Positions 1-64,000 of a stretch of 64,000 bases of DNA are shown piece after piece. Source of the stretch: Nocardioides kongjuensis (GTDB lineage: Bacteria > Actinomycetota > Actinomycetes > Propionibacteriales > Nocardioidaceae); contig NZ_JACCBF010000001.1 of NCBI RefSeq assembly GCF_013409625.1, positions 1,116,001 through 1,180,000 on the forward strand. Reading direction: 5' to 3'. Below the pieces are notes generated by a model. It was not told the DNA's origin and made no database searches. It saw only the letters and a list, made by a program, of their open reading frames with translations. Positions within the stretch are counted from its first letter, which is position 1. Each line of letters opens with the position of its first letter. A program made the position numbers and the translations under genes.

Positions 1-359
1 GCCTCGCGGTCGGGACGGGTGCCCCAGGTGTGGATCCGGCCGATCTCCTCGCCGGCGATGCTCGTGCAGAACACGGTGTCGCCGCACAGCTCGTGCGGCG
101 TCGCGTCGGCGAGCACCTGCTGCTCGATGCCGAGGTCGCGGAAGACCTCCATCGCGCGCTGGTTGGTGATGTGGGCGCGCGGGGTGTTCGCGGTCCAGCG
201 GTACTTGGTGATCATGATGTTCGCGACGCCGAGGGTGCTCAGGAAGAGCGCCGCCGCGGCGCCGCCGGGGCCGGAACCGACGACCAGCACATCGGTCTCG
301 ACCACGTCCTCGACCGCGGGCAGCTCGGTGTCGGCGATCCCGTCGTTGAACTCAGCCAT
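1..359 (-). CDS. FAD-dependent aromatic-type monooxygenase, N-terminal part (cut by window edge)
   Basis: Only the first 119 codons are in the window; the rest lies before position 1. The protein opens with a Rossmann FAD-binding segment: GSGPGG at residues 28-33 after a beta strand (DVLVVG), followed by NTPRAHITNQRAMEVFRDLG, the pattern of class A flavoprotein hydroxylases of the PheA/TfdB (phenol or dichlorophenol hydroxylase) group. Such enzymes hydroxylate phenolic rings with NADPH and O2; the substrate cannot be told from this part. The ATG at 357-359 is the only good start and is preceded by a weak purine stretch. The gene is divergent from the AraC regulator at 466, a common arrangement for inducible aromatic catabolism. 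Confidence 0.8.
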   Translation of the reverse strand, partial: MAEFNDGIADTELPAVEDVVETDVLVVGSGPGGAAAALFLSTLGVANIMITKYRWTANTPRAHITNQRAMEVFRDLGIEQQVLADATPHELCGDTVFCTSIAGEEIGRIHTWGTRPDRE

Positions 360-465
360 GTCCCGAGGGTGGGGCCGCTGCTGTGGCGGCCGCCACAGCA
401 GCGGGCGGCGATGGCGGAAATGCGCACCCCTGGCGCATTGATGGTTGACGTGTCATCCTTTCTGC

Positions 466-1392
466 ATGCGAGTGGTTCCGGAGGCTCGGACGTTCGAGGT
501 CGGCGACGCGGCCGACGTCGGTGCCTGGGAGCGCCACAATGCCGAGGCGCTGGTCGAGCTCGCCTGCGTGATCCCCGCCGGTTCGTTCCGAGCGCGGGAG
601 GTCAACGTCCAGGTCGACCGGCTCCGCCTGGCGCACGTGACCGGTACGCCGCACACGGTGGCTCGCGACGCCGCCCTCGTGGAGTCGCGGCCGGTCGACG
701 CGATCGCGGTGTACGCGGCGCTGCGCGGTGAGGCGCTGCTCGAGTCGGGCGGGCGCCGCCGGGTCGTCCGCCCCGGCCAGCTGCTGGTCTGCGACGCCGA
801 CCGCCCGTTCCTGCGGGGGTTCGGGCACGGGCTGGAGGAGCTCGCGGTGACCGTCCCGCGGGCGGCCTTCGCCGAGCTCACCGGTCTCGACTCCGTTGCC
901 GAGCCGCTGGTGGTCGACGCGGCCGGCGCCGGCGCGGACCCGCACGCCCGGGCGCTGGTCCGGCTGGTCGGCCGCTCGGTGGCGGCCGACGTACGGGTCC
1001 CGGCGGACGAGCGCGCCGTCCTCGAGCTGGTCTCGGTCCTCGCCACCGGATCCCGCGGACCCTTGGCGCTCGCCCACCGCGCCGCCGCCCGCGCGTACAT
1101 CGACGACCACCTCACCGACCCGACCCTGTCCGCAGCCTCCGTCGCCGCCGGCGCCGGCATCAGCGAGCGCCAGCTTTCCCGCGTCTTCGCCGACGCCGAC
1201 ACGTCGCTCCCTCGCCAGATCCTCGCCCGCCGCCTCGACCTGGCCCACGCCCTGCTCGCCTCCGGTGCCGCCGCCCGGACCGTCGACGTGGCTGCGCGCT
1301 GCGGGTTCGCCTCCCCGTCGTACTTCTCCCAGGCGTTCCGCCGGCGCTTCGGCCTGAGCGCGGGCGAGGTGCGGCGCAACGCGGCCTCGTGA
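466..1392 (+). CDS. AraC-family transcriptional regulator
   Basis: 308 aa. The N-terminal two thirds is a cupin-like sensing domain of the AraC-binding-like type (hydrophobic beta pattern, residues about 30-190). The last 100 residues form the double helix-turn-helix of AraC/XylS proteins: the first HTH around LSAASVAAGAGISERQLSRVF, the second around TVDVAARCGFASPSYFSQAF, with the characteristic GF.SPSYF.Q.F signature. ATG 466 is preferred over an in-frame TTG at 445, which would add only seven residues. The divergent layout suggests it controls the flavin monooxygenase on the other side of a 106-bp gap, probably in response to an aromatic substrate; that target is an inference. Confidence 0.88.
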   Translation: MRVVPEARTFEVGDAADVGAWERHNAEALVELACVIPAGSFRAREVNVQVDRLRLAHVTGTPHTVARDAALVESRPVDAIAVYAALRGEALLESGGRRRVVRPGQLLVCDADRPFLRGFGHGLEELAVTVPRAAFAELTGLDSVAEPLVVDAAGAGADPHARALVRLVGRSVAADVRVPADERAVLELVSVLATGSRGPLALAHRAAARAYIDDHLTDPTLSAASVAAGAGISERQLSRVFADADTSLPRQILARRLDLAHALLASGAAARTVDVAARCGFASPSYFSQAFRRRFGLSAGEVRRNAAS

Positions 1393-1395
1393 ACC

Positions 1396-1401
1396 TAGGC
1401 T
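1396..1401 (+). promoter_or_regulatory. -10 hexamer TAGGCT of a leaderless promoter
   Basis: TAGGCT lies 6 bases before the ATG of the TMEM175-type gene, the spacing at which transcription would begin on the start codon. No convincing -35 box. Confidence 0.5.
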
Positions 1402-1407
1402 CCGTGC

Positions 1408-2007
1408 ATGCACACCGGTCGTCTCGAGGCGTTCAGCGACGGCGTCCTCGCCATCGCCATCACCGTCATGGTCCTGGAGCTCCGGCCGCCGGACGGCGAT
1501 GACTGGCACGCACTGCTGCACTCGACGGGGCTCGGGCTGCTCACCTACATCCTCAGCTTCGTCTACATCGGCATCTACTGGAGCAACCACCACCACCTGT
1601 TCCAGCTGGTCGAGCACGTCGACGGCGCGGTGCTCTGGGCCAACCTGCACCTGCTGTTCTGGCTCAGCCTCTACCCGTTCACCACCGCCTGGCTCGACGA
1701 GAGCCGGATCGCGGAGGTCCCGACGATCGTCTACGGCATCAACCTGCTCGGCGCCGCCCTCGCCTACTACGTGCTGCAGCTCGTCGTCGAGCGCACGCCC
1801 TCCGGTCAGCGCACGAAGGAGGCGCTGGGCAACGACCTCAAGGGCAAGCTCTCGCCCGTCCTCTACGTCACCGGCATCCTGCTCGCGCTGTGGGAGCCGG
1901 TCGTCGGGCTCGTGCCGATGGTCGTGGTCGCCGCGATGTGGTTGGTGCCGGACCGGCGGGTCGAGCGGTTCCTGGCGGGGGAGCGGGGAGAGGGCTCGGG
2001 AGCCTGA
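1408..2007 (+). CDS. TMEM175/DUF1211-family potassium channel subunit
   Basis: 199 aa integral membrane protein. It starts with the family hallmark R-x3-F-S-D (R5, F9, S10, D11) in the first helix, followed by a second helix containing the YWSNHHHLF segment that is typical of prokaryotic TMEM175. About six hydrophobic segments can be drawn (roughly 9-25, 42-60, 74-92, 105-124, 150-165, 167-184), the usual length of the single-repeat bacterial form, which assembles as a tetramer to conduct K+. The C-terminus is short and charged. It follows the AraC gene by 15 bases but has its own predicted leaderless promoter. Confidence 0.88.
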   Translation: MHTGRLEAFSDGVLAIAITVMVLELRPPDGDDWHALLHSTGLGLLTYILSFVYIGIYWSNHHHLFQLVEHVDGAVLWANLHLLFWLSLYPFTTAWLDESRIAEVPTIVYGINLLGAALAYYVLQLVVERTPSGQRTKEALGNDLKGKLSPVLYVTGILLALWEPVVGLVPMVVVAAMWLVPDRRVERFLAGERGEGSGA

Positions 2008-2010
2008 CCC

Positions 2011-2406
2011 TCAGGGGTGGCCGGCGAGCCGGTTCGCGAGCGCGTCGACGACGTCGCCGGGGTGGTGGATCTTGTCGAACGACCGGTGGATGCCGACCTC
2101 GACGAGGACGGCGGGGTCGATCTCGGCGGAGCTGTAGGTGATGACGACCAGCTCGGGGTGGTGGGCGCGGAGCCGGGGGATGAGGTCCAGCCCGCTCATG
2201 TCGGGAAGGTGGATGTCGCAGATGGCGGCGTCGAGCCGGCCCTCGGTGCTGAGCTGCAGCGCCGTCAGGGCGTCCCCGGCGGCTCCCGCGAGCGAGAGGG
2301 CCGCCGTCGAGCCGACGAGCTCGGACAGGACGAGGAGGAGCAGCGGGTTGTCCTCGACCACGAGGACGGAGGACGTGCGGTCCACGACCACGTCGGGCGT
2401 GCTCAT
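2011..2406 (-). CDS. Single-domain response regulator (REC only)
   Basis: 131 aa, essentially one receiver domain without an output domain. The acidic pair is E18/D19, the predicted phospho-acceptor is D64 in CDIHLPDMSG, the Ser/Thr switch lies in VVITYSS (about residue 92) and the conserved Lys is K112. Such proteins relay phosphate or bind a partner. The ATG (2404-2406) overlaps the TGA of the acyl-CoA synthetase by four bases (ATGA), so translation is coupled to the preceding catabolic operon. No histidine kinase gene is in this window. An in-frame extension upstream exists but would read through the synthetase in another frame. Confidence 0.85.
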   Translation of the reverse strand: MSTPDVVVDRTSSVLVVEDNPLLLLVLSELVGSTAALSLAGAAGDALTALQLSTEGRLDAAICDIHLPDMSGLDLIPRLRAHHPELVVITYSSAEIDPAVLVEVGIHRSFDKIHHPGDVVDALANRLAGHP

Positions 2407-3947
2407 GCCAGCTGCTTCTTGATCTCGGTCTTGAGCACCTTGCCGACCTTCGACCGGGGCAGGTCCTCCCACACCTCCACCTGCTTGGGGGTCTTGACGC
2501 TGCCGATCCGCTCCTTCACGAACGCCTGCACCTCGGCGGCGAGGACCGACTGCCCGGGCCGCAGCTGCAGGACGGCGGTGAGGCGCTCGCCCCACTTGTC
2601 GTCGGGAAGCCCGACCACCGCGCAGTCGGCGACGGCCGGGTGGGCCATCAGGGCCTGCTCGACCTCGGTCGAGTAGACGTTGAAGCCGCCCGTGATCACC
2701 ATGTCCTTCGCCCGGTCGACGATGTGCAGGAAGCCCTCGTCGCCGGGGTCGGTGCTCAGGTAGCCGATGTCACCCGTGTGGTGCCAGCCGTACGCCGACG
2801 CCTCCGCCGTCGCCGCCGGGTTCTTGTAGTAGCCGCGCATCACCAGCGAGCCACGCACCACGATCTCGCCGCGCTCGCCGTCGGGCAGGAGGCGGCCCTC
2901 GTCGTCCATGACGGCGACCGTCACCAGCGGCGCCGGTCGCCCGGCCGACGACAGCCGCTCGACCGCGATCGAACCGTCGTCGCGGAAGTGGTCGCTCGGT
3001 GCCATGGTCGAGATCATCATCGGTGCCTCCGTCTGGCCGAAGAGCTGCGCCATCACCGGGCCGACCCGGGTCAGCGCCTCCTCGAGGCGCCGCGCGGACA
3101 TCGGCGCCGCGCCGTACCAGAAGCACTGCAGGCTGCTCAGGTCCGTGGCGTCGAGGTCCGGGTGGTCGAGCACCATGTAGACCAGCGTCGGCGGCAGGAA
3201 CGTGTGCGTCACCCGGTGCTCGGCGATCGCGGCGAGGAAGCCGCCGACGTCGGGGGCCCTCATCACCACGATCGAGCCACCCGAGGCCAGCACGGGGAAG
3301 CACAGGACGCCGGCGGCGTGGGTGAGCGGCGCGAGGGCGAGGTATGTCGGCCGGGCGGGTCGGGCGGGCCACGGGTAGCCGATCAGGGTCAGTGCGGTCA
3401 TCGTCTCGAGGTTGGTGCCGGTGAGCATCACGCCCTTGGGGCGACCGGTGGTGCCGCCGGTGCCGACGATCATCGCCAGGTCGTCGTCGGCCGGCCGGTC
3501 CACCGGTTCGACGCCGCAGGCGAGGAACTCCTCCCAGCCGAGGGCCCAGTCGACGGCGCCGTCGAGGCAGACCAGGGTCGTCACGGCCGGCAGGTCGCCG
3601 CGGATCTGGTCGACCAGGCCGGCGTACGACGCCTGGAAGACCAGCGTGGTGCACTCGAACAGGTCGAGCAGCTCGCGGTTCTCCGCTGCCTCGTTGCGCG
3701 GGTTGATGGGGCACCACACGGCGCCGGCGCGGCTGATCCCGAACACGCAGGTGAACGCGACCGGGTCGTTGGAGGCGAGCACCGCCACCTTGTCGCCGGG
3801 CGCCACGCCCCGCCCTGCGAGGGCGGACGCGATCCGGTCGGCGAGCCCTCTCACCTCGCCGTACGTCAAGGTCCGCCCGTCGCAGACCAGGCAGGGGGCG
3901 TCCCCTCCCAGCGACGCCCCCTTGTCCAGGTAGTCGACCAGCCGCAC
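2403..3947 (-). CDS. Acyl-CoA synthetase (AMP-binding, ANL superfamily)
   Basis: 514 aa. Adenylate-forming enzyme that activates a carboxylic acid with ATP and CoA. The P-loop-like A3 motif TGGTTGRPKG spans residues 163-172; later motifs include FGQTEA, YGWHHTGDIGYL, DRAKDMVITGGFNVY and the C-terminal PRSKVGKVLK lysine region, so all core motifs are present. The start is GTG 3947, because GAGGAG sits eight bases upstream; a longer upstream reading frame begins inside the previous gene and is not needed. The chain length of its substrate cannot be read from sequence. It is third in a four-gene leftward operon with the SDR and DUF5938-type reductase, pointing to catabolism of an alicyclic, steroid-like or fatty acid. 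Confidence 0.9.
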   Translation of the reverse strand: MRLVDYLDKGASLGGDAPCLVCDGRTLTYGEVRGLADRIASALAGRGVAPGDKVAVLASNDPVAFTCVFGISRAGAVWCPINPRNEAAENRELLDLFECTTLVFQASYAGLVDQIRGDLPAVTTLVCLDGAVDWALGWEEFLACGVEPVDRPADDDLAMIVGTGGTTGRPKGVMLTGTNLETMTALTLIGYPWPARPARPTYLALAPLTHAAGVLCFPVLASGGSIVVMRAPDVGGFLAAIAEHRVTHTFLPPTLVYMVLDHPDLDATDLSSLQCFWYGAAPMSARRLEEALTRVGPVMAQLFGQTEAPMMISTMAPSDHFRDDGSIAVERLSSAGRPAPLVTVAVMDDEGRLLPDGERGEIVVRGSLVMRGYYKNPAATAEASAYGWHHTGDIGYLSTDPGDEGFLHIVDRAKDMVITGGFNVYSTEVEQALMAHPAVADCAVVGLPDDKWGERLTAVLQLRPGQSVLAAEVQAFVKERIGSVKTPKQVEVWEDLPRSKVGKVLKTEIKKQLA

Positions 3948-3957
3948 CGGTGGCTCC

Positions 3958-5091
3958 TCAGCCCTCGACGGTGAGCACCGGCTCGGAGACCAGGCCGAAC
4001 GCACGCAGCTGGCCCAGGAGCGCGCGGTGACCGAAGGCCTTGCAGCCCGACGCGAACCCGACCCGCAGCGGCGGCTGCTGGAGCAGCGAGTACGCCGCGT
4101 AGGCCTGCAGCAGGCCGGTCTGCTTGTAGTTCTGGTTGCCGTGGATCACGCAGTGGGCCCGGCCGAGCGGGCCGGAGGCGTGCACGGAGTCGAGTGACTT
4201 GTTGAGCCGCGGGTTCTCCCGCGGCGGCATCTGGTTCATCACCTGCGCGGCGGTCGCGGTGAGGGCGGCGTCGCGGTCGGCCTCGTTCATGTCCTTGGTC
4301 GCCTCCAACGCCCCGGCCACGATCTGCGGGACGCCGTTCATCAGGGCAGCGTTGAAGACGCCGCCCTGGGCCTTGCAGTTCGCGACCCGCGGGTCCTTGC
4401 GGTACCAGACCGGGTGCGAGGTGCCGCCCCACGGCAGGGACAGGGCGAGCTCGTGCTGGCCGGGCACGACGAGCGGGACCAGGCCCTGGGTCGGGTCGAA
4501 CTCGACGTACTGGTTCTGCTGGAGGTAGTGGGCCCTCGACGTCGCGGCGTTGACCAGGATCGTCTGGGTCGAGGCGATCGTGGGGGATCCACCCCAGAAC
4601 ACCGCGATGTCGAGGGAGTCGAGGCCCGGCTTCTCGAGGCACAGCTCGGCGGCGATCTCGCCGGTCGTGTACATCTGAGCGATGCCGGGGGAGAGCAGCA
4701 GGCCGGCACCCGCGAAGTCCGAGCCCCAGCGCTCGTCGCAGGTGATCAGCCAGTCCTGCTCGCCCGTGGTGTCGAGGTAGTGGGTGCCCGCCGCGAGGCA
4801 GGCCTCGACGACCTCGGGTCCGTGCTTGCTGAACGGGCCGACCGTGTTGCACACGACCGAGGCACCGCGGAACAGGTCGCTCAGTGCGTCGACCGAGTGG
4901 GCGACCTCGACGATCTCGTAGTCGGCCGTCTCGATCCCGGGGACGTTGGCCTCCATGGAGGCCTTGAGCTTGCCGCCGTCACGACCGGCGGCCACGAACG
5001 GGACGCCGAACTCACGCAGGTACTCGCAGATCAGGCGGCCGGTGTAGCCGGACGCGCCGTAGACGATCACGGGCTTGGTCATCGCGCTCAC
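3958..5091 (-). CDS. Saccharopine-dehydrogenase-like NAD(P)-binding protein (DUF5938 type)
   Basis: 377 aa. Rossmann N-terminus with YGASGYTG at residues 11-18 (GxxGxxG nucleotide-binding loop), as in saccharopine dehydrogenase-like and trans-acting enoyl reductase proteins. The body contains GTHYLDTTGEQDW and, near the end, a cysteine-containing SGCKAFGHRALL segment. I recognise this family as DUF5938; its reaction is not established, so reductase/dehydrogenase is an inference from the fold and neighbours. The GTG at 5091 overlaps the SDR stop (GTGA); an ATG three codons in (5082) is an equally reasonable start behind the same GGGG stretch. Ten bases separate its stop from the acyl-CoA synthetase start. 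Confidence 0.75.
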   Translation of the reverse strand: MSAMTKPVIVYGASGYTGRLICEYLREFGVPFVAAGRDGGKLKASMEANVPGIETADYEIVEVAHSVDALSDLFRGASVVCNTVGPFSKHGPEVVEACLAAGTHYLDTTGEQDWLITCDERWGSDFAGAGLLLSPGIAQMYTTGEIAAELCLEKPGLDSLDIAVFWGGSPTIASTQTILVNAATSRAHYLQQNQYVEFDPTQGLVPLVVPGQHELALSLPWGGTSHPVWYRKDPRVANCKAQGGVFNAALMNGVPQIVAGALEATKDMNEADRDAALTATAAQVMNQMPPRENPRLNKSLDSVHASGPLGRAHCVIHGNQNYKQTGLLQAYAAYSLLQQPPLRVGFASGCKAFGHRALLGQLRAFGLVSEPVLTVEG

Positions 5092-5876
5092 ATCCCCATT
5101 CCGCCGTCGACCGGGAGGCCGATGCCGTTGACGAACCGTGCCCGGTCGGAGGCGAGGAAGACGACCGCGTCGGCGATCTCGTCCTCGGTGGCCAGCCGAC
5201 CCGACGGGGTCAGGGCGACCACCCCGGCCACGGCCTCCTCGGGCGAGGGGAACAGGCCGAGCGTGGTCATCTCGTTGGCCAGGCCGGCGCCCATCTCGTT
5301 GGGCACCAGGCCGGGGTAGACGCAGTTGACCCGGATGCCGAGCCCGAGCTTGCCGCTCTCCATCGCCGCGATCCGGGTGATCCGGTCGACCGCGGACTTG
5401 GAGGCGGAGTACGCCGACAGCGCGGGGAAGGCGATGGTCGCAGCGACCGAGGCGATGTTGATGACGACGCCGCCCTTGCCGGCCGCGCCGCCGGGGCCCA
5501 TGGTGCGGAAGGCGTGCTTGACGCCGAGCGAGGTGCCCACGACGTTGACGTCGAAGATCCTTCGCACGACGTCCGGGTCCAGGTCGACGAAGAGTCCGGC
5601 GATCTCGATGCCGGCGTTGTTGACGAGGATGTCGAGCCCGCCCGTCTCGCGCACGGCCTGGGCGACCGCCGCCTCCCAGGAGGCGTCGTCGGTGACGTCG
5701 AGGTGGACGAAGGCGCCGCCGATCGACGAGGCGACCTCCTTGCCCTTCTCGTCCTGCAGGTCGGCGACCACGACGGTCGCGCCCGCCTCGGTCAGGAACT
5801 CGGCGAACTTCCGGCCGAGGCCTTGGGCTCCGCCGGTCACCAGGGCGGTTCGCCCGGCCAGCTCGGATGTGGTCAT
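5088..5876 (-). CDS. Short-chain dehydrogenase/reductase (classical SDR)
   Basis: 262 aa, the usual length for a classical SDR. Cofactor motif TGGAQGLG at 14-21, NNAG at 86-89, and catalytic S143, Y156 and K160 (YSASK). An acidic residue after beta-2 (D39 in VVADLQ) favours NAD(H). It probably oxidises a secondary alcohol or reduces a ketone in the pathway encoded by this operon. The start at ATG 5876 is fixed by AAGGAG eight bases upstream; the reading frame extends further but without support. It is the first gene of the leftward operon and faces the TetR gene at 6041 across a 164-bp control region. Confidence 0.92.
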   Translation of the reverse strand: MTTSELAGRTALVTGGAQGLGRKFAEFLTEAGATVVVADLQDEKGKEVASSIGGAFVHLDVTDDASWEAAVAQAVRETGGLDILVNNAGIEIAGLFVDLDPDVVRRIFDVNVVGTSLGVKHAFRTMGPGGAAGKGGVVINIASVAATIAFPALSAYSASKSAVDRITRIAAMESGKLGLGIRVNCVYPGLVPNEMGAGLANEMTTLGLFPSPEEAVAGVVALTPSGRLATEDEIADAVVFLASDRARFVNGIGLPVDGGMGM

Positions 5877-5949
5877 GGGAGTGACTCCTTCATCGGGTTC
5901 GTCGGCCTCGTCGGTGCCGCGTGTGATGCAGGACACACAACTCCCGATG

Positions 5950-5965
5950 CTTGACGACTGTCAAG
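5950..5965. promoter_or_regulatory. Candidate TetR operator: inverted repeat CTTGAC-N4-GTCAAG
   Basis: Perfect 6-bp arms (5950-5955 and 5960-5965) around GACT, located between the divergent SDR operon and TetR gene. Nearby are two 12-base direct repeats differing at one position, TCTGGTCATCTG (5971-5982) and TCTGGTCACCTG (5993-6004), spaced 22 bp, and a second CTGTCAAG at 6002-6009. The symmetry fits a dimeric repressor such as the adjacent TetR; binding is not shown. Confidence 0.5.
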
Positions 5966-6026
5966 ACTTTTCTGGTCATCTGCCCAGAGAAATCTGGTCA
6001 CCTGTCAAGGAGGGCCGGGGATCGGG

Positions 6027-6032
6027 TAGTGT
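6027..6032 (+). promoter_or_regulatory. -10 hexamer TAGTGT of a leaderless promoter
   Basis: Eight bases before ATG 6041 of the TetR gene and downstream of the candidate operator repeats, so repressor bound there could cover the upstream promoter region (autoregulation is inferred). Confidence 0.5.
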
Positions 6033-6040
6033 CCGGCGAC

Positions 6041-6679
6041 ATGACGACTGCCACGGCGCGTCGTACGCCCGCCGACAAGCACGACGAACGCCGTCGCGCC
6101 CTGGCCGACTCCGCCCTGCGGACCCTCGGCGAGCTCGGCTACGCGCGTGCCAGCCTGCGGGAGATCGCGAACAACTCCGAGTTCTCCCACGGCGTCGTCC
6201 ACTACTACTTCCACGACAAGCTCGAGCTGATCGTCTACTGCGTGCGCCAGTACAAGGCGACCTGCGTGCACCGCTACGACGGCGTCGTCGCCGACGCGAC
6301 CACCCCCGAGGGCCTGGTCGAGGGCTTCGCCGAGAAGCTGGTGGAGACGATCGTCGACGAGGCCCCGATGCACCGCCTCTGGTACGACCTGCGCTCCCAG
6401 AGCATGTTCGAGGAGAGCCTGCGCGAGGCCGTCCTCCAGATCGACCAGACCCTCGAGGACATGGTCTGGCGGGTGGTGTCGACCTACGCCGAGCTCGCCG
6501 GCCGAGCCGTCGCGATGACGCCCCATGTCACCTACGGCCTGCTCGACGGCCTGTTCCAGCAGGCCCTGCTCGCTCACCTGTGCGGACGCGAGGCAGCGCT
6601 CGACGACCTCCGTGCGCAGGTCGTGGAGCTCATGCCGGTGTTGCTGGCCCCGGAGGGCCCGACCGCCACGGGTGCGTGA
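6041..6679 (+). CDS. TetR-family transcriptional regulator
   Basis: 212 aa. N-terminal three-helix DNA-binding domain (about residues 15-62) with YARASLREIANNSEFSHGVV followed by HYYFHDKLELI, the typical recognition-helix/YYF signature. The rest is an all-alpha ligand-binding and dimerisation domain. ATG 6041 is chosen over an in-frame upstream ATG at 5951 because the leader in between holds the candidate operators and a -10 TAGTGT eight bases before 6041. Its divergent partner is the SDR operon, which it most likely represses until a pathway intermediate or acyl-CoA is present; the ligand is unknown. Confidence 0.9.
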   Translation: MTTATARRTPADKHDERRRALADSALRTLGELGYARASLREIANNSEFSHGVVHYYFHDKLELIVYCVRQYKATCVHRYDGVVADATTPEGLVEGFAEKLVETIVDEAPMHRLWYDLRSQSMFEESLREAVLQIDQTLEDMVWRVVSTYAELAGRAVAMTPHVTYGLLDGLFQQALLAHLCGREAALDDLRAQVVELMPVLLAPEGPTATGA

Positions 6680-6719
6680 GCGCCGCCGCGCGTGCGGAGG
6701 TCGTGCGGCCAAATGAAGA

Positions 6720-6749
6720 AACCGGCCGATCCGTGGGATCGAGCCGGTT
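6720..6749 (-). terminator. Rho-independent terminator of the tRNA Gly-Cys-Val unit
   Basis: Stem arms 6720-6726 with 6743-6749 (AACCGGC/GCCGGTT) and 6727-6732 with 6736-6741 (CGATCC/GGATCG), a 3-base loop and a single bulged A at 6742. Read leftward it is followed by a T-rich run (complement of 6711-6719). It lies just after tRNA-Val and may also stop the rightward TetR transcript. Confidence 0.82.
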
Positions 6750-6768
6750 CTTAGCCTGGAAAGGCTGG

Positions 6769-6840
6769 TGGGCGATACTGGGTTTGAACCAGTGACCTCT
6801 TCCGTGTCAAGGAAGCGCGCTACCGCTGCGCCAATCGCCC
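6769..6840 (-). tRNA. tRNA-Val (anticodon GAC)
   Basis: 72 nt, folds as a full cloverleaf: 7-bp acceptor GGGCGAT/ATCGCCC, anticodon stem CTTCC/GGAAG with loop TTGACAC, T arm ACTGG-TTCAAAC-CCAGT, discriminator A. The 3' CCA is not encoded. It is the last gene of the leftward Gly-Cys-Val unit and is nearly identical to the tRNA-Val(CAC) at 11689. Confidence 0.97.
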
Positions 6841-6857
6841 CTGTGGAGTTGTCTGTG

Positions 6858-6928
6858 AGGTGGGTACGGGATTTGAACCCGTGTACACGGATTTGCAGTC
6901 CGTTGCCTCGCCTCTCGGCCAACCCACC
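6858..6928 (-). tRNA. tRNA-Cys (anticodon GCA)
   Basis: 71 nt. Acceptor GGTGGGT/ACCCACC, anticodon stem ACGGA/TCCGT with loop CTGCAAA, T arm with GTTCAAATC, discriminator U, as expected for tRNA-Cys. CCA not encoded. Middle gene of the unit. Confidence 0.97.
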
Positions 6929-6978
6929 GCGGCGGCCCTACGCACTGGCCTGGTCAGGCAGTGGGTCTGACCACTCCG

Positions 6979-7051
6979 AGCGGACGACGAGGCTCGAACT
7001 CGCGACCTCAACCTTGGCAAGGTTGCGCTCTACCAACTGAGCTACGTCCGC
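6979..7051 (-). tRNA. tRNA-Gly (anticodon GCC)
   Basis: 73 nt. Acceptor GCGGACG/CGTCCGC, D arm AGCTCAGTTGGTAGAGC, anticodon stem CAACC/GGTTG with loop TTGCCAA, discriminator U as usual for tRNA-Gly. CCA not encoded. First gene of the leftward unit. Confidence 0.97.
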
Positions 7052-7099
7052 ATCGCACCGCCTTGCTTGCCTTTCGGCCCGCCCTGCGGTGCGTTGAGA

Positions 7100-7128
7100 A
7101 CATTAGCCGATCCGGTGAACCGCGCCAA
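7100..7128 (-). promoter_or_regulatory. Promoter of the tRNA Gly-Cys-Val unit
   Basis: Read leftward: -35 TTGGCG (7123-7128), 17-bp spacer, -10 TAATGT (7100-7105). Predicted transcription start near 7093, about 40 nt before tRNA-Gly. Matches the housekeeping sigma consensus at 4 of 6 bases in the -35 box. Confidence 0.65.
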
Positions 7129-7184
7129 AACGGGGGTCCACTTCCGGCATGTCGCCGGTTCCTCGGGGGTGGATCGGGGCCTTC

Positions 7185-7190
7185 TACGCT
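7185..7190 (+). promoter_or_regulatory. -10 hexamer TACGCT of a leaderless promoter
   Basis: Six bases before ATG 7197 of the class IV aminotransferase; supports that start over an in-frame ATG at 7149. Confidence 0.5.
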
Positions 7191-7196
7191 GGCTCC

Positions 7197-8024
7197 ATGC
7201 GCGTGTGGATCAACGGCCGAGTCCTGTCCGACCCGATGGCCCCGGCGGTGCCGGTGACCGATCACGGGCTCACCGTCGGCGACGCGGTGTTCGAGGCGGT
7301 CAAGGTCGTCGACAGCCAGCCGTTCGCTCTGCAGCGTCACCTCGAGCGCCTCGAGCGGTCGGCGGCGGGGCTGGGGCTCGTGGGCCTCGACACCGACGCC
7401 GTACGACGGGGAGTGGCCTCCGTGCTCGACGGCGACGCCATGCCGCTGGGCCGGCTGCGGATCACGGTCACGGGCGGCAATGCGCCGCTCGGCAGCGGGC
7501 GCGGTGACGACCCGCTGACGACGATCGTGGTGGCGGCACCGATGGATCCCGCGCCCGAGACGACCGCGGTGATCACGGTGCCGTGGCCGCGCAACGAGCG
7601 GGGACCTCTGGCCGGGCTGAAGACGACGTCGTACGCCGAGAACGTGGTCGCGCTGGCCGCCGCCCGCGAGAAGGGCGCGAGCGAGGCGGTCTTCGCCAAC
7701 CTCGCCGGCCACCTGTGCGAGGGGACCGGCACCAACGTCTTCTACGTGGTCGACGGCGAGGTGCGGACGCCGACGCTGGCGAGCGGCTGCCTGGCCGGGG
7801 TCACCCGGGCGCTGGTGCTCGAGTGGTTCGGTGCGACGGAGGTCGACGAGCCGATCGACGTCGCCGCGAACGCCGACGAGGTCTTCCTGGTCTCGACGAC
7901 CCGCGACGTGCAGGGCGTGCACCGCTGGGACGACCGCACCCTCGAGGCGCCCGGCCCCGTCACGAAGCAGGCCGCAGCACTCTGGCGGGAGCGGGAGGGG
8001 GAGCTGCTCGGCCTCGACCGCTGA
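7197..8024 (+). CDS. PLP-dependent class IV aminotransferase (aminodeoxychorismate lyase-like)
   Basis: 275 aa, fold-type IV PLP enzyme. The Schiff-base lysine is K142 in LKTTSYAENVV, and the cofactor-binding glutamate/phosphate region is CEGTGTNVF around E175; the DHGLTVGDAVFEAV start motif is at 22-36. The family contains 4-amino-4-deoxychorismate lyase (PabC, folate synthesis), D-amino-acid and branched-chain aminotransferases. The length and the SEAVFANLAG segment favour the PabC-like branch, but sequence alone does not decide. ATG 7197 is preferred because a TACGCT -10 box sits six bases upstream. No folate gene is adjacent. Confidence 0.82.
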   Translation: MRVWINGRVLSDPMAPAVPVTDHGLTVGDAVFEAVKVVDSQPFALQRHLERLERSAAGLGLVGLDTDAVRRGVASVLDGDAMPLGRLRITVTGGNAPLGSGRGDDPLTTIVVAAPMDPAPETTAVITVPWPRNERGPLAGLKTTSYAENVVALAAAREKGASEAVFANLAGHLCEGTGTNVFYVVDGEVRTPTLASGCLAGVTRALVLEWFGATEVDEPIDVAANADEVFLVSTTRDVQGVHRWDDRTLEAPGPVTKQAAALWREREGELLGLDR

Positions 8025-8027
8025 GGC

Positions 8028-8513
8028 TCAGCGACCTGCGAGCAGGGCCACGCACGACGCCACGAAGGCCGCGACGTCCAGCACCACCCGGACGTTGTTG
8101 GCCCGCACCCACCGCGCCTCCGAGAACTCGGACCGAGCCGCGGCCACGTCGATCGTCGCCGGGGCGCCGGCAGCCTTGAGCCGGTCGTTGAGCGGCAGGT
8201 GCACGGCGAACGTGATCGCCACGACCACCAGGTGCAGGAACAACGCGGCGAGCAGCCAGCCGAGCGCCGAGCGCCAGGGGGCCGACAGACTCAGCAGCGC
8301 GGCGACGGCGAGCAGCACGGGCGCGCCGATGAAGCTGCCCAGCAGGAACACCGGGTTGATGATCGCCCGGTCCAGGGCCTGGAAGGCGCCGACGAACGTG
8401 CGGTCGTCGGTACGGCGCAACCCCGGCATCACCGTGTGCGCGTAGAGCAGGAACACACCCGCGGACAGGCCGGTGCTCACGGTCGCCAGCACCAGGACGA
8501 CGTCGCGGGTCAT
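8028..8513 (-). CDS. DUF1772 (anthrone oxygenase-like) membrane protein
   Basis: 161 aa with four hydrophobic segments (about 5-26, 52-76, 81-108, 135-157). Hallmarks of DUF1772 are the first helix followed by PGLRRTDDRTFVGAFQALD and a conserved N at INPVF, then HLPLNDRL between helices 3 and 4. Some relatives are called anthrone oxygenases from fungal clusters, but most bacterial members have no assigned role. Its ATG overlaps the stop of the GAF regulator (ATGA), so the two are co-translated; it converges on the aminotransferase gene with only 3 bases between stops. Confidence 0.82.
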   Translation of the reverse strand: MTRDVVLVLATVSTGLSAGVFLLYAHTVMPGLRRTDDRTFVGAFQALDRAIINPVFLLGSFIGAPVLLAVAALLSLSAPWRSALGWLLAALFLHLVVVAITFAVHLPLNDRLKAAGAPATIDVAAARSEFSEARWVRANNVRVVLDVAAFVASCVALLAGR

Positions 8514-9688
8514 CGGGTCCCGGTGCCGACCACGCTGAGGGACACGCCCTCGCCGAGCCGGTAGGGGTTGGTCGCAAGAAGCGCACCGAGGACCCGGCGC
8601 ATCCGCGAGATCTCGGCGCGGACGGTCACCTGGCGCCCGCTGTCGCCGTAGAGCACCTGGCTCAGCCGGCCGGCGGACACACCGCCCGCGCCGGCCGCGG
8701 CGATGGCGGCGAGCAGCTCGGCGTGCCGCGGTGTGAGCGCGACCCGCCACGGCGAGTCGCCCCCGCGCACCTCGAGGGTGGCGGGGGTGGCGCCGAGGTC
8801 GAGCACCGCCGAGAGCATGTGCGCAGACGCGGACGGACGGATCAGCCACCCGCCACGCAGCCGCTCGGGCAGGCACAACCCGAGACCGGGGACGGCGAGC
8901 GCCCGGTCGGGCTGCGGCGCCTCGACCCGGTCGCGCACGGCGACCCCCTGGTGCGCGGCCACCCAGCCGTGGTCGTCGACCACGAGCAGCGGGCCGTTGG
9001 CGCCGGAGAGCAGCGGCTCCGCCGTACGCCTCAGCTGGTCGAGTCGCTCCTCGTGGTGGCGCCACAGCCGGGCCTCGGCGAGCCGGACCGACGCGGTGAC
9101 CAGGGCCTCGATCGCGGGATGCAGCGTGAGGGCGGGGCCGCTGACGTCGACGATGCCGAGCAGCGAACCGTCGATCGGGTCGTGGATGGGGGAGGCCGTG
9201 CAGTACCAGGGCACCTGGGCGTTCTCGAAGTGCTCGGCCGAGAACAGCTGCACCGGCGCGGCCTCCGCGAGCGCGGTGCCGATCGCGTTGGTGCCGACCG
9301 CGGCCTCGGTCCAGGTCGCGCCGTCGGTGAAGCCGAGCCCGTCTGCCTGCCGCTTCACCCGCGGCGACCCGCTGCGCCAGAGCACCACGCCGTCGGCGTC
9401 GGTGACGACCACCAGGTAGTTGGATGCGTCGGCGGCGCTGAGCAGCAGCTCGCGGATCTCGTCGATGACCAGCGAGAGACGCGACGTGCGACGGCGCTCC
9501 TCGACCTCCGAGGGCGGCAGTGGGTCACGCCCGTTGCGGCCGTCGGGGTCGATGCCGAGGCTCAGCACGCGGGTCCACGAGCGCGCCACGACCGCCCGCG
9601 GCCGCTCGGGCGGCGCGGACCCGGAGAGCACCGCGTCGTGGATCCGGACCAGGTCGCGGGCCCGCATCGCGAGGTCGTGCGTGGCCAT
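8510..9688 (-). CDS. GAF-domain transcriptional regulator (AcoR N-terminus-like, winged-helix output)
   Basis: 392 aa. Residues about 25-220 match the sensor half of AcoR-type activators: RPRAVVARSWTRVLSLGIDP, then a GAF domain with GTNAIGTALAE and the tail AEHFENAQVPWYCTASPIHDP. There is no AAA+ sigma-54 domain; instead the C-terminus (about 325-385) looks like a winged helix (LTPRHAELLAAIAAAGAGGVSA, then RAEISRMRRVLG). Such proteins activate catabolic genes after sensing small organic compounds. The obvious target is the divergent flavin monooxygenase at 9782. A -10 TACGGT lies six bases before ATG 9688, predicting a leaderless transcript. Confidence 0.85.
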   Translation of the reverse strand: MATHDLAMRARDLVRIHDAVLSGSAPPERPRAVVARSWTRVLSLGIDPDGRNGRDPLPPSEVEERRRTSRLSLVIDEIRELLLSAADASNYLVVVTDADGVVLWRSGSPRVKRQADGLGFTDGATWTEAAVGTNAIGTALAEAAPVQLFSAEHFENAQVPWYCTASPIHDPIDGSLLGIVDVSGPALTLHPAIEALVTASVRLAEARLWRHHEERLDQLRRTAEPLLSGANGPLLVVDDHGWVAAHQGVAVRDRVEAPQPDRALAVPGLGLCLPERLRGGWLIRPSASAHMLSAVLDLGATPATLEVRGGDSPWRVALTPRHAELLAAIAAAGAGGVSAGRLSQVLYGDSGRQVTVRAEISRMRRVLGALLATNPYRLGEGVSLSVVGTGTR

Positions 9689-9694
9689 GCCACC

Positions 9695-9700
9695 ACCGTA
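9695..9700 (-). promoter_or_regulatory. -10 hexamer TACGGT of a leaderless promoter
   Basis: Read leftward, TACGGT is six bases before the ATG of the GAF regulator gene. Confidence 0.45.
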
Positions 9701-9726
9701 GGCGGTGCGGTGTGATCGGGGCCACA

Positions 9727-9742
9727 TGCAACAACGTGCAAC
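9727..9742. promoter_or_regulatory. Direct repeat TGCAAC-N4-TGCAAC, candidate GAF-regulator site
   Basis: TGCAAC at 9727-9732 and 9737-9742, ten bases apart (one helical turn), in the 93-bp gap between the divergent GAF regulator and monooxygenase. A short inverted repeat TGTG/CACA (9711-9714, 9723-9726) abuts it. Role inferred from position only. Confidence 0.35.
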
Positions 9743-9781
9743 GGTTCCCGGCGACGGCCCGCCGGAGGTCGACTTCTCCGC

Positions 9782-11605
9782 ATGACCCAGCTCGACGACC
9801 GGCCCGTCACCACGGCCGACACCGACCCCGCCACCGCCTGGTTCGCGGCCTTCGAGGACGCCCTCGAGGCCCGCGACATCGACCGCGCCGCCGGCCTGTT
9901 CGCCGCGACCAGCTTCTGGCGCGACCTGATCGCCTTCTCCTGGAACCTGACCACCGTCGAGAACCCCGACGGCGTCGCCGACCTGCTCGCGCACACCCTC
10001 GACCGGGTCGACCCGCGCGGCTTCCGGCTCACCGAGCCGGCCGACACCGCCGACGGCGTCACCACCGCCTGGTTCGAGTTCGAGACGTCCGTGGGCCGTG
10101 GCCGCGGCCTGGTCCGGGTGGTCGACGAGGACGGGCCCAAGGCGTGGACCTTCCTCACCACCCTGTACGAGCTCAAGGGTCACGAGGAGCCGAAGGGCGT
10201 ACGCCGCCCGATGGGTGCGGTGCACGGAGCCACCAAGGAGCGGGTGACCTGGCTGGAGAAGCGCCAGGCCGAGGACGCCGCGCTCGGCGTCGACACCCAG
10301 CCCTACGTCCTCGTCGTCGGCGGCGGCCAGGGCGGGATCGCCCTCGGAGCGCGGCTGCGCCAGCTCGGCGTACCCGCCCTCGTCATCGACAAGCACCCGC
10401 GCCCGGGCGACCAGTGGCGCAACCGCTACAAGTCGCTGTGCCTGCACGACCCGGTCTGGTACGACCACCTGCCGTACCTCAAGTTCCCCGACAACTGGCC
10501 GGTCTTCGCGCCCAAGGACAAGGTCGGCGACTGGCTGGAGTTCTACACCCGGGTGATGGAGGTGCCGTACTGGTCGAACACGGTCGCCACCAAGGCGTCG
10601 TACGACGAGGCCACGGGGGAGTGGACCGTCCACCTCGAGCGCGAGGGCAGGCCGCTCGTCCTCAAGCCCACCCACCTGGTGATGGCGACCGGCATGTCCG
10701 GCAAGCCCAACATCCCCGTCGTCCCCGGCGCGGACGTCTTCCAGGGCGAGCAGCACCACTCCTCGCAGCACCCCGGACCGGACGCGTACTCCGGCAAGAA
10801 GGTCGTCGTGATCGGCAGCAACAACTCGGCCTTCGACATCTGCGGTGCGCTGTGGGAGACCGGGGCCGACGTGACGATGGTGCAGCGCTCGTCCACGCAC
10901 ATCGTCAAGAGCGACACCCTCATGGACATCGGCCTCGGCGACCTCTACTCGGAGCGTGCGGTCGAGAACGGCGTCACCACCGAGAAGGCCGACCTGATCT
11001 TCGCGTCGCTGCCGTACAAGATCATGCACGAGTTCCAGATCCCGCTCTACGACAAGATGCGCGAGCGCGACCAGGACTTCTACGATCGGATGGCCGCCGC
11101 CGGCTTCGACCTCGACTGGGGCGACGACGGGTCCGGCCTGTTCATGAAGTACCTGCGCCGCGGCTCGGGCTACTACATCGACGTCGGTGCCGCCGAGCTG
11201 GTGGCCAACGGCGACGTCAAGCTCGCCCACGGCCAGGTCGACCACCTGACCGAGACCTCCGTCGTGCTGGAGGACGGGACGGAGCTCCCCGCCGACCTGG
11301 TCGTCTACGCCACCGGCTACGGCTCGATGAACGGGTGGGCGGCGGACCTGATCAGCCAGGAGGTCGCCGACAGGGTCGGCAAGGTCTGGGGCCTCGGCTC
11401 GGACACCACCAAGGACCCGGGCCCCTGGGAGGGCGAGCAGCGCAACATGTGGAAGCCGACCCAGCAGGAGAACCTCTGGTTCCACGGCGGCAACCTGCAC
11501 CAGTCGCGCCACTACTCGCTCTACCTGGCCCTGCAGCTCAAGGCCCGGCACGTCGGCATCGACACCCCGGTTCACCGGTTGCAGGAGGTGCATCACCTCG
11601 GCTGA
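9782..11605 (+). CDS. NTF2-like domain fused to flavin-containing (Baeyer-Villiger-type) monooxygenase
   Basis: 607 aa. Residues about 15-135 form a SnoaL/NTF2-like domain; from about 174 on it is a two-dinucleotide flavoprotein: FAD loop GGGQGG at 180-185, Baeyer-Villiger-type fingerprint FQGEQHH (F320, G322, H326), NADPH loop GSNNSA at 345-350 and the late ATGYGSMNGW segment. It likely inserts or adds oxygen to a ketone, amine or similar substrate using NADPH and O2. The complete motif set argues for an active enzyme. It faces the GAF regulator, its probable activator. Fusion of the NTF2 domain to the oxygenase is a known architecture, but its purpose is unclear. Confidence 0.87.
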   Translation: MTQLDDRPVTTADTDPATAWFAAFEDALEARDIDRAAGLFAATSFWRDLIAFSWNLTTVENPDGVADLLAHTLDRVDPRGFRLTEPADTADGVTTAWFEFETSVGRGRGLVRVVDEDGPKAWTFLTTLYELKGHEEPKGVRRPMGAVHGATKERVTWLEKRQAEDAALGVDTQPYVLVVGGGQGGIALGARLRQLGVPALVIDKHPRPGDQWRNRYKSLCLHDPVWYDHLPYLKFPDNWPVFAPKDKVGDWLEFYTRVMEVPYWSNTVATKASYDEATGEWTVHLEREGRPLVLKPTHLVMATGMSGKPNIPVVPGADVFQGEQHHSSQHPGPDAYSGKKVVVIGSNNSAFDICGALWETGADVTMVQRSSTHIVKSDTLMDIGLGDLYSERAVENGVTTEKADLIFASLPYKIMHEFQIPLYDKMRERDQDFYDRMAAAGFDLDWGDDGSGLFMKYLRRGSGYYIDVGAAELVANGDVKLAHGQVDHLTETSVVLEDGTELPADLVVYATGYGSMNGWAADLISQEVADRVGKVWGLGSDTTKDPGPWEGEQRNMWKPTQQENLWFHGGNLHQSRHYSLYLALQLKARHVGIDTPVHRLQEVHHLG

Positions 11606-11630
11606 CACGTCCTGATGCGATCCCGATGTG

Positions 11631-11671
11631 AACCGCGGTCGTGAGATGCGTTAGAGTCTCCGACCGCGGTT
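11631..11671. repeat. 11-bp inverted repeat around the probable tRNA-Val promoter
   Basis: Perfect arms AACCGCGGTCG (11631-11641) and CGACCGCGGTT (11661-11671) with a 19-base loop that contains TAGAGT (11652-11657), the best -10 box for tRNA-Val. It follows the monooxygenase stop by 25 bases, so it may equally terminate that transcript. Confidence 0.6.
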
Positions 11672-11688
11672 CCTTCGGGTCCGCGTCC

Positions 11689-11760
11689 GGGCGATTGGCG
11701 CAGTGGTAGCGCGCTTCGTTCACACCGAAGAGGTCACTGGTTCGAACCCAGTATCGCCCA
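11689..11760 (+). tRNA. tRNA-Val (anticodon CAC)
   Basis: 72 nt with complete cloverleaf: acceptor GGGCGAT/ATCGCCC, anticodon stem CTTCG/CGAAG with loop TTCACAC, T arm ACTGG-TTCGAAC-CCAGT, discriminator A, no encoded CCA. Differs from tRNA-Val(GAC) at 6769 in only five positions, one of them in the anticodon. Confidence 0.97.
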
Positions 11761-11769
11761 CCGGAGATC

Positions 11770-11804
11770 CACCAGAGCCGCACTCGCCGAGTGCGGCTCT
11801 GGTG
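11770..11804 (+). terminator. Terminator hairpin after tRNA-Val(CAC)
   Basis: Sixteen perfect base pairs (11770-11785 with 11789-11804) and a 3-base loop, beginning 10 bases after the tRNA; followed by CATTTC rather than a full U-tract, as is common in actinobacteria. Confidence 0.8.
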
Positions 11805-11872
11805 CATTTCACCGGCTCACCCGGCCTCCCGCTTCACCGAATCGGGGTATGCGCGAGCCGCGGCGGCGTTCC

Positions 11873-11878
11873 TAGTGT
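11873..11878 (+). promoter_or_regulatory. -10 hexamer TAGTGT of a leaderless promoter
   Basis: Seven bases before ATG 11886 of the large secreted protein gene. Confidence 0.5.
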
Positions 11879-11885
11879 CGAAGCC

Positions 11886-14504
11886 ATGAAGCTCCCAGCC
11901 GCGGCGGCTGTCGTGCTCGGCGCGACCAGCCTTGCCCTCGTCCCCACGCCACCGTCTGCCACGGCCGCGGTGCCGACCGTGGTGGCGAGCCTGGTGCAGA
12001 ACATCTCGACGGCGGGCTGGTCGACCCCGCTGCCCGACCCGGCGGGCATCACCTACCTGCCGGGGCGTGACCACCTGCTGCTCTCGGACTCCGAGGTCGA
12101 CGAGACGCCGGTCTTCCAGAACGCGAACATCGTGGAGATCACCCGGACCGGCACGATCGTGGACCGCGGCGTCACCACGGCGTACAGCAAGGAGGCCGCG
12201 GGAATAGGTCACAACCCGTCGAACGGCCACGTCTTCGTGTCCGACGACGACCAGTTCCGGGTGCACGAGATCACCGTCGGGGCCGACGGCCGCTACGGCA
12301 CCGCCGACGACGGGCACACCTTCATCAACACGGCCGCGTTCGGGAGCACCGACCCGGAGGACGTGACCTACTTCCCGCCGACCGGCGAGCTGTTCGTGCT
12401 CGACGGGGCCGACAACGACGTGCACCGTGTCTCACCGGGCCCCAACGGCGTCTTCGACGGCGTCGCGCCGACGGGTGACGACACCGCGACGGAGTTCGAC
12501 ATCCAGCGGTACGGCGCCGAGGACCCCGAGGGCATCGGCTACCACCCGGGGCGGGGCACGCTCGTGGTGGTCGACAGCACCTCGGACCGGATCTACGAGC
12601 TCAACCGAGACCTGGTCCTGGTCTCCCAGATCGACATCGGCGCCTCCAACCAGGTGTTCGCGGCCGGGGTGGCCGTGGCCCCGGCGAGCAACGACCCGAG
12701 CCGCTACGACTACTACGTGGTCGACCGTGGCATCGACAACGACGTGGCGCCCAACGAGAACGACGGCCGGCTCTACGAGCTGCGCGCCGACCTGCCGCCG
12801 ATCGGCAACCTGGCGCCGGTGGTCGACGCCAGCCCGGACGCGCCCGTCGAGGTCGGCACGCCGATCGACCTGAGCGCCACGGTCCGCGACGACGGCGTGC
12901 CGGCGGCCGCGACCCTGCAGTGGAGCACCGTGTCCGGCCCGGGCGCCGTGGGCTTCTCGGCACCCACCCAGCCACAGACCAGCGCCACCTTCACCACCCC
13001 GGGCAGCTACGTCCTGCGGGCCACGGCGACCGACGGCCAGCTCACCGGCTCCGACGACGTCACGATCACCGTCGTCGCCCGCGGGGCACCGCGCCCGCTT
13101 GACACCCCGGTCGCCAAGGCCTTCGACGACGTCGAGCAGAGACCGACCGGCTTCGCCGACTGGCTGGGTGCGACGTTGAACATCCCCAACGCGGGCACCA
13201 CCAGCCAGACCATCGGCCTGCGGTTCGCGGACCTCGCCGTGCCGGTCGGCGCGACGATCACCGAGGCGTGGATCCAGTTCGCGGCCAGCGGCTCGACCAG
13301 CACTGCCACGTCGGTCCAGGTGCGGGGCATCGCGGCCGACGACACCCCGACCTTCACCACCTCGTCCACCACCGTGTCGTCCAAGCCGAAGACCACGGCG
13401 CAGGTCGCGTGGAGCCCAGCGGCGTGGACGTCCGGGCAGCGCGGCGCGGCACAGCGCACGACCGACCTGAAGAGCATCGTCCAGGAGGTCGTCAGCCGAC
13501 CCGGGTGGCGGCAGGGCAACGCCCTGGCCTTCGCGATGACCGGGTCCGGCGAGCGCCGGGCGTCCTCGCACGACGGTCCGACCCCGCCCGTGCTGCACCT
13601 CGCCTACACGGTGCCCCAGCAGCAGGACACGCCACCGACGGCGGCCTTCACCTCGAGCTGCAGCGCGCTCAGCTGCAGCTTCGACGGATCGGGCTCGTTC
13701 GACGCCCAGGGCCCGCTGGCCTCGCTGCAGTGGTCCTTCGGGGACGGAGGCACCGCCACGGGCGCGCTGACCAACCGCACCTACGCCGCCCCCGGGACCT
13801 ACGACGTCTCGCTGGTCGTGACCGACTCGGCCGGGCAGACCGGCACCGTGACGCACCAGGTGAGCGTCGGCGACAGCACGCCGATCGGCTTCCGGGCCGT
13901 CACCCGGACCAACGTCAACAGCACCGCCCCGTCGGTGACGGTGCCGGCCGCCGTACGCGACGGGGACGCGATGCTGCTCTTCGCGACCATCAACGTCACG
14001 ACACTCACGGTGACCCCGCCCGCCGGGTGGACCCAGCTGGCCGACTTCGTGACGGGCTCGCAACGGACCCTGCTCTGGCGGCGGGTCGCGACTGCCGGCG
14101 ACGCGGGCACGCCGGTGGGCGTGCAGCTCAGCGGCTACGCGAAGGTCGCCCTCCAGCTCGCCGCGTACGCCGGCGCCTCGCGCACGACGCCCGTCGCCCT
14201 CGTCGCCACCCGCGGCGACCCGGCCAACACCCTCGACCACCCGACCCCCGCGGTCGCGGTGAACGGCGCCGGTCGCTGGGTGGTCTCGTACTGGGCCGAC
14301 AAGTCGTCCGCGACGACCGACTGGCGCCCACCGGCCGGCGTCGCCGTCCGCGACGAGACGATCGGCACCAGCGGCGGTCACGTCGACGCCCTTCTCGCCG
14401 ACGGCGGGGGAGCGGCACCCGAGGGGACCTCACCCGCGCTGACCGCCTCGACCGACGCGTCGAGCCGGGCGGCGATGATCACGGTGGTGCTGCAGCCGGG
14501 ATGA
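11886..14504 (+). CDS. Large secreted protein with N-terminal beta-propeller-like region and PKD domains
   Basis: 872 aa. A Sec signal peptide (residues 1 to about 28) ends with ATAAVP. Residues about 30-305 contain repeated YLPGRDHLLLSDSE, VTYFPPTGELFVLDG and IGYHPGRGTLVVVDS units, as in SdiA-regulated/esterase-like phytase propellers. An Ig/PKD-like domain follows (about 311-398), then a beta-rich AWIQF...NALAFAMTGSGER module of the kind that ends secreted actinobacterial enzymes, a clear PKD domain (about 582-658, SFGDGG), and a C-terminal beta module. No catalytic residues can be assigned with confidence. ATG 11886 sits behind a leaderless -10 box; the tRNA terminator isolates the gene from upstream. 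Probably extracellular or wall-associated; substrate unknown. Confidence 0.8.
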   Translation: MKLPAAAAVVLGATSLALVPTPPSATAAVPTVVASLVQNISTAGWSTPLPDPAGITYLPGRDHLLLSDSEVDETPVFQNANIVEITRTGTIVDRGVTTAYSKEAAGIGHNPSNGHVFVSDDDQFRVHEITVGADGRYGTADDGHTFINTAAFGSTDPEDVTYFPPTGELFVLDGADNDVHRVSPGPNGVFDGVAPTGDDTATEFDIQRYGAEDPEGIGYHPGRGTLVVVDSTSDRIYELNRDLVLVSQIDIGASNQVFAAGVAVAPASNDPSRYDYYVVDRGIDNDVAPNENDGRLYELRADLPPIGNLAPVVDASPDAPVEVGTPIDLSATVRDDGVPAAATLQWSTVSGPGAVGFSAPTQPQTSATFTTPGSYVLRATATDGQLTGSDDVTITVVARGAPRPLDTPVAKAFDDVEQRPTGFADWLGATLNIPNAGTTSQTIGLRFADLAVPVGATITEAWIQFAASGSTSTATSVQVRGIAADDTPTFTTSSTTVSSKPKTTAQVAWSPAAWTSGQRGAAQRTTDLKSIVQEVVSRPGWRQGNALAFAMTGSGERRASSHDGPTPPVLHLAYTVPQQQDTPPTAAFTSSCSALSCSFDGSGSFDAQGPLASLQWSFGDGGTATGALTNRTYAAPGTYDVSLVVTDSAGQTGTVTHQVSVGDSTPIGFRAVTRTNVNSTAPSVTVPAAVRDGDAMLLFATINVTTLTVTPPAGWTQLADFVTGSQRTLLWRRVATAGDAGTPVGVQLSGYAKVALQLAAYAGASRTTPVALVATRGDPANTLDHPTPAVAVNGAGRWVVSYWADKSSATTDWRPPAGVAVRDETIGTSGGHVDALLADGGGAAPEGTSPALTASTDASSRAAMITVVLQPG

Positions 14505-14568
14505 CCGGGAGCAGCACAGGGACCGTCCCGATCTGCCGCGTTCGCCGGACAGGGCGGCGTCGCCGACC

Positions 14569-14574
14569 TACGCT
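14569..14574 (+). promoter_or_regulatory. -10 hexamer TACGCT of a leaderless promoter
   Basis: Eight bases before ATG 14583 of the Excalibur-domain gene. Confidence 0.45.
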
Positions 14575-14582
14575 CCAGCGCC

Positions 14583-14858
14583 ATGAAGAGCCACCGTCTC
14601 GCCGCTGTCCTCGCCACCGCCGCCCTGCTGGCTCCCGCCTCGCTGGTCCTCGCCGGCCCGGCCGACGCGGCCGGACCGAAGACCTACCGGAACTGCACGG
14701 CGCTCAACAAGGACTACCCGCACGGCGTCGGCAAGCCGGGCGCGGTCGACAAGACCTCGGGGACGAGGGTCACGAGCTTCACCCGCAACGCCAAGCTCTA
14801 CCGGGCCAACGCCAAGAGCGATCGCGACAAGGACGGGATCGCCTGCGAGAAGGCCTAG
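14583..14858 (+). CDS. Secreted Excalibur calcium-binding domain protein
   Basis: 91 aa. Signal peptide of about 29 residues (AGPADAA end) followed by one Excalibur domain: YRNCTALNKDYPHGVG at the start and the EF-hand-like loop DRDKDGIACE at 80-89, with the two cysteines of the family. These extracellular domains are thought to bind Ca2+ and are often seen on secreted nucleases or wall proteins; here it stands alone. Its TAG stop overlaps the stop of the convergent dps gene by three bases. Confidence 0.88.
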   Translation: MKSHRLAAVLATAALLAPASLVLAGPADAAGPKTYRNCTALNKDYPHGVGKPGAVDKTSGTRVTSFTRNAKLYRANAKSDRDKDGIACEKA

Positions 14859-15388
14859 CCCCGGCCCTCGCCCCGGTCCGTGCTGAGCCGCCCGCCGGTG
14901 TCCTCCAGGTGTGCGCGGACGAACCAGTGGAACAGCTCCAGCTGCTCGGTCTGCCCGATGAACATGTCCTGGGTGACCAGGTCGAGGTCGTCGAGCTCCT
15001 TGATCCCGTCGCGGTACGACGAGATCACGCCCGCGTAGACGGCGTCGAGCGCGGCGAGGTGCTGCTGGGTGGTGCCGCGACCGACGTCGTAGTCGTCCCA
15101 CGGCCGGCGGCCGACCAGGCCGCCGGGCGTGCCCTGGGGTGAGCCGCCGAGCGTGGCGATCCGCTCGGCGAGGGCGTCGGCGAAGCCGCGCACGGTGTCG
15201 ACCTGCGGGTCGAGCATCTCGTGGACGGCGATGAAGTGCGGGCCGACGACGTTCCAGTGCACGTGCTTGAGCGTGAGGTGCAGGTCGGTGCAGGCGTCGA
15301 GACGGCTCTGCAGGAGCTCGACGACGCGTGCGGCAGTCTTCTCGTCGAGGCCGGGAGCGGTGAAGTGCAGGGTCGGGGTGGAAGCCAT
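14855..15388 (-). CDS. dps: Dps-family DNA-binding ferritin-like protein
   Basis: 177 aa. All five ferroxidase ligands occur at the family spacing: H44, H56, D60, D71 and E75. Dps dodecamers oxidise and store iron with hydrogen peroxide and shield DNA during stress. The C-terminal tail is short and ends in a charged GGRLSTDRGEGRG stretch rather than a long lysine-rich tail. ATG 15388 is the only sensible start; a -10-like TACCGA lies upstream but is imperfect. The gene converges on the Excalibur gene, with the last codons overlapping. Confidence 0.92.
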   Translation of the reverse strand: MASTPTLHFTAPGLDEKTAARVVELLQSRLDACTDLHLTLKHVHWNVVGPHFIAVHEMLDPQVDTVRGFADALAERIATLGGSPQGTPGGLVGRRPWDDYDVGRGTTQQHLAALDAVYAGVISSYRDGIKELDDLDLVTQDMFIGQTEQLELFHWFVRAHLEDTGGRLSTDRGEGRG

Positions 15389-15539
15389 GGCCCATCGGTA
15401 CGCGCTCGGCGCGGGTTCACACGGTCGCCGCGACGGGTCGCCGAACTGCCGCGCGGGGCACCCGGTCGGCTCGGTACGATCGTGACCCGGTGCGTCGTCC
15501 GGTCGCGCCGCCATCCACGTCTCACCGAGGAGTCCTTCC

Positions 15540-17522
15540 GTGCCCGACATCAAGGTCGCCGTACTCAGTCCTGACGCGCGCCAGGAGGAGACGGTCACCA
15601 CGGGCACCAAGGCCTGGGAGCTGTTCCGCGACGACGCCGACGTCATCGCCGCCCGTGTCGGCGGTCAGCTCAAGGACCTCTCCTACGAGCTCGCCGACGG
15701 CGACGAGGTCGAGGGCGTGCTGATCGGGAGCCCCGACGGCCTCGACATCCTGCGGCACTCCACCGCCCACGTGCTGGCGCAGGCGGTGCAGCAGGTGTTC
15801 CCGGAGGCCAAGCTCGGGATCGGTCCGCCGATCCAGGACGGCTTCTACTACGACTTCGACGTCGAGACCCCGTTCGTGCCCGAGGACCTGGTCAAGCTCG
15901 AGACCGCGATGCGCAAGATCGTCAAGGAGAACCAGCGCTTCGACCGCCGGGTCACCACCGACGAGGACGCGCTGGTCGAGCTCGCCGACGAGCCCTACAA
16001 GGTCGAGCTGATCGGTCTCAAGGGCAGCGCCGGCGAGGCGGCCGAGGGCGCGAGCGCCGAGGTCGGGGCCGGCGAGCTGACCATCTACGACAACATCAAC
16101 CGCAACGGCGAGGTCGCCTGGAAGGACCTCTGCCGGGGCCCGCACCTGCCGACCACGAAGCGGATCCCTGCGTTCAAGCTGATGCGCAGCGCCGCGGCGT
16201 ACTGGCGCGGGGACGAGAAGAACAAGCAGCTCCAGCGCATCTACGGCACCGCCTGGCCCAGCAAGGAGGAGCTCGAGGCCCACCTGCACCGCCTCGAGGA
16301 GGCCGAGCGCCGCGACCACCGCAAGCTCGGCCGCGAGCTGGACCTGTTCTCCTTCCCCGACGAGATCGGCTCCGGCCTGCCGGTGTTCCACCCCAAGGGT
16401 GGTGTGATCAAGCGGGAGATGGAGGACTACGTCCGCCGCCGGCACATCGAGGAGGGCTTCTCGTACGTCGGCACGCCCCACATCTCCAAGGACGGCCTGT
16501 TCCACACCTCCGGCCACCTGCCGCACTACGCCGACACGATGTTCCCGCCGATGGAGTTCGAGGGCGCGAACTACCAGCTGAAGGCGATGAACTGCCCGAT
16601 GCACAACCTGATCTTCAGCAGCCGCGGGCGCTCCTACCGCGAGCTGCCGCTGCGGCTGTTCGAGTTCGGCAGCGTCTACCGCTACGAGAAGTCCGGCGTG
16701 ATCCACGGCCTGACCCGGGTGCGCGGCTTCGCCCAGGACGACTCGCACTCCTACTGCACTCCCGAGCAGGCCCCGGCCGAGGTCAAGCACCTGCTCGACT
16801 TCATGCTGAGCGTGCTGCGCGACTTCGGCCTCGACGACTTCTACCTCGAGCTGTCGACGCGCGACGACAGCAAGGCCGACAAGTTCATCGGCAGCGACGA
16901 GGACTGGGCGACCGCCACCGCGATCCTCGAGCAGGTCGCCACCGAGTCGGGCCTCGAGCTCGTCCCCGACCCGGGAGGCGCGGCCTTCTACGGCCCGAAG
17001 ATCTCGGTCCAGGCCAAGGACGCCATCGGTCGCACCTGGCAGATGGGCACGGTCCAGTACGACTTCAACCAGCCCGCGCGGTTCGGCCTGGAGTACACCA
17101 CCTCCGACGGCTCCAAGCAGCAGCCGGTCATGATCCACTCGGCGAAGTTCGGCTCGATCGAGCGCTTCCTCGGCGTCCTCGTCGAGCACTACGCGGGCGC
17201 GTTCCCTCCGTGGCTGGCCCCGGTGCAGGTCGTCGGCATCCCCGTGGCCGATGCGTTCACCGACTACCTCTACGAGGTGACCGACCAGCTCAAGGCGCGA
17301 GGGATCCGGGTCGAGGTCGACGAGTCGGACGACCGGTTCCAGAAGAAGATCCGCAACGCGCAGCTGCAGAAGGTCCCGTTCATGCTCATCGCCGGCGGCG
17401 AGGACGTGGAGAAGGGCGCGGTCAGCTTCCGCTACCGCGACGGGCGCCAGGACAACGGCGTGCCGATCGACGAGGCCATCGCCCGCGTCGTCGCCGTGGT
17501 CGAGTCCCGCGAGCAGGTCTGA
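15540..17522 (+). CDS. thrS: Threonyl-tRNA synthetase
   Basis: 660 aa, full length. Domain order: N-terminal TGS (1 to about 62), editing domain with HSTAH (H73, H77), class II catalytic core with motif 2 and the zinc-binding Cys in MNCPMHNL, and C-terminal anticodon-binding domain. It charges tRNA-Thr and clears mischarged Ser-tRNA. GTG start follows GAGGAG with nine bases spacing. A -10-like TACGAT at 15475-15480 would give a leader of about 55 nt; I found no T-box. It opens the thrS-HIT-pgsA synteny block known from mycobacteria. Confidence 0.98.
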
Positions 17523-17525
17523 GCG

Positions 17526-18521
17526 ATGGTCGCCGGCGGTCGTCGTACGGCGCTCGCCTGCGCCACCGCGGCGCTCGCCGCCGTGCTGACGGGATGCGGC
17601 GGGTCCACGCCCTCGGGTGCCCCGCCGCTCCCGCCGACCAGCACGCCGACCGCCACCGACACCGCCGTCGACGGTGCGCCGGGCGGTGACGCCGGCGACC
17701 CGGGCGCGGACGCGAGCGACCTCGCCAAGCTGGCCGAGGAGGCCGCGCGCAACGCCGGCAAGGGCCCCCCGAGCGACATCGCACCCCGCGACGGCGAGGT
17801 GCTCGGCGGCGACGTCAGCTGGCCCCAGTGCCCGCCCGGCACGGGCATCCCCGAGAAGCAGGGCAAGGGCCTGCCGATGCCGCTGCCCGAGGCGGAGTTC
17901 GTCGTCCTCGGCCTCACCAACGGCCCCGGCTTCACGCCCAACCCCTGCCTGGCCGACCAGGTCGCCTGGGCCAAGGCCAACGACGTCCTCGTCTCGGTCT
18001 ACGCCGTGTCGAGCTACCCCAGCGCCGAGACGGTCAAGAAGTACGGCGCCGACGGACCGTACGACGCCACCGACCGACTCGGGAAGCTGCGCAACGTGGG
18101 CTACCAGCAGGCGCGCTTCAACATCGGCACCATGGGCCAGGTCGGGGTGGTCAGCCCGATCGTGTGGATCGACGTCGAGCCGGTGCCGAACTTCGACTGG
18201 AGCACCGACCTGAAGGCGAACGCCGCGGTGATCGAGGGCGTGGCGCGGGGCTACGCCGACGCCGGCTTCGCGATCGGCGTCTACTCCACGCCCCACCTGT
18301 ACCGCCGCGTCGTCGGCGACCTCAGCCTCGGCGGGGTGCCGGAGTGGCGGGCCGCCGGCCAGACGTCACGCGACGAGGCGCTTAACCGGTGCGGACCCGA
18401 CTGGTCCATCCAGGGCGGCACCGCCGTCATGGGACAGTGGGTGGAGCAGCAGCGCGACCTGAACCTCACCTGCCCGGGGATCGCGGCCGACCTCGGCCGC
18501 TGGTTCCACCGGTTCTCGTGA
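17526..18521 (+). CDS. Lipoprotein with glycoside hydrolase-like TIM-barrel domain (GH25/DUF1906-like)
   Basis: 331 aa. Signal sequence with lipobox LTGC (Cys 24), then a Pro/Thr/Asp-rich linker to about residue 75. The globular part begins with GGDVSWPQCPP, continues with VVLGLTNGPGF, IVWIDVEP and GVYSTPH, the strand pattern of glycoside hydrolase-like barrels that act on or bind peptidoglycan. The acidic residues in IDVEP fit a GH25-type active site, yet activity is unproven. Starts 3 bases after thrS, so it is likely co-transcribed; it is not part of the conserved thrS-HIT-pgsA set known from mycobacteria. Confidence 0.78.
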   Translation: MVAGGRRTALACATAALAAVLTGCGGSTPSGAPPLPPTSTPTATDTAVDGAPGGDAGDPGADASDLAKLAEEAARNAGKGPPSDIAPRDGEVLGGDVSWPQCPPGTGIPEKQGKGLPMPLPEAEFVVLGLTNGPGFTPNPCLADQVAWAKANDVLVSVYAVSSYPSAETVKKYGADGPYDATDRLGKLRNVGYQQARFNIGTMGQVGVVSPIVWIDVEPVPNFDWSTDLKANAAVIEGVARGYADAGFAIGVYSTPHLYRRVVGDLSLGGVPEWRAAGQTSRDEALNRCGPDWSIQGGTAVMGQWVEQQRDLNLTCPGIAADLGRWFHRFS

Positions 18522-18561
18522 CCGGGCTCGTGCACGTGGGGCGACGTGAGAGGGTTTCGTC

Positions 18562-19308
18562 ATGACCTCGGAGGGTGTGGACACCGAGCCGCTCGACGGG
18601 CGTCGGCGGCGCTGGCAGGAGCACAACCAGGTGCGCCGCCAGGTGATCATCGACGCGGCGATCGCCGTGCTCGAGCGCCAGGCGCCGGGCGAGGAGGTCC
18701 AGGTCCAGGCGGTCGCCGACGAGGCGGGCATGAGCCGCACGGTCATCTACCGCCACTTCGAGGACCGCTCCGACCTCGACCGCGCCGTGCAGCGGGAGAT
18801 CTGCGACCAGGTCGGCGGTGAGCTGCTGCCCGCGCTGTCCTACGACGGGACGCCGGACCAGATCATCCACCGCATCGTCGGCAGCTTCATCCGCTGGGCC
18901 GAGGCCCACCCCACGCTGTACTGGTTCGCCGAGCGGGACCTCGCCGGCTGGGGCCCGAGCCCGCTCAGCCAGGCGGTCGAGCAGGTCGCCGAGGGCATCG
19001 AGGGGATCATGGCCATCGTCGTCGCGGCGTTGGGCGTCGAGCTCACCGACGACGACCGAGCCGCCCTCGACCCGTGGGTGTTCGGCATGATCGGCGCCGT
19101 GTTCGCCGCGGTCCGCCGCTGGCTCGAGCGCCCCGTCCGCGAGCCCGGCATCGAGGCCTGCATCAGCATCCTGTCCGAGTCGATCTGGCTGCAGATCAAC
19201 GGGATGGCTCTCTCCCGCGGCCTCAACCTGCCCGACCTGCCGGTGGCCGAGCTGCTCCAGGCACTCGGCCCGGCCGACGGGGAGTCCGGCTCCGAGGGCG
19301 GCGCATGA
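18562..19308 (+). CDS. TetR-family transcriptional regulator
   Basis: 248 aa. TetR DNA-binding domain at about residues 18-72 (IIDAAIAVLE, VQAVADEAGMSRTVIYRHFEDRSDL). The C-terminal domain is alpha-helical with a GMIGAVFAAVRRWLE segment typical of TetR_C-type regulators in actinobacteria. Its TGA overlaps the ATG of the HIT gene by four bases, so regulator, HIT hydrolase and possibly pgsA are coupled. This suggests a link to phospholipid or nucleotide metabolism, but ligand and targets are unknown. Confidence 0.88.
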   Translation: MTSEGVDTEPLDGRRRRWQEHNQVRRQVIIDAAIAVLERQAPGEEVQVQAVADEAGMSRTVIYRHFEDRSDLDRAVQREICDQVGGELLPALSYDGTPDQIIHRIVGSFIRWAEAHPTLYWFAERDLAGWGPSPLSQAVEQVAEGIEGIMAIVVAALGVELTDDDRAALDPWVFGMIGAVFAAVRRWLERPVREPGIEACISILSESIWLQINGMALSRGLNLPDLPVAELLQALGPADGESGSEGGA

Positions 19309-19853
19309 GCCCCACCACCGGGCCCGACGGGCTCGACCGGCTCTGGACGCCGCACCGGATGGCCTACGTCCGCGGCGAGGCCGACGACCAGGCGGAGGCG
19401 CAGCCGGCGCACGCCGACCCGCGGCCGGCCTGCCCGTTCTGCCGGATCACCGCCGACCCGGCGACCTCCACCGACGACGAGCTGGTGGTGGTGCGGGGGC
19501 GCACGGCGTACGTCGTGCTCAACCTGTACCCCTACAACCCCGGCCACCTGATGGTGCTGCCCTACCGCCACGTCGCCGACTACCTCGACCTCGACGACGA
19601 GGAGACCGACGAGGTGACGGCGCTGACCAAGGCGGCGCTGCGCACCATCCGCTCGGTCTCGCAGCCGCACGCCTTCAACGTCGGGCTCAACCTCGGCGGC
19701 GCCGCGGGCGGGTCGCTGTCGGGACACCTGCACCAGCACGTCGTACCGCGCTGGTCGGGCGACGCGAACTTCATGACCGTCATCGGCGGCACCAAGACCC
19801 TGCCGCAGCTGCTGGGGGAGACCCGCGACCTGCTGGCCGCGGCCTGGCACTGA
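19305..19853 (+). CDS. HIT-family hydrolase (Ap4A phosphorylase-like)
   Basis: 182 aa. N-terminal CPFC motif (zinc-binding CxxC) and the histidine triad GHLHQHVVP; LYPYNPGHLMVLPYRH is the nucleotide-binding strand region. In the corresponding mycobacterial locus (Rv2613c) the family member is a diadenosine tetraphosphate phosphorylase, so degradation of Ap4A-type alarmones is the best guess; this is by synteny. Four-base ATGA overlap with the upstream TetR gene, and followed after 53 bases by pgsA. Confidence 0.9.
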   Translation: MSPTTGPDGLDRLWTPHRMAYVRGEADDQAEAQPAHADPRPACPFCRITADPATSTDDELVVVRGRTAYVVLNLYPYNPGHLMVLPYRHVADYLDLDDEETDEVTALTKAALRTIRSVSQPHAFNVGLNLGGAAGGSLSGHLHQHVVPRWSGDANFMTVIGGTKTLPQLLGETRDLLAAAWH

Positions 19854-19892
19854 GCCGGTGGTGACGATGGGGTCCACCAAGTGACCATCGAG

Positions 19893-19898
19893 TAGGTT
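19893..19898 (+). promoter_or_regulatory. -10 hexamer TAGGTT of a leaderless promoter
   Basis: Eight bases before GTG 19907 of pgsA, giving it a promoter separate from the TetR-HIT pair. Confidence 0.45.
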
Positions 19899-19906
19899 CC
19901 TGACCC

Positions 19907-20548
19907 GTGTTGGAGCGCTTCAAGGAGTTCTGGGCCGGGACCGTGCTGCACCCCGTGGTGCGGCTGTTCATCCGGCTGGGCATCAGTCCCGACGCGGTCA
20001 CCCTCGTGGGCACCATCGGTGTCAGCGCCGGTGCCCTGATCTTCTTCCCGCAGGGCGAGCTGCTCGTCGGCGTCCTGTTCATCACGGCGTTCGTCTTCAG
20101 CGACCTGATCGACGGCCGGATGGCCCGTGAGACCGGCCGGGTCTCGAAGTTCGGCGCCTTCTGGGACTCCACCCTCGACCGGATCGGCGACGGCGCGATC
20201 TTCGGCGGCCTCGCCCTCTACTTCGCCGGCACCGGCAAGGACCAGGGCGACAGCTACCTCTACCTGTGCGTGACGCTGTGGTGCCTGGTGATGGGCTCGG
20301 TCACCTCCTACGCCCGCGCCCGTGCCGAGTCCCTCGGCATGGACGCCAAGGGCGGCATCGCCGAGCGCGCCGACCGGCTCGTCTCGATCCTCGTGATGAC
20401 CGGTCTGGGAGCGCTGCTCGACCTGCCGATCCTGATGTACGTCACGCTCTGGGCGCTCGCCCTCGCGAGCACCTACACGGTGGTCTTCCGGGTGCTGAAG
20501 GTGCGCCGCCAGGCGCTCGCCGCCGAGGCCGGCCCCTCCGGCTCCTGA
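19907..20548 (+). CDS. pgsA: Phosphatidylinositol phosphate synthase (CDP-alcohol phosphatidyltransferase)
   Basis: 213 aa membrane enzyme with about six helices. The full family motif is present: D66, D69, G70, A73, R74, G83, D87 and D91 (DLIDGRMARE ... GAFWDSTLDR). In actinobacteria the paralogue next to thrS and the HIT gene makes phosphatidylinositol phosphate from CDP-diacylglycerol and inositol 1-phosphate, the first step to PI and PIMs. GTG 19907 is used because a -10 TAGGTT lies eight bases upstream. The PatA acyltransferase and PimA mannosyltransferase genes that follow it in mycobacteria are absent here. Confidence 0.92.
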   Translation: MLERFKEFWAGTVLHPVVRLFIRLGISPDAVTLVGTIGVSAGALIFFPQGELLVGVLFITAFVFSDLIDGRMARETGRVSKFGAFWDSTLDRIGDGAIFGGLALYFAGTGKDQGDSYLYLCVTLWCLVMGSVTSYARARAESLGMDAKGGIAERADRLVSILVMTGLGALLDLPILMYVTLWALALASTYTVVFRVLKVRRQALAAEAGPSGS

Positions 20549-20667
20549 ACCCTCCGGCGCGCCCGAGGCCGCGGCGCACGAACATGTGGTGAAGCCTCTC
20601 TCGCGGCGCTGCCGGAAGGCGGTGTCCGCGCCGCCTCCCCGGCGTCGGGAGGACGCACCTCGCGCCG

Positions 20668-20673
20668 TACGAT
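20668..20673 (+). promoter_or_regulatory. -10 hexamer TACGAT of a leaderless promoter
   Basis: Seven bases before ATG 20681 of pdxS. Confidence 0.5.
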
Positions 20674-20680
20674 TGGTCAC

Positions 20681-21574
20681 ATGAGCGAGCAGCAGGAGCA
20701 CGGCACCACCCGAGTCAAGCGCGGCATGGCCGAGATGCTCAAGGGTGGCGTCATCATGGACGTCGTCACCCCGGAGCAGGCGAAGATCGCCGAGGACGCC
20801 GGCGCGGTGGCCGTCATGGCGCTGGAGCGGGTCCCCGCGGACATCCGCGCCCAGGGCGGCGTGTCGCGGATGAGCGACCCCGACATGATCGACGGCATCA
20901 TCGAGGCCGTCTCGATCCCGGTGATGGCGAAGGCCCGGATCGGCCACTTCGCCGAGGCCCAGGTGCTGCAGTCCCTCGGCGTCGACTACATCGACGAGTC
21001 CGAGGTCCTCACGCCGGCCGACTACGCCAACCACATCGACAAGTGGGCCTTCACGGTTCCCTTCGTCTGCGGTGCGACCAACCTGGGTGAGGCGCTGCGC
21101 CGGATCACCGAGGGCGCCGCCATGATCCGCTCGAAGGGCGAGGCCGGCACCGGCGACGTCTCCAACGCGGTCACCCACATGCGGACCATCCGTGCGGAGA
21201 TCCGTCGTCTCGGGTCGCTGGCCGACGACGAGCTGTACGTCGCCGCGAAGGAGCTCCAGGCGCCGTACGACCTGGTCGTCGAGGTCGCCCGCACCGGCAC
21301 GCTGCCGGTCGTGCTGTTCACCGCCGGCGGCATCGCCACCCCGGCGGACGCGGCGATGATGATGCAGCTCGGTGCCGAGGGCGTCTTCGTCGGCTCGGGC
21401 ATCTTCAAGTCGGGCAACCCCGCCCAGCGTGCCGAGGCGATCGTGAAGGCCACGACCTTCTTCGACGACCCCGACGTGGTCGCGAAGGTCTCGCGCGGCC
21501 TGGGCGAGGCCATGGTCGGCATCAACGTCGAGGAGATCCCGCAGCCCCACCGCCTGGCCGAGCGCGGCTGGTGA
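20681..21574 (+). CDS. pdxS: Pyridoxal 5'-phosphate synthase subunit PdxS
   Basis: 297 aa TIM-barrel enzyme. Catalytic D27 and K84 ([10 protein letters not shown]) are visible, with the phosphate-binding SKGEAGTGD and [12 protein letters not shown] loops. It joins ribose 5-phosphate, glyceraldehyde 3-phosphate and ammonia (delivered by PdxT) into PLP, as a 12+12 complex. Its partner pdxT is not next door but 7.4 kb downstream, beyond the alternate-signal cluster. The transcript is predicted leaderless from a TACGAT box. Confidence 0.98.
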
Positions 21575-21610
21575 CCCCGGGCGGGCCCTGCCCGCCCCGT
21601 GCATGACACC

Positions 21611-21650
21611 CCGAGGGTGTGGCGACGCGTGAGCGTTGCCACACCCTCGG
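21611..21650 (+). terminator. 18-bp hairpin separating pdxS from the alternate-signal cluster
   Basis: Arms 21611-21628 and 21633-21650 pair over 18 bp with a single G-T, loop GTGA. It is followed by TAAAATTCTG, not a U-run, but the stem is very stable and 36 bases after the pdxS stop. The rest of 21651-21794 shows no gene; it contains the leader of the next gene and a GGGGAC pair. Confidence 0.75.
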
Positions 21651-21763
21651 TAAAATTCTGGGCCTTTCGTCCCGATTCCCACCCGCCGACGCGCCCACCC
21701 GTGCTTGCCTTCGTCCTGGATCGCGGGGCGCTCCCTGCGCCGCGACCATGACGAACCAGACCT

Positions 21764-21784
21764 GGGGACAACAGGCATGGGGAC
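21764..21784 (+). repeat. GGGGAC pair upstream of the first alternate-signal gene
   Basis: GGGGAC at 21764-21769 and 21779-21784, 15 bases apart, within 31 bases of the start codon. A like pair occurs at 25370-25389 before another gene of the cluster. Function unknown. Confidence 0.4.
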
Positions 21785-21794
21785 TGGAGATTCG

Positions 21795-22340
21795 ATGAAG
21801 AAGACGACGAAGGGCGCGCTCGCGGCAGGAACCGCAGCCGTCCTGCTCATGGGTGGTGCGGGCACCCTGGCCTACTGGACCGACAGCGACACCGTCACCG
21901 GGTCGAGCATCACGAGCGGCCACCTGAGCCTCGACGCCTCGGCGTGCCAGGGCACCACCGGCTGGCTGCTCGAGGGCGCTCCCTTCGACCCCTCGACCGG
22001 GACGCTGATCCCCGGCGACACGCTGAGCAAGACCTGCAACGCCGTGGTCAACGTGAAGGGCACCCACTTCACCCAGGTCGACATCCAGGCGACCGCGCCG
22101 AACGGCCCCGCCGCCGCCGCTCCGTGGGACGAGCTGACGGTCGCTGCGACGGTCAACGGCTCGACGACCGGCGCCAACAACGTCGCCGTCAGCCAGGGCG
22201 CCAACAACATCCCGGTCTCGATCACGGTCACCTGGCCGTACGGCCCCAGCGCCGACAACGACCTGAACGGCGACCTGACGACCGCGCTGGGCAACATCGC
22301 GATCACCGCTGTCCAGGACCACAAGGCCGACCCCAACTGA
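21795..22340 (+). CDS. Exported protein with alternate (SipW-type) signal peptide, substrate 1
   Basis: 181 aa. Lys-rich n-region (MKKTTK), hydrophobic stretch to about residue 25, then AYWTDSDTVTG at 26-36, the signature of alternate signal-mediated exported proteins of the RER_14450 type cleaved by SipW-like peptidases. The mature part is a beta-rich domain of about 145 residues with a single pair of cysteines and many Thr/Asn, no enzyme motif. TasA/CalY-like fibre or surface protein is a plausible role by analogy only. ATG 21795 follows CTGGAGATTCG, a fair ribosome site. It is the first gene of the cluster and is followed 13 bases later by its probable peptidase. Confidence 0.82.
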   Translation: MKKTTKGALAAGTAAVLLMGGAGTLAYWTDSDTVTGSSITSGHLSLDASACQGTTGWLLEGAPFDPSTGTLIPGDTLSKTCNAVVNVKGTHFTQVDIQATAPNGPAAAAPWDELTVAATVNGSTTGANNVAVSQGANNIPVSITVTWPYGPSADNDLNGDLTTALGNIAITAVQDHKADPN

Positions 22341-22353
22341 TCCACGCCGGCCG

Positions 22354-23082
22354 TTGTTCTCGTGGATCCGGCAGGTCGTCGCCTGGCTGGTGATCATCGG
22401 TGTGGTCGTCGTCCTGGCCGCCGCGGTCGTCGTACCGCGGCTCGCCGGGGCGACGCCCTACACAGTGCTCACCGGCTCGATGCGGCCGGACCGTCCGCCG
22501 GGAACGCTGGTCGTCGTCAGGCCGGTCGATCCCGACGACCTTGCGGTGGGGGACGTCGTCACCTACCAGCTCGAGTCCGGGGAGGCGACGGTGGTCACCC
22601 ACCGGATCGTCGCCATCGGGAACCAGCTGGACGGAGACCTGGTGCTCACCACGCAGGGCGACGCCAACGACGTGCCCGACCGGGAGCCGGTCAAGCCGGT
22701 CCAGGTCCGGGGACGGCTGTGGTACTCGATCCCGTACCTCGGCTACGTCAACAACGCCCTGAGCGGGAAGCAGCGTCAGGTCGCCGTGCTGGTCGTCTCG
22801 ACCGGCCTCGTCGGCTACGCCGCATTCATGTTCGTCGGTGCGGTCAGGGACCGGAGGCGGGGGCGGCTCGCTCCGGCATCCGGCGACGCAGCCGCCGACA
22901 CCCCTGACGACATCGAGATCACCGACAACACCGACGACATCACCGAGCCAGACGCGGTACCGGTCGCACGACCCGAACCGCACCAGCAGCGGGGCCTGCG
23001 TGGTCCGCTGCTCGCCGCGATCCTCGTCGTGGCGGCCGTGCTCCTCCTGCTCCGCCGCCACACCGGGCGCGGACGCGACTGA
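22354..23082 (+). CDS. SipW-type signal peptidase I (S26B), peptidase 1
   Basis: 242 aa. TM helix at about 8-27, then the catalytic Ser42 in TGSMRPDRPPG and, instead of the Lys of ordinary bacterial enzymes, His83 in VVTHRI; the GDANDVPD acidic motif follows. This Ser/His arrangement marks the ER/archaeal/SipW class that cleaves alternate signal peptides. A second TM lies at about 148-166 and a third at the C-terminus (about 222-236), separated by an acidic, disordered-looking linker. Start is TTG 22354 with no clear ribosome site; a GTG 36 bases later is possible but would cut the first helix. Its likely substrates are the upstream and downstream exported proteins. Confidence 0.86.
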   Translation: MFSWIRQVVAWLVIIGVVVVLAAAVVVPRLAGATPYTVLTGSMRPDRPPGTLVVVRPVDPDDLAVGDVVTYQLESGEATVVTHRIVAIGNQLDGDLVLTTQGDANDVPDREPVKPVQVRGRLWYSIPYLGYVNNALSGKQRQVAVLVVSTGLVGYAAFMFVGAVRDRRRGRLAPASGDAAADTPDDIEITDNTDDITEPDAVPVARPEPHQQRGLRGPLLAAILVVAAVLLLLRRHTGRGRD

Positions 23083-23101
23083 CAATCCAGGAAAGGTCCT
23101 C

Positions 23102-23761
23102 ATGATCCGCCGATTCGCCTCGCTGGTCGCCGCAGCCGTGCTGGCTGTCTGCGCGTCGGCTGCGCCGGCACGTGCGGACGGTGAGATCGGCCTGAGCAGC
23201 GACGGGGTCACCTGGGTACGCCAGCTGACCACGCCGCTGTACGACGCCGGCTTCGCCTGGGTCCCGGGTGACGTCGAGGAGCGCAGCTTCCGGGTCCGCA
23301 ACGACGGCCCTTCGGCGGGTGAGCTCACCGTCGACGTCGTCGCCGGCGATCCCCAGGCGTTCCTCGCCTCGCCCGACCTCCTGCTCGAGGCCCGGGTCGG
23401 CTCGGGCCCGTGGGTCGAGGTCGTGCCAGGCACGACGCACCTCCAGCCGGCTGTCCTGGACATCGCGAAGGGTGCCGACACCAGCGTCACCGTGCGCGGC
23501 ACCCTCCGCGCCGAGACGACGGGCCACATGGACGAGATCGCGCCGTTCGAGGTCCGCGTGACGATGTCCGAGGACGGCGACGTCGGTGGCCAGGAGGAGG
23601 GGGAGGACGACGGTGAGGTCAACGGCTCCGCGGCCCTGCCCGACACCGGAGGTCCCTTCGGCGTCGGCGTCATCTGGCTGGCCGCCGGTCTCGTCGGCGC
23701 CGGCATCGCCCTGGTGCGGCCCGGTCGCCGCCAGCGGACGGAGGTGGCCGACCGTGGCTAG
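23102..23761 (+). CDS. Cell-wall-anchored protein with LPDTG sorting signal
   Basis: 219 aa. Ordinary Sec signal peptide with ARA-D cleavage near residue 25, a beta-sandwich-like extracellular domain (about 27-155) with the strand pattern FRVRNDGPSAGELTVDV, an acidic linker (EDGD to EVNG), then LPDTG at 179-183, a hydrophobic segment (187-205) and a basic tail (RPGRRQR). This is a complete sortase sorting signal; no sortase gene lies in the window. AGGAAAGG precedes the ATG. Its stop overlaps the next gene by eight bases, so the anchored protein and an alternate-signal substrate are made together. A role as anchor for the secreted proteins is inferred. Confidence 0.85.
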   Translation: MIRRFASLVAAAVLAVCASAAPARADGEIGLSSDGVTWVRQLTTPLYDAGFAWVPGDVEERSFRVRNDGPSAGELTVDVVAGDPQAFLASPDLLLEARVGSGPWVEVVPGTTHLQPAVLDIAKGADTSVTVRGTLRAETTGHMDEIAPFEVRVTMSEDGDVGGQEEGEDDGEVNGSAALPDTGGPFGVGVIWLAAGLVGAGIALVRPGRRQRTEVADRG

Positions 23762-24356
23762 GCACGACGCGCGGCACCGCGCGGACCGCGCAGGATGGTT
23801 CGGTCAGGGCCGGACCAGGGCGTTGCTGTCCGCCGGCCTGCTGCTGGGGACGGGGGCGGTCGCGACCTCGGCGTACTGGACCGACCACGAGACCGTGACC
23901 GGCGCGCCGCTGCACAGCGGGTCCCTGCACGTCGACCTCGAGTCGAACTTCCGCGTGAAGCCCGAGACGATCAGCAACTGGGCGGACCTCAGCCTGGCCA
24001 ACCTGGTCGACGGCACCAGCCGCGCCGGGATCATGACGGTCAAGAACAACAGCCGTGGTCACGCGAAGCTGTCCTACCGGGTCCAGGCCGGCGCGACCAA
24101 CGCCCTCGGCGGGGCGCTCAAGCTCACCGTGCGGCGTGGCGGCACCGTCAGCAGCGGCACCTGCACCGGGGGCACCCTCATCGGCAGCGCCGGGGCGACG
24201 CTCAACGGCTTCAACCAGGCCATGGACCTCACGCTCACCCCCGGGCAGTCGCACGACCTCTGCCTCCAGGTCAGCCTGCCGGCCGGCTCGAACATCGCCC
24301 CCAGCGCGACCTCCACGGTGACCTTCACCTTCCCCGCCAAGCAGGAGCCGTCGTGA
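23754..24356 (+). CDS. Exported protein with alternate (SipW-type) signal peptide, substrate 2
   Basis: 200 aa. Basic n-region of about 22 residues, hydrophobic stretch (24-38), then AYWTDHETVTG at 40-50, almost the same motif as substrate 1. The mature domain is beta-rich with NNSRGHAKLSYRVQ and a C-terminal VTFTFPAKQEPS; two or three cysteines. GTG 23754 is set by GGAGGTGG just upstream and overlaps the LPDTG gene by eight bases. Its TGA overlaps the following ATG, so it is coupled to the peptidase-fusion gene. Not recognisable as an enzyme. Confidence 0.82.
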   Translation: MARHDARHRADRAGWFGQGRTRALLSAGLLLGTGAVATSAYWTDHETVTGAPLHSGSLHVDLESNFRVKPETISNWADLSLANLVDGTSRAGIMTVKNNSRGHAKLSYRVQAGATNALGGALKLTVRRGGTVSSGTCTGGTLIGSAGATLNGFNQAMDLTLTPGQSHDLCLQVSLPAGSNIAPSATSTVTFTFPAKQEPS

Positions 24357-25363
24357 TGTCCGGTACGAAGCGGGTCGCGCGCGAAGCGCTGCTGTGGGTC
24401 GGAGGAGCGCTCGGCGCGCTGTGCCTGCTCTCCCTCGTGGCCGGGTGGGCGCTCAGCATGACGCCCCTGGTCTTCTCCTCCGGCTCGATGAGCCCGGCGT
24501 ACGACGCCGGCGCGCTCGGCATCGCGCGCCAGGTCGACGCGGCCGACCTCGCCGTCGGCGACGTCGTCAGCGTCCACGACGACGCCGGCACCCGGGTCAC
24601 GCACCGCATCGTCGCGATCGAGGACCAGGGTGGGCGCGCCGTGCTCACCCTGCGCGGCGACGCGAACACCGTCCCGGACGTCCAGACCTACGCGGTCGCC
24701 TCGGCCGATCGGGTCGTCCTCGGCGTCCCCTACGCCGGCTACGTGCTCAATGCCGCCGCGAGCCCGTTCGGCCTCGCTGCCGCCGCCGTGCTGGCAGCGG
24801 GGGCGCTGCTGGCCGGGTTCGGCCGCGGGCGGCGCCTGGTCCCGGTCGGGCTCGTGGCGACGGTCGTCGCCGGCGTCGGGCTCGGTCTCACCGGGGTGAC
24901 GCCGTGGGCGTTCACGTCGGCGTACTGGACCGACTCGGCCAGCGCCACCGTCGCCGCCTCCACCCCGGCGGCGGTCACGCACCAGCAGCCGACCTGCACC
25001 TCGAACGAGGGGAGCGGACAGAACAAGCAGCAGGCGACGCTGACGTGGCCGTCGGTCGGGACGCAGTACGAGTACTACTGGGAGCTGTGGAAGGGGACGA
25101 GCCCCGGCGGCGCGCTGTACGCCACGAGTGCTCCGACCGGCTCCTCGAACCCGATCGGTCCGTCGAGCAGCGGCAGCACGGTCACCTTGACCTTCGGCGA
25201 GGTGATCGCCTCCGGCGGTGGCGGGAACGACAACTTCTACGTGAAGGTGTGGACCCGCCTGGCGAGCAACCACACCAACGTCGGCTCGCCGACGACGACC
25301 CTGCTGCACTCCGGACCGCGCCCCAACGGCCCGAACTGGTGGATGTACTGCGGCAGCGCCTGA
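24356..25363 (+). CDS. SipW-type signal peptidase fused to an internal alternate signal and secreted domain, peptidase 2
   Basis: 335 aa with two halves. Residues 1-155 are a signal peptidase of the S26B type: TM about 12-33, catalytic Ser44 in SSGSMSP, His83 in RVTHRI, GDANTVPD at 101-108, second TM about 138-155. Then RGRR (157-160), a third hydrophobic segment (161-180) and TSAYWTDSAS at 187-196, the same motif that ends the signal peptides of substrates 1 and 2, followed by a beta-rich domain of about 140 residues with two cysteines. Topology predicts that the motif and the last domain face outside, where the peptidase acts, so release of that domain by cleavage is likely (inference). No frameshift or stop separates the halves. 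Confidence 0.85.
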   Translation: MSGTKRVAREALLWVGGALGALCLLSLVAGWALSMTPLVFSSGSMSPAYDAGALGIARQVDAADLAVGDVVSVHDDAGTRVTHRIVAIEDQGGRAVLTLRGDANTVPDVQTYAVASADRVVLGVPYAGYVLNAAASPFGLAAAAVLAAGALLAGFGRGRRLVPVGLVATVVAGVGLGLTGVTPWAFTSAYWTDSASATVAASTPAAVTHQQPTCTSNEGSGQNKQQATLTWPSVGTQYEYYWELWKGTSPGGALYATSAPTGSSNPIGPSSSGSTVTLTFGEVIASGGGGNDNFYVKVWTRLASNHTNVGSPTTTLLHSGPRPNGPNWWMYCGSA

Positions 25364-25391
25364 GCGCCCGGGGACAAGCGCCCGGGGACAA
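25364..25391 (+). repeat. 14-bp tandem repeat with a GGGGAC pair
   Basis: GCGCCCGGGGACAA occurs twice in tandem (25364-25377 and 25378-25391) directly after the TGA of the peptidase fusion; it contains GGGGAC at 25370-25375 and 25384-25389. A short inverted repeat AGTCC/GGACT (25393-25397, 25404-25408) follows. It lies 40-67 bases before the next start codon, so it may be regulatory. Confidence 0.55.
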
Positions 25392-25430
25392 AAGTCCTCA
25401 ACCGGACTCCAGCGGGGCCGATGAACCGGC

Positions 25431-26066
25431 ATGACCACCCCGCGTCCCCGTGACCGGCGGCGTCGCCGGAGCCTCGTGCTCGCCGCCGCGGGAGCGACGG
25501 CTGCGGTCATCCTGGTCCTCGGCATCAGCGGCACCCTGTCCAGCTGGACCAGTGCGATCATCACCAACGACGACAACACCGTCGAGGCGGCGCAGTCGCT
25601 GGTCCTGCAGGAGACCGGGCCCGGCAACGTCGTGTGCACCTCCACCGACGGAGGCGGGTCGGGCAACAGCGCCACGTGCTCGACGATCGACAAGTACGGC
25701 GGCACCGCCGTCCCGCTCGGTCCCGGTGACCACCAGACGGTGACCGTCAGCCTCGAGAACACCGGCACCGGGAGCGGCGCGCTGACGCTGGCGCCCGGCT
25801 CCTGCGTCACCTCGGCCGGCAGCCCGTCCGCGTCGGCCGACCTGTGCGACGTCGCCACGGTGACCGTCGCATGCACCACCCCGAGCACCGTCGACACGAC
25901 GGCCACCCCGGTCGCGTTGTCCGCGCTCGCCCAGCTGTCGGTCGTGACGACGCTGGCCGCGGGGGAGTCCACCGACTGCACCTTCGACGTCGCGCTGCCC
26001 GCCTCCGCCTCACCGCAGGTCGGTGGCCAGGTGGCGACCCAGCCGCTGGTCTGGACGCTGAGCTGA
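25431..26066 (+). CDS. Exported protein with alternate signal (SGTLSxWT class), substrate 3
   Basis: 211 aa. Very basic n-region (R at 5, 7, 9-13), hydrophobic stretch 15-31, then SGTLSSWTSAI at 33-43. This differs from the AYWTD class but keeps the Trp-Thr pair. The mature part has a cysteine motif, NSATCSTIDKYGGT, and beta-rich Ser/Thr-rich sequence ending in PLVWTLS. It is a paralogue of the next gene: the order of motifs and the C-terminal end match. No strong ribosome site precedes ATG 25431. Confidence 0.8.
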   Translation: MTTPRPRDRRRRRSLVLAAAGATAAVILVLGISGTLSSWTSAIITNDDNTVEAAQSLVLQETGPGNVVCTSTDGGGSGNSATCSTIDKYGGTAVPLGPGDHQTVTVSLENTGTGSGALTLAPGSCVTSAGSPSASADLCDVATVTVACTTPSTVDTTATPVALSALAQLSVVTTLAAGESTDCTFDVALPASASPQVGGQVATQPLVWTLS

Positions 26067-26076
26067 GGAGGCTCGC

Positions 26077-26775
26077 ATGGCATCGCACGCATCTCGCAGG
26101 CACGCCGACCGTCGACGTCTCCGTCCCGGCCCGAGGGGCCTCGTGCTCGGTGCCTGTGCGCTGGCCGCCGCGTTGCTCGGCCTGAGCGTCAGCGGCACGC
26201 TGTCCGACTGGACCAGCGCGATCATCTCCAACAGCACGAACACCGTCGCGAGCAGCACGGCGGTGATCCTGCAGGAGGTCGGTCCCGACGGGACCGTCGC
26301 GCACGCCTCGCAGACCTGCCGCTCGAGCGACGGCGCAGCGAACAGCGCGACCTGCACCACGATCAACAAGTACGGCGGCACCACCTCTCCGCTGAGCCCC
26401 GGCGGCAGCCAGGTCACCGACGTCGTGTTCACCAACCTCGGGGCGGCCAACGCGTCCAGCTTCGTGCTGACGCCCGGCACCTGCACGTCCACCCCGGCGA
26501 CCGGTACGCCGACGCCCAACAACCTCTGCACCACGGACCTCACGGTCGCGGTGAGCTGCTCGAACGGGTCGACGTACGCCGGCGGCTCGGCCTGGACCGA
26601 CCTCGTCTACCCGGCCGGAGCGGCCGCGAGCATGCCGACGCTGACCCACGCCGCAGGACTCGCCTCCGGCGCGTCCGCGACCTGCCGGTTCACCGTCGCG
26701 CTGCCCGCCAACGCCTCGGTGCTCGACCAGGGGCTGACAGTGAGCCACCCCTTGAGCTGGACGCTGAACAAGTGA
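26077..26775 (+). CDS. Exported protein with alternate signal (SGTLSxWT class), substrate 4
   Basis: 232 aa. Basic n-region, hydrophobic stretch 21-38, SGTLSDWTSAI at 39-49. Shared with substrate 3: NSATCTTINKYGGT, a VILQEVGP segment after the signal, a CRFTVALPA strand and the ending PLSWTLNK, so the pair arose by duplication. GAGGAG is seven bases before ATG 26077. The GTGA overlap couples it to substrate 5. Function not recognisable; secreted and probably disulphide-containing. Confidence 0.82.
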   Translation: MASHASRRHADRRRLRPGPRGLVLGACALAAALLGLSVSGTLSDWTSAIISNSTNTVASSTAVILQEVGPDGTVAHASQTCRSSDGAANSATCTTINKYGGTTSPLSPGGSQVTDVVFTNLGAANASSFVLTPGTCTSTPATGTPTPNNLCTTDLTVAVSCSNGSTYAGGSAWTDLVYPAGAAASMPTLTHAAGLASGASATCRFTVALPANASVLDQGLTVSHPLSWTLNK

Positions 26776-28151
26776 CCCGGCCGGGCCGGTGGACGCTCCT
26801 CGTCGGGGGAGTCGCGCTGCTCGGCCTGGTCGCAGGGACGTCGGGCACCCTGTCCGGCTGGACCGTCGGGTCGGTCGCCAACGACACGGACACCACCGCC
26901 GTCGGCTCCCTGTCGGTCACCCACGCCTACGGCGCGACGACCTGCACGGGTGGGCCGCGGACGGCCTCCGTGACCTGCAGCCCGACCCTCACCCCGGCAG
27001 CGGGCGCCCCGGCCAGCAGCACCGACGCGATCACCAACAGCAGCGGCCGCGCGATCACGCAGAGCCTGACCGCCGCGTCCTGCGCGCCCGTGCGCCACAC
27101 CAACACCCAGCAGGCGAGCGACCCGATGCTGCCCCGCAACAGCGTCGCCTTCCGGCAGGCCGACCCGTGGGGGACGACGGCGGCTGCGACATTCAGCGGC
27201 TCCGGGTACGCGACCGACATCGTCGGCACCAACGGCTCGGGACTGCTCGGGCTGCTGTCCAACAGCTACAGCATCGGCGTCTGGTTCAAGGCCGCGGACA
27301 GCCAGGGGGGCGGCCTGTTCAGCCTCGACGCCAGCCTGTCGAACGCGACCTCCGCGACCGGCAACCCGATGGTCTGGCTCGACACCACCGGGCACGTGGG
27401 CTTCTCGGCCAACGGCACCCTCGGCCTCAACATCACCGGGTCCAGCCCGGCGTCGTACGGCTCCGGCTGGCACCTCGCCGTCCTCACCGTCGACACCACC
27501 GGCGTGATCACGCTGACCAAGACCGTGAAGCTGTACGTCGACGGGGCCCTCGTGGCATCGGGCTCCGGCCTCACCCTGCTGACCAGCACGACCGGCTACT
27601 GGCACCTGGGCTGGGCCGACTTCACCGGCCTCACCGCGCCGACCTCGACCTACTTCCACGGCTCGCTCGCCGGCGCCTTCGTCAACCAGAGCACCGCACT
27701 CAGCGCGGCGACCGTGTCGTCCCTGCACACGGCCGCATCGGCGAACGCGTACCGCACCACCGCGTCGGGGCTCAGCGGGACCGCGTCGCTGTGGATGCTG
27801 GACGACGACGGCGTCACGACGTACGCCGGCGCCCTGCCGGGCGTCATGGCGAACCCGTGCAGCCAGGTCAACGTCGGCCTCACCTTCACCAACCCGGCGG
27901 CCAGCGTCGCGTCGACCAGCCTCACCAACCTGGTCGCGCCCGGCAACAACCCCCGCACCGTCGCGGCGCCCGCGGCCGGCCAGACCCAGGGGCTGACACT
28001 CAGCACCACCCGCGGCGCGGGCTACAGCACCGACATCACCGGGCTGAGGCTCTACGTCCCGCTGACCTTCACCTACGGCACCAGCCCCGCCACCGGGTGG
28101 ACGATGGCGCTGCAGTGGAGCGGGGACCCGGGGGACGTGTTCCTGGCATGA
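26772..28151 (+). CDS. Large exported protein with alternate signal and LamG-like domain, substrate 5
   Basis: 459 aa. Short n-region, hydrophobic stretch 8-22, SGTLSGWT at 24-31. Residues about 130-300 read as a concanavalin A/LamG-type jelly roll: YSIGVWFKAADSQGG, GWHLAVLTVD, KLYVDGALVASG and STYFHGSLAGAFV, a fold that binds sugars or proteins. N- and C-terminal parts are Thr/Ser-rich beta sequence, with NPCSQVNVGLTFTNPA resembling the repeats of other cluster members. GTG overlaps the previous stop (GTGA), and its own stop overlaps peptidase 3 (ATGA). Confidence 0.8.
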   Translation: MTRPGRWTLLVGGVALLGLVAGTSGTLSGWTVGSVANDTDTTAVGSLSVTHAYGATTCTGGPRTASVTCSPTLTPAAGAPASSTDAITNSSGRAITQSLTAASCAPVRHTNTQQASDPMLPRNSVAFRQADPWGTTAAATFSGSGYATDIVGTNGSGLLGLLSNSYSIGVWFKAADSQGGGLFSLDASLSNATSATGNPMVWLDTTGHVGFSANGTLGLNITGSSPASYGSGWHLAVLTVDTTGVITLTKTVKLYVDGALVASGSGLTLLTSTTGYWHLGWADFTGLTAPTSTYFHGSLAGAFVNQSTALSAATVSSLHTAASANAYRTTASGLSGTASLWMLDDDGVTTYAGALPGVMANPCSQVNVGLTFTNPAASVASTSLTNLVAPGNNPRTVAAPAAGQTQGLTLSTTRGAGYSTDITGLRLYVPLTFTYGTSPATGWTMALQWSGDPGDVFLA

Positions 28152-28996
28152 ACGCCCGCCGCCTGCTCCTCGCGCTGCACTGGTCGCTGCTGGCCGTGCT
28201 GGTGGCAGGGGTGGTCGTGGCCGGGGCCTGGCGGCTGGGCGGCGGACGGTGGGAGCGGGTCGAGACCGCGTCGATGGGCACCGTCGCGCCGGTCAACACG
28301 CTGCTGTGGGTCGAGCCCGTCGACGCTGCCTCGCTGCGGGTGGGGGACTTCGTCACCTTCCACCCGCCCGGGCACGACGAGGTCAGCTACAGCCACCGGA
28401 TCGCCGCGGTCCACCCGGACGGCACCTTCGAGACCCAGGGCGAGATCACCGCCCCCGACCCGTGGCGGCTCAGTGCCGACGACCTGGTCGGACGGGTCGT
28501 GATGCGCTGGTACGGCGTCGGCTGGCTGGTCGTCGCCGCTCCCGTGCTCCTCGCCGGCGGGCTGCTGGTCTGGCTCGTCGTGGCCTCGCTCCGCGACCGC
28601 TCGTGGCGCCTGCCCGTCGCCATCGTCGGCACCGCGCTCGTCCTGAGCGTCGCGATCGTCGTGCACCGGCCGCTGGTGCGGGCCCAGCAGCTCGGGTTCG
28701 GCGAGGTGCCGGGCGGTGCGCGGGCGACGTACGTCTCCACCGGGCTGGCCCCGGTCCGGCTCCAGGCCCACCGCGGCCCCCACGTCGACCTGCGCGACGG
28801 CGAGGTGGGATCCGTGCTCATCACGCACCGCGACCACGAGGGCCGCTACGGCATCTCGATGAGCCCGCGGATCCCGCCGTGGTGGTGGATCGTGCTCGTC
28901 GCGGCCTGCTTCCTGCCCTCGCTGGCGAGCCTCGCGAGGCCCGGCCCTAGGATCGGTGCCCATGCCCTCGATCGGAGTCTTCGCGCTGCAAGGTGA
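28148..28996 (+). CDS. Divergent SipW-type signal peptidase, peptidase 3
   Basis: 282 aa. TM about 8-27, Ser42 in TASMGTVAP and His83 in YSHRIAAV, at the same spacing as the other two peptidases. It lacks the proline of SMxP and has GEITAPDPW where the others have GDANxxPD, so the acidic catalytic residue is Glu or has moved. Two more TMs (about 127-147, 155-175) are followed by an extra domain of about 80 residues and a C-terminal TM (about 252-270). Last gene of the cluster; its last 35 bases overlap pdxT in another frame. Whether it is active is open. Confidence 0.75.
28948..28953 (+). promoter_or_regulatory. -10 hexamer TAGGAT of a leaderless promoter inside the peptidase 3 gene
   Basis: Eight bases before ATG 28962 of pdxT; gives pdxT its own promoter although it overlaps the cluster's last gene. 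Confidence 0.5.
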
Positions 28997-29534
28997 CGTG
29001 CGCGAGCACCTCCAGACCCTCACCGCCCTCGGCGCCGACGCCTTCTCCGTGCGCCGCCCGAGCGAGCTCGAGCGCTGCGACGGCCTGGTGCTCCCGGGAG
29101 GCGAGTCGACCACCATGGCCAAGCTGGCCCGGACCTTCGAGCTGCTCGAGCCGCTGCGCGCCCGGGTGCGCGAGGGCATGCCGACCTTCGGCACCTGCGC
29201 CGGGATGATCATGCTGGCCGACCGGATCGAGGGCGGTACCGCCGACCAGGAGACCATCGGCGGGCTCGACGTCACCGTGCGCCGCAACGCGTTCGGCCGC
29301 CAGGTCGACTCCTTCGAGGCCGACCTGCCCTTCGCCGGCCTCGCCGACCCGGTCCACGCGGTGTTCATCCGCGCCCCCTGGGTCGAGCGGACCGGTCCCG
29401 ACGTCGAGGTCCTCGCGCAGTCGCAGGGCCACCCGGTCGCCGTACGCCAGGGACACCTGATGGCGACCTCCTTCCACCCGGAGGTCGACGGCGACGGACG
29501 GGTGCACCGCTACTTCCTCGACATCGTCGGTTAG
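28962..29534 (+). CDS. pdxT: Pyridoxal 5'-phosphate synthase glutaminase subunit PdxT
   Basis: 190 aa class I glutamine amidotransferase. PGGEST at 45-50, catalytic Cys79 in GTCAGM, His172 and Glu174 in FHPE. It hydrolyses glutamine and channels ammonia to PdxS. ATG 28962 is preferred over an in-frame GTG two codons upstream because of the TAGGAT box. It is separated from pdxS by the nine-gene alternate-signal cluster. Confidence 0.97.
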
Positions 29535-29573
29535 TTCTCCCGGCGTTCCCGGTGCCGTCGCCGGGACGACGTC

Positions 29574-30455
29574 GTGACAGGCCATCGTCGGCGGGTGCGC
29601 CAGCAGTGGGTCGACGGAGTGCGTGGACTCTGCGTCGTGGCCGTGGTCCTCTTCCACGCCGAGCTGGTGGCCGGCCCGCTGCTGTGGCTGTCCGCGATCA
29701 ACCAGGACCTCGCCCACGTCCGGATGCCGCTGCTGATGGGCCTGTCCGGGCTGCTCCTGGCCCGCTCGCTCGCGAAGGGCCCGCGGCGTCACCTGGTCGG
29801 CAAGGCGCGCGCGGTCCTGTGGCCGTACGCCGTGTGGGCGAGCCTCGACCTCGCCCAGGTCTGCGTCCACCTGCTCGCCACCGGCGAACCGCTGCCTTCC
29901 GACCTGGCCCGGCTGGCCCTCTACAACCCGTCCGGCTACCTGTGGTTCCTGGCCTTCCTCTTCTGCTACCACGTGCTCGCCACACCGCTGCCGCCCTGGC
30001 TGCGCAGCATCGGTGGGCCTGCACTGGTGCTCCTCGGCGGCACCCTGGCGCCGGGCGACCTGCACCGGTTCGTCACCCTCGCCGGCTGGTTCCTCGTCGG
30101 CGACCTGCTCGGCCGCGTCGTGGGGCCGCGGGTGCCGGGTGTCGTGACCGACCTCGTCGGACGGATCCGGTGGGGGATCCTGGCCGCCGTCGGGCGACAG
30201 TCGGTCGTCTACTACGCCTGCCACCTGGTCGTCATGGTGCACGCCGTCCGCCTGGTCCACCAGGCCGGGGTGACCGAGCCTCGGCTGGCCGTTCCCGTGG
30301 CGGTCGTCGTACCGCTGGCGGTGGGGGCGCTGCTCGTCCGCCTGCGCCGTCACCGCTGGGCGGACGCGCTGTTCGTGTGGCCACGGGTAGACTCCACGGC
30401 CGGCACCGAGCAGAGCGGTGCGGCGGTCGCCCCAGCGGCGCCGAGTCGCACCTAG
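29574..30455 (+). CDS. Acyltransferase-3-like integral membrane protein
   Basis: 293 aa, about eight to ten hydrophobic segments. The N-terminal [20 protein letters not shown] matches the start of acyltransferase family 3 proteins (R-G-L...H), with the catalytic-type His in the first helix; a later [17 protein letters not shown] is also typical. Such proteins O-acylate surface sugars or other exported molecules. The substrate cannot be inferred. GTG start after a weak ribosome site. Sits between pdxT and the YebC gene, where I know no conserved equivalent. Confidence 0.75.
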
Positions 30456-30471
30456 ACCAAGAGGGACGGGT

Positions 30472-31239
30472 ATGTCTGGCCACTCCAAGTGGGCGACCAC
30501 GAAGCACAAGAAGGCCGCGATCGACGCCAAGCGCGGCAAGCTCTTCGCGAAGCTGATCAAGAACATCGAGATCGCCGCGAAGATGGGTGGCCCCGACCCC
30601 TCCGGCAACCCCACGCTCTTCGACGCCATCCAGAAGGCGAAGAAGCAGTCGGTGCCCAACAAGAACATCGACTCCGCGGTCAAGCGCGGCGGCGGCCTCG
30701 AGGGCGGCGGCGTCGACTACGAGACGATCATGTACGAGGTCTACGGGCCGCAGGGCGTCGCGCTCCTCGTCGAGTGCCTCACCGACAACCGCAACCGCGC
30801 CGCGATGGAGGTCCGCACCGCGGTCACCCGCAACGGCGGCACCATGGCCGACCCCGGCTCGGTCTCGCGACTGTTCACCCGCAAGGGCGTCGTCGTGGTC
30901 GCCAAGAGCCAGGAGGCCAAGGAGGTCTCCGAGGACGACCTGCTCGAGGCCACCCTCGACGCGGGCGCCGAGGAGGTCGCCGACCTCGGCGACAGCTTCG
31001 AGGTCCAGTCCGAGGCCACCGACGTGGTCGCGGTCCGCACCGCGCTGCAGGACGCCGGCATCGACTACGACTCCGCCGAGGTCCAGTTCGTCGCGACCAT
31101 GGACATCCCGGTCGCGGACCCGACCGCCGCCGGCAAGGTCTTCAAGCTGGTCGACGCGGTCGACGACCTCGACGACGTGCAGAACGTCTTCACCAACGCC
31201 GACATCCCCGACGACGTCCTCGACCAGCTCGAGGACTGA
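30472..31239 (+). CDS. YebC/PmpR-family DNA-binding regulatory protein
   Basis: 255 aa with the invariant start [25 protein letters not shown] and three-domain YebC layout; contains [24 protein letters not shown] and the acidic C-terminus. Family members bind DNA or act on ribosomes stalled at proline stretches (TACO1/YebC). Synteny with ruvC is the classical arrangement. GAGGGACGGGT precedes ATG 30472. A TAGACT box at 30388-30393, inside the previous gene, may be its promoter. Confidence 0.95.
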
Positions 31240-31277
31240 CCCGGCGTGTCCCGCCTCCGTGGCGGGACCCGGTCGTC

Positions 31278-31283
31278 TACCTT
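31278..31283 (+). promoter_or_regulatory. -10 hexamer TACCTT for ruvC
   Basis: Lies four bases before the SOS box; transcription would start in or near that box, so LexA bound there would block it. Confidence 0.4.
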
Positions 31284-31287
31284 GGTT

Positions 31288-31303
31288 CCGAACACATGTT
31301 CGG
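31288..31303. promoter_or_regulatory. SOS box (LexA operator) upstream of ruvCAB
   Basis: CCGAAC-ACAT-GTTCGG; extended arms TCCGAAC and GTTCGGA are perfectly symmetrical. It matches the actinobacterial/Gram-positive LexA consensus CGAAC-N4-GTTCG, lies 16 bases before the ruvC start and next to a -10 box. Confidence 0.8.
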
Positions 31304-31318
31304 ACGGAAGGTGACGAC

Positions 31319-31843
31319 GTGCGCGTGCTCGGGATCGACCCGGGGCTGACCCGCTGCGGCCTCGGCGTGGTCGAGGGCTCGATCGGGCGCCCGCTGGCGC
31401 TGGTCGACGTCAGCGTGGTGCGTACGTCGGCCCAGCTGGCCGTGCCCGAACGACTGGTGACCATCGAGCGGGGCATCGACGCCCGCCTCGACGAGTACCA
31501 GCCCGACGCGGTCGCGATCGAGCGGATCTTCGCCCGCTCCGACGTCAGCACGATCATGGGCACCGCCCAGGCCGCCGGCATCGCGATGGTGTGCGCGGCC
31601 CGGCGCGGGCTGCCCGTCGCGCTGCACACGCCCAGCGAGGTGAAGGCCGCGGTGTCCGGCAACGGCCGTGCCGACAAGGCCCAGGTGGGCGCGATGGTCG
31701 CCCGGATCCTGCGGCTCGACGCGGCCCCGAAGCCGGCCGACGCCGCCGACGCGCTCGCCCTCGCGATCACCCACATCTGGCGCGGCGGGTCGCAGGCCCG
31801 CATCGACGCGGCCTTGGCTGCCGCAGGAAGGAAGGCTCGATGA
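31319..31843 (+). CDS. ruvC: Holliday junction resolvase RuvC
   Basis: 174 aa. Catalytic acidic residues D7, E68, D141 and D144 are at the spacing of E. coli RuvC; VMG-type linker [16 protein letters not shown] is intact. It cuts Holliday junctions in partnership with RuvAB. GTG 31319 follows GGAAGG; a GTG two codons later is possible. Preceded by a LexA box, so induced by DNA damage. Stop overlaps ruvA. Confidence 0.97.
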
Positions 31844-32433
31844 TCGCCTTCGTCCGCGGCCAGGTGGCCGCCCTCACCCTCACCAGCGCCGTCGTCGAGG
31901 TCGGGGGAGTCGGCCTCGAACTGATGTGCACCCCGGGCACGCTCGCCCAGCTGCGCACCGGCTCCACGGCGACGCTGCCCACCAGCATGATCGTGCGCGA
32001 GGACTCACTGACCCTCTACGGCTTCGCCGACGAGGAGGAGAAGACGATCTTCGAGCTCGTCCAGACCGCCTCGGGCGTGGGACCGAAGCTGGCCCAGGCC
32101 ATCGTCGCGGTGCTCTCGCCCGACGGCGTGCGCAACGCGATCGCCTCCGACGACGTCCGGACCCTGACCAAGGTGCCCGGCATCGGGCAGAAGGGCGCCC
32201 AGCGGATCATCCTCGAGCTCAAGGACCGCATCGGCGTCGCGCCCGGCACCACCACCGGGAGCACGCTCGCCGACGCGGCCTGGCGCGACCAGGTGCACCA
32301 GGGCCTGGTCGGCCTGGGCTACAACGCCAAGGACGCCGACAAGGCCGTCGACGCGGTCGCCGGCGAGGCCGGCGCTGCTCCCGACGTACGAGCGCTGCTG
32401 CGGGCCGCCCTCCGTTCCCTCTCCAAGGCCTGA
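31840..32433 (+). CDS. ruvA: Holliday junction branch migration protein RuvA
   Basis: 197 aa. OB-fold N-terminus ([10 protein letters not shown]), two helix-hairpin-helix motifs ([12 protein letters not shown] and [16 protein letters not shown]) and a small C-terminal domain that contacts RuvB (about 150-197). Binds the four-way junction. Overlaps the ruvC stop by four bases (ATGA); AGGAAGGAAGG upstream. Confidence 0.97.
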
Positions 32434-32444
32434 GAGGCTGAGGG

Positions 32445-33524
32445 ATGCCCTTCCACGAGGACGAACTCGAGGCGGCGGAGGACGTCCACCTCCGCTCGCT
32501 CACCGCTGCCGAGGCCGAGGGCGACGAGCGCGCGGTCGAGGCCGCCCTGCGCCCGCGCAGCCTGGACGAGGTGGTCGGCCAGGCGCGGGTGCGCGACCAG
32601 CTCGGCCTGGTCCTCGAGGCGGCCCGGCAGCGCGGGCGGGCGCCCGACCACGTGCTGCTCTCCGGGCCGCCCGGACTCGGCAAGACCACGCTGGCGATGA
32701 TCATCTCCCACGAGATGAACGCGCCCCTGCGGATCACCAGCGGCCCCGCGATCACCCACGCCGGCGACCTCGCCGCGATCCTCTCGGGCCTCAACGAGGG
32801 CGAGGTGCTCTTCGTCGACGAGATCCACCGGATGTCGCGCCCGGCCGAGGAGATGCTCTACCTCGCCATGGAGGACTTCCGGGTCGACGTCGTGATCGGC
32901 AAGGGACCCGGCGCGACGGCGATCCCGCTCGAGCTGCCGCCGTTCACCCTGGTCGGCGCCACCACCCGGGCCGGCCTGCTGCCCGGCCCGCTGCGCGACC
33001 GGTTCGGCTTCACCGCCCACCTGGAGTTCTACGAGCCCGACGAGCTCGACCGGATCGTGCGCCGCTCGGCCGACCTGCTCGGCGTCGACCTCGCGTCCGA
33101 GGGCTCCGCCGAGATCGCCGGCCGCTCCCGCGGCACGCCGCGCATCGCCAACCGGCTGCTGCGCCGGGTCCGCGACTACGCCCAGGTGCGTGCCGACGGG
33201 GTCGTCACCCGACCGGTCGCCCAGGCTGCCCTCGACCTCTACGAGGTCGACGAGCTGGGACTGGACCGTCTCGACCGGGCCGTGCTCGAGGCGCTGTGCC
33301 GGCGCTTCGGCGGGGGACCGGTCGGCGTGTCCACCCTGGCCGTCGCGGTCGGCGAGGAGCGCGAGACGGTCGAGGAGGTCGCCGAGCCCTTCCTGGTCCG
33401 CAACGGCTTCCTCGCCCGCACCCCGCGCGGGCGGATCGCGACCCCCTCCGCCTGGCTCCACCTCGGGCTGACCCCGCCCGCGCTGCCCTACGACGAGGCA
33501 GGGCCGACCCTCTTCGAGGACTGA
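32445..33524 (+). CDS. ruvB: Holliday junction branch migration helicase RuvB
   Basis: 359 aa AAA+ motor. Walker [10 protein letters not shown] at 74-82, Walker [10 protein letters not shown], sensor GATTRAG and arginine finger GPLRDRFG, then the C-terminal winged helix. The N-terminal 35 residues are longer and more acidic than in E. coli. Drives branch migration with RuvA; 11 bases after ruvA, same operon. Confidence 0.98.
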
Positions 33525-33643
33525 GCCGCGCGGATTCCGTTGTCGATCCGTGCGGTGCAAGGGTCCGTGGCTACACTGACCGGCGGTCCCGGGGACGGCT
33601 TCGTCCTGCGGTGTCCGTCCGTGCCCTTTGGAGAGGTTTGTCT

Positions 33644-33979
33644 GTGAAAGACGCTGCGTCCCTGCTGCCGATCGTGGCGATCGCGGCCATCTTCTGGCTG
33701 CTGATCATCCGCCCCGCCTCGCGCCAGCGCAAGGAGGCCGCCTCCCTGCAGGCGGCCCTCACCGTCGGTGACGACGTGATGCTGACGTCCGGCATCTTCG
33801 GCACCGTCACGGCGGAGGCGGACGACCACCTCGAGCTCGAGATCGCCCCCGGAGTCGTGATCCGGGTGGTGCGCGGTGCGGTCGCCTCCGTGCGCCGCGA
33901 CGCCGAGTCGGCACCGGACGCCTCCGAGACCGACTCCCACGACCTGACCGACCGTCCCGACGACGAAGAGGAGCGCTGA
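33644..33979 (+). CDS. yajC: Preprotein translocase subunit YajC
   Basis: 111 aa. One N-terminal TM (about 6-23, LPIVAIAAIFWLLIIRP), then the cytoplasmic domain with RKEAASLQAALTVGDDVML and GIFGTV; the C-terminal 25 residues are acidic and probably disordered. Auxiliary subunit of SecDF. GTG start with GGAGAGG ten bases upstream; a -10-like TACACT at 33572-33577 leaves a leader of about 65 nt. Two bases separate it from secD. Confidence 0.93.
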   Translation: MKDAASLLPIVAIAAIFWLLIIRPASRQRKEAASLQAALTVGDDVMLTSGIFGTVTAEADDHLELEIAPGVVIRVVRGAVASVRRDAESAPDASETDSHDLTDRPDDEEER

Positions 33980-33981
33980 GC

Positions 33982-35829
33982 ATGGCGTCCCGCCGTCCGC
34001 GCCCTGGGCGCCACCTGATCGTCTTCTTCCTGGGCCTGGCCGTGCTCTACGGCCTCACTGCGCTCTCGCAGGCGGGGGTCAAGGACCCCGACACGCCGTG
34101 GCGGCCCGCGCTGGGCCTCGACCTGCAGGGCGGTACCCGGATCACGCTGACCGCCGAGAAGGCTCCGACCAAGGAGAACCTCGACGAGGCGCGCCGGATC
34201 ATCGACCAGCGCGTCAACGGCTCCGGTGTCGCCGAGGCCGCGGTCACCACCCAGGGCGGCCGCAACATCGTGGTCGAGGTGCCCGGCAAGACCAAGAACC
34301 GCAACCAGCTCGAGGAGACGGTCAAGCGCCAGGCGCAGCTCCGCTTCCGACTGGTCGCCTGCTCCGACCAGCGCCCCGCCTCCTGCGACACCTCCGGTGC
34401 CAGCACGAGCGGCATGGGCCTGGGCCGCGCACCGCTCTCGCTCGCCGAGGACGACCCGACCGACACGCCGTCGGACGCCGCCACCGACACCGCCACCGGC
34501 ACCGACACCGCGTCGGGCACGCCCGCCACGGACGCCCCGGCGACCGACGCGCCGAGCGGTACGCCGACCGACGGCGCCACCGGTGCCCCGACCGCCGACG
34601 ACCCGGGCGGCGACGGCAAGGCGTGGACCGTGAAGGACGACATCGCCTGGTCCCGCAGCCCCGACCAGGCCGCGATCGCCCTGTTCAACAGCTACACCTG
34701 TGACGCCAAGGGCGTCGTGGTCGACGCCGACGGCAAGCCCGCCGACCAGGCTGACGACCCGGACAAGCCGCTCGTGGCCTGCTCGGAGCCCGAGAAGGAC
34801 GCCAAGGGCGAGCTGAAGACCCCGCCGATCAAGTTCCTGCTCAGCCGGTCCGTGGTCGAGGGCACCGAGCTCGACAACGCCAGCGCGCAGACCCCGCAGA
34901 ACGGTGTCGGCTGGGTCGTCGCCATCGAGATGGGCAACAGCAAGGACCGCGCGCACCCCAAGGGCTCCGCCGGTGCCTCCTCGGACTTCGAGGCCGTCTC
35001 GCGTGCCTTCGCCGGGACCGACGAGCAGTTCGCCGTCGTCCTCGACGGCACGGTGCTCACCTACCCGGTGATGAACAGCGTGATCACCGACGGTCGCTCG
35101 CAGATCGAGGGTGACTTCACCGAGCAGGAGGCGCTCGACCTCGCCAACAGCCTCAAGTTCGGTGCGCTGCCGATCAAGTTCAACGACAAGCAGACCTCCG
35201 TCGAGGAGATCGGCCCGTCGCTGGCCGGCAACCAGCTCTCCGCCGGCCTGACCGCGGGCGCGATCGGCCTCATCCTGGTGATGCTCTACTGCCTCTTCTA
35301 CTACCGCGGCCTCGGCCTGGTGGTCGTGAGCTCGCTGTTCGTGGCGGCGTCGATCACCTACGCGCTGGTGCTGCTGCTGAGCAAGACGGCCGGCTTCACG
35401 CTGACCCTGCCCGGCATCGCCGGTCTCGTCATCGCCGTCGGCATCACCGCCGACTCGTTCGTCATCTTCTTCGAGCGCATCCGTGACGAGATGCGTGAGG
35501 GCAAGTCGATGCGGGTCGCGGTCGAGACCGGGTGGGCCCGCGCCCGGGTCACCCGGGTCGCGGCCAACACGGTCCAGATCCTCTCGGCGCTGGTGCTCTA
35601 CATCTTCGCCACCGGTGCGGTGAAGGGCTTCGGCTTCGCGCTCGGCCTCACCACGCTCATCGACCTCGCGGTGCTGTTCTGGTTCACCAAGCCGATGGTG
35701 TCCTGGCTCGCGCAGTTCAAGGCGTTCAACTCCGGGCACAAGCTGTCCGGCCTCAGCAAGGAGACGCTGGGCATGGACATCACGCCCTCGCGCCCCCGTC
35801 GTACCGCCGTCACTGGAGGTGACGCCTGA
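33982..35829 (+). CDS. secD: Protein translocase subunit SecD
   Basis: 615 aa. TM1 at about 12-30, large external P1 region, then TM2-6 with the RND-type GIAGLVIAVGITADSFVIFFERIRDE motif carrying the proton-relay acidic residues. It uses the proton gradient to pull proteins across the membrane with SecF. The P1 region holds a low-complexity Thr/Asp/Ala/Pro insertion at about residues 154-212 (bases 34441-34620) that E. coli SecD lacks. Overlaps secF (TGATG). Confidence 0.97.
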   Translation: MASRRPRPGRHLIVFFLGLAVLYGLTALSQAGVKDPDTPWRPALGLDLQGGTRITLTAEKAPTKENLDEARRIIDQRVNGSGVAEAAVTTQGGRNIVVEVPGKTKNRNQLEETVKRQAQLRFRLVACSDQRPASCDTSGASTSGMGLGRAPLSLAEDDPTDTPSDAATDTATGTDTASGTPATDAPATDAPSGTPTDGATGAPTADDPGGDGKAWTVKDDIAWSRSPDQAAIALFNSYTCDAKGVVVDADGKPADQADDPDKPLVACSEPEKDAKGELKTPPIKFLLSRSVVEGTELDNASAQTPQNGVGWVVAIEMGNSKDRAHPKGSAGASSDFEAVSRAFAGTDEQFAVVLDGTVLTYPVMNSVITDGRSQIEGDFTEQEALDLANSLKFGALPIKFNDKQTSVEEIGPSLAGNQLSAGLTAGAIGLILVMLYCLFYYRGLGLVVVSSLFVAASITYALVLLLSKTAGFTLTLPGIAGLVIAVGITADSFVIFFERIRDEMREGKSMRVAVETGWARARVTRVAANTVQILSALVLYIFATGAVKGFGFALGLTTLIDLAVLFWFTKPMVSWLAQFKAFNSGHKLSGLSKETLGMDITPSRPRRTAVTGGDA

Positions 35830-37097
35830 TGGGCAAGATGTCCCAGCTCGGAAACGAGCTGTACCAGGGCCGCAAGTCGATCAACTTCGTCGGCAGGCCG
35901 TGGCTGTTCTACGCCATCTCCGGTGCGCTGGTCGCGCTCGCCGTCCTGGTGCTCTTCGTCAAGCCGCTCAACATGGGCGTCGAGTTCACCGGCGGCACGA
36001 CGGTCTCCGTCCCGGTCGGCGCGGGCAAGGCCACCCAGTCGGCGGCCGACGACCTGCGCTCGCAGGTCGCGGACTCCGGGATCCAGAACGCCGAGAACCC
36101 GACGGTCACGACCGAGGGCGACTCGGCGCTGGTGATCCAGGTCGAGAACCTCAGCGAGAAGCAGCGCAGCGAGATCGCGGCACTGGTCCACAAGGAGTTC
36201 CCGAGCGTCGCCGAGAACGACCTGTCCGTCCAGGACATCGGCCCGAGCTGGGGGCAGGAGGTCGCCAAGCGGGCCGCCATCGGCGTCGGCATCTTCCTGC
36301 TGCTCGTCGTGCTCTTCATCTGGGGCTACTTCCGCGAGTGGCGGATGTCGGTCGCGGCGCTCATCGCGCTGATCCACGACGTCATGCTGACCGTCGGCGT
36401 CTACGCGCTCTCGGGCTTCCAGGTGACGCCCGCGGCGGTCACCGGTGTGCTCGCGATCCTCGGCTTCTCCCTCTACGACACCGTCGTCGTGTTCGACAAG
36501 ATCAAGGAGAACACCACCGTCCTCCGCAAGAACACGCAGTCGTACGCCGACGCGGCCAACCTCGCGGTCAACCAGACCCTGGTGCGCTCGATCAACACCT
36601 CGATCGTCGCGCTCATCCCGATCGGCGCGATCCTCTACGTCTCCGCGGTCCAGCTCGGTGCGAGCTCGCTGCAGGACCTCGCGCTCGCGCAGTTCGTCGG
36701 CATGGGCGTCGGTGTCTACTCGTCGGTCATGCTCGCCCCGCGCGTCCTGGTCCACCTGAAGATGCAGGAGACCGAGATGCAGGTCCAGGCGCGCCGCGCC
36801 AAGGCCAAGCAGCGAGCGCTCGCCGACCGGTACGCCTCGGTCCCCGTCGCCACCGACGACGCGCCGGTCGCCGGCCGCCGCATCGACGACCCGGACGCGA
36901 TCCCGGACGAGCTGCTCGACGAGGAGCTCGAGATCGAGGTCGACGACACGCCGGTCGCCCGCCGCGCAGGCGCCAGCACGGACGCCGTCGGCAAGGGCCG
37001 CGTGGTCCCGACCAGCACCCGTCCGGTCAACGAGAGCGGGAGCTCCGGTCGCAAGCAGCCGGTGCGCCAGGCGCGGTCCAAGCGCGGCAAGAAGTAG
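35829..37097 (+). CDS. secF: Protein translocase subunit SecF
   Basis: 422 aa. Six TMs; the GVEFTGGT motif near residue 53 and FSLYDTVVVFDKIKEN in TM4 are diagnostic. The C-terminal tail after about residue 315 is long (over 100 residues), charged and probably disordered, common in actinobacteria. ATG overlaps the secD stop. Confidence 0.97.
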   Translation: MGKMSQLGNELYQGRKSINFVGRPWLFYAISGALVALAVLVLFVKPLNMGVEFTGGTTVSVPVGAGKATQSAADDLRSQVADSGIQNAENPTVTTEGDSALVIQVENLSEKQRSEIAALVHKEFPSVAENDLSVQDIGPSWGQEVAKRAAIGVGIFLLLVVLFIWGYFREWRMSVAALIALIHDVMLTVGVYALSGFQVTPAAVTGVLAILGFSLYDTVVVFDKIKENTTVLRKNTQSYADAANLAVNQTLVRSINTSIVALIPIGAILYVSAVQLGASSLQDLALAQFVGMGVGVYSSVMLAPRVLVHLKMQETEMQVQARRAKAKQRALADRYASVPVATDDAPVAGRRIDDPDAIPDELLDEELEIEVDDTPVARRAGASTDAVGKGRVVPTSTRPVNESGSSGRKQPVRQARSKRGKK

Positions 37098-37101
37098 CGC
37101 G

Positions 37102-37662
37102 GTGACCGTTCGCGACGACGTCCGCGAACGCGCGGTCGAGGCCCTCACCCGGCTGGTCCGCGACATCGAGGACTTCCCCGAGCCCGGCATCGTCTTCAAG
37201 GACATCACGCCGCTGCTGGCCGACCCCGCCGGTTTCGGTGCGGTCGTCGAGGCGATGGCCGCGGCCGGCCGCGACGAGAACGGCGCCGTCGTCGTCGACA
37301 AGGTCGTCGGCATGGAGGCCCGCGGGTTCATCCTCGCGGCCCCCGTGGCGCTCGCCCTCGGCGTCGGCTTCGCGCCGGTCCGCAAGGCCGGCAAGCTGCC
37401 GCACGACACGCACCAGGTCGACTACGCCCTCGAGTACGGCGAGGCGGTGCTCGAGCTCCACCGGGACGCCGTCGCGCCGGGGGAGCGGGTGCTGCTCGTC
37501 GACGACGTGCTCGCCACCGGCGGCACCGCGGGAGCCACCTGCGACCTGGTCCGTCGTTGCGGCGCGGATCCGGTCGGGTTCGCCGTCCTGATGGAGCTGG
37601 GGTTCCTCGACGGTCGGGCCGCGCTCGGTGAGGTTCCCGTGCATGCGCTGCAGCGGATCTGA
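37102..37662 (+). CDS. apt: Adenine phosphoribosyltransferase
   Basis: 186 aa. PRPP-binding motif VLLVDDVLATGGTAGA at about 132-147, flexible-loop region RKAGKLPHDT and the N-terminal FPEPGIVFKDITPLL. Converts adenine plus PRPP to AMP. The secF-apt-relA order is conserved in actinobacteria, and linkage of purine salvage to the ppGpp enzyme is usual. GTG 37102 lies four bases after the secF stop. Confidence 0.97.
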   Translation: MTVRDDVRERAVEALTRLVRDIEDFPEPGIVFKDITPLLADPAGFGAVVEAMAAAGRDENGAVVVDKVVGMEARGFILAAPVALALGVGFAPVRKAGKLPHDTHQVDYALEYGEAVLELHRDAVAPGERVLLVDDVLATGGTAGATCDLVRRCGADPVGFAVLMELGFLDGRAALGEVPVHALQRI

Positions 37663-37671
37663 GGCCAGCAC

Positions 37672-37677
37672 TAGACT
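37672..37677 (+). promoter_or_regulatory. -10 hexamer TAGACT of a leaderless promoter
   Basis: Six bases before ATG 37684 of relA. Confidence 0.5.
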
Positions 37678-37683
37678 GGCGCC

Positions 37684-39993
37684 ATGACCGAGGAGCGCAC
37701 GACGCCACGGGTGCCGACGGCGCCGACCCCGGTCCCCAGCGAGACCGGCGGCGGACGCGGTGTCCGCGCCCGGCTGGCCCGGATGGGCAGCCGCAGCCAG
37801 GTCGGGAACCCGGTCCTCGAACCGCTGTTCCGCGCGGTCCGGGCCAACCACCCCAAGGCCGACCTCCAGCTGCTCGAGCGCGCCTACCTGACCGCCGAGC
37901 GGCTGCACGCCGACCAGAAGCGCAAGAGCGGCGACCCCTACATCACCCACCCGCTCGCGGTGACGACCATCCTCGCCGGCATCGGCATGACCGAGCCGAC
38001 CCTGGTGGCCGCGCTGCTGCACGACACGGTCGAGGACACGCCGTACACCCTCGAGGAGTGCCGCCGCGACTTCGGTGACGAGGTCGCCCTGCTCGTCGAC
38101 GGCGTCACCAAGCTCGACAAGGTCGTCTACGGCGAGTCCGCCAACGCCGAGACGATCCGCAAGATGATCGTCGCGATGTCGCGCGACATCCGGGTGCTGG
38201 TCATCAAGCTCGCCGACCGGCTCCACAACATGCGGACCCTGCGCTTCGTCAAGCAGTCCACGCAGGAGCGCAAGGCCCGCGAGACGCTCGACATCTATGC
38301 GCCGCTGGCCCACCGGCTCGGCATGAACACCATCAAGTGGGAGCTCGAGGACCTCGCCTTCGCGACCCTCCACCCGAAGATCTACGACGAGATCGTGCGG
38401 CTGGTCGCCGAGCGCGCGCCCTCGCGCGACTCGTTCCTCGCCGAGGTCATCTCCCAGGTCGAGAAGGACCTGCGCGAGGCCAAGATCAAGGCGACCGTCA
38501 CCGGCCGGCCGAAGCACTACTACTCGATCTACCAGAAGATGATCGTCGGCGGCCGCGACTTCTCCGACATCTACGACCTCGTCGGCATCCGCATCCTCGT
38601 CGAGGAGGACCGCGACTGCTACGGCGTCCTCGGTGTCCTCCACTCGCGGTGGAACCCGGTCCTGGGCCGGTTCAAGGACTACGTCGCGATGCCGAAGTTC
38701 AACATGTACCAGTCGCTGCACACGACGGTCATCGGTCCGCAGGGCAAGCCCGTCGAGATGCAGATCCGCACCTTCGCCATGCACCGACGGGCCGAGTACG
38801 GCGTCGCGGCGCACTGGAAGTACAAGGAGGACGGCCGGGCCGGCAACGACACCGACAAGCCCGGCGACCTCGACGACATGAGCTGGGTGCGTCAGCTCCT
38901 CGACTGGCAGAGCGAGGTCGAGGACCCGGGCGAGTTCCTCGAGTCCCTGCGCTTCGAGATCAACCAGGCCGAGACCTACGTCTTCACGCCGCGCGGCGAC
39001 GTGATCGCGCTGCCGTCGGGCTCGACACCCGTGGACTTCGCGTACGCCGTGCACACCGAGGTCGGCAACCGCACCATCGGCGCCCGGGTCAACGGCCGCC
39101 TGGTGCCGCTCGAGTCGACCCTCGAGAACGGCGACGTGGTCGAGGTGTTCACCTCCAAGGCCGAGGGTGCGGGCCCGTCCCGCGACTGGCTGAACTTCGT
39201 CAAGTCGCAGCGCGCGCGCTCCAAGATCCGCCAGTGGTTCACCAAGGAGCGGCGCGAGGAGGCGATCGAGCGCGGGAAAGACGAGATCGCCAAGCTGATG
39301 CGCAAGGAGGGCCTGCCCCTCAAGCGGCTGCTGTCCCACGACTCGCTCACCCTGGTCGCCTCGGCGTTCCGGCTCACGGACGTCAGCGCGCTCTACGCCG
39401 CCGTCGGCGAGGGCAACCTCGGCGCGCAGACCGTCGTACGCAAGGTCATCGAGCTCCACGGCGGCGACGAGGGGGCCCAGGAGGACCTCGCCGAGGCCGT
39501 CACCATCACCGGTCGCCGCGGCCGCCCCCGCCGTCCGACGAGCGGCGACGCCGGCGTCATCGTGACCGGATCACCCGACGTCTGGGTCAAGCTCGCCAAG
39601 TGCTGCACCCCGGTCCCGCCCGACGCGATCCTCGGGTTCGTCACCAAGGGCGGGGGAGTCTCGGTGCACCGCAAGGACTGCACCAACGCCGCCAGCCTGC
39701 TCGCCCAGCCCGAGAAGCTGGTCGACGTCGAGTGGGCCCCCACCGGCCAGTCGACCTTCCTGGTCAACATCCAGGTCGAGGCCCTGGACCGCTCCCGGCT
39801 GCTCTCCGACATCACGATGGTGCTCTCGGACGCCCACGTGAACATCCTCTCGGCGAACCTGACCACCTCGCGCGACCGCACCGCCAAGTCCCGCTTCACC
39901 TTCGAGATGGCCGACGCCAAGCACCTCGACACGGTCCTCAACGCCGTCCGCTCCGTCCCCGGCGTGTTCGACGCCTACCGCGTCACCCAGTAG
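37684..39993 (+). CDS. relA: Bifunctional (p)ppGpp synthetase/hydrolase (RelA/SpoT, Rel)
   Basis: 769 aa. HD hydrolase domain with THP (H89) and HDTVEDT (H113, D114, E117, D118); synthetase domain with [13 protein letters not shown] and [12 protein letters not shown] domain at about 435-500; zinc-finger-like CCTPVPPD and C-terminal ACT domain (about 690-769). Both catalytic motif sets are intact, so it should make and degrade (p)ppGpp. Predicted leaderless transcript. The bidirectional terminator at 40001 ends it. Confidence 0.97.
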
Positions 39994-40000
39994 CGCGATT

Positions 40001-40038
40001 GCTGCATGGATCCCCGGATGTCCGGGGACCCATGCAGC
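40001..40038. terminator. Bidirectional hairpin between convergent relA and DUF349 gene
   Basis: Arms GCTGCATGG/CCATGCAGC (40001-40009, 40030-40038) and TCCCCGGA/TCCGGGGA (40011-40018, 40021-40028) with one A-C mismatch and a TG loop. It ends 9 bases from the DUF349 stop. Confidence 0.82.
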
Positions 40039-40046
40039 CAGCGGGC

Positions 40047-41285
40047 TCAGCTGAAGTCGGCGGACGCCTTCTTGGCCATCTCGAGGAACGACCGGCGCCC
40101 CTCGAGGTTCTCCTCCAGCTCCCGGACCTTCTTCTCGTCACCACGGGCGCGGGCGGCGTCGAGCTTGGCCTCGGCCTCGGCGATGGCGGCCTCGAGCTTG
40201 GAGACCATGTCGTCGGCGCGGGCCGACTTCTCGGGGTCCGTACGACGCCACTGGTCGTCCTCGGCACGGCGGATGACCTGCTCGACGGCGCGCATGCGGC
40301 CCTCGAGGTCCTTGATCCGGTCGCGCGGGACCTTGCCCGCCTCGTCCCACTTCTCGGCGACGGCGCGGAACGCGGTCTTGGCGGCGGCCAGGTCCCCGGA
40401 GGCCTCGAGCTGAGCAGCGATCGCCTCGGCCTCCACCAGCAGCTCCTCCTTGACCACGGCGTTCGCGGCGAACTCCGTGTCGAGGGCGGCGTTGGCCGCG
40501 TCGCGGGCGCCGAAGAAGGTGTCCTGTGCGCCGCGGAAGCGGCGCCAGAGCTCGTCGTCGACGGCCTTGGGAGCGGGGCCGGCTGCCTTCCAGTCGCGCA
40601 TCAGGTCGCGGTAGCGGCCCGACGTCGGTCCCCAGTCGGTCGACGACGCGAGAGCCTCGGCCTCGGCGACCAGGCGCTCCTTGACGACCCGGGCGCCCTC
40701 GCGCTTCTCGTCCTGCTCGGCGAAGTGCGACTTGCGTGCCTTCGTGTACGCCGAGCGCGCGGAGGAGAAGCGGCGCCACAACTCGTCGTCGGCGGCCTTG
40801 TCGATGCGGGGGAGCTTCTTCCACTCCTCGAGCAGCTCGCGCAGCCGGTTCGCGCCGTTGCGCCAGTCCCGTCCGGAGGCGATCTTCTCGGCCTCGCCGG
40901 CGAGTCGCTCCTTCTCGGCTCGCGCGTCGGCGACGCGCTGCGCCTTGGCGGCGCGCCGGGCGTCGCGCTGGGTGGCGATGACCGGGCCGAGCTCGTCGAG
41001 CTTGCGCACCAGGGCGGCGATGTCTCCGACGGCGTGGACGTCGACGAGCTGCTCGCGCACGAGCTTGACCGATGAGGTCGCCTCCTCGGGCGACAGCACG
41101 CCGGTCAGCACCCGTTGGTGGAGCAGGTCCACCTCGAGCGCGAGGTTCTCGTACCGCTTGGTGTAGAAGGCCAGGGCCTCCTCGGGTGTCGCGTCAGGCA
41201 TCTGCCCGACCGCTCGCTCGCCATCGGTCGTCTTCACGTAGACGGTGCCGTCGTCGTCGACGCGGCCCCAGTCGGAGGTAGTCAC
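40047..41285 (-). CDS. DUF349 coiled-coil protein
   Basis: 412 aa, nearly all helical. Two to three DUF349 repeats are visible, each with a W-x2-LP or W-K-x2-G core followed by DDELWRRF (EWKKLPRIDKAADDELWRRF; DWKAAGPAPKAVDDELWRRF; and a degenerate third around KWDEAGKVPRDRIKD). Long charged coiled coils connect them. Function of the family is not established. GTG 41285 is preceded by a -10 TAGCAT at eight bases, so a leaderless mRNA is likely; it is divergent from the MBL hydrolase 46 bases away. Confidence 0.88.
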   Translation of the reverse strand: MTTSDWGRVDDDGTVYVKTTDGERAVGQMPDATPEEALAFYTKRYENLALEVDLLHQRVLTGVLSPEEATSSVKLVREQLVDVHAVGDIAALVRKLDELGPVIATQRDARRAAKAQRVADARAEKERLAGEAEKIASGRDWRNGANRLRELLEEWKKLPRIDKAADDELWRRFSSARSAYTKARKSHFAEQDEKREGARVVKERLVAEAEALASSTDWGPTSGRYRDLMRDWKAAGPAPKAVDDELWRRFRGAQDTFFGARDAANAALDTEFAANAVVKEELLVEAEAIAAQLEASGDLAAAKTAFRAVAEKWDEAGKVPRDRIKDLEGRMRAVEQVIRRAEDDQWRRTDPEKSARADDMVSKLEAAIAEAEAKLDAARARGDEKKVRELEENLEGRRSFLEMAKKASADFS

Positions 41286-41293
41286 AGTGGCCC

Positions 41294-41299
41294 ATGCTA
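41294..41299 (-). promoter_or_regulatory. -10 hexamer TAGCAT of a leaderless promoter
   Basis: Read leftward, eight bases before GTG 41285 of the DUF349 gene. Confidence 0.45.
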
Positions 41300-41319
41300 A
41301 TCAAAGCCGGAGCGCTCGA

Positions 41320-41325
41320 TAGGCT
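41320..41325 (+). promoter_or_regulatory. -10 hexamer TAGGCT of a leaderless promoter
   Basis: Six bases before GTG 41332 of the metallo-hydrolase gene. Confidence 0.5.
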
Positions 41326-41331
41326 GGGCCG

Positions 41332-42054
41332 GTGCTGATCGCCGCTTTCCCCGCCGGACCGTGGGGCACCAACTGCTACGTCGCGGCCACCGCACCCGGC
41401 GCCGAGTGCGTCGTGATCGACCCCGGGAAGGACGCCGCGGCCGGCGTCGCCGAGGTCGTCCGGGAGCACCGGTTGAAGCCCGTGGCCGTCTTGCTGACCC
41501 ACGGACACATCGACCACATGTGGTCGGTGACCCCCGTCGCCGGGACCTACGACGCCACCGCGTGGATCCATCCGGGCGACCGGCACCTGCTCACCGACCC
41601 GATGGCCGGCATCTCGCGCGAGTCGGCCGCCATGCTGCTCGGCGGCGACTACGAGTTCACCGAGCCCGACGACGTGGCCGAGCTGGCCGACGGCGCCAGC
41701 CTCGAGCTCGCTGGTCTGCACTTCCTCGTGGACCACACGCCCGGCCACACCGAGGGCTCGGTCACCTTCCGCACTCCCTGGGAGCAGGGCCCCGACATCT
41801 CCGAGGTCATGTTCTCCGGCGACCTTCTCTTCCAGGGCTCGATCGGTCGCACCGACCTGCCCGGCGGCGACCATGCCGCGATGCTGCGCTCGCTGGCCAC
41901 CAAGGTGCTGCCGCTGGCCGACGACGTCGTCGTCCTGCCCGGTCACGGCGAGCAGACCTCCATCGGCCGCGAGCGCGCCACCAACCCGTTCCTGCTCGAC
42001 CTCCTCGACTCCGGCCCCGGCAACGTGGCCGGTCGAGTCACCCGAGGACTGTGA
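41332..42054 (+). CDS. MBL-fold metallo-hydrolase (glyoxalase II-like)
   Basis: 240 aa. Metal-binding motif THGHIDH (H57, H59, D61, H62), later HTPGHTEG, SGDLLFQGSIGRTDLPGG and PGHGEQT, all ligands of a two-zinc site. The SIGRTDLPGGD segment is typical of the glyoxalase II-like branch that opens actinobacterial hisS operons. Substrate, perhaps a thioester of mycothiol or another small thiol, is not shown. Stop lies seven bases before hisS. Confidence 0.92.
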   Translation: MLIAAFPAGPWGTNCYVAATAPGAECVVIDPGKDAAAGVAEVVREHRLKPVAVLLTHGHIDHMWSVTPVAGTYDATAWIHPGDRHLLTDPMAGISRESAAMLLGGDYEFTEPDDVAELADGASLELAGLHFLVDHTPGHTEGSVTFRTPWEQGPDISEVMFSGDLLFQGSIGRTDLPGGDHAAMLRSLATKVLPLADDVVVLPGHGEQTSIGRERATNPFLLDLLDSGPGNVAGRVTRGL

Positions 42055-42061
42055 TCCCCTG

Positions 42062-43423
42062 ATGGCCAAGCCGACTCCGCTCAGCGGATTCCCCGAGCTC
42101 CTCCCTGCCCAGCGTTACGTCGAGCAGCAGGTCGTCGCGACCCTCGCGCGCACCTTCGAGCTGCACGGGTTCGCCAACATCGAGACCCGCGCCGTCGAGC
42201 CGCTCGACCAGCTGCTGCGCAAGGGCGACACCTCCAAGGAGGTCTACGTCCTGCGCCGCCTGCAGGAGGACGACAGCTCGAAGGACAAGGGGATCGGGCT
42301 CCACTTCGACCTCACCGTCCCGTTCGCGCGCTTCGTGCTCGAGAACGCCGGCAAGCTCGAGTTCCCGTTCCGCCGCTACCAGATCCAGAAGGTGTGGCGT
42401 GGCGAGCGGCCCCAGGAGGGCCGCTTCCGCGAGTTCACCCAGGCCGACATCGACATCGTCGGACGCGACACGCTGCCGTTCCACCACGACGTCGAGGTCG
42501 CCCGGGTGATGCTCGAGGCGCTCGGCCGGCTGGACTTCCTGCCCGGCTTCCGGCTCCAGGTCAACAACCGCAAGCTGATCCAGGGCTTCTACGCCGGCCT
42601 GGGCCTCGACCCCGACGGCATCGACGAGGTGATGCGCCTGGTCGACAAGCTCGACAAGCTGCCGGTCGAGAAGGTCCGCGACATGCTGCTCGCCGAGGCC
42701 GGGGTCAGCGAGGACCAGGCCGACAAGGCGCTGGCGCTCGCCACCATCAAGGCGACCGACGACTCGTTCGTCCAGCGGGTCCGCGACCTCGGCGTCAGCC
42801 ACGAACTCCTCGACGAGGGCCTCGACGAGCTGGCGACCCTGGTCCGCTCCTGCGCGCCGCTGGCGACCGAGCGCACCCGGATCGAGGCCGACCTCTCCAT
42901 CGCGCGCGGCCTGGACTACTACACCGGCACGGTCTTCGAGACCCGCCTCGACGGCTACGAGTCGCTCGGCTCGATCTGCTCCGGCGGTCGCTACGACGCG
43001 CTCGCCTCCGACGGCCGTACGACCTACCCCGGCGTCGGCATCTCCCTCGGCCTCAGCCGCCTGCTCGTCACCCTCATCCAGCGTGGCGTGCTCACCGCTG
43101 ACCGTTCGGTGCCCAGCGTGGTGCTGGTCGCGGTCACCGACGAGGAGTCGCGCGCCGACGCCGACGCGATCGCCACCGCCCTGCGGGCCCGCGCGATCCC
43201 GTGCGAGGTCGCGCCCACCGCGGCGAAGTTCGGCAAGCAGATCCGCCACGCCGAGCGGCGTGGCATCCCGTACGTCTGGTTCCGCCAGGACGACGGGACG
43301 AGCGAGGTCAAGGACATCCGCTCCGGAAACCAGGTCGCCGCCGATCCGGCGACGTGGGAGCCTCCGAACGAGGACCTGCGCCCGCAGGTCGTCACCACCA
43401 TTGATGAAGGGGAATCCAAGTGA
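42062..43423 (+). CDS. hisS: Histidyl-tRNA synthetase
   Basis: 453 aa class II enzyme. HisA/HisB motifs: [12 protein letters not shown] and [10 protein letters not shown]; motif 2 around [18 protein letters not shown]. The C-terminal domain is an anticodon-binding fold. The internal insertion (about 180-260) has a coiled [16 protein letters not shown] region as in the longer bacterial group. GTGA overlap with aspS. Confidence 0.97.
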
Positions 43424-45189
43424 TCCGCACCCATGTCGCCGGCGACCTGACCGTGCCTGCGAACGTCGGCGAGACCGTCACCCTCACGGGGTGGGTGGCC
43501 AACCGGCGCGATCACGGCGGGGTGGCCTTCATCGACCTGCGCGACGCCTCGGGCGTGGTCCAGGTCGTCATCCGTGACCCCGAGGTGGCGCACCCGCTGC
43601 GCAGCGAGTTCTGCCTCAAGGTCACCGGCGAGGTGGTCGAGCGCACCGAGGGCAACATCAACCCCAACCTGCCGACGGGCCACTACGAGGTCGTCGCCAG
43701 CGACGTCGAGGTGCTCAGCGCCGCAGCGCCGCTGCCGTTCCCGATCAGCGACCACGTCGAGGTGGGGGAGGAGGTGCGCCTCAAGCACCGCTACCTGGAC
43801 CTGCGCCGCAGCGCGCCGGGCAACGCGATCCGGTTGCGCAGCAACGTCAACAAGGCCGCCCGCGACGTGCTGGCCAGCCACGACTTCGTCGAGATCGAGA
43901 CGCCGACGCTGACCCGCAGCACTCCCGAGGGCGCCCGTGACTTCCTGGTGCCCGCGCGCCTCCAGCCGGGCAGCTGGTACGCCCTGCCGCAGAGCCCCCA
44001 GCTGTTCAAGCAGCTGCTCATGGTCGCCGGCATGGAGCGCTACTACCAGATCGCGCGCTGCTACCGCGACGAGGACTTCCGCGCCGACCGCCAGCCCGAG
44101 TTCACCCAGCTCGACATCGAGATGAGCTTCGTGACGCAGGACGACGTGATCGCCCTGGGCGAGCAGATCGTGGCCGCGCTGTGGAAGCTGATCGGGTACG
44201 ACGTCCCGCTTCCCCTGCCGCGCATGACGTACGCCGACGCGATGGCCCGCTACGGCTCCGACAAGCCCGACCTGCGGATGGGTCTCGAGCTCGTCGAGTG
44301 CACCGACTACTTCAAGGACACCCCGTTCCGGGTCTTCCAGGCGCCGTACGTCGGCGCCGTGGTGATGCCGGGCGGCGCGAGCCAGCCGCGCAAGCAGCTC
44401 GACGCGTGGCAGGAGTGGGCCAAGCAGCGCGGTGCGAAGGGCCTGGCGTACGTCCTGGTCCAGGAGGACGGCGAGCTCGGCGGTCCCGTGGCCAAGAACA
44501 TCACCGACGAGGAGAAGGCCGGCCTGGCCGCTCACGTCGGTGCCCGGCCCGGTGACTGCATCTTCTTCGCCGCCGGTCCCGTGAAGTCCAGCCGCGCGCT
44601 CCTCGGCGCTGCCCGCCTCGAGATCGGCCGTCGCGGCGGTCTCCTGGACGAGAACGCCTGGAGCTTCCTGTGGGTCGTCGACGCGCCGCTCTTCGAGCCC
44701 GCTGACGAGGCCACGGCGGCCGGCGACGTCGCGGTCGGTGGGGGAGCCTGGACCGCGGTCCACCACGCCTTCACCAGCCCGCAGGACCTCGACTCCTTCG
44801 ACACCGACCCCGGCAACGCCCTGGCGTGGGCCTACGACATCGTCTGCAACGGCAACGAGATCGGCGGCGGCTCGATCCGTATCCACCGCGAGGACATCCA
44901 GAAGCGGGTCTTCGAGGTGATGGGGATCGGCGAGGCCGAGGCGGAGGAGAAGTTCGGCTTCCTGCTCGAGGCGTTCAAGTTCGGCGCGCCCCCGCACGGC
45001 GGCATCGCCTTCGGCTGGGACCGCGTGGTGGCGCTGCTGGCCGGCACGGACTCCATCCGTGACGTCATCGCCTTCCCGAAGACCGGCGGCGGCTACGACC
45101 CGCTGACCGCCGCCCCGGCACCGATCACGCCGGAGCAGCGGAAGGAAGCCGGTGTGGACGCCCGTCCGGCGGAGGAAAACAAGGCCTGA
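43420..45189 (+). CDS. aspS: Aspartyl-tRNA synthetase
   Basis: 589 aa, bacterial type with GAD insertion. N-terminal OB anticodon-binding domain, catalytic motif 2 [22 protein letters not shown], motif 3 [14 protein letters not shown]. Catalyses Asp-tRNA formation. Overlaps the hisS stop by four bases. After the stop an inverted repeat ACGGTTT/AAACCGT (45204-45210, 45227-45233) may end the operon. Confidence 0.97.
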
Positions 45190-45255
45190 GGCCCGTCCGC
45201 AGGACGGTTTGCCGGGCGTCGAGACCAAACCGTTACCGCGTCGCTATCGCCTTGA

Positions 45256-45268
45256 CGCACCTGGTGCG
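45256..45268. promoter_or_regulatory. Palindrome CGCACC-T-GGTGCG before the oligopeptide transporter operon
   Basis: Perfect 6-bp arms around one base, directly upstream of a -10-like TAGTGT (45271-45276) and overlapping TTGACG (45252-45257). Position suggests an operator for the transport operon. No regulator gene adjoins it. Confidence 0.45.
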
Positions 45269-45336
45269 CCTAGTGTCACGGACGGCGCGTGGCCACTGTG
45301 GCCCGCGTCGCATCCGTGACACACGGCGAGGTGAAG

Positions 45337-46362
45337 ATGACGATCCCGGGCTCCGAACTGGAGATCCACGAGACCGAGACCCCGATCGAGGACGACTCCG
45401 TCGTCTCGGTGGCCGGCCGGTCCCCGACCCAGTTGGCCATCGCCCGCTTCAGGGCCGACAAGCTGTCGATGATCTCGTTCGTGCTGACGGTCTTCATCAT
45501 CGTCTGCGCGATCGCGGCGCCCATCCTGGTCGCCCTCGGCGTCCTGGCCCCCAACGAGCAGCACCAGGACCTCCTCTCGGCCGACGGCGTCGTGCCCGAG
45601 GGAGCGTTCGGTGGCATCTCGTGGAGCCACCCCTTCGGCGTCGACCCCGGTCTCGGACGTGACCTGCTCGCCCGGCTGATGCTGGCGATCACGTCGTCGC
45701 TGACCATCGCACTGACCGGAACGGTCCTGACCGTGATCATCGGTGCCGTCCTGGGCATCGTCGCCGGCTTCTCCGGCGGCTTCGTCGACGCGGTCGTCGG
45801 CCGGATCATCGACCTGACCCTGTCGTTCCCGCAGACCCTGATGCTGCTGGCCCTGTCGGGACCGGTCGTGGTCATGATGCGCAAGGACATCGCGGAGTTC
45901 CCCGGCCTCGGCTTCTTCCACAACGCCGACCTCGCCAACGGCGCCTTCGTGATCGTCATCCTGGCCGCCTTCGGCTGGCCGCCGGTGGCGCGCGTCGTGC
46001 GCGGCCAGGTGCTCTCCATCCGCGAGCGGGAGTTCATCGAGGCGGCCCGCCTGCTGGGCGCGTCGCGGAGCCGGCTGTACTTCAAGGAGGTGCTGCCCAA
46101 CGTCTGGGCGCCCGTCCTGGTCTACGTCACGCTGCTCGTGCCGGCCTACATCTCGGCCGAGGCCGCGTTCAACTTCCTCGGCGTCGGCATCAAGCCGCCG
46201 ACCCCCACCCTCGGCAACATCTTGTCCGACTCGGTCAGCTACACCAGCGCCGACCCGACGTACTTCTTCCTTCCCGGCGCCCTGCTCGCCCTGATCGTCG
46301 TGGTGTTCAACCTCGTCGGCGACGGCGCCCGCGACGCGCTCGACCCCAAGTCGCACCGATAA
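45337..46362 (+). CDS. Oligopeptide/dipeptide ABC transporter permease (OppC/DppC type)
   Basis: 341 aa. N-terminal cytoplasmic segment, TM about 43-65, a periplasmic segment with HPFGVDPGLGRDLLARLM (OppC hallmark), five further TMs and the EAA loop EAARLLGASRSRLYFKEVLPN. Partner of the second permease at 48296. ATG 45337 is preferred to an in-frame GTG at 45289 because GAGGTG is just upstream. It is the first gene, ahead of the binding protein, an unusual order. Confidence 0.92.
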   Translation: MTIPGSELEIHETETPIEDDSVVSVAGRSPTQLAIARFRADKLSMISFVLTVFIIVCAIAAPILVALGVLAPNEQHQDLLSADGVVPEGAFGGISWSHPFGVDPGLGRDLLARLMLAITSSLTIALTGTVLTVIIGAVLGIVAGFSGGFVDAVVGRIIDLTLSFPQTLMLLALSGPVVVMMRKDIAEFPGLGFFHNADLANGAFVIVILAAFGWPPVARVVRGQVLSIREREFIEAARLLGASRSRLYFKEVLPNVWAPVLVYVTLLVPAYISAEAAFNFLGVGIKPPTPTLGNILSDSVSYTSADPTYFFLPGALLALIVVVFNLVGDGARDALDPKSHR

Positions 46363-46369
46363 CAGACCT

Positions 46370-46407
46370 CAGTGCTCCGCCGACATCACACGGGACCCGG
46401 AGCACTG
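46370..46407 (+). repeat. 10-bp inverted repeat (hairpin) upstream of the binding-protein gene
   Basis: CAGTGCTCCG (46370-46379) and CGGAGCACTG (46398-46407), 18-base loop, 46 bases before the start codon. A second smaller GC hairpin (CGCCGG/CCGGCG) follows. May stabilise or process the downstream mRNA. Confidence 0.6.
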
Positions 46408-46453
46408 CGGCGCCGGCCGGGCCGGCGTCACTCACCGAAAAGGAGATAGTTGG

Positions 46454-48196
46454 ATGGCCTTCAAGAAGCCATTGGCTGCCGTGGCCGCCACGGCGCTCGC
46501 GGCGACACTCGCCGCGTGCGGTGGTGGCAGTGACGACGGCAACAACAACAGCGGGAGCAGCGGAGGCAAGGCGGAGAAGGGTGGCAACGCCATCTTCCTC
46601 GTCGGTGTCCGCAACGTCGAGCACTGGGACCCCCAGCGCATGTACATCGGCCGCGACCTCAACAACTCGGGCCGGCTGTTCTACCGCAGCCTGGTGGCGC
46701 TGCCCGCCTCCAACGACCCGAAGGAAGGCACCACGCCGGTCGCCGACCTCGCCACCGACACCGGTACCACCACGGACGGCGGCAAGTCCTGGAGCTTCAC
46801 CGTCAAGGACGGCGTGAAGTGGGAGGACGGCAAGGACATCACGTGCGAGGACTTCAAGTACGGCGCGTCGCGCAACTTCGCGACCGACGTGATCATCGGT
46901 GGTCCCGCCAACTACCTGTTCACCTACCTGGACATCCCCACCGGTGACGACGGCCTGCCGCAGTACAAGGGCCCGTACACCAAGAAGGGCCAGGACCTGT
47001 ACGACAAGGCCGTGACCTGCGACGGCAAGACGATCACGTACCGCTTCAAGAAGGCGTGGCCGGACTTCCCGAACTCGATCGCCCAGCTGCGGTACATGGA
47101 CCCGTACCGCGAGGACCTCGACAAGGGTGACGCGAACAACTTCGCGATCATCTCCAACGGTCCCTACAAGCTGGACGGCACCTGGAAGGAGGGCACCGGC
47201 GGCAAGTTCGTCCGCAACGAGAACTGGGACGCGTCGACGGACCCGATCCGCAAGGCCTACCCGGACACCTGGGACTTCCGCGAGGGTGACACCGACGAGG
47301 CGATCTACGAGCAGCTGCTCGCCGACTCCGGTGACGCGCAGTACGCCGTGACCGAGCGTCGTCTCCCGCCGGCCCTGTTCAGCCGCAAGGACGAGGCCGG
47401 GGACCGCTACACCCAGGTCGAGTCGCCGTACGTCGACTACGTGCTGCCGAACTTCAACTCGCCGGTCTTCAAGGACGCGAACTGCCGCGAGGCGCTCAAG
47501 CTCGCGACCGACCGCGCCGCCTGGATCAAGGCCGGCGGTGGCCCGGAGTACTTCAAGGCCGCCGACTCGGTCATCAACCCGAGCGTGCCCGGCTACAAGT
47601 CCAACCCGGCCTTCGAGGCCATGGGCGAGTCCGGTGACACCACCGCTGCCAAGGCCGCGCTCGACAAGTGCGCGGCGCCGAAGCCGGTGAAGATCAAGTT
47701 CACCTACTCGGGCGGCACCCCCACCTCCGACAAGCAGGCCTCCGCGCTGAAGGCCGGCTGGGACAAGGCCGGTTTCCAGACCGAGCTCGACCCGCTGGAG
47801 GACACCTACTACTCCGTGATCCAGAAGCCGGACGCCGACTTCGACGTCACCTGGGGTGGTTGGGGTGCTGACTGGTCCTCCGCGGGCACCGTCATCCCGC
47901 CGCTCTTCGACAGCCGCATCAACCTGACCGGCGACTCGAACGGCAATGACTACGGCAACTACAAGGGTGGCCCCGAGGTCAACCAGATGATCGACGACGC
48001 CTACGCCGAGCCGGACCTGGAGGCTGCTGCCGACAAGTGGTCCGCTGTCGACGCCAAGCTGGGTGAGGACGTCGCCTACATCCCGCTGGAGATCACGATC
48101 TTCAACTTCGTCCACGGTGGCAAGATCACCGGCTACGCCAACAACGTCTCGGTGAACGGCTACGCCGACCTCGCCGTGATCGGCGTGGAGAAGTGA
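46454..48196 (+). CDS. Oligopeptide ABC transporter substrate-binding lipoprotein (SBP_bac_5)
   Basis: 580 aa. Lipobox LAAC with Cys22, then a Gly/Ser/Asn-rich linker (GGGSDDGNNNSGSSGG) and a family 5 binding domain: WDPQRMYIGRDL, SWSFTVKDGVKWEDGKDIT, and the C-terminal EDVAYIPLEITIF. It captures peptides or similar solutes outside the membrane. AAAAGGAG lies eight bases upstream of ATG 46454, the strongest ribosome site in the operon. Flanked by two hairpins, consistent with a higher protein level than the permeases. Confidence 0.93.
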   Translation: MAFKKPLAAVAATALAATLAACGGGSDDGNNNSGSSGGKAEKGGNAIFLVGVRNVEHWDPQRMYIGRDLNNSGRLFYRSLVALPASNDPKEGTTPVADLATDTGTTTDGGKSWSFTVKDGVKWEDGKDITCEDFKYGASRNFATDVIIGGPANYLFTYLDIPTGDDGLPQYKGPYTKKGQDLYDKAVTCDGKTITYRFKKAWPDFPNSIAQLRYMDPYREDLDKGDANNFAIISNGPYKLDGTWKEGTGGKFVRNENWDASTDPIRKAYPDTWDFREGDTDEAIYEQLLADSGDAQYAVTERRLPPALFSRKDEAGDRYTQVESPYVDYVLPNFNSPVFKDANCREALKLATDRAAWIKAGGGPEYFKAADSVINPSVPGYKSNPAFEAMGESGDTTAAKAALDKCAAPKPVKIKFTYSGGTPTSDKQASALKAGWDKAGFQTELDPLEDTYYSVIQKPDADFDVTWGGWGADWSSAGTVIPPLFDSRINLTGDSNGNDYGNYKGGPEVNQMIDDAYAEPDLEAAADKWSAVDAKLGEDVAYIPLEITIFNFVHGGKITGYANNVSVNGYADLAVIGVEK

Positions 48197-48218
48197 CTCT
48201 CCGCTAACCACACATGAC

Positions 48219-48251
48219 AGTCGGGGGCCGCCCCCAAGGCGGCCCCCGACT
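48219..48251 (+). terminator. 14-bp GC-rich hairpin between binding-protein and permease genes
   Basis: Arms 48219-48232 and 48238-48251 (AGTCGGGGGCCGCC and complement), loop CCCAA; 23 bases after the stop and without U-run. Likely partial terminator or 3'-stabilising stem. Confidence 0.72.
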
Positions 48252-48295
48252 GCCCGTGCCCACCGGCCGTCCTTCCTCCCACACTGAGGTCCCCT

Positions 48296-49312
48296 GTGCT
48301 CGCGTACGTCATCCGCCGGCTCTTCGCCGGCGTGATCATGCTCATCGTGATGAGCATCGTCACCTTCGCTCTGTTCTTCGCCTCACCGATCGACCAGGCG
48401 TCCTTCATCTGCGGCAAGAACTGTTCCGCTGCCCAGAAGAAGCAGACCGCTGCGGCCATGGGCTACGACGACTCGTTCGCCAACCAGTGGGTGGACTTCG
48501 CCGCCGGCGTCTTCAAGGGCCGCGACTACCCCGACGACCCCAAGCTCCGCGAGACCGCGCCCGAGACCATCGTGCACTGTGACGCCCCCTGCCTGGGCTA
48601 CTCCCGCGAGCGGGGCGACACCGTCACCAACCTGATCAAGGACACCTTCCCGGTCTCGTTCTCCCTCGCGGTGGCCGCGTTCATCCTGTGGATGGTCGGG
48701 GGAGTCCTGCTCGGGGTCACGGCTGCCCTGAAGAAGGGCACCGTCATCGACCGTGGCCTGGTCGGGCTGTCGCTGGTCGCGTACGCCTTCCCGACCTTCT
48801 TCGTCGGCCTCGTGCTCTACAAGTTCGTCGCGATCAAGTGGGGGCTCACCGAGATCCCGCGCTACACATCGATCGCCGAGGGTGGCGTCGGCGGCTGGCT
48901 CTCCAGCCTGACGCTGCCTGCGATCACCCTCGCCCTGTTCTTCATGGCGGCCTACGTCCGCATGACCCGGTCGTACGTGATCGAGTCGTTCCAGGAGGAC
49001 TACGTGCGCACCGCCCGCTCCAAGGGACTGCCCGAGCGCACGGTCACCTACAAGCATGCGCTGCGCGCTGCGCTCACCCCGATCGTCACCATGGCGGGCC
49101 TCGACTTCGCCGGCCTGATGGGTGGCGCGATCATCACCGAGTCGGTCTTCAACTACCCGGGCATGGGCAAGCTGGCGGTTCGCGCCAGCCAGGACTTCGA
49201 CCTCCCGACCACCGTCGGCCTGGTCGTCCTGCTGGCGGCCTTCGTCATCCTGGCCAACATCATCGTGGACCTGTTGTACGCCGTCATCGACCCGCGCGTG
49301 CGGCTGGGCTGA
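48296..49312 (+). CDS. Oligopeptide/dipeptide ABC transporter permease (OppB/DppB type)
   Basis: 338 aa. N-terminal TM (MLAYVIRRLFAGVIMLIVMS), a long external loop with four cysteines (CGKNC, CDAPC) and five more TMs; EAA loop DYVRTARSKGLPERTVTYKHALR. The cysteine-containing loop (about residues 40-105) is an insertion seen in actinobacterial members. GTG start behind a weak site. Confidence 0.92.
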   Translation: MLAYVIRRLFAGVIMLIVMSIVTFALFFASPIDQASFICGKNCSAAQKKQTAAAMGYDDSFANQWVDFAAGVFKGRDYPDDPKLRETAPETIVHCDAPCLGYSRERGDTVTNLIKDTFPVSFSLAVAAFILWMVGGVLLGVTAALKKGTVIDRGLVGLSLVAYAFPTFFVGLVLYKFVAIKWGLTEIPRYTSIAEGGVGGWLSSLTLPAITLALFFMAAYVRMTRSYVIESFQEDYVRTARSKGLPERTVTYKHALRAALTPIVTMAGLDFAGLMGGAIITESVFNYPGMGKLAVRASQDFDLPTTVGLVVLLAAFVILANIIVDLLYAVIDPRVRLG

Positions 49313-49326
49313 GAGGAAATCCCGGA

Positions 49327-50418
49327 ATGTCCACCACGTCCCCGTCCCCGCTCCCCACGACGGAGGCGGCCTCGGAGCCGCTGCTCTCCGTCCGTGAGCT
49401 CCAGGTCCACTTCCCGACCCAGGACGGCCTGGTCAAGGCCGTCAACGGCCTGACCTTCGACCTCGAGCGCGGCAAGACGCTCGGCATCGTCGGCGAGTCG
49501 GGATCCGGCAAGTCCGTGTCCAGCATGGCGATCATGGGGCTGCACCGTGGCACCAACGCCAAGCTCAGCGGCGAGATCGTCCTGGACGGCGTCAACCTCC
49601 TCGACATCAGCGCCGAGGAGATGCGCAAGAAGCGCGGCCGCGAGGTCTCGATGATCTTCCAGGACCCGTTGTCCGCGATGCACCCCTACTACACCGTCGG
49701 CAACCAGATCGCCGAGGCGTACAAGGTGCACCACAACGTGTCGAAGAAGGTCGCCAAGCAGCGCGCCGTCGAGATGCTCGACCGGGTCGGGATCCCCAAC
49801 CCCGACAAGCGCGTCAACGACTACCCGCACCAGTTCTCCGGTGGCATGCGCCAGCGCGCGATGATCGCGATGGGTCTGATCAACGACCCCAACCTCCTCA
49901 TCGCCGACGAGCCGACCACCGCGCTCGACGTGACCGTCCAGGCCCAGATCCTCGACCTGCTGCAGGACCTGCAGCGGGAGTTCAACTCGGCGATCATCAT
50001 CATCACCCACGACCTCGGCGTCGTGGCGGAGATGGCCGACGACGTCCTGGTCATGTACGCCGGTCGCGCGGTCGAGTACGGCCCGTGCAAGGAGATCCTC
50101 ACCCACCCGGAGATGCCCTACACGTGGGGCCTGCTCTCCAGCGTCCCCGACCTGACCGGTGACACCGAGGCGCGGTTGATCCCGATCCCCGGCAACCCGC
50201 CCAGCCTGCTGAACCCGCCCTCCGGCTGCGCCTTCCACCCGCGGTGCCCGCACCGCGACAAGGTGCCCGGCGACCTGTGCCGGACCGAGCTGCCGATGCT
50301 GGTCCCCGGCCAGCGCGGCGAGGCCCACACCAAGCGCTGCCACCTGCCCAACCCCGACGCGATCTATGCGGCCGAGGTGCTTCCGGTCATCGCGCCGGAC
50401 CTGGCCGAGGAGCTGTGA
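49327..50418 (+). CDS. Oligopeptide ABC transporter ATP-binding protein (OppD type)
   Basis: 363 aa. Walker [10 protein letters not shown], signature [15 protein letters not shown], Walker [14 protein letters not shown], and the C-terminal oligopeptide/dipeptide transporter extension with [15 protein letters not shown], whose cysteines may bind an Fe-S cluster. Powers uptake with the OppF-type ATPase. TGATG overlap with the next gene. Confidence 0.96.
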
Positions 50419-51650
50419 TGACGAACGACACGATCAACCCGGGCTCGGACCCCGAGGGCATGCCCGTGCTGAAGGCGACGGGCCACGGGGCCGCGGTCGC
50501 GCCGAGCGGTGCGAAGCCGATCCTCGAGGTCGACCAGCTCCGGATGTACTTCCCGGTCAAGTCGCCGGGCCTGATCCGCCGTACCGTCGGCCAGGTCCAA
50601 GCGGTCGACGGCGTCTCCTTCCAGGTCGCTGAGCGCACCTCGCTCGGCCTGGTCGGCGAGTCCGGCTGCGGCAAGTCGACGACCGGTCGCCTGATCACGC
50701 GTCTGTACAAGCCGACCGCGGGGGCGATCCGGTTCGAGGGCCAGGACATCGCCCAGGCCGGGCCGTCCGAGCTCAAGCCGCTGCGCCGGGAGATCCAGAT
50801 GATCTTCCAGGACCCGTACACCTCGCTGAACCCGCGCCAGACGGTCGGCTCGATCGTCGGCGCACCCCTGGCGATCCACAAGGTGCTGCCGAAGGACAAG
50901 ATCCTGCCGCGGGTCCAGGAGCTGCTCGAGATCGTCGGTCTCAACCCGGAGCACTACAACCGCTACCCGCACGAGTTCTCCGGCGGCCAGCGCCAGCGCA
51001 TCGGCATCGCGCGTGCGCTGACCCTGCAGCCCAAGCTGCTCGTGGCTGACGAGCCGGTCTCCGCGCTGGACGTGTCGATCCAGGCGCAGGTCATCAACCT
51101 GCTCCAGGACATCCAGAACGAGTTCGGGGTCGCGTTCCTCTTCATCGCCCACGACCTCGCGATCGTGCGGCACTTCTGCCCCGAGATCGCGGTCATGTAC
51201 CTCGGCAAGATCGTCGAGATCGGCGACCGGGACTCGATCTACAACAACGCGCACCACCCCTACACCCAGGCGCTGCTGTCGGCCGTCCCCGACGTCAAGC
51301 AGGCCGCCACCGGTGCACGCATCGAGCGGATCCGGCTGCAGGGCGACGTGCCCAGCCCGATCGACCCGCCGTCCGGCTGCCGGTTCCGCACCCGCTGCCC
51401 GATCGCCCAGGAGATCTGCGCCCGGCACGAGCCGCCGCTGCTCCAGATCGGTCGCCAGCACAAGGTGGCCTGCCACTTCCCGGGCCGCCTGGGCCAGGCG
51501 CCCCACGAGCCGCTGACCGCCGGCCTGCTCGGCGTCGACGCCGAGGGTCGTCCCGACCCGGGCGCCAGCCCGAGCACGGACCTGATCGAGCAGCCCGGGT
51601 ACGCCGACACCTGGTTCGACCTCGACAACAAGTCGATCGGGCGAGCCTGA
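50418..51650 (+). CDS. Oligopeptide ABC transporter ATP-binding protein (OppF type)
   Basis: 410 aa. Walker A GESGCGKSTTG, signature FSGGQRQRIGIARAL, Walker B LLVADEPVSALDV and the cysteine-rich RFRTRCPIAQEIC extension. An extra 45-residue C-terminal tail after the last cysteine is not found in most OppF. Last gene of the transport operon. Confidence 0.95.
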   Translation: MTNDTINPGSDPEGMPVLKATGHGAAVAPSGAKPILEVDQLRMYFPVKSPGLIRRTVGQVQAVDGVSFQVAERTSLGLVGESGCGKSTTGRLITRLYKPTAGAIRFEGQDIAQAGPSELKPLRREIQMIFQDPYTSLNPRQTVGSIVGAPLAIHKVLPKDKILPRVQELLEIVGLNPEHYNRYPHEFSGGQRQRIGIARALTLQPKLLVADEPVSALDVSIQAQVINLLQDIQNEFGVAFLFIAHDLAIVRHFCPEIAVMYLGKIVEIGDRDSIYNNAHHPYTQALLSAVPDVKQAATGARIERIRLQGDVPSPIDPPSGCRFRTRCPIAQEICARHEPPLLQIGRQHKVACHFPGRLGQAPHEPLTAGLLGVDAEGRPDPGASPSTDLIEQPGYADTWFDLDNKSIGRA

Positions 51651-51699
51651 GTCCCAGCCCCAGCCCCCGCATCGACGCCGGGGTGTCGTCCCGCCTGAC

Positions 51700-51705
51700 T
51701 AGGCT
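51700..51705 (+). promoter_or_regulatory. -10 hexamer TAGGCT of a leaderless promoter
   Basis: Eight bases before GTG 51714 of the RarA/MgsA gene. Confidence 0.5.
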
Positions 51706-51713
51706 TCGTCATC

Positions 51714-53087
51714 GTGGATGACGAGCCGCAGCTGTTCGACACCCCGGGCTCGTCCGCAGGCCTCGGGGCGATGGCGTCGGGCGGCTCGCTGGCCGACGCC
51801 ACGCACTCCTCGGCGCCGCTGGCGGTGCGGATGCGTCCACGCACCCTCGAGGAGCTGGTCGGCCAGGAGCAGCTGCGCGCACCGGGCTCACCGCTGCGGC
51901 AGCTGGTCGAGGGCGACCAGTCCCTGTCGTTGCTGCTGTGGGGCCCGCCGGGCACCGGCAAGACCACGATCGCCTCGATCATCAGCCAGCAGACCGGACG
52001 GCGCTTCGTCGAGGTCTCGGCGGTCTCCGCCGGGGTCAAGGAGGTCCGCGCCGCGATCGACGCGGCCCGGCGCCAGCTGGTGGCGACGGGTGAGGAGACG
52101 GTCCTCTTCGTCGACGAGGTGCACCGGTTCAGCAAGGCGCAGCAGGACGCCCTGCTGCCCGGTGTCGAGAACCGCTGGGTGACCCTGGTCGCGGCGACCA
52201 CCGAGAACCCGTCCTTCAGCGTCATCTCACCCTTGCTCTCGCGCAGCCTGCTGCTGCGCCTGCAGTCCCTCACCGACGACGACATCGCCGCCGTCCTGGA
52301 CCTGGCCGTCGCCGACGAGCGGGGTCTCGGCGGCGAGCTGGTCCTCGAGGAGGCGGCGCGTGACCACATCGTGCGCCTCGCCGGGGGAGACGCCCGCCGG
52401 TCGCTGACCTACCTCGAGGCGGCGGCCGGGGCCGCCCGCAGCAAGGGCAGCGGCACGATCGACGTGGAGACGGCCGAGACCGCGGCCGACCAGGCGGCCG
52501 TGCGCTACGACCGCGACGGCGACCAGCACTACGACGTCGTCAGCGCCTTCATCAAGTCGGTCCGCGGCTCCGACGCCGACGCCGCCCTGCACTACCTCGC
52601 CCGGATGATCGAGGCGGGGGAGGACCCGCGATTCATCGCCCGCCGGCTGATGATCCTGGCCAGCGAGGACATCGGTCTCGCGGACCCCACCGCTCTGCCC
52701 ACCGCGGTGGCCGCCGCCCAGACCGTGCAGCTGATCGGCATGCCCGAGGCCCAGCTGACCCTGGCCCACGCCACCATCGCCCTCGCGGTGGCGCCGAAGT
52801 CGAACGCCGTCACCACGGCGATCTTCGAGGCCGTCGCCGACGTACGCGCCGGCAAGATCGGCCAGGTCCCACCCCACCTGCGCGACGCCCACTACGCCGG
52901 CGCGAAGACGCTGGGCCACGGCCAGGGCTACGTCTACAGCCACGACGCGCCCTTCGGCGTCGCCGAGCAGCAGTACGCCCCCGACGTGGTCCGCGACGCC
53001 GCCTACTACCGCCCGACCGAGCTCGGCGCCGAGGCCGCGGTCAAGCAGCGGTGGGAGCGAGTTCGCCGCATCATCCGCGGCAAGTAG
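51714..53087 (+). CDS. rarA: Replication-associated recombination protein A (RarA/MgsA AAA+ ATPase)
   Basis: 457 aa. Walker [10 protein letters not shown], Walker [16 protein letters not shown], sensor TTENPSFSV and the C-terminal MgsA tetramerisation domain with [21 protein letters not shown] and the [16 protein letters not shown] signature. Works at stalled replication forks. N-terminal 30 residues ([10 protein letters not shown]) are an extension. Followed by a small membrane gene whose -10 box overlaps this stop codon. Confidence 0.95.
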
Positions 53088-53090
53088 GCT
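53085..53090 (+). promoter_or_regulatory. -10 hexamer TAGGCT of a leaderless promoter, overlapping a stop codon
   Basis: Its first three bases are the TAG stop of rarA; eight bases before GTG 53099. Confidence 0.45.
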
Positions 53091-53098
53091 ACTTCGTC

Positions 53099-53653
53099 GT
53101 GACCTCCGACCTCGCCGTCCCGACCTGGCTGGTCGTGGTGACCCTCGTCGCCGTCGCGGCGCTCGTGGTCGCGGCGTACCGGCTGTCCCGGTCCGTGCGC
53201 CAGGCGCGCAGCCACACCGAGGCGCTGCTCGCCGCAGCAGCGCACGACGCCGACGCGCTGCGCGAGCAGCTCGCCGCCATCGAGGCGGAGCTGCAGGCCA
53301 GGCAGGAGGTGGCGCTGCGCCGGGAGCGGACGCCGGTCGCGGTGGTCGACGACCGCGAGTACGTCATCACCGACCTCGGTCAGGAGCACGGCCCGCGGGT
53401 CCCCGCGCGCGTCGTGCCCGCGCCGATGTTCGCCGACATCGTGCTGCGCGAGAGCGTCATCAAGACCGCCGCGCTGGCAGCCGGACTGCGCCGCGCGCTG
53501 TCGCCGGAGGTCCGCAACCGGATCCGGTTCGAGATGAGACGCGAGGTCAAGCGCTCGCGCAAGGAACGCCGCCTGATGCTCAAGGCGGCCCGGCGCGACC
53601 TGGAGTCGCGCCAGCGGGCGAGCCTCCGGGCCGACCTGGAGGTGTCGTCGTGA
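53099..53653 (+). CDS. Conserved actinobacterial membrane-anchored coiled-coil protein
   Basis: 184 aa. One N-terminal TM (about 8-28, [17 protein letters not shown]), a coiled coil rich in Ala/Glu (about 32-75), a central TPVAVVDDREYVITDLG strand segment, and a basic C-terminus (MRREVKRSRKERRLMLKAARRD). I do not recognise a named domain. Such a gene sits between rarA and alaS in many actinobacteria. GTG 53099 is chosen from the TAGGCT box. Its stop overlaps the next small gene. Confidence 0.78.
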   Translation: MTSDLAVPTWLVVVTLVAVAALVVAAYRLSRSVRQARSHTEALLAAAAHDADALREQLAAIEAELQARQEVALRRERTPVAVVDDREYVITDLGQEHGPRVPARVVPAPMFADIVLRESVIKTAALAAGLRRALSPEVRNRIRFEMRREVKRSRKERRLMLKAARRDLESRQRASLRADLEVSS

Positions 53654-53913
53654 AGGGCAGCGTCTGGTTCGCAGCCGGCGCGGCCGCCGGCGTCTACGGC
53701 ATGGTCCGGGTCCGCCGCCTCGCCGAGGCGTTCACCCCCGACGGCATGCGGGACCGGATCGGCGCGGCCGTCCTCGGCGCCCGGATGTTCGGCGAGGAGG
53801 TCGCCCGTGGCCAGGCCGCGGCCGAGATCCACCTGCGACAGCGCTTCGACGGCGCGGACGCCGGTCCGCCCCAACTCATGAATCCCCAGCCCAGCAAGGA
53901 AGGCACCCGTTGA
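53650..53913 (+). CDS. Small DUF6167-like protein
   Basis: 87 aa. A short hydrophobic N-terminus (VWFAAGAAAGVYGMV), then RVRRLAEAFTPDGMRDRIGAA and FGEEVARGQAAAEIHLRQRF. Resembles DUF6167 proteins seen upstream of alaS in actinobacteria; function unknown. GTG overlaps the preceding TGA, so the two are coupled. Confidence 0.72.
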   Translation: MKGSVWFAAGAAAGVYGMVRVRRLAEAFTPDGMRDRIGAAVLGARMFGEEVARGQAAAEIHLRQRFDGADAGPPQLMNPQPSKEGTR

Positions 53914-53983
53914 ACCACCCCACGAAGTTCTCCACTTCCCCCGCTACGCTCCTCCAGCGGACAACTTCGCGGGGACCCCGGTG

Positions 53984-56680
53984 ATGAGCGAGCAGTACCT
54001 GAGCAGCGCGGAGATCCGCAACCGGTTCCTCGCCCACTTCGAGAACCGCGGCCACACCGTCGTACCGTCGGCCTCGCTGCTGCTCGACGACCCCAACCTG
54101 CTCTTCGTCAACGCGGGCATGGTGCCCTTCAAGCCCTACTTCCTGGGTCAGGAGACGCCGCCGTTCCAGCGGGCGACCAGCGTCCAGAAGTGCGTGCGCA
54201 CCCTCGACATCGAGGAGGTCGGCAAGACCACCCGGCACGGCACGTTCTTCCAGATGAACGGCAACTTCTCCTTCGGCGACTACTTCAAGGAGGGCGCCGT
54301 CCAGTACGCGTGGGAGCTGATCACCAACTCCCAGGCCGACGGCGGCTTCGGCTTCGACCCCGACAGGATCTGGGTCACCGTCCTCCCCGAGGACGACGAG
54401 GCGCGCGAGGCGTGGAAGCGGATCGCCGGCCTGCCCGACGAACGGATCCAGCCGCGCGGCCTCAAGGACAACTACTGGAACATGGGCGTGCCCGGCCCGG
54501 GCGGTCCCTGCAGCGAGATCTACATCGACCGCGGCCCCGAGTTCGGGCCCGACGGAGGGCCCGAGGCCGACGAGGACCGGTTCCTGGAGATCTGGAACCT
54601 GGTCTTCATGCAGGAGGAGCTCAGCGCCGTTCGGGCGAAGGACGACTTCGACATCGCCGGCCCGCTGCCCAGCAAGAACATCGACACCGGCATGGGTCTC
54701 GAGCGGGTCGCGTACCTGCTCCAGGGCAAGCACAACATGTACGAGATCGACACGGTCTTCCCCGTCATCGAGCGGGCCATGGAGCTCTCCGGCAAGAAGT
54801 ACGGCGCGCCCGGCGCCGACGGGCACGTCGACGACGTCCGCTTCCGCGTGGTCGCCGACCACGTCCGCAGCTCGCTGATGCTCATCGGCGACGGCGTCAC
54901 CCCCGGCAACGAGGGCCGCGGCTACGTCCTGCGTCGCCTGCTGCGCCGCGCCGTGCGCAACATGCGCCTGCTCGGCTACCAGGACCCGTCGCTGCCCGAG
55001 CTGCTGCCGGTCTCGCGCGACAGGATGGGGGAGAGCTACCCCGAGCTGGTCTCCGGCTGGGACCGGATCGCGCAGATCGCGTACGCCGAGGAGGAGGCGT
55101 TCCGCAAGACGCTCCAGGCCGGCACCCAGATCTTCGACCTCGCCGCGGGCGACGTGAAGCAGTCCGGTGCCACCACCATCCCCGGCGACAAGGCGTTCGC
55201 GCTCCACGACACCTACGGCTTCCCGATCGACCTGACCCTCGAGATGGCCGCCGAGGCCGGCCTCAGCGTCGACGAGCCGGGCTTCCGGCAGCTGATGGCC
55301 GAGCAGCGCGAGAGGGCCAAGGCCGATGCGCGCGCCAAGAAGGGCCAGCACGCCGACACCGCGGTCTACCGCGACATCCTCGACGCCAACGGCCCCACCG
55401 AGTGGCTCGCCTACGAGACCCTCGAGACCGAGTCGAAGCCGCTCGCGCTGCTGCGCGAGGGCGTCGCCGTGCCCGTGCTCGCGACCGGCGAGATCGGCGA
55501 GCTCGTCCTCGACCGCACGCCGTTCTACGCCGAGTCCGGCGGCCAGGTGGCCGATGCCGGTGTCATCGAGTACGAGGGCGGTGCCCTCGAGGTGCTCGAC
55601 GTCCAGCGCCCGGTGCGCGGCCTCGTGGTCCACCAGGTCCGCGTCGTCGACGGCGAGCTCCCCGCGGACGCGAGGCTGCTGCACGCGAAGGTCGACCCGC
55701 AGTGGCGCATCGGCGCCCGGCAGGCGCACTCCGGCACCCACATCGTGCACGCCGCGCTGCGCGAGGTGCTCGGACCCACCGCTCTGCAGTCCGGCTCCTA
55801 CAACCGACCGGGCTACCTGCGCCTCGACTTCGGCTGGCTCAACGCGCTCTCTCCCGACCAGGTCCGCGAGATCGAGCAGGTCTCCAACAACGCGCTGCGC
55901 GCCGACCTGCCCGTCGGCTGGCAGTACATGACGCTCAGCGAGGCCAAGGACTGGGGCGCGATCGCCCTCTTCGGCGAGACGTACGACGACCAGAAGGTCC
56001 GCGTCGTCGAGATCGGCGGTCCCTGGTCGCGTGAGCTGTGCGGTGGCACGCACGTCGACCACTCCAGCCAGGTCGGCACCATCGTGGTCACCAGCGAGGC
56101 GTCGGTCGGCTCCGGCAACCGCCGCATCGAGGCGCTGACCGGCGTCGAGGGCTTCGACTACCTCGCCCGCGAGCGTGACGTGGTCGGCCAGCTCTCCACG
56201 CTGCTCAAGACGCAGCCCGGCGACCTCGTCGGCCGGGTCGGCGACCTCGTCGAGCGGCTCAAGCAGAGCGAGAAGGAGATCGAGAGGATCCGTCTCGCCC
56301 AGCTGCTGTCCGGCGGTGCCGCGCTCGCCGAGGGCGCCATCGACGTCAACGGCGTGCGGTTGGTCGCCCAGCGTCTCGACGGCGCCAGCGGCGGCGACGT
56401 GCGCACCCTCGCGACCGACGTCCGGGCCCGCCTCACCGGTGACGCCCCTGCGGTCGTCGTGCTGATCGGCGCGGCCGACGGCAAGGCGGCGATCGTCGCC
56501 GCGCTCAACGACGCGGCCCAGGCGCGTGGCCTCGCGGCCGGTGACCTGGTGCGCGCGGCCGCTCCGTTCCTCGACGGCAAGGGCGGCGGCAAGGCCGACC
56601 TGGCGCAGGGCGGCGGCACCGACGTGTCCCGCATCGACGAGGCGCTGGCCGCCGTCACCGCAGCGGTGGCCGGCAGCTGA
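53984..56680 (+). CDS. alaS: Alanyl-tRNA synthetase
   Basis: 898 aa. Catalytic domain with RNRFLAHFENRGHTVVPSAS and FVNAGMVPFKPYF, tRNA-binding domain, editing domain with HSGTHIVHAAL and CGGTHVDH zinc ligands, and C-terminal DHHA1 domain. Charges tRNA-Ala and hydrolyses Ser/Gly errors. GTG 53981 directly precedes ATG 53984, so either may be used. A -10-like TACGCT at 53945-53950 leaves a leader of about 26 nt. Confidence 0.97.
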   Translation: MSEQYLSSAEIRNRFLAHFENRGHTVVPSASLLLDDPNLLFVNAGMVPFKPYFLGQETPPFQRATSVQKCVRTLDIEEVGKTTRHGTFFQMNGNFSFGDYFKEGAVQYAWELITNSQADGGFGFDPDRIWVTVLPEDDEAREAWKRIAGLPDERIQPRGLKDNYWNMGVPGPGGPCSEIYIDRGPEFGPDGGPEADEDRFLEIWNLVFMQEELSAVRAKDDFDIAGPLPSKNIDTGMGLERVAYLLQGKHNMYEIDTVFPVIERAMELSGKKYGAPGADGHVDDVRFRVVADHVRSSLMLIGDGVTPGNEGRGYVLRRLLRRAVRNMRLLGYQDPSLPELLPVSRDRMGESYPELVSGWDRIAQIAYAEEEAFRKTLQAGTQIFDLAAGDVKQSGATTIPGDKAFALHDTYGFPIDLTLEMAAEAGLSVDEPGFRQLMAEQRERAKADARAKKGQHADTAVYRDILDANGPTEWLAYETLETESKPLALLREGVAVPVLATGEIGELVLDRTPFYAESGGQVADAGVIEYEGGALEVLDVQRPVRGLVVHQVRVVDGELPADARLLHAKVDPQWRIGARQAHSGTHIVHAALREVLGPTALQSGSYNRPGYLRLDFGWLNALSPDQVREIEQVSNNALRADLPVGWQYMTLSEAKDWGAIALFGETYDDQKVRVVEIGGPWSRELCGGTHVDHSSQVGTIVVTSEASVGSGNRRIEALTGVEGFDYLARERDVVGQLSTLLKTQPGDLVGRVGDLVERLKQSEKEIERIRLAQLLSGGAALAEGAIDVNGVRLVAQRLDGASGGDVRTLATDVRARLTGDAPAVVVLIGAADGKAAIVAALNDAAQARGLAAGDLVRAAAPFLDGKGGGKADLAQGGGTDVSRIDEALAAVTAAVAGS

Positions 56681-57150
56681 TGCGCCACGGCGTGCGGCTC
56701 GGCGTCGACCCGGGCGACGCCCGGATCGGCGTCGCCCGCAGCGACCCGTCCGGGATGCTCGCGACCCCGGTCGAGACGGTGCGCCGCGGCAAGGGCGACC
56801 TGCGCCGCATCCACCAGATCCTCGCCGAGGAGGACGCGGTGGAGGTCGTGATGGGCCTGCCGCGCTCGCTCGGCGGCGGCGAGGGGCCGGCGGCGCTCAA
56901 GACCCGCGAGTTCGCCGTACGCCTGGCGAGGCGGATCGCACCGGTCCCGGTGCGCCTGGTCGACGAGCGGCTCACCACCGTGACGGCGGAGGCTATGCTG
57001 CGCGACCAGCGCAAGGGAGCGAAGCGCCGAGCCGTGGTCGACCAGGTCGCAGCCGTCGTCATCCTCCAGCAGGCGCTGGACGCAGAACGCGCGACCGGCA
57101 CCCCTCCGGGGGAGCTGGTGAACCCCACGCCCGAGGAGACGCATGACTGA
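56680..57150 (+). CDS. ruvX: Holliday junction resolvase-like protein YqgF/RuvX
   Basis: 156 aa RNase H-like fold: RLGVDPGDARIGVA with D11, GLPRSLGGGEG loop, and VRLVDERLTTVTAEAML with conserved D/E. Implicated in 16S rRNA maturation in bacteria. ATG overlaps the alaS stop by one base and its own stop overlaps mltG by eight. Confidence 0.94.
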   Translation: MRHGVRLGVDPGDARIGVARSDPSGMLATPVETVRRGKGDLRRIHQILAEEDAVEVVMGLPRSLGGGEGPAALKTREFAVRLARRIAPVPVRLVDERLTTVTAEAMLRDQRKGAKRRAVVDQVAAVVILQQALDAERATGTPPGELVNPTPEETHD

Positions 57151-58294
57151 GCCGCTGCCCGAGCACGTCGAGGACGCAGGTCACGACCTGCTCCCCGGTA
57201 CGGCGGCCGGTGGTCGCCGGCGGGCCGAGAAGCGACGTCGGGGCGGGTGCCTGCCGATGCTGCTCGTGGTGGTGCTGTTCTGCGGCATCGTCGCCTGGTT
57301 CGCGCGCGGTGCGATCGCCGACGTCAAGGACATGTTCGCCGGCCCCGAGGACTACGCCGGGCCGGGCAGCGGCGAGGTCACCTTCGTCATCGACCCGGGC
57401 CAGTCGGTCTCCTCGATGGGTGCCGAGCTCGAGGACCTCGGGGTCGTGAAGTCCTCCGAGGCGTTCGTCGACGCCGCGGCCAAGAACAGCAGGTCCACGA
57501 AGATCCAGGCGGGCACCTACCTGCTCAAGAGCAGGATGAAGGCCGCCGACGTCGTCACGATCCTGGTCGACCCCTCGCAGATCGCCCAGGACACGGTGAC
57601 CGTCCCCGAGGGCAAGCGGACCTCGGACATCGTCAAGATCCTCGCCAAGAAGACCGACTTCAAGGCCAAGCAGTTCCAGGCGGTGCTGGCCGACCCGGCC
57701 GCGCTCGGCCTGCCCCCGTCGGCCGGCGGCAACCCGGAGGGCTACCTGTTCCCGGCGACCTACACGATCACCCCGAGCGACACGCCGCAGACGATCCTCG
57801 CGGCGATGGTCGCCAAGGGACAGTCGGTGATGACCGACCTCGGTCTCGACGCCCAGGCGCAGGCGCTCGGGCTGACCGCCCACGAGGTGCTGACGGTCGC
57901 GAGCATGCTGGAGTTCGAGGCCAACCGCACCGAGGACTACCCGAAGGTGGCCCGGGCGATCTACAACCGCCTCGACAAGGGGATGGCCCTGCAGTCGGAC
58001 GCGACGGTCGCCTACGCGAACGGCCTCTCCGGCGAGGTGTGGACCACCTCGGCGCAGCGCGACATCGACTCGCCCTACAACACCTACGCCCACACCGGCC
58101 TGCCGCCGGGCCCGATCGGCAACCCCGGTCAGGCGACCATCGATGCTGCGCTGCACCCTGCCGACGGGCCGTGGCTGTACTGGGTGGTGGTCAACCTGAA
58201 GACCGGCGAGACCGTCTTCTCGACCACGCTGGCCGAGCACAACGCCGCCACCGAGCGGCTGCGCGAGTACTGCAAGACCTCCGACGCCTGCTGA
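57143..58294 (+). CDS. mltG: Endolytic murein transglycosylase MltG
   Basis: 383 aa. Cytoplasmic N-terminus of about 35 basic residues, TM about 36-52, LysM-like subdomain and YceG catalytic domain with VASMLEFEA (catalytic Glu) and YNTYAHTGLPPGPIGNPG. It cuts nascent glycan strands and sets chain length. Same operon as alaS-ruvX. Confidence 0.95.
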   Translation: MTEPLPEHVEDAGHDLLPGTAAGGRRRAEKRRRGGCLPMLLVVVLFCGIVAWFARGAIADVKDMFAGPEDYAGPGSGEVTFVIDPGQSVSSMGAELEDLGVVKSSEAFVDAAAKNSRSTKIQAGTYLLKSRMKAADVVTILVDPSQIAQDTVTVPEGKRTSDIVKILAKKTDFKAKQFQAVLADPAALGLPPSAGGNPEGYLFPATYTITPSDTPQTILAAMVAKGQSVMTDLGLDAQAQALGLTAHEVLTVASMLEFEANRTEDYPKVARAIYNRLDKGMALQSDATVAYANGLSGEVWTTSAQRDIDSPYNTYAHTGLPPGPIGNPGQATIDAALHPADGPWLYWVVVNLKTGETVFSTTLAEHNAATERLREYCKTSDAC

Positions 58295-58304
58295 TGGGGT
58301 GCCG

Positions 58305-59120
58305 ATGAGGTGCGCGGTCCTGGGCGACCCGGTCGCCCACTCGCTCTCGCCGACCCTGCACCGGGCGGGGTACGCCGCACTCGGCCTCGACGCGACGTAC
58401 GACGCCGTGCGGGTGCCGGCCGGCGAGCTCGCCGGCTTCGTGGCCGGACTCGGCGCGGAGTGGCGGGGCCTGTCGGTGACCGCCCCGCTCAAGCGGGAGG
58501 CGCTGGCACTGGCCGACGAGGTCTCCGACCTCGCCGTGCTGGCCGGCGGCGCCAACACCCTCGTGCGGACCGCGTCCGGGTGGCTCGCCGACAACACCGA
58601 CGTGCCGGGCGCGGTGGCGGCGATCCGGGAGCGCCACGCCGGCGCGTTGACCGTGGCGACCGTCCTGGGCGGCGGCGCGACTGCCGCCAGCGTCGGCCTC
58701 GCGCTCGCCGACCTGGGCATCGCACAGATCACCGTCGCGGCCCGCAACCCGGCGAACGCCGCCGAGGCCGTGGCCGCGGTCGAGCGGCACCCGTCGGCGC
58801 CGCGGGTGGTCGTCGTACCGCTGGACGAGGTGGGAGCGACGGGCGACGCCGGGGGAGTCCTGGTGTCCACCGTGCCGGCCGCCGCGCAGACCGACGACCT
58901 GGTGGCCCGGGTGCTCCCGGCCGCGGTGGTCTTCGAGGTGACCTACAACGAGTGGCCCACGCCGCTGGTCGCCGCGGCGCTGTCCTCCGGCGCCACCGTC
59001 GTGTCCGGGATGGACCTGCTCGTCCACCAGGCCGTGCTGCAGTTCGGCATGTTCACTGGTCACGACGGGCCACTCGACGCCATGCGCTCGGCGGGCGAAG
59101 CCGCGCTCGCGGCTCGGTAG
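58305..59120 (+). CDS. aroE: Shikimate dehydrogenase
   Basis: 271 aa. LGDPVAHSLSPTLH at the N-terminus, substrate Lys in VTAPLKREA, NTD in ADNTDV, and the NADP loop LGGGATAASVG. Reduces 3-dehydroshikimate to shikimate. ATG 58305 (or GTG 58299) starts ten bases after mltG. Its stop codon doubles as part of the next gene's -10 box. Confidence 0.95.
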   Translation: MRCAVLGDPVAHSLSPTLHRAGYAALGLDATYDAVRVPAGELAGFVAGLGAEWRGLSVTAPLKREALALADEVSDLAVLAGGANTLVRTASGWLADNTDVPGAVAAIRERHAGALTVATVLGGGATAASVGLALADLGIAQITVAARNPANAAEAVAAVERHPSAPRVVVVPLDEVGATGDAGGVLVSTVPAAAQTDDLVARVLPAAVVFEVTYNEWPTPLVAAALSSGATVVSGMDLLVHQAVLQFGMFTGHDGPLDAMRSAGEAALAAR

Positions 59121-59123
59121 GTT
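59118..59123 (+). promoter_or_regulatory. -10 hexamer TAGGTT of a leaderless promoter, overlapping the aroE stop
   Basis: Seven bases before ATG 59131 of the prepilin peptidase, which supports that start over GTG 59125. Confidence 0.45.
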
Positions 59124-59130
59124 CGTGGCC

Positions 59131-59829
59131 ATGGAGTGGGTGCCCGCGCTGGCCTGCGCGCTCGTCGGCGCGGCGCTCGGGCTGCTGGTCCCGTGGCTGG
59201 TCGCGCTGTGCCCCGAGCCGGAGCACGACCCGAGCGAGAACCCCGAGGACTACCCCGACCACGTGCCGTTCGCCGAGCTCGCCGTCCGTCCCGGCCTGCG
59301 GCTGCGCAGCGTCGTCGCGTGCGGGCTCGCGTCCGGGGTTCTCGGTCTCGTGCTGGGGTGGAGCTGGGGACTGCTCTGGCTGCTCGTCCTCGTGCCGGTC
59401 TGCTGCGCGCTGACGGTGATCGACTACGTCACCTGGTACCTCCCGTCGCGGCTGATCCGGCCGTCGTGGCTGGTGACCGGTGCCCTCGTCGGCGCCGTCG
59501 CGGCGATCCTCGGCGAGCCGCAGGTGGCGCTGTGGGGGCTGATCGGCTTCCTCGGGCTCGGCGGCTACTACGGTCTGATCCGGCTAGTCAGCCCGCGTGC
59601 GATGGCCGGCGGTGACGTCCGCCTCGGTGCGCTGCTCGGCATCGCTCTCGGTCCGTTCGGTGCGCCCGTGCTGCTCGCGTCGGTGCTCGCTGCCGCCATC
59701 CTCGGCGTGCTGGGCACGGTGCCGATGCGGCGCAGCGGCACCATGATCCGCCGGCGGGTGCCCTACGGTCCGTTCCTCGTGCTGGGTGGGCTCCTCGCCG
59801 TCGTCGTGGGACAGGTCCTCGGCGCCTGA
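59131..59829 (+). CDS. A24-family prepilin peptidase
   Basis: 232 aa, six to seven TMs. Aspartates of the active site are in VIDYVTWYLPSRL and GGDVRLGALLG. No N-terminal cysteine methyltransferase domain, so it is the short type found in this synteny in mycobacteria (Rv2551c). It would cleave type IV prepilin-like leaders; no pilin gene is in the window. ATG 59131 is used because of the TAGGTT box. Confidence 0.9.
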   Translation: MEWVPALACALVGAALGLLVPWLVALCPEPEHDPSENPEDYPDHVPFAELAVRPGLRLRSVVACGLASGVLGLVLGWSWGLLWLLVLVPVCCALTVIDYVTWYLPSRLIRPSWLVTGALVGAVAAILGEPQVALWGLIGFLGLGGYYGLIRLVSPRAMAGGDVRLGALLGIALGPFGAPVLLASVLAAAILGVLGTVPMRRSGTMIRRRVPYGPFLVLGGLLAVVVGQVLGA

Positions 59830-59853
59830 GCCCACCGTGGGAGACTGGTGCCC

Positions 59854-61032
59854 ATGTTGCGCTGGCTGACTGCGGGGGAGTCCCACGGCCCCTCCCTGGT
59901 CGCGATCCTCGAGGGCCTGCCGGCCCACGTCGAGGTCACGACCGATGACATCTCCGACTCGCTCGCCCGACGACGCCTCGGCTACGGCCGCGGCGCCCGG
60001 ATGAAGTTCGAGGCCGACGAGGTCACCATCACCGGCGGTGTGCGGCACGGTCGCACCCAGGGTGGTCCGGTCGCGATCCAGGTCGGCAACACCGAGTGGC
60101 CGAAGTGGGAGACCGTCATGGCGGCCGACCCGGTGGATCCCGCCGTGCTCGAGGCGCAGGCCCGCAACGCCCCGCTCACCCGCCCGCGGCCCGGCCACGC
60201 CGACCTCGCCGGCATGCAGAAGTACGACTTCCCCGACGCCCGCCCGATCCTCGAGCGCGCGTCGGCCCGCGAGACCGCGGCCCGCGTCGCGCTCGGCCGG
60301 GTGGCCAGCAACTTCCTCGAGCAGGCCACGGGCGCTCGGATCGTCAGCCACGTGCTCGAGATCGGCGGCGTCCGCACGCCGTCGCGCGAGCTCCCGACGC
60401 CCGACGACGTCGCGCGCCTCGACGCCGACCCGGTGCGCTGCCTCGACGCCGACGGCTCCAAGCTGATGGTCGAGCGGATCGACCAGGCCCACAAGGACGG
60501 CGACACCCTCGGTGGCGTCGTCGAGGTGGTCGTCCACGGACTCCCGCCGGGCCTGGGCTCCCACGTCCACTGGGACCGCCGCCTCGACGCGCGGCTGGCG
60601 GGCGCGCTGATGGGCATCCAGGCGATCAAGGGCGTCGAGGTCGGCGACGGCTTCGAGCTCGCCGCGACCCCGGGCTCGCTCGCCCACGACGAGATCGTCC
60701 CGACCGAGGAGGGCCTGCGGCGTGTGTCCGGCCGCTCGGGCGGCACCGAGGGCGGCATGACCACCGGCGAGGTGCTCCGCGTCCGGGCGGCGATGAAGCC
60801 GATCGCCACCGTCCCGCGCGCCCTGCGCACGGTCGACCTCGCCACCGGCGAGGAGGCGGTCGCCCACCACCAGCGCTCCGACGTCTGTGCGGTCCCCGCG
60901 GCCGGCATCGTCGCCGAGGCGATGGTCGCGCTGGTGCTCGCCGAGGCGGTGCTGGAGAAGTTCGGCGGCGACTCGGTCCAGGAGACGCGCCGCAACGTGC
61001 AGTCGTACCTCGACACCCTCCGGTTCAAGTGA
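59854..61032 (+). CDS. aroC: Chorismate synthase
   Basis: 392 aa. Signatures [28 protein letters not shown] and [13 protein letters not shown]. Flavin-dependent elimination making chorismate from EPSP. GTG 59848 is an alternative start two codons upstream. First of four overlapping or adjacent shikimate genes. Confidence 0.97.
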
Positions 61033-61553
61033 CCGGTGCGGGCGGGCCGCGTGCGGTCCTGATCGGCACCATGGGCGCCGGCAAGACCACCGTCGGCCGG
61101 CTGCTCGCCGAGCGGCTCGGGGTCGGGTTCGCCGACACCGACGAGCTGATCGAGGCGCAGCACGGCAAGACCGTCCAGGACATCTTCGTCGAGGACGGCG
61201 AGGCGACCTTCCGCGCACTCGAGCGGGCCGCGGTCGCGCGGGCGCTCGACGAGAGCGACGGCGTGCTGTCGCTCGGCGGCGGCGCGGTGCTCGACCCGTC
61301 GACCCAGGCCCTGCTCGCCGCCCACCGGGTCGTCTTCCTGCGCGTCGGTCTCGCCGACGCCGTCAAGCGGGTCGGCCTCGGCTCCGGGCGCCCGCTGCTG
61401 CTCGGCAACGTCCGCGCCCGCGTCAAGCAGCTCCTCGACGAGCGCGCGCCGGTGTACGCCGGCCTGGCCCGGATCACCGTCGACACCGACGGCCGCGAGC
61501 CGGCGGAGATCGCCGCCGAGATCGTCACCGCCCTGCAGGGAGACCCCGCATGA
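61029..61553 (+). CDS. aroK: Shikimate kinase
   Basis: 174 aa. Walker [19 protein letters not shown], and [10 protein letters not shown] with the shikimate-binding Arg/Asp residues; lid region GSGRPLLL. Phosphorylates shikimate with ATP. GTGA overlap with aroC, ATGA with aroB. Confidence 0.97.
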
Positions 61554-62665
61554 CCGAGCACACCGCCACCCCCACCGTCATCCCGGTGACCGCCGCGGCG
61601 CCGTACGACGTCGTGGTCGGGCACGGCGTCCTCGACCGGCTGCGCGGACTCCTGCCCGCCGGCGTCCAGCGGGTCGCGATCATCACCCCCGAGTCGCTCG
61701 AGGACCTGCTCGAGCCGTTCGCCGACCTGCTCGAGGGGCTCGACGTCATCGTGCTGCAGGTGCCCGACGGCGAGGAGGCGAAGAACTGGGAGGTCGCCGC
61801 GGCCTGCTGGGAGTCGCTCGGCGAGGAGGGCTTCACCCGCTCCGACGCCGTCGTCACCCTCGGCGGCGGTGCGACCACCGACCTCGGCGGCTTCGTCGCC
61901 GCCACCTGGTTGCGCGGGGTCGCGGTCGTCCACGTCCCGACCACCGTGCTCGCGATGGTCGACGCCGCGGTCGGCGGCAAGACCGGCATCAACACCCCCG
62001 CCGGCAAGAACCTCGTCGGCTCCTTCCACGAACCCGTCGGCGTGCTGTGCGACCTCGCGCTGCTCGAGACCCTCCCGCGCGCCGAGCTGGTCGCGGGTCT
62101 CGGCGAGGTCGTCAAGTGCGGCTTCATCGCCGACCCGCGGATCCTCGAGCTGGTCGAGCAGACCGCGCCCGAGGAGCTCACGGCCGGATCGCCGGTGCTG
62201 CGCGAGCTGGTCGAGCGGGCCATCCGGGTCAAGGCCGAGGTCGTCGCCGGCGACCTCAAGGAGACCGGGGGCCGCGACGGCCATCCCGGCCGCGAGGTCC
62301 TCAACTACGGCCACACCCTGGCCCACGCCATCGAGAAGGCGACCGACTACTCGATCCGGCACGGCGAGGCGGTCGCGCTGGGCTGCGTGTTCGTCGCCGA
62401 GCTCGCCGCCCGCGCCGGTGCGCTCGCGCCGGAGGTCGTCGACCGGCACCGCGCCGCGTTCGGCCGCGTCGGCCTGCCGACCTCGTGGAGCGGTGCCGAC
62501 TTCGACACCCTGCTCGCCACCATGCGGGTCGACAAGAAGGCCCGGGGCAACCAGCTGCGCTTCGTCGTCCTCGAGGACCTCGCACGCCCCGTCGTCCTCG
62601 CCGGGCCGTCGGAGGACGACCTGCGAGCGTCGTACGCCGCCCTGTCGGGTCTGCAAGGATCCTGA
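61550..62665 (+). CDS. aroB: 3-Dehydroquinate synthase
   Basis: 371 aa. NAD motif LGGGATTDLGGFVAATWLRG, metal-binding GEVVKCGFI with E and H residues in LNYGHTLAHAIE and HGEAVALG. Converts DAHP to 3-dehydroquinate. ATG overlaps aroK stop. Confidence 0.97.
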   Translation: MTEHTATPTVIPVTAAAPYDVVVGHGVLDRLRGLLPAGVQRVAIITPESLEDLLEPFADLLEGLDVIVLQVPDGEEAKNWEVAAACWESLGEEGFTRSDAVVTLGGGATTDLGGFVAATWLRGVAVVHVPTTVLAMVDAAVGGKTGINTPAGKNLVGSFHEPVGVLCDLALLETLPRAELVAGLGEVVKCGFIADPRILELVEQTAPEELTAGSPVLRELVERAIRVKAEVVAGDLKETGGRDGHPGREVLNYGHTLAHAIEKATDYSIRHGEAVALGCVFVAELAARAGALAPEVVDRHRAAFGRVGLPTSWSGADFDTLLATMRVDKKARGNQLRFVVLEDLARPVVLAGPSEDDLRASYAALSGLQGS

Positions 62666-62667
62666 CC

Positions 62668-63114
62668 ATGGGCAAGCAAGAGGTCTACGTCCTCAACGGG
62701 CCGAACCTGAAGCGGCTGGGCCGCCGGCAACCGGAGATCTACGGCTCCACCACGCACTCCGACCTGGCGAGGCTGCTGAGCGGCTGGGGCAAGGACTACG
62801 GTCTCGACGTCCGCTTCCAGCAGACGAACCACGAGGGCGAGATGCTCGACTGGCTCAACGACGCGGCCGACTGGTCGTGGCCGGTGGTGCTCAACGCCGG
62901 TGCCTGGACCCACTACTCCTACGCGCTGTACGACGCCTGCGCGCAGCTGACCGCCCCGCTCGTCGAGGTCCACATCAGCGCGCCGTCCAAGCGACCCGAG
63001 GAGTTCCGGCACACCTCGGTCATCACCCCGCACGCCGCGAAGGTGATCGAGGGCGAGGGCATCGACGGCTATCGGCAGGCGCTCGAATTCATCGCAGCAC
63101 AGGGCGCCCACTAG
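62668..63114 (+). CDS. aroQ: Type II 3-dehydroquinate dehydratase
   Basis: 148 aa dodecameric enzyme. YVLNGPNLKRLGRRQPEIYG at the N-terminus with the catalytic Arg and Tyr region, FQQTNHEGEMLDW, and NAGAWTHYSYAL. HISAPSKRPEEFRHTSV holds the catalytic His. Completes aroC-K-B-Q. Confidence 0.96.
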   Translation: MGKQEVYVLNGPNLKRLGRRQPEIYGSTTHSDLARLLSGWGKDYGLDVRFQQTNHEGEMLDWLNDAADWSWPVVLNAGAWTHYSYALYDACAQLTAPLVEVHISAPSKRPEEFRHTSVITPHAAKVIEGEGIDGYRQALEFIAAQGAH

Positions 63115-63185
63115 ACTCGTCTGCTGGCCCCGCGTCGACTCGCGGAGCCACCCGATCTTTCGACATCTCGACAGAAGGCTGACGC

Positions 63186-63752
63186 ATGGCAACGACGAAC
63201 GACCTCAAGAACGGCATGGTGCTGAACCTGGAGGGCCAGCTCTGGCAGGTGGTCGAGTTCCAGCACGTGAAGCCGGGCAAGGGCCCTGCGTTCGTCCGCA
63301 CCAAGCTCAAGCACGTCGAGTCGGGCAAGAACGTCGACAAGACGTTCAACGCCGGCACCAAGGTCGAGACCGCCACGGTCGACCGCCGCTCGTTCCAGTA
63401 CCTCTACAACGACGGCACCAACTTCGTCTTCATGGACGTGCAGGACTACGACCAGATCGAGGTCGACCCCGCGATCGTCGGCTCCGCCGCCGGCTTCCTC
63501 CTGGAGAACCAGGAGGTCATCCTGGCCACCAACGAGGGCCGCGTGCTCTTCATCGAGATGCCCGCCTCGGTCGAGCTCGTCGTCTCCTACACCGAGCCCG
63601 GCGTCGTCGGCGACTCGGCCACCGGCCGCACCAAGCCCGCCACGCTCGAGACCGGCGCCGAGATCCAGGTGCCTCTCTTCATCGAGCAGGGCGAGAAGAT
63701 CAAGGTCGACACCCGCGAGGGCGGCTCGTACCTCTCGCGCGTGAAGGGCTGA
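63186..63752 (+). CDS. efp: Translation elongation factor P
   Basis: 188 aa. KOW-like N-terminal domain with [12 protein letters not shown] (tip residue K32) and two OB domains; the end carries [20 protein letters not shown]. It helps the ribosome at polyproline stretches. A PDxG-type modification cannot be judged. TAGACT at 63112-63117 (overlapping the aroQ stop) is a possible -10 with about 60 nt leader; GAAGG precedes the ATG. Confidence 0.98.
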
Positions 63753-63760
63753 TCACCCTC

Positions 63761-64000
63761 GTGGGAGCCCGGACCAAGGCCCGCAAGCGCGCCCTCGACG
63801 TCCTGTACGCCGCCGACCTGCGCGGTGAGACGGGCGTCGAGGCGCTCGAGCGGGTCATCGCCGAGGGCGAGCCCCCGGCGAACCCCTACACCGCCGTGCT
63901 CGTGCGCGGCGTCTCCGAGCGCCGCGAGCGGATCGACGAGGTGCTGCAGGAGTTCTCCACCGACTGGAGCCTGGCCCGGATGCCCGCGGTCGACCGCAAC
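63761..64000 (+). CDS. nusB: Transcription antitermination factor NusB, N-terminal part (cut by window edge)
   Basis: The first 80 codons are in the window. TKARKRALDVLYAADLRGE is the characteristic NusB opening (RNA-binding helix). It lies eight bases after efp, as in many actinobacteria. GTG 63761 is the start. It binds boxA RNA with S10 in rRNA antitermination. Confidence 0.93.
   Translation, partial: MGARTKARKRALDVLYAADLRGETGVEALERVIAEGEPPANPYTAVLVRGVSERRERIDEVLQEFSTDWSLARMPAVDRN

Follow-up and report, generated by a model that had tools for sequence, protein, structure and literature searches.

A SipW-type signal peptidase fused to a probable substrate with exchangeable cargo in Nocardioides kongjuensis and other actinobacteria

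The window analysed here is a stretch of 64,000 nucleotides of the Nocardioides kongjuensis genome (RefSeq assembly GCF_013409625.1, contig NZ_JACCBF010000001.1, positions 1,116,001 to 1,180,000), and it holds a cluster of signal peptidases and putative substrates in which one gene joins an enzyme of this kind to a signal-peptide-like helix and a beta domain (Table 1).

Table 1. Coordinates in the window of the fused gene, its parts and the genes around it
Feature	Position	Strand	Remarks
Substrate 1, alternate-type signal peptide protein (TLA^YWTD)	21795..22340	+	TIGR04089 111.7 bits (cut-off 60); TIGR04088 37.2 bits
SP1, unfused SipW-type signal peptidase	22354..23082	+	TIGR02228 95 bits
Putative secreted protein, LPDTGG and C-terminal hydrophobic tail (sortase-type sorting signal)	23102..23761	+	NF058582 19.1 bits, under cut-off 27
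Substrate 2, separate SipW-type substrate (TSA^YWTD)	23754..24356	+	TIGR04088 27.4 bits (cut-off 19)
Fused gene: SipW-type signal peptidase, signal-peptide-like third helix, secreted beta domain	24356..25363	+	335 aa, ATG start
Signal peptidase part, residues 1-155	24356..24820	+	TM1 3-32, TM2 137-155
Catalytic Ser44	24485-24487	+	in peptidase part
Catalytic His83	24602-24604	+	in peptidase part
GDAN 101-104	24656-24667	+	in peptidase part
Signal-peptide-like segment	24824..24901	+	RGRR 157-160 (cytoplasmic side), hydrophobic helix residues ~162-182
TSAYWTD (187-193)	24914..24934	+	predicted cut after Ala189, between 24922 and 24923
Predicted released cargo, residues 190-335 (146 residues)	24923..25360	+	fibronectin-III/Ig-like beta sandwich, Cys214 and Cys332
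Three genes, N-terminal hydrophobic segments ending TLS-x-WT	25431-26066, 26077-26775, 26772-28151	+	last with Laminin_G_3 domain
SP3, third, divergent S26-type peptidase of the cluster	28148..28996	+	TIGR02228 30.4 bits, under cut-off

Translation of the open reading frame placed Ser44, His83, GDAN, RGRR, the hydrophobic segment and TSAYWTDSAS (187-196) where a preliminary description of this DNA had put them, and the cysteine-containing C-terminal domain it had reported was recovered with both cysteines. Residues 18-147 were matched by the NCBIfam model TIGR02228 (signal peptidase I, sigpep_I_arch) with 67.8 bits against a cut-off of 51.85, and the protein scored 61.4 bits with NF046067, the Bacillus SipW equivalog model, below its cut-off of 190; the enzyme is not a Bacillus SipW equivalog, and judging by its sequence it may work in a SipW-like manner. 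Pfam gave nothing for the fused protein, and the model of the SipW-dependent signal peptide, TIGR04088, had no match in it at E <= 10; across the whole genome this model found, besides substrates 1 and 2, only a weak match at 25494-25553 of the window. In a sequence search of the PDB, the enzyme half matched SEC11A (E 0.0078), and the cargo gave weak matches to antibody domains (best E 0.0014), which we read as composition and a generic beta sandwich. The AlphaFold2 model has helices at 3-32, 137-155 and 164-178, a low-confidence stretch at 180-203 that includes the motif, and then a beta domain (mean pLDDT 73); owing to its middling confidence and the disorder around the motif, it is uninformative on the reach of the active site in cis. 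The only reliable Foldseek match of the whole model was SEC11C (rank 2, E 1.2e-3; the match at rank 1 had a TM of 0.19), and VIA-align of the modelled cargo returned FnIII/Ig-like domains, a common arrangement that names no function.

The stop codon of substrate 2 overlaps the start codon of the fusion by 1 nt, and in a Foldseek search with the model of substrate 2 the TasA fibre was the best match, which is suggestive of a TasA-like predicted fold. The order substrate 1, SP1, LPxTG-type gene, substrate 2 and fusion was complete at 18 of 21 loci (21 of the 80 genome loci described below), and most of the related clusters among these 21 keep the LPDTGG protein, a possible wall-anchored partner by its sequence. 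Four Aeromicrobium loci (L018, L019, L021 and L024) repeat in tandem much of the module made of substrate 1, SP1, substrate 2 and the fusion. Downstream of the fusion, the three successive genes of secreted type adjoining SP3 carry a variant signal, TLS-S/D/G-WT, instead of TxA-x-WTD, and together with SP3 their sequences would perhaps form a second enzyme-substrate pairing with a site of its own. Elsewhere in the genome, two LepB-type enzymes score above the cut-off of TIGR02227.

The motif TSAYWTD is letter-identical in substrate 2, directly upstream of the fusion, and AYWTD is shared with the TLAYWTD of substrate 1. Codon patterns for AYWTD occur four times in the 5.67-Mb genome (a control pattern, once), three of them within about 3 kb inside the cluster and the fourth in an open reading frame that, by eye, has no hydrophobic stretch just before the motif. 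Among 33 aligned fused homologues, which were chosen for diversity from the hits of the homologue search after the motif list had been viewed, Ser44, His83, G101, D102, N104, T187, A189 and D193 do not vary, and conservation of Cys214 and Cys332 is at least 90%; a more diverged set of 24 members, drawn from several families, keeps Ser, His and P1 Ala invariant but not T and D. P2 and P1' vary among the fused homologues, and such variation beside invariant P3 Thr, P1 Ala and P4' Asp in the 33 members amounts to the pattern of a cleavage site.

A larger sample comprised 168 homologues, that is, 88 proteins (the window's own included) and 80 genome loci, which are partly redundant and not independent, because the rows are related and some loci duplicate a database protein. 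We counted a homologue as fused if at least 60 residues come after a third hydrophobic helix, which gave 130 (P0088, a doubtful member, was kept among them); the share of fused forms among the 80 loci is no guide to that in nature, since these were found with patterns from the fusion alignment. Each of the 130 was scored for T(-3) A(-1) [WF](+2) D(+4) over a 30-residue stretch spanning the end of helix 3; 111 had the full T-x-A^x-[WF]-x-D, against none of 627 controls of equal length taken from the domains downstream. Four Rhodococcus loci (L047, L069, L070 and L082) scored 4 or less and have, by eye, ALA^APL instead of the motif. A profile search with the diverged members yielded a second set of 118 new proteins among the matches listed (120 of 491), 116 of them fused, with the full motif in 66 of the 116 (0/784 controls), P1 Ala in 113 and P4' Asp in 105. 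Moreover, two of the ten proteins scanned, P0070 and P0072, lie above the cut-offs of both TIGR02228 and TIGR04088, the latter matching internally with 27.7 bits (218-249) and 24.6 bits (219-250), respectively, against a cut-off of 19, so that NCBI's own models mark an enzyme and its cognate signal in one chain; P0069 reached 10.8 bits, below the cut-off, the other seven had no match, and at E <= 1 the model matched 3 of the 33 aligned members.

Beyond the scored positions, P6' and P8' (mostly Ala, some Val) reached 2.99 and 2.82 bits, more than most positions nearby and in an alternating pattern, in 73 non-redundant sequences of 125 members; as membership of this set required a motif score of 6 or more, its values for P3, P1, P2' and P4' are inflated and the alignments of 33 and 24 members are the fairer guide to those. 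As speculation, the conservation of P6' and P8' would fit a working mature N-terminus. In TasA, it is residues 28-38 that come straight after the SipW cut. In the alignments of 33 and 24 members, most cargos, even dissimilar ones, have a Cys about 25 residues after the cut and another near the C-terminus, and the sequences suggest a shared disulfide closing the exchanged module.

That the cargo is exchanged emerged when identities before and after a point 17 residues past the cut were compared among 77 fused database proteins. Ten pairs are at least 90% identical up to that point, and four of the ten are only 29-45% identical beyond it, among them P0030/P0031 (99% before, 29% after), P0033/P0037 (98% and 30%) and P0003/P0010 (98% and 45%, where identity drops about 25 residues after the cut); P0032/P0061 present the reverse case, with 61% before and 90% after. 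By these identities, the cargo is an exchanged module: enzymes that are nearly identical continue into different cargos after the motif. Silent cassettes of cargo in the organism's own genome were considered as the source of such modules and rejected, the cargo domain matching only once in the genome.

The search for the same fusion in other actinobacterial genomes, which the preliminary description had called for, showed it to recur in several genera: named records cover Nocardioides, Pimelobacter, Aeromicrobium, Rhodococcus, Arthrobacter, Glutamicibacter, Frigoribacterium, Rathayibacter and Curtobacterium. The databases name these homologues mostly signal peptidase I and sometimes hypothetical protein, and the fused proteins range from about 300 to 680 residues, with cargos of one domain to several. 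In the host's family, 178 of 294 genomes have a match at E <= 0.001, and the match extends past residue 193 in at least 59 of the 294, the organism's own included, a lower bound counted by hand from the rows listed, with in-frame stops in such a match in G083 and G227. The fused architecture described earlier stands, whereas the cargo is not one fixed domain and the arrangement is not confined to this genome. In a Frondihabitans locus (L074), the C-terminal part seems to be out of frame after about residue 150, by a sequencing error or in a decayed gene.

A split form exists as well. A search for further copies of the cargo domain around the loci revealed 12 unfused loci with a downstream homologue of that domain (E <= 1e-4), and unfused peptidases with a cargo-homologue gene just downstream are found in Gordonia, Tomitella, Speluncibacter, Dietzia, some Rhodococcus and one Avipropionibacterium bin. 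In 10 of 11 split loci (L051, under the E cut-off, is included, and some have alternative starts), an in-frame start in the +1 frame overlaps the peptidase stop by 8 nt, often after AGGAGG, and these overlapping genes for enzyme and cargo are probably coupled. The N-terminus of the separate cargo proteins is charged and leads into a hydrophobic stretch and T-x-A, and in BLASTP eight of the 11 align, from a point within their first 11 residues, onto a fused protein, beginning at about the start of helix 3 and continuing past the motif into the domain (3e-29 at best). Helix 3 is, by this alignment, the counterpart of the neighbouring substrate's signal peptide, and the boundary between helices 2 and 3 is a gene boundary elsewhere, at the very place where the preliminary description had set the junction. 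That description had also named a case that would speak against the fusion, with the two halves occurring only as separate genes and a sequencing error here; the fusion proved to be common, the split form existing beside it.

An aromatic residue at P2' is present in 120 of the 130 and 98 of the 116 fused members and missing in 10 and 18, many of them Rhodococcus. It is also absent from all 11 split cargos (L029, L037, L040, L041, L044, L048, L050, L051, L059, L064 and L068), whereas the separate substrate 2 keeps its Trp; being dispensed with in some fused members and in these 11 split cargos, an aromatic P2' is not strictly needed. Four other Rhodococcus loci (L045, L055, L057 and L062) have an unfused peptidase of the clade, then a gene like substrate 2 and then a second, fused-looking peptidase. 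A quick tree was built from 96 peptidase domains, two of them from genes of the window and the others selected among the 168 homologues. In it, the split forms are interspersed among the fused ones, with five changes of the label "fused", and with only 20 of 93 inner branches starred, the low support does not separate fusion first from splitting first.

The sequences show the fused architecture, a conserved pattern of cleavage, split relatives and an exchange of cargo, and on these grounds we consider it probable that the gene encodes a SipW-type signal peptidase fused to its substrate and that the chain is cut after Ala189, most likely by the fused family's own active site. The fused gene would unite such a peptidase with the substrate gene that adjoins it in some relatives. 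Helices 1 and 2 would hold the catalytic domain outside the membrane, and helix 3, joined to them by a short cytoplasmic loop with positive charge, would pass back into the membrane and export the cargo, acting as an internal signal peptide, as the topology and the homology to separate signal peptides suggest. Given the conserved site, the chain would then be cut after Ala189 (TSA^YWTD) by the Ser-His active site of SipW type, and since the catalytic residues are kept and the split genes occur in the same pairs, the cutter would most likely be the family's own, acting in cis or between neighbouring copies; the invariance of Ser and His in the 33 and 24 fused members indicates that the enzyme half is maintained. 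Cleavage would release a beta domain, probably with a disulfide, and leave behind a two-helix signal peptidase with a remnant helix, and we infer for the cargo a role at the cell surface or in the matrix, by analogy with tapA-sipW-tasA and sipW-bsaA, as a protein made with substrate 2, itself perhaps TasA-like. The topological argument of the preliminary description and the likeness it saw to a SipW-type cleavage site are both borne out.

The site could, however, be real and the cutter be SP1 or one of the two LepB-type enzymes, the fusion serving only to couple the amounts of enzyme and cargo, a reading that we hold to be rather unlikely. SP1 is itself of SipW type and lies 1.3 kb upstream, substrate 1 beside it shares AYWTD, and in Bacillus subtilis SipW serves both TasA and TapA (PMC9674648). 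Nevertheless, the catalytic residues of the fused enzymes are invariant, it is substrate 2 and not substrate 1 that adjoins the fusion, and the overlap of the probably coupled genes in the split loci also argues for the family's own enzyme. In addition, the motifs of substrate 2 and of the fusion are more alike in their pairs than after shuffling (4.59 vs 4.00 of 7, 0/5000 shuffles as high, in the 44 of 49 loci that gave a pair, four fused loci with a motif score below 6 having been dropped beforehand), weak evidence, as shared ancestry inflates it and the automatic choice of the upstream motif is visibly wrong in some rows. The housekeeping LepB-type enzymes seem to us the less likely cutters. 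According to one study, LepB cuts substrates with an aromatic P2' inefficiently, none of 143 verified LepB substrates has one, and TasA, whose P2' is Phe, is processed by SipW but poorly by LepB, for which the Trp at its P2 is blamed (PMC10269814); as P2 is Ser here, the LepB-type enzymes are still candidates.

Two further readings concern what becomes of the domain and what the motif is for. It is quite improbable, in our judgement, that the C-terminal domain stays attached, anchored by helix 3, and steers or regulates the peptidase, the motif being a relic. A second role beyond cleavage has been reported for B. subtilis SipW, and cutting of the present protein is itself deduced from sequence; yet a relic hardly fits a P1 Ala invariant across families and T, A and D invariant in 33 members while the cargo is exchanged, and separate cargo genes with signal-peptide-like N-termini of their own exist. 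It is likewise unlikely, if a little less so, that conservation of the motif serves the mature N-terminus, as a donor strand for fibre assembly, and not the protease. In TasA, residues 28-38 form the donor strand of the fibre (PMC9674648); the alternating conservation of P6' and P8' and the perhaps TasA-like predicted fold of substrate 2 point the same way, but the fused cargo resembles FnIII/Ig domains and no filament is known, and a donor strand is compatible with cleavage, adding to it rather than replacing it. An artefact of assembly or gene calling, including a local frameshift or sequencing error, was rejected, its likelihood being practically nil: the split form in related genera would speak for it, but the host genome is a single contig, and more than 100 fused homologues come from many genomes and metagenomes, on contigs of up to several megabases.

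The usual picture of a signal peptidase is of an enzyme with many other proteins as its substrates. In the open-access literature, which leaves subscription journals mostly outside, we found no description of such a fusion or of such self-cutting, and a secretory enzyme with its own exchangeable cargo is, as far as could be seen, undescribed. A design that related soil bacteria conserve while the attached protein is exchanged looks, from the sequences, like a self-releasing export device. More tentatively, one might see here an undescribed actinobacterial class of self-releasing secretion, in which helix 3 would be the cargo's signal peptide, the protein would cut itself, each cargo molecule being made with a protease of its own, the cargo would be swapped by recombination near the cut, and the freed N-terminal strand would assemble with the TasA-like substrate into a surface fibre; in this full form the proposal is possible rather than probable. 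A widespread family that carries its substrate offers a one-gene system for Ser-His cutting in cis or in trans and for the role of an aromatic P2', and it may be an actinobacterial equivalent of the TasA/SipW matrix system, mostly listed as "signal peptidase I" and with interchangeable cargo.

The idea of self-cutting is not alien to these enzymes, as LexA and lambda CI, of the same LexA/signal-peptidase superfamily, cut their own chains (PMC12984324); for the fusion this would follow from the motif, and those proteins differ in being Ser-Lys repressors (RecA promoting the self-cut of CI) and neither membrane enzymes nor bearers of a secreted cargo. With the families of TIGR04088 and TIGR04089 the cluster shares substrate 1, above both cut-offs, and substrate 2, above that of TIGR04088, which P0070 and P0072 exceed internally; however, substrates 1 and 2 are separate proteins with an N-terminal signal, and the fusion of the window falls below the model. 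In sipW-bsaA of Clostridium perfringens, SipW is needed for an extracellular polymer protein encoded alongside it, but the genes are separate and the accessible text describes no fusion (PMC7395162). There is also a likeness to tapA-sipW-tasA of B. subtilis, where a signal peptidase of the Ser-His type also stands beside its substrates, TasA and TapA, TasA having Phe at the P2' where Trp or Phe stands in the fusion family, and the predicted fold of substrate 2 being perhaps TasA-like. There, however, SipW, an enzyme of ER type, is a separate protein, whereas here the enzyme and one substrate form a single chain, whose cargo is an FnIII/Ig-like domain exchanged between relatives.
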